The notes beneath the pieces are model-generated. The model did no database searches. It had not been told where the DNA came from and was given only the letters and a program-made list of their open reading frames with translations. Made by a program: the position numbers and the translations under genes. 5,368 nucleotides of DNA from JBHIBR01 sp046759145 [NCBI: Nitrospinota bacterium] (lineage in GTDB: Bacteria > UBA8248), in assembly GCA_046759145.1 (NCBI GenBank), contig JBHIBR010000147.1:1-5368 (forward strand), read 5' to 3'. The stretch's first letter is position 1, and every line of letters starts with the position of its first letter. Shown here piece after piece: positions 1 to 5,368 of this stretch.

Positions 1-54
1 GAAGCGACAGGGCCTATCTCCCAGGTAGTGGCGGCAGTCGTCGTGGACGAACAT
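1..54 (-). CDS. Partial CDS, N-terminus only: Cys-rich start of unidentified protein (possibly glycosyltransferase family 9-like)
   Basis: Reading leftwards from the ATG at 54-52, the 18 visible codons give MFVHDDCRHYLGDRPCRF, still open at the window edge. The pattern D-C-R-H-[FY]-x-G-D-R-P-C looks like a deliberate Cys/His motif rather than a chance ORF. From memory, N-termini of this type (CRHFxGDxPC followed by more Cys) occur in proteins related to ADP-heptose:LPS glycosyltransferases (family 9) and a few other bacterial families. This cannot be confirmed from 18 residues. GGGAG about 6-7 bases before the ATG is a plausible ribosome binding site; a stronger GGAGGAGG lies further upstream, about 15 bases from the ATG. 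The gene diverges from the 123-aa gene at 357, and its promoter should lie somewhere in 60-240. Confidence 0.45.
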   Translation of the reverse strand, partial: MFVHDDCRHYLGDRPCRF

Positions 55-249
55 CCGGCTCTCCCATGACCTCCTCCCCGGGGAACCGTTGCAGCATAGG
101 CCAGGCCACTTCCCGGGGCAAACCGGCACCTTCCCGCTTCGTCGAGGGCGCCCGGATGGTCCGCATGGAGCTCTAGGGGGAGCCCCCCGGTCGGGGTGGG
201 TCAGATCATGGGTTTTTTCAGGCTCCCGGGCAGGGCCTGGAAACTCGGA
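55..249. other. Divergent intergenic region, no convincing gene
   Basis: This stretch separates the leftward partial gene from the rightward promoters. It contains G/C runs (for example 176-195) and a short hairpin-forming sequence at about 217-237 (CAGGCTC pairing with GGGCCTG). The T-run beside that hairpin lies on its 5' side on the plus strand, so it is not an intrinsic terminator in either direction. I see no RNA gene or repeat, and no promoter for the leftward gene that I would defend. Confidence 0.4.
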
Positions 250-291
250 TTGACAAATGTTTTTGACGGAGACATATTGGGGGGGTAGAAT
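250..291 (+). promoter_or_regulatory. Two overlapping sigma-70-type promoters for the 123-aa gene
   Basis: The first promoter is TTGACA (250-255), a 17-base spacer, and CATATT (273-278). The second, offset by 13 bases, is TTGACG (263-268), a 17-base spacer, and TAGAAT (286-291), which matches 5 of 6 positions in each box. The second is the better candidate and would start transcription near 298, giving a leader of about 58 bases. Both have ideal spacing and stand out as an AT-rich interruption in GC-rich sequence. The assignment rests on consensus matching only. Confidence 0.7.
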
Positions 292-356
292 AAAATTGAG
301 CGCGTAGCTTCCCCGGGGGGTCCGCGGCGGCGCTTGAATGAGGAGGTGAGCGAAGG

Positions 357-728
357 ATGTCCGACCAGGAGCACCAGGACGAGGCCATGAACACCCTTTC
401 GGAGGCCATCATCAAGGCCATCCTGCACTCCAAGGAAGTCAAGGGCGTAGTGATGAGCCTCCTGAAGCAAGGGATGCTGTGCCCCAACGATGTCTTGGCA
501 CTCGCGCTGAAGTTCCCCAGTGTGGGCATCATGGAGGCGAAGATGGGGCAACTCAAGCGGGATCAAGCATCCAGCGAGGAGACCCGGGCGGCCCCTCCTG
601 AAGCGGCGGCTGAGCAGTTCATCGATGGAAAGAAGCTGAGCCCGGCCGAGTGGGCTTTTGAGGAATATTGTGCCGGGCGCTTCAACGAAGAAGCCTGGAT
701 CAAGAAGGCGCGAATCCAGCTCGATTGA
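357..728 (+). CDS. Hypothetical protein, 123 aa, monocistronic
   Basis: I do not recognise the family. The ATG at 357 follows AGGAGGTGA (341-349) with 7 bases between, an excellent ribosome binding site that fixes the start. The protein is soluble, with no signal peptide or membrane segment. Residues 1-52 are helical and charged, with a hydrophobic helix around 14-38. Residues 53-69 are amphipathic (MEAKMGQLKRDQ). A low-complexity Ala/Pro/Glu linker covers about 71-87. A compact C-terminal part (about 92-123) carries W99, Y104 and W114 in LSPAEWAFEEYCAGRF. This suggests two small domains joined by a flexible linker. The gene has its own overlapping promoters and a terminator 10 bases after the stop, so it is expressed alone. 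Codon use and GC resemble the neighbouring GC-rich genes. Existence is well supported; function is unknown. Confidence 0.85.
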   Translation: MSDQEHQDEAMNTLSEAIIKAILHSKEVKGVVMSLLKQGMLCPNDVLALALKFPSVGIMEAKMGQLKRDQASSEETRAAPPEAAAEQFIDGKKLSPAEWAFEEYCAGRFNEEAWIKKARIQLD

Positions 729-737
729 CCCATTCCC

Positions 738-773
738 CCCCCGGCCCCGCCTGAAGGGTCGGGGGTCGTTTTT
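738..773 (+). terminator. Rho-independent terminator of the 123-aa gene
   Basis: A 10-bp stem pairs CCCCCGGCCC (738-747) with GGGTCGGGGG (756-765), with one G-U wobble and an 8-base loop. TCG and then five Ts (769-773) follow. It begins 10 bases after the TGA at 726-728. On the opposite strand there is no T-run after the hairpin, so it acts rightwards only and does not serve trmJ. Confidence 0.85.
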
Positions 774-872
774 CTCCCGGGCCCCTGCCTCCCGGGTGAC
801 TCCGGGAGCTGAAAGCGGAGGGGGGTTCCTCTCTGCCCTCTTGCCGGGGCAAGCCCGGGTCGAGGGACCCTC

Positions 873-1646
873 CTAGCCGTCCCTTCCTTCCCGTTTCTTC
901 CGCAAGATGTACCAGCTGAGCTGGCGGAAGAGTCCCCGGAGGGTCCGGACCTCCTCGGGGTCGAGTCCCGCCCGGCCCAGCATCCGCCGGAGAGCCCCCA
1001 GCACCCGCTCGGGGTTCTGGGGGTCGAGGAAACCCACCTCGAGCAGGCTCTCGCGCATGTGGTCGAAGAGGGCTTCCAGCTCCGCCGAGCGGGCGAGGGT
1101 GGGCGCTTTGGGCGGCGGCGTGGCGGCTGCGGCCAGGAAGAGCTCGTAGGCCACCACCATCACCGCCTGTGCGAGGTTGAGCGAGGGGAGCCTCTCGTCG
1201 GCCGGGATGAGGAGAAGGTTCTGGCAGAGGGAGAGCTCCTCGGCGGTGAGGCCCCTCTCCTCGGGGCCGAACACGAGGGCGACCGGGCTGCCCGCCGCCT
1301 GGGCCAGGATGTGCGGGGCCCCCTCCCGGGGGTGGAATGTGGGCTCCCGGCGCTTTCCCCTGCGGCGGCTCGTGCCCACCACGTAGGCCTGGTCCGCCAC
1401 CGCCTCCCGCAGGGTGTCGAACGTGCGCGCCTCCTGGAGGAGGCTCACGGCCCGACCGGCCATGGCCCTGGCCTCGGGGCTCAGGGGGTCGCAGGGCCGC
1501 ACCAGGCGCAGGTGGGTGAGGCCCATGTTGAGCATGGCCCGGGCGGCCGCCCCGACATTGCCGGGCTGACGGGGCTCGACCAGCACGACAGAGATGCGGA
1601 AGAGGGGGTCCTTCACCGGATGCGTGGATTTTTTCTCTGTATTCAC
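873..1646 (-). CDS. trmJ: tRNA (cytidine/uridine-2'-O-)-methyltransferase TrmJ, SPOUT superfamily
   Basis: TrmJ transfers a methyl group from SAM to the 2'-hydroxyl of nucleotide 32 in the tRNA anticodon loop and acts in the cytoplasm as a dimer. All three SPOUT (SpoU-type) motifs are visible. Motif 1 is PRQPGNVGAAARAMLNMG (residues 25-42, with the tRNA-binding Asn and Arg). Motif 2 is FGPEERGL (126-133), in the SAM-binding knot. Motif 3 is ERLPSLNLAQAV (151-162). The C-terminal region (about 185-257) matches the TrmJ-specific extension, with ALRRMLGRAGL and the ending around LRGLFRQLSWYILRK. At 257 aa the length is normal for TrmJ. The start is GTG at 1646; no clear Shine-Dalgarno precedes it. 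A second in-frame GTG at 1616 (residue 11) is possible and would still keep every motif. The gene lies 57 bases downstream of the NYN gene on the same strand and is probably read from the same transcript. Confidence 0.95.
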   Translation of the reverse strand: MNTEKKSTHPVKDPLFRISVVLVEPRQPGNVGAAARAMLNMGLTHLRLVRPCDPLSPEARAMAGRAVSLLQEARTFDTLREAVADQAYVVGTSRRRGKRREPTFHPREGAPHILAQAAGSPVALVFGPEERGLTAEELSLCQNLLLIPADERLPSLNLAQAVMVVAYELFLAAAATPPPKAPTLARSAELEALFDHMRESLLEVGFLDPQNPERVLGALRRMLGRAGLDPEEVRTLRGLFRQLSWYILRKKREGRDG

Positions 1647-1702
1647 TTGACGAGTCCGTCAGGCCAGCCCGTGTTGGCGGTTAGGATTGGCTAGTGGTTT
1701 AG

Positions 1703-2328
1703 TTAGGGCGGTGGGTCATATTCTCGGGGGCGAGTGATGGTGCCTTGCCTCGTGGTTACTCGTGATGGAAGCAAGTGCTGCTGTAGACCCTCCGGCCTGA
1801 GTCTTCGGTAACTTGAAGCGCTTTTTCGTAGGGCTACTGACCCCCTGCAGGGAGGAGCGAATACTACAATTTTTCTTTGTCAGGTGCCACCTTGAGGGCA
1901 GCTTCGATGGCCGGGACGAGATCGGAATCGGCGGAAATAACGACAGCTTTATCGAACTCACCCCTGCAAACGCCGCGTATCAGATGCACCGCAATACGGA
2001 CATCTGATTCTTTTTCCTCGTGGCTGGAGTACAGTTGGTGGCAGCAGGGGCACTTCCTCGGCTTCTCCTTAAAATGAGCCAAAACCGGCGTGACGCCCGT
2101 TGCCTCTAAGGCTGCCACATATCGTCGATGGCGAGCGTAAGGGTCGGGTAGCCAGGTGGCGTAAGCCGAAAAGTAGTAGACAGCAGCCAAGGTTTCTTTA
2201 CGGGTATCAATCAGGGACGCAGCTAAGCTCTGCAGATTTAGCCATTTTAGGTGATTTTGATTCAACCCACGTATGCCGTGATATAGATTAAATCCATCAA
2301 TAAGGCACACTACGGTCTTTCGTCGCAT
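1703..2328 (-). pseudogene. NYN-domain (LabA/PIN-like) nuclease gene with a one-base frameshift
   Basis: NYN proteins are metal-dependent PIN-fold RNases. The first frame (ATG at 2328) has the expected acidic residues: D11 and N14 in LIDGFNLYHG, D109 in HEEKESDVRIA, and D134/D136 in VVISADSDLVPA. It also has a small CPCC motif at 93-96. This frame stops at 1864-1866 after APDKEKL, well short of the family's usual ~200 residues. If one base is added in the A5 run (1870-1874), reading continues as KEK-IVVFAPPCRG and ends TITRPREYDPPP with a TAA at 1703-1705. That is the expected family C-terminus (an APxGR-like segment, then LLPxxV, then RPxxYDPP). The restored length is 208 aa. The break could be a real mutation, a homopolymer sequencing error, or -1 slippage on AAA. 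No good Shine-Dalgarno precedes the ATG. GC is clearly lower than in the neighbours. Confidence 0.85.
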
Positions 2329-2348
2329 GCAATGAGTTTTCGGGCGTT

Positions 2349-2378
2349 AAAAAAAACCCCGCACTTAAATGTGCGGGG
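2349..2378 (-). terminator. Strong Rho-independent terminator, leftward
   Basis: A perfect 8-bp stem pairs CCCCGCAC with GTGCGGGG (2378-2371 and 2364-2357 on the minus strand) around the loop ATTTAA. An uninterrupted run of eight Ts (2356-2349) follows. It could end the candidate RNA starting near 2433 and any read-through from the UGSC operon. It sits directly before the NYN gene. Confidence 0.92.
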
Positions 2379-2435
2379 CGCGTCGGGATGGGCTGCAAAG
2401 CAGCGTCACCGACGTGATGAGGCCCAACTCTTCAC
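2349..2435 (-). ncRNA. Candidate small structured RNA or attenuating leader upstream of the NYN gene
   Basis: From the predicted start near 2433, the leftward transcript would fold into three adjacent hairpins. Hairpin 1 is GTGAAGAG (2435-2428) with CTCATCAC (2421-2414), including one A-A mismatch and a 6-base loop. Hairpin 2 is CGTCGG (2414-2409) with CCGACG (2386-2381), enclosing an internal loop and GCTGC-TTT-GCAGC (2404-2392). Hairpin 3 is the terminator. Nearly all of the ~85 nt is paired. The RNA ends about 20 bases before the NYN start codon, so it could be a free small RNA or a regulatory leader that controls read-through into NYN-trmJ. It matches no riboswitch consensus that I can recall. 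Structure is seen; transcription is inferred. Confidence 0.5.
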
Positions 2436-2439
2436 CTAC

Positions 2440-2468
2440 AATATGCCCCGATTGGGTCCCATTGTCAA
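2440..2468 (-). promoter_or_regulatory. Leftward sigma-70-type promoter for the candidate RNA / NYN leader
   Basis: On the minus strand there is a perfect TTGACA (2468-2463), a 17-base spacer and CATATT (2445-2440). Transcription would start near 2433, at the base of the first hairpin. The sequence upstream of the -35 box is A/T-rich (2471-2530), as expected for an UP element, and contains an 18-bp imperfect palindrome (2471-2488). Confidence 0.65.
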
Positions 2469-2470
2469 GT

Positions 2471-2488
2471 AAAAAATACGTACTTTTT
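2471..2488. promoter_or_regulatory. Imperfect palindrome next to the -35 box (possible operator or UP element)
   Basis: The sequence is AAAAAA-TACGTA-CTTTTT: a perfect TACGTA core with A-tract/T-tract arms that match at 5 of 6 positions. It sits immediately upstream of the leftward TTGACA at 2463-2468. This position suits a regulator site or RNA polymerase alpha-subunit contact. Support is positional only. Confidence 0.3.
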
Positions 2489-2658
2489 GCAAACTGCCAA
2501 GCAAAATCATTTCTGCTAAAATATTGATTAAATTGGAATTTCCTCCATTCGCTCGGATGTGACTCACCGCGTCGGCCCATATCGCCGCCCTGACCGCGGC
2601 CCACGCTGAAGCCGGCGAAGATTGCCGCGCCAAATGGATGGCGCCCCACCCGGGACCC
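2489..2658. other. Intergenic region downstream of the UGSC gene
   Basis: I see no convincing gene here. The open frame on the minus strand (2365-2649) runs through the promoter and terminator just described and has no family resemblance. A 6-bp perfect hairpin (GCGCCA 2627-2632 with TGGCGC 2639-2644) lies about 15 bases after the selenoprotein stop. It lacks a T-run, so it is at most a stabilising 3' structure. Composition changes from AT-rich (below about 2570) to GC-rich. Confidence 0.4.
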
Positions 2659-3213
2659 CTAGCGGCCGGCGGGCACTCTCATGGCCCTCAGGAGCTCCGC
2701 CACCTGGTCCACCGCCCCCCGGGCCTGCTCATCCATCTCCTCCTCGCTGCGGTTGGAGATGGGATGGGGGATGACGGCGTAGGCGAAGTCCTCCGCCCCC
2801 TTGGCCATCCGGATGGCCTCCGCCGAGATGGTGAACTCCTCGGTGCAGATGGTGGCCTCCGGGATGCCGCTCCGCTCGAGCTCGATTCCGTCGTGCACAC
2901 TGCACGAGCTGCAGCTCCCTCAGTCGCCCACCCCGTTGAGGACAAAGTCAGCCTCGCCCCGCAGGCGCTCGATCTGCTCGGTGGGGACGGGCCGCGAGCT
3001 CGAGGGCTTCCGCAGGGCCAGCGTCCGGACCAACCCGTAGCGGGCTGCCAGCAGATCGGCCACTTTCTCCAGCACCCGGTCGGAGTTGGGCTTGCCGTTG
3101 ATGAGGAGGCCGAGCCTCTTCCCCTCCAGCTCCCCCGTTCGGGGGGCCGGCAGGAACTCCTGGGTTTCGGGCTCGGTGCTCGGGTCGAGCAGCTCCAGGT
3201 ATCCCTTTTCCAT
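2659..3213 (-). CDS. UGSC-family selenoprotein (in-frame UGA = Sec98), 184 aa
   Basis: Reading from the ATG at 3213, the frame runs 97 codons to NGVGD, meets TGA at 2922-2920, and continues without interruption as GSCSSCSVHDGIELE to the TAG at 2661-2659. With Sec at the TGA, the motif is U98-G-S-C101-S-S-C104, the signature of the UGSC (seleno)protein family, whose other members may carry Cys at this site. The N-terminal half has GLLINGKPNSD (35-45). The C-terminal half has GIPEATICTEEF and a helical tail. The Sec/Cys cluster implies a redox or metal-thiol role, but the reaction is unknown. The start is set by AAGGAG (3226-3221), 7 bases from the ATG. There is no signal peptide, so it should be cytoplasmic. 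It follows the 357-aa partner by 29 bases in one operon. The downstream piece has an in-frame GTG (2898-2896), but this lies inside the motif and has no ribosome binding site. A mutated Cys codon (TGC to TGA) is the alternative; the SECIS-like hairpin argues against it. Confidence 0.9.
2891..2907 (-). promoter_or_regulatory. Bacterial SECIS-like hairpin downstream of the UGA
   Basis: In the mRNA, UGA (2922-2920) is followed by 12 bases and then a perfect 7-bp stem, UCGUGCA/UGCACGA, closed by the 3-base loop GUG (2900-2898). The loop begins 20 bases after the UGA and has G first and U second. This fits the known bacterial SECIS rules: hairpin inside the coding region shortly after UGA, small apical loop, and G in the first two loop positions for SelB binding. 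A partly overlapping pairing, AGCUCG/CGAGCU, could compete with the lower stem. Confidence 0.8.
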
Positions 3214-3228
3214 CGCGCATCTCCTTCT

Positions 3229-3242
3229 GGGAGGGGTCTCCC
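3229..3242 (-). other. Intercistronic hairpin between the two UGSC-operon genes
   Basis: On the minus strand, GGGAG-ACCC-CTCCC directly follows the TGA stop of the 357-aa gene and lies just before the AAGGAG of the selenoprotein gene. It could tune coupling or mRNA stability. It has no T-run, so it is not a terminator. It touches the stop codon and has no G in its loop, so it does not look like a SECIS for that stop. Confidence 0.35.
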
Positions 3243-4316
3243 TCAGTGGCACTCGATGCACGCCCCGATGGCCCGGGTGACGGCGCGGGTCATGGAGGGC
3301 GCTCCCCAGCCCGGCAGCACCGCCGAGAAGCGCCCCGCAGGCCCTCCTGCCGCCACGACCAGGATGTCCTCGGGAGAGGGAGCCGCCTGGCGAAAGGTGG
3401 CGTGGTCTTCGGGCGCGAGCTCCCCTGCCACGCGGCCCGCGCGCTTGAGGTCCGCCACCGAACGCTGCGCCCGGGCGTGGAGGTAGCGACGGACCTCCAC
3501 CTTCTTCCAGCCCGCACCCGCCAGGAAGTGGGCGTGCTCGGGGGCGATTACCACCACGAACTGCTGGTTGCGGGCGGCGTTGGGCGTGCCCAGCGAGACG
3601 ATGGTGTCGGCCATGGCCTCCAGGACACTCTCCGGCCTGCGCCCGAGGTGGCTGTTCACCTGGTGGGGGCTCTCGGTGGCGATGACGGTCACGGCGCTCA
3701 GCTCGCGGTCCAGCCCGCGCTCCACGTGGAGGGGCGTCCAGCCGAGCCGGCCGCAGAGCTCCTCATCCTCCCCGATGCAGAAGGTGAACTTTCCGGGCGT
3801 CCCGAGCGTGGAGCGGTCCACCCGGCCCGGCACCGTGCCCGCCGCGTTCACCAGGATGAGGCGCACCGCCCGGCCGATGACCGCGTTGGCCCGCCTGCCC
3901 TGGCCGAAGAGGTTCTCTCCGCAGTTGATGTCCAGCTCCCGCACGGCGGGGCCGTTGACGATGAGGAGTGTGGCGGCCCCCTGCGTGCTCGAGGTGGGCC
4001 CGTGGGCGCCGAAGGGCTCGCTCAGGATGGCCTCCATGGTCGCCAGCACCACGGGGAAGTGGGCGGGCATGCAGCCCGCCATGACGGCGTTGATGGCGGC
4101 CTTCTCCACCGTCACGACCCTCCTCCGCACGGGGATGGCGCCCAGCACCTCCTCCGGCTCCCGGGCCACGGACTCCACCATCGCCCGCACCTTCCCCTCG
4201 GTGGGGGGGACGATGGGCAGCCCGTCCGTCCAGCCCCGGCGGTGGTAGAGCTCCTGGGCTTCGTCGAAATCCCTGACCCGGACCCGACCTGAGCGGAATT
4301 TCGAGGCGGTGCGCAC
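3243..4316 (-). CDS. Conserved UGSC-operon partner protein, 357 aa, function unknown
   Basis: I recognise this as a conserved bacterial family seen next to UGSC-type genes, without an established reaction. Visible blocks: RGWTDGLPIVPPTEGKV (28-43), VEKAAINAVMAGCMP (70-84, C82), LLIVNGPAVRELDINCGENLFGQG (117-140, C132), VDRSTLGTPGKFTFCIGEDEE (166-186, C180) and PLHVERG (195-201). Near the end come ILVVAAGGPAGRFSAVLPGW (318-337) and a terminal CIECH (353-357). There is no signal peptide or membrane helix, so it should be cytoplasmic. The frame opens further upstream to 4469, but I choose GTG 4316. GGGAGG (4332-4327) lies 10 bases before it, the conserved part begins soon after, and the promoter at 4414-4386 would start transcription near 4379, inside the longer version. 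It is the first gene of the operon; the selenoprotein follows after 29 bases. Its several Cys residues make it a plausible redox partner or substrate-handling subunit, which is inference. Confidence 0.88.
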   Translation of the reverse strand: MRTASKFRSGRVRVRDFDEAQELYHRRGWTDGLPIVPPTEGKVRAMVESVAREPEEVLGAIPVRRRVVTVEKAAINAVMAGCMPAHFPVVLATMEAILSEPFGAHGPTSSTQGAATLLIVNGPAVRELDINCGENLFGQGRRANAVIGRAVRLILVNAAGTVPGRVDRSTLGTPGKFTFCIGEDEELCGRLGWTPLHVERGLDRELSAVTVIATESPHQVNSHLGRRPESVLEAMADTIVSLGTPNAARNQQFVVVIAPEHAHFLAGAGWKKVEVRRYLHARAQRSVADLKRAGRVAGELAPEDHATFRQAAPSPEDILVVAAGGPAGRFSAVLPGWGAPSMTRAVTRAIGACIECH

Positions 4317-4385
4317 GGTGGGGTTTCCTCCCGGTGGTGAGATGTGCGGGCCCTCGCCCGCCGAAGGGGTGCCCTCGTTGCCCCC

Positions 4386-4414
4386 ATTATACCTGCAGTG
4401 TAGGCGACGGCCAA
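4386..4414 (-). promoter_or_regulatory. Promoter of the UGSC operon
   Basis: On the minus strand, TTGGCC (4414-4409), a 17-base spacer and a perfect TATAAT (4391-4386) predict a start near 4379. This leaves a leader of about 63 bases before the GTG at 4316. TATAAT stands out in otherwise GC-rich sequence. The promoter is about 85 bases from the divergent promoter of the 124-aa gene. Confidence 0.75.
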
Positions 4415-4497
4415 TCGGCCTCCCGGGCTTCGAGCAGGGACAGGGAAAACCATCCAGGCCCCGCCACACCTGGGGGCTCCCTCAGTGTTTGCTAAGT

Positions 4498-4506
4498 TGC
4501 TAAAAT
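4498..4506 (+). promoter_or_regulatory. Extended -10 promoter for the 124-aa gene
   Basis: TG-C-TAAAAT is an extended -10 element (TGn plus a 5/6 -10 box), with a likely start near 4513. No good -35 box lies 17 bases upstream, which is tolerated in extended -10 promoters. The sequence includes a tandem TTGCTAA (4489-4495 and 4497-4503), which could be a regulator half-site pair or chance. Confidence 0.5.
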
Positions 4507-4568
4507 TGAACTGATTAGACCGGGGGGATCCCCTCATCCCCGAGAAAGGATTCAGCGGAGGGGAGGCT

Positions 4569-4943
4569 GTGGAACGCACGTTGCGGGAGGGGGGGATCAA
4601 GGAGGTGGCGGAGCTCCTCTCCGTGCCCGCCCGCTGCGGGATTGTCCTCACACGCGCCCGCATCCGGGCCATCGCCTCGCACCTGGGGGTGCCGGCGGGC
4701 ATGCAGAGCAAAAGCCGCATGGTCGAGAGCCTCTTCCGCGCGGCGGGGGGGATGGGCAAGGCCGAAGAGCTCCTGGAGCTCATGGCCCGGGAGGCCGGCC
4801 TCTGGAGCGCCCGCTACCGCTTGTGGCAGAGGGCCTGCCCGCCGGCTTCGGCCATCTGGGAGGAGTGGACCGCCGAGGGCCGGGAGCTGGCGAGGCACCT
4901 GCGGCGGGCCCGGAAGCTGGCCCGAAAAACCGCCCGGGGCTGA
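4569..4943 (+). CDS. Hypothetical basic protein, 124 aa, possible SAP/Rho-N-like helix pair
   Basis: The family is not recognised. The start is GTG at 4569, fixed by GGAGG (4557-4561) 7 bases upstream. The segment at about 30-58 (RARIRAIASHLGVPAGMQSKSRMVESLF) has the rhythm of SAP or Rho-N-type nucleic-acid-binding helix-loop-helix units: a helix ending LG, then a loop with Lys, then a helix with ESL. This is a weak resemblance. A helical segment follows (64-76), then a Trp/Tyr-rich region (W79, Y83, W86, W97, W100), and a strongly basic tail (112-123, RRARKLARK) suited to RNA or DNA contact. There is no signal peptide or membrane helix. It is divergent from the UGSC operon and ends only 21 bases before the first rRNA promoter. 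It has no clear terminator, so some transcripts may continue into the rRNA leader. The function is unknown. Confidence 0.75.
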   Translation: MERTLREGGIKEVAELLSVPARCGIVLTRARIRAIASHLGVPAGMQSKSRMVESLFRAAGGMGKAEELLELMAREAGLWSARYRLWQRACPPASAIWEEWTAEGRELARHLRRARKLARKTARG

Positions 4944-4963
4944 GGGCGGCCCCCAGAATCCCC

Positions 4964-4992
4964 TTGACTAGGAAGGAGAGGGCGTATATATT
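4964..4992 (+). promoter_or_regulatory. rRNA operon promoter P1
   Basis: TTGACT (4964-4969), a 17-base spacer and TATATT (4987-4992), with 5 of 6 matches in each box. The start would be near 4999, about 310 bases before the 16S rRNA. It is the upstream member of a tandem pair, the usual arrangement for bacterial rRNA operons. Confidence 0.8.
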
Positions 4993-5045
4993 TAGATTTG
5001 GGTAAATAGGAGAAAGAGGGGGATACCCTCCTTTCGGGGCCGCAA

Positions 5046-5064
5046 CTGCCGGCGGGGCCGGCAG
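5046..5064 (+). other. Perfect hairpin in the P1 leader
   Basis: CTGCCGGC-GGG-GCCGGCAG is an 8-bp perfect stem. A second, smaller hairpin (GAGGG 5016-5020 with CCCTC 5026-5030) lies upstream. Neither has a T-run, so they are leader structures of the P1 transcript rather than terminators. Confidence 0.4.
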
Positions 5065-5080
5065 GAGAGAGGTGGCCTCG

Positions 5081-5090
5081 GCTCTTTGAT
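5081..5090 (+). promoter_or_regulatory. Upstream boxA-like element (P1 transcript only)
   Basis: GCTCTTTGAT shares the 9-mer GCTCTTTGA with the boxA at 5179-5190. It lies between P1 and P2, so only P1 transcripts would carry it. It resembles the E. coli boxA core TGCTCTTTAACA, the NusB/S10 (NusE) site for rRNA antitermination. Confidence 0.45.
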
Positions 5091-5125
5091 GCATCTAGCC
5101 TGATGGGTAGAACCGGTGAGGGGGC

Positions 5126-5154
5126 TTGACAAGTCCCTCGCGGGGGGTTAATCT
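5126..5154 (+). promoter_or_regulatory. rRNA operon promoter P2
   Basis: A perfect TTGACA (5126-5131) is followed by TAATCT (5149-5154) at 17 bases, or GTTAAT (5147-5152) at 15 bases. The -10 box is weaker than in P1. A G-run in the spacer just before it gives a GC-rich core. The start would be near 5161, about 150 bases before 16S. Confidence 0.65.
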
Positions 5155-5178
5155 GTCTTTTTGCCCAATTGGGCCACC

Positions 5179-5190
5179 GCTCTTTGAAAA
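5179..5190 (+). promoter_or_regulatory. rRNA leader boxA antitermination site
   Basis: GCTCTTTGAAAA closely matches the bacterial boxA consensus and lies at the usual place in the 16S leader, downstream of both promoters. As RNA it would recruit the NusB-S10 antitermination complex. Confidence 0.75.
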
Positions 5191-5217
5191 CCGAATAGGG
5201 TGCGTTACGGCTTGAGT

Positions 5218-5297
5218 GGGTCCCGCCGATCTCCCCCCAGTTGAAGGCTGAGGGACCCGGGGGGGCTGTGCCCTTAGGGGTGCGGCTCGAGGGTCCC
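5218..5297 (+). other. 16S leader with mutually exclusive pairings
   Basis: GGGACCC (5252-5258) is complementary to two copies of GGGTCCC, one upstream (5218-5224) and one downstream (5291-5297). Only one can pair at a time. The downstream pairing extends by further bases (GAGGGACCC with GGGTCCCTT, one G-U). The leader could therefore switch between two folds during transcription or processing. Confidence 0.4.
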
Positions 5298-5310
5298 TTG
5301 GAAGCTTTTC

Positions 5311-5368
5311 AATTGGAGAGTTTGATCCTGGCTCAGAACGAACGCTGGCGGCGTGCTTAACACATGCA
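5311..5368 (+). rRNA. rrs: 16S ribosomal RNA, 5' end only
   Basis: The sequence AATTGGAGAGTTTGATCCTG and what follows is the universal 5' end of bacterial 16S rRNA: the 27F priming site at 5317-5336, then GAACGAACGCTGGCGGCGTGC and TAACACATGCA. The mature 5' end is taken as about 5311, aligned to E. coli, and is uncertain by a few bases. The gene runs off the right edge. The G-A-A-C-G-A-A-C-G variant is common in several Gram-negative phyla and does not identify the organism by itself. Confidence 0.98.

Follow-up and report, generated by a model that had tools for sequence, protein, structure and literature searches.

Two minus-strand ORFs in a contig from a Nitrospinota bacterium (JBHIBR01 sp046759145) are separated only by an in-frame TGA. 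This raises the question of whether they are the fragments of a broken gene or a single protein with selenocysteine (Sec) at the TGA and, in the latter case, what such a protein would do. We analysed the window, i.e., the whole stretch of 5,368 nucleotides, and compared its genes with homologues in other genomes. The reading that we prefer, and hold with moderate confidence, is that the UGSC-family protein encoded by the two ORFs and the product of the gene just upstream, which we call NB, form a two-part selenoenzyme expressed from a two-gene operon, probably a reductase resembling GrdB or PrdB. The features of the locus are collected in Table 1.

Table 1. Features of the UGSC-NB locus in the window.
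Feature	Positions	Strand	Remarks
UGSC-family selenoprotein gene	2659-3213	-	184 aa across one TGA (Sec98); ATG start; TAG stop 2661-2659
Ribosome-binding site of the UGSC gene, AAGGAG	3221-3226	-	5' of the ATG; from sequence
Sec98 codon, in-frame TGA (codon 98)	2920-2922	-	Window sequence and column comparison
Cys101, UxxC partner of Sec98	2911-2913	-	Cys in 168/168 distinct Sec genes
Cys104	2902-2904	-	Cys in 89/168 distinct Sec genes; not family-wide
SECIS-like hairpin, TCGTGC-AGTGT-GCACGA	2891-2907	-	+15 to +31 from the T of the TGA; six pairs
NB, partner gene	3243-4316	-	357 aa; GTG start at 4316; TGA stop 3245-3243, 29 bases upstream of the UGSC ATG
Ribosome-binding site of NB, GGAGG	4327-4331	-	From sequence
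NB Cys82, best-kept NB cysteine	4071-4073	-	Cys in 162/172 NB hits
Promoter-like site, TTGGCC-17-TATAAT	4386-4414	-	Consensus match alone, 10/12; about 70 bases before NB
Terminator-like hairpin and T run	2356-2379	-	Consensus match alone (3 such hairpins found, 1.5 expected); about 280 bases after the UGSC stop

Sec decoding in the UGSC gene

The first-pass annotation had joined the two ORFs across the TGA at 2922-2920 into one protein, with GVGD-U-GSC-SSC-SVHDGIELE around Sec98, and had placed this protein in the UGSC family. The profile searches bear out both claims. PF24696 matches residues 7 to 176 of the window protein, across the TGA (E 1.8e-54, 184.9 bits for a cut-off of 25), and NF041046 scores 152 bits (cut-off 125), both scores exceeding the curated cut-offs. 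The UGSC profile is matched over nearly its whole length, and the UGSC motif, with Sec or Cys in first place, is present in the window protein and in its near relatives. The good ribosome-binding site noted for the first half is indeed there, 7 bases from the ATG (3226-3221), and the second ORF is, as had been said, devoid of a credible start, because its GTG at 2898 is codon 106 and sits inside both the conserved motif and the SECIS-like hairpin described below. As a member of the UGSC family the window protein is ordinary, and we found nothing that sets it apart.

Searching a single genome for each species, a procedure biased towards close relatives, we collected 52 related loci; TGA occupies the Sec column in every one of them. 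A wider set (L001-L215) comprises these loci and homologues from Rokuibacteriota (the phylum of L001), the class of G026 (Reyranella), and Bacillota (the phylum of G003). It gave 187 hits of the UGSC profile among fetched loci, which are the better scorers; 183 of these hits cover the Sec column and 4 do not. The codon at this column is TGA in 177 hits, TGT in five, and TGC in one. Among 146 matches, 126 were listed with one TGA each, and all 20 TGA-free ones were examined: 12 have Cys at the Sec column, six have Met, one has Gly, and one does not cover it. A residue other than Sec or Cys at this column had been named beforehand as an observation against Sec decoding, and it does occur in distant Bacillota relatives, as Met in six and as Gly in one. 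The Met-type relatives (L202-L205, L262, and L263) are fused proteins with GDMGTS in place of GDUGSC and without Cys101, and they, like the Gly-type protein, keep NB in the same frame. Hence, some NB-UGSC proteins do without a selenol or thiol at position 98. Because these relatives are remote (15-19 bits against the UGSC profile for the Met-type ones), they do not undo Sec in the branch of the window.

The earlier proposal of Sec98, Cys101, and Cys104 as the active centre was sustained for the second residue and not for the third. Cys101 is found in 183/183 domain hits, its absence being confined to some TGA-free relatives (L256, L260, L261, and the Met forms), and Cys104 is Cys in just 93/183. 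Since Cys101 is constant and Cys104 is not, the centre of the Sec proteins is the pair Sec98-Cys101. Cys104 may be of help in the window protein, but it is dispensable for the family.

The conservation of the SECIS-like hairpin was evaluated in 174 distinct regions, including the window, of which 168 are Sec genes and 6 are Cys genes. At least five of the six pairs are formed in 156 of the 168 Sec genes and in none of the six Cys genes. Hairpin cells are paired in 93.7% of cases, against 71.8% when codons are redrawn synonymously (standard deviation 1.3, maximum 75.6, 300 trials) and at most 71% when the partner is slid by 1 to 9 bases. Pairs 18-28, 20-26, and 17-29 vary yet mostly stay paired: the first is T-A in 103 sequences and G-T in 46, and the second is C-G in 142 and G-C in 18. 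In the first 82 genes, the change from T-A to G-T accompanies those of Cys104 to Gly and of His107 to Leu, so that the related copies may reflect few events. Within the hairpin, Ser105 is encoded by AGT in 144/144 cases, Cys104 by TGC in 89/89, and Ser103 by TCG in 95% of 140. The 12 Sec genes without a hairpin in the +15 to +31 register are all from Bacillota, in which it is present in 8/20. Compared with synonymous shuffles, the 51 bases after the TGA show no gain in folding stability (median z -0.21, 82 genes), and the claim of a SECIS therefore rests on conservation and covariation.

We searched for tRNA-Sec and SelB in the genomes of 29 of the 52 related loci. A tRNA-Sec with at least 63 bits was found in 26 of them. 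The other three have signals of 44-47 bits, a range shared with many lesser hits, and two of these just pass the gathering score of Rfam (47 bits); control genomes also give signals below the cut-off in this search. SelB scores above the cut-off in 27 of the 29 genomes, compared with 2 of 14 controls. When the TrmJ of the window was compared with 20 genomes, the closest were G018 (50% identity) and G008 (45%), and no close relative was among them. The decoding of the TGA as Sec, put forward in the first-pass annotation, agrees with its presence in 52/52 near relatives, with the conserved hairpin, and with the machinery found in most of the 29 genomes. Comparative evidence thus supports a locus that encodes one Sec-containing UGSC protein and not two gene fragments.

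NB, the partner of UGSC

The gene upstream, overlooked in the first reading of the sequence, is a near-constant partner of UGSC. NB was detected at 49 of the 52 related loci, and it lies at most 200 bp away and on the same strand for 160 of the 183 UGSC hits. Across 94 genomes of Rokuibacteriota, 70 have both genes, 23 have neither, one has UGSC only, and none has NB only (Fisher p 5e-21); the genome in which only UGSC was matched is G036. The copy numbers of the two genes are also correlated in the 70 genomes that have both (Spearman 0.91). In-frame fusions, with UGSC first, account for 32 of the 183 domain hits, i.e., 24/26 in Bacillota and 8/75 in Rokuibacteriota. The fusions and the pairing together indicate that the two genes of the window correspond to a single two-domain protein elsewhere.

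The NB protein of the window has no match to a Pfam or NCBIfam family, nor to the PDB. When 45 NB members were compared with the families, the hits were weak and scattered, with at most two members per family. The GrdE domain (PF09338) gave no hit in the NB of the window at E up to 10, nor was it among the families listed for the 45 members, and we saw no similarity between NB and GrdB. A likeness of fold to fumarate hydratase was considered and rejected as too weak (best Foldseek chain E 9e-5, TM 0.26), as were other fold assignments, the best of which aligned 89 residues with Z 6.7.

Fusions of UGSC have been seen before. The Global Ocean Sampling study, in whose Table 2 UGSC has the fifth largest selenoprotein count, reports a fusion, UGSC/Unknown_1, in which UGSC is joined to a domain without known function (PMC2398784). 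At a guess, Unknown_1 may be NB. A 2026 review places UGSC among the families with largely uncharacterised functions (PMC13188914). What is new relative to the family as described in PF24696 and NF041046 is the NB partner and the link to GrdB.

Kinship with GrdB and predicted fold

GrdB is the Sec subunit of glycine, sarcosine, and betaine reductase, in which its Sec domain is catalytic, and PrdB is the Sec subunit of D-proline reductase. The UGSC protein of the window matches the GrdB model weakly in the Sec region (E 7.6e-5) and does not reach a full-length match (TIGR01917, 21.8 bits for a cut-off of 602.2). We made a profile of 23 GrdB proteins of Bacillota, aligned and read through the TGA, and compared it with that of UGSC using hhalign. 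The two match over 92 columns with 29% identity and with Sec on Sec (E 3.5e-9). The match persists in the same register when the motif is masked (E 1.7e-6), and reversing either side alone abolishes it. With E up to 1 allowed, GrdB was the commonest second family in searches with 49 UGSC members (31 members, best 8.1e-7), followed by the general selenoprotein-B model (27), GrdF (26), GrdH (18), an NAD kinase model (15), and PrdB (10). The likeness to PrdB is a weak one, seen in fewer members than that to NAD kinase. UGSC members match 18 NCBIfam families, none of them a thioredoxin model.

These profile comparisons indicate homology between the second half of UGSC and the C-terminal domain of GrdB, which bears the Sec, with UxxCxxC, E..G(I/L)P, ICT, and IPHP in register. 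The two proteins differ in the rest of their architecture: the N-terminal half of UGSC is different, the first approximately 340 residues of GrdB are missing from it, and the partner of UGSC is NB, not a subunit of the GrdE type. We found no literature linking UGSC to GrdB in a search largely outside subscription journals.

The AF2 model of UGSC (pLDDT 89.2) is a Rossmann-like sandwich in which Sec sits where a helix begins. The structural matches of the model are generic, the best being a designed protein (Z 10.2) and a chain of the methyl-CoM reductase activation complex (Z 10.1), with the others at 8.5 or less. No solved GrdB structure was matched. The list of matches contains no thioredoxin, a missing match that in itself excludes nothing; a thioredoxin-like fold had been suggested for UGSC in 2008 (PMC2398784).

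The putative enzyme, its rivals, and its genomic setting

The two-part enzyme brings together the Sec-decoding signature, the pairing and fusion with NB, and the homology to GrdB, all established computationally. It would work as follows. SelB, directed by the hairpin 15-31 bases past the TGA, would insert Sec98 into the UGSC subunit, and NB would be the second subunit, equivalent to the C-terminal half of the same chain in fused relatives. The substrate site probably lies in NB and may involve the conserved Cys82 of this subunit. In a step like the one proposed for GrdB and PrdB, the selenolate of Sec98 would attack the substrate or take its leaving group. Cys101 would then resolve Sec98 as a selenenyl sulfide. 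Thiol donors could re-reduce Sec98: thioredoxin would serve in the cytosol, and exported relatives would use a relay of CcdA/TlpA or MauE. The physical NB-UGSC complex, the reductase chemistry, and the electron donors are what we infer from this assembly of evidence.

In the main competing explanation, UGSC has a thioredoxin-like fold and serves as a thiol-disulfide oxidoreductase or peroxidase of general function, and NB is its client or a docking protein. The UxxC motif would fit it, and CcdA/TlpA neighbours in some Bacillota would suit a disulfide reductase, but the modelled fold (pLDDT 89) is a Rossmann-like sandwich, the homology found is to GrdB with 0/18 matched NCBIfam families being thioredoxin, and the fact that UGSC almost always occurs with NB, and is in places fused to it, speaks for a single dedicated enzyme; we consider this explanation unlikely. 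Alternatively, NB could be the real enzyme, with chemistry that uses no selenol, and UGSC an accessory that regulates, protects, or reactivates it, Sec being useful and dispensable. The retention of NB by the six Met-type and the one Gly-type fused relatives speaks for this, as does the conservation of NB residues such as Cys82 (162/172). Against these observations stand a Sec that is never replaced in the 52 near relatives, a Cys101 that is always kept there, and the known catalytic role of the GrdB Sec domain, which make such a division of labour distinctly improbable.

The UxxC motif might also bind a metal or metalloid, for detoxification or delivery, with no redox catalysis. According to the 2026 review, about one-fifth of selenoprotein families have a predicted binding capacity, mostly for metals (PMC13188914). 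Yet none of 40 scanned proteins, mostly neighbours of UGSC, matches a family named for metal transport or resistance, and Cys104, the natural third ligand, is present in only about half of the domain hits. This leaves metal binding as a very improbable account of the motif. Finally, the TGA could be a true stop, a sequencing error, or the mark of a decayed gene, and it is true that the Sec machinery is known from the genomes of relatives and not from that of the window. However, the TGA is identical in 52/52 loci, the conservation of the protein runs on beyond it, and the hairpin is conserved, so that this explanation retains hardly any probability.

Beyond the window, we propose as a tentative generalisation, to which we give rather less than an even chance, that UGSC and NB make up an unrecognised and widespread class of GrdB-like selenoreductases of largely uncultured bacteria. 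Such enzymes would occur in up to 12 copies per genome and in split and fused forms, many of the fused ones being exported and supplied by CcdA/TlpA or MauE, and would reductively cleave small organic substrates imported by transporters that adjoin some copies. In Rokuibacteriota there are 359 UGSC matches in 95 genomes, with up to 12 per genome, as expected of paralogues with different substrates; such numbers suggest selenium-dependent metabolism on an unexpected scale. In this phylum, up to 9 of 38 regions have genes of peptide-type ABC transporters in the vicinity of UGSC. In Bacillota, CcdA, TlpA, MauE, or GrdE/GrdB are found within 5 kb of UGSC in 10 of 20 regions, and redox genes are near it in 1/52, 1/38, and 0/20 regions of the other three sets; these counts are descriptive because the probes came from the Bacillota regions, some of which share a genome. 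A hydrophobic leader precedes 15 of 26 Bacillota UGSC domains, five of them with a lipobox, by a crude test. In one region (L242:641-12381), a fused UGSC-NB gene is flanked by a TRAP transporter/URO-D gene and, downstream, by successive genes for GrdE, GrdB, a TrxB-like protein, thioredoxin, and GrdA. At 19-22 of the 52 loci, UGSC has a Nuo/formate-dehydrogenase-like cluster close by; because it is absent from the other sets, we did not use it to assign function. The interest of the locus lies in the unnamed partner NB, the kinship with GrdB, and the expansion of copy number: with a constant partner, and with a homologous Sec domain whose setting is known, the orphan UGSC family becomes a testable two-protein enzyme.

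Five further proteins (L195-L199, in regions L244-L248) are Cys forms with the motif CGLC and a hydrophobic leader; CcdA lies within 5 kb in 4/5 of them and a TlpA-like gene in 4/5. In the Bacillota regions L236, L237, L238, L243, and L251, between two and four UGSC copies occur within one region.

In the rest of the window, the ORFs at 357-728 and 4569-4943, both on the plus strand (123 and 124 aa), match neither Pfam nor NCBIfam at E 0.001. Positions 5310-5368 match the start of a bacterial 16S rRNA gene over 59 positions, cut by the end of the window (49.5 bits for a gathering score of 50), and beyond this start the Rfam scan gave just a weak match to Hrs1, below the gathering score. The stretch from 1600 to 2600 has a lower G+C content than its surroundings (48-55% in 400-base windows, compared with about 70%) and may have been acquired; it includes a gene with an NYN domain on the minus strand (1864-2328).
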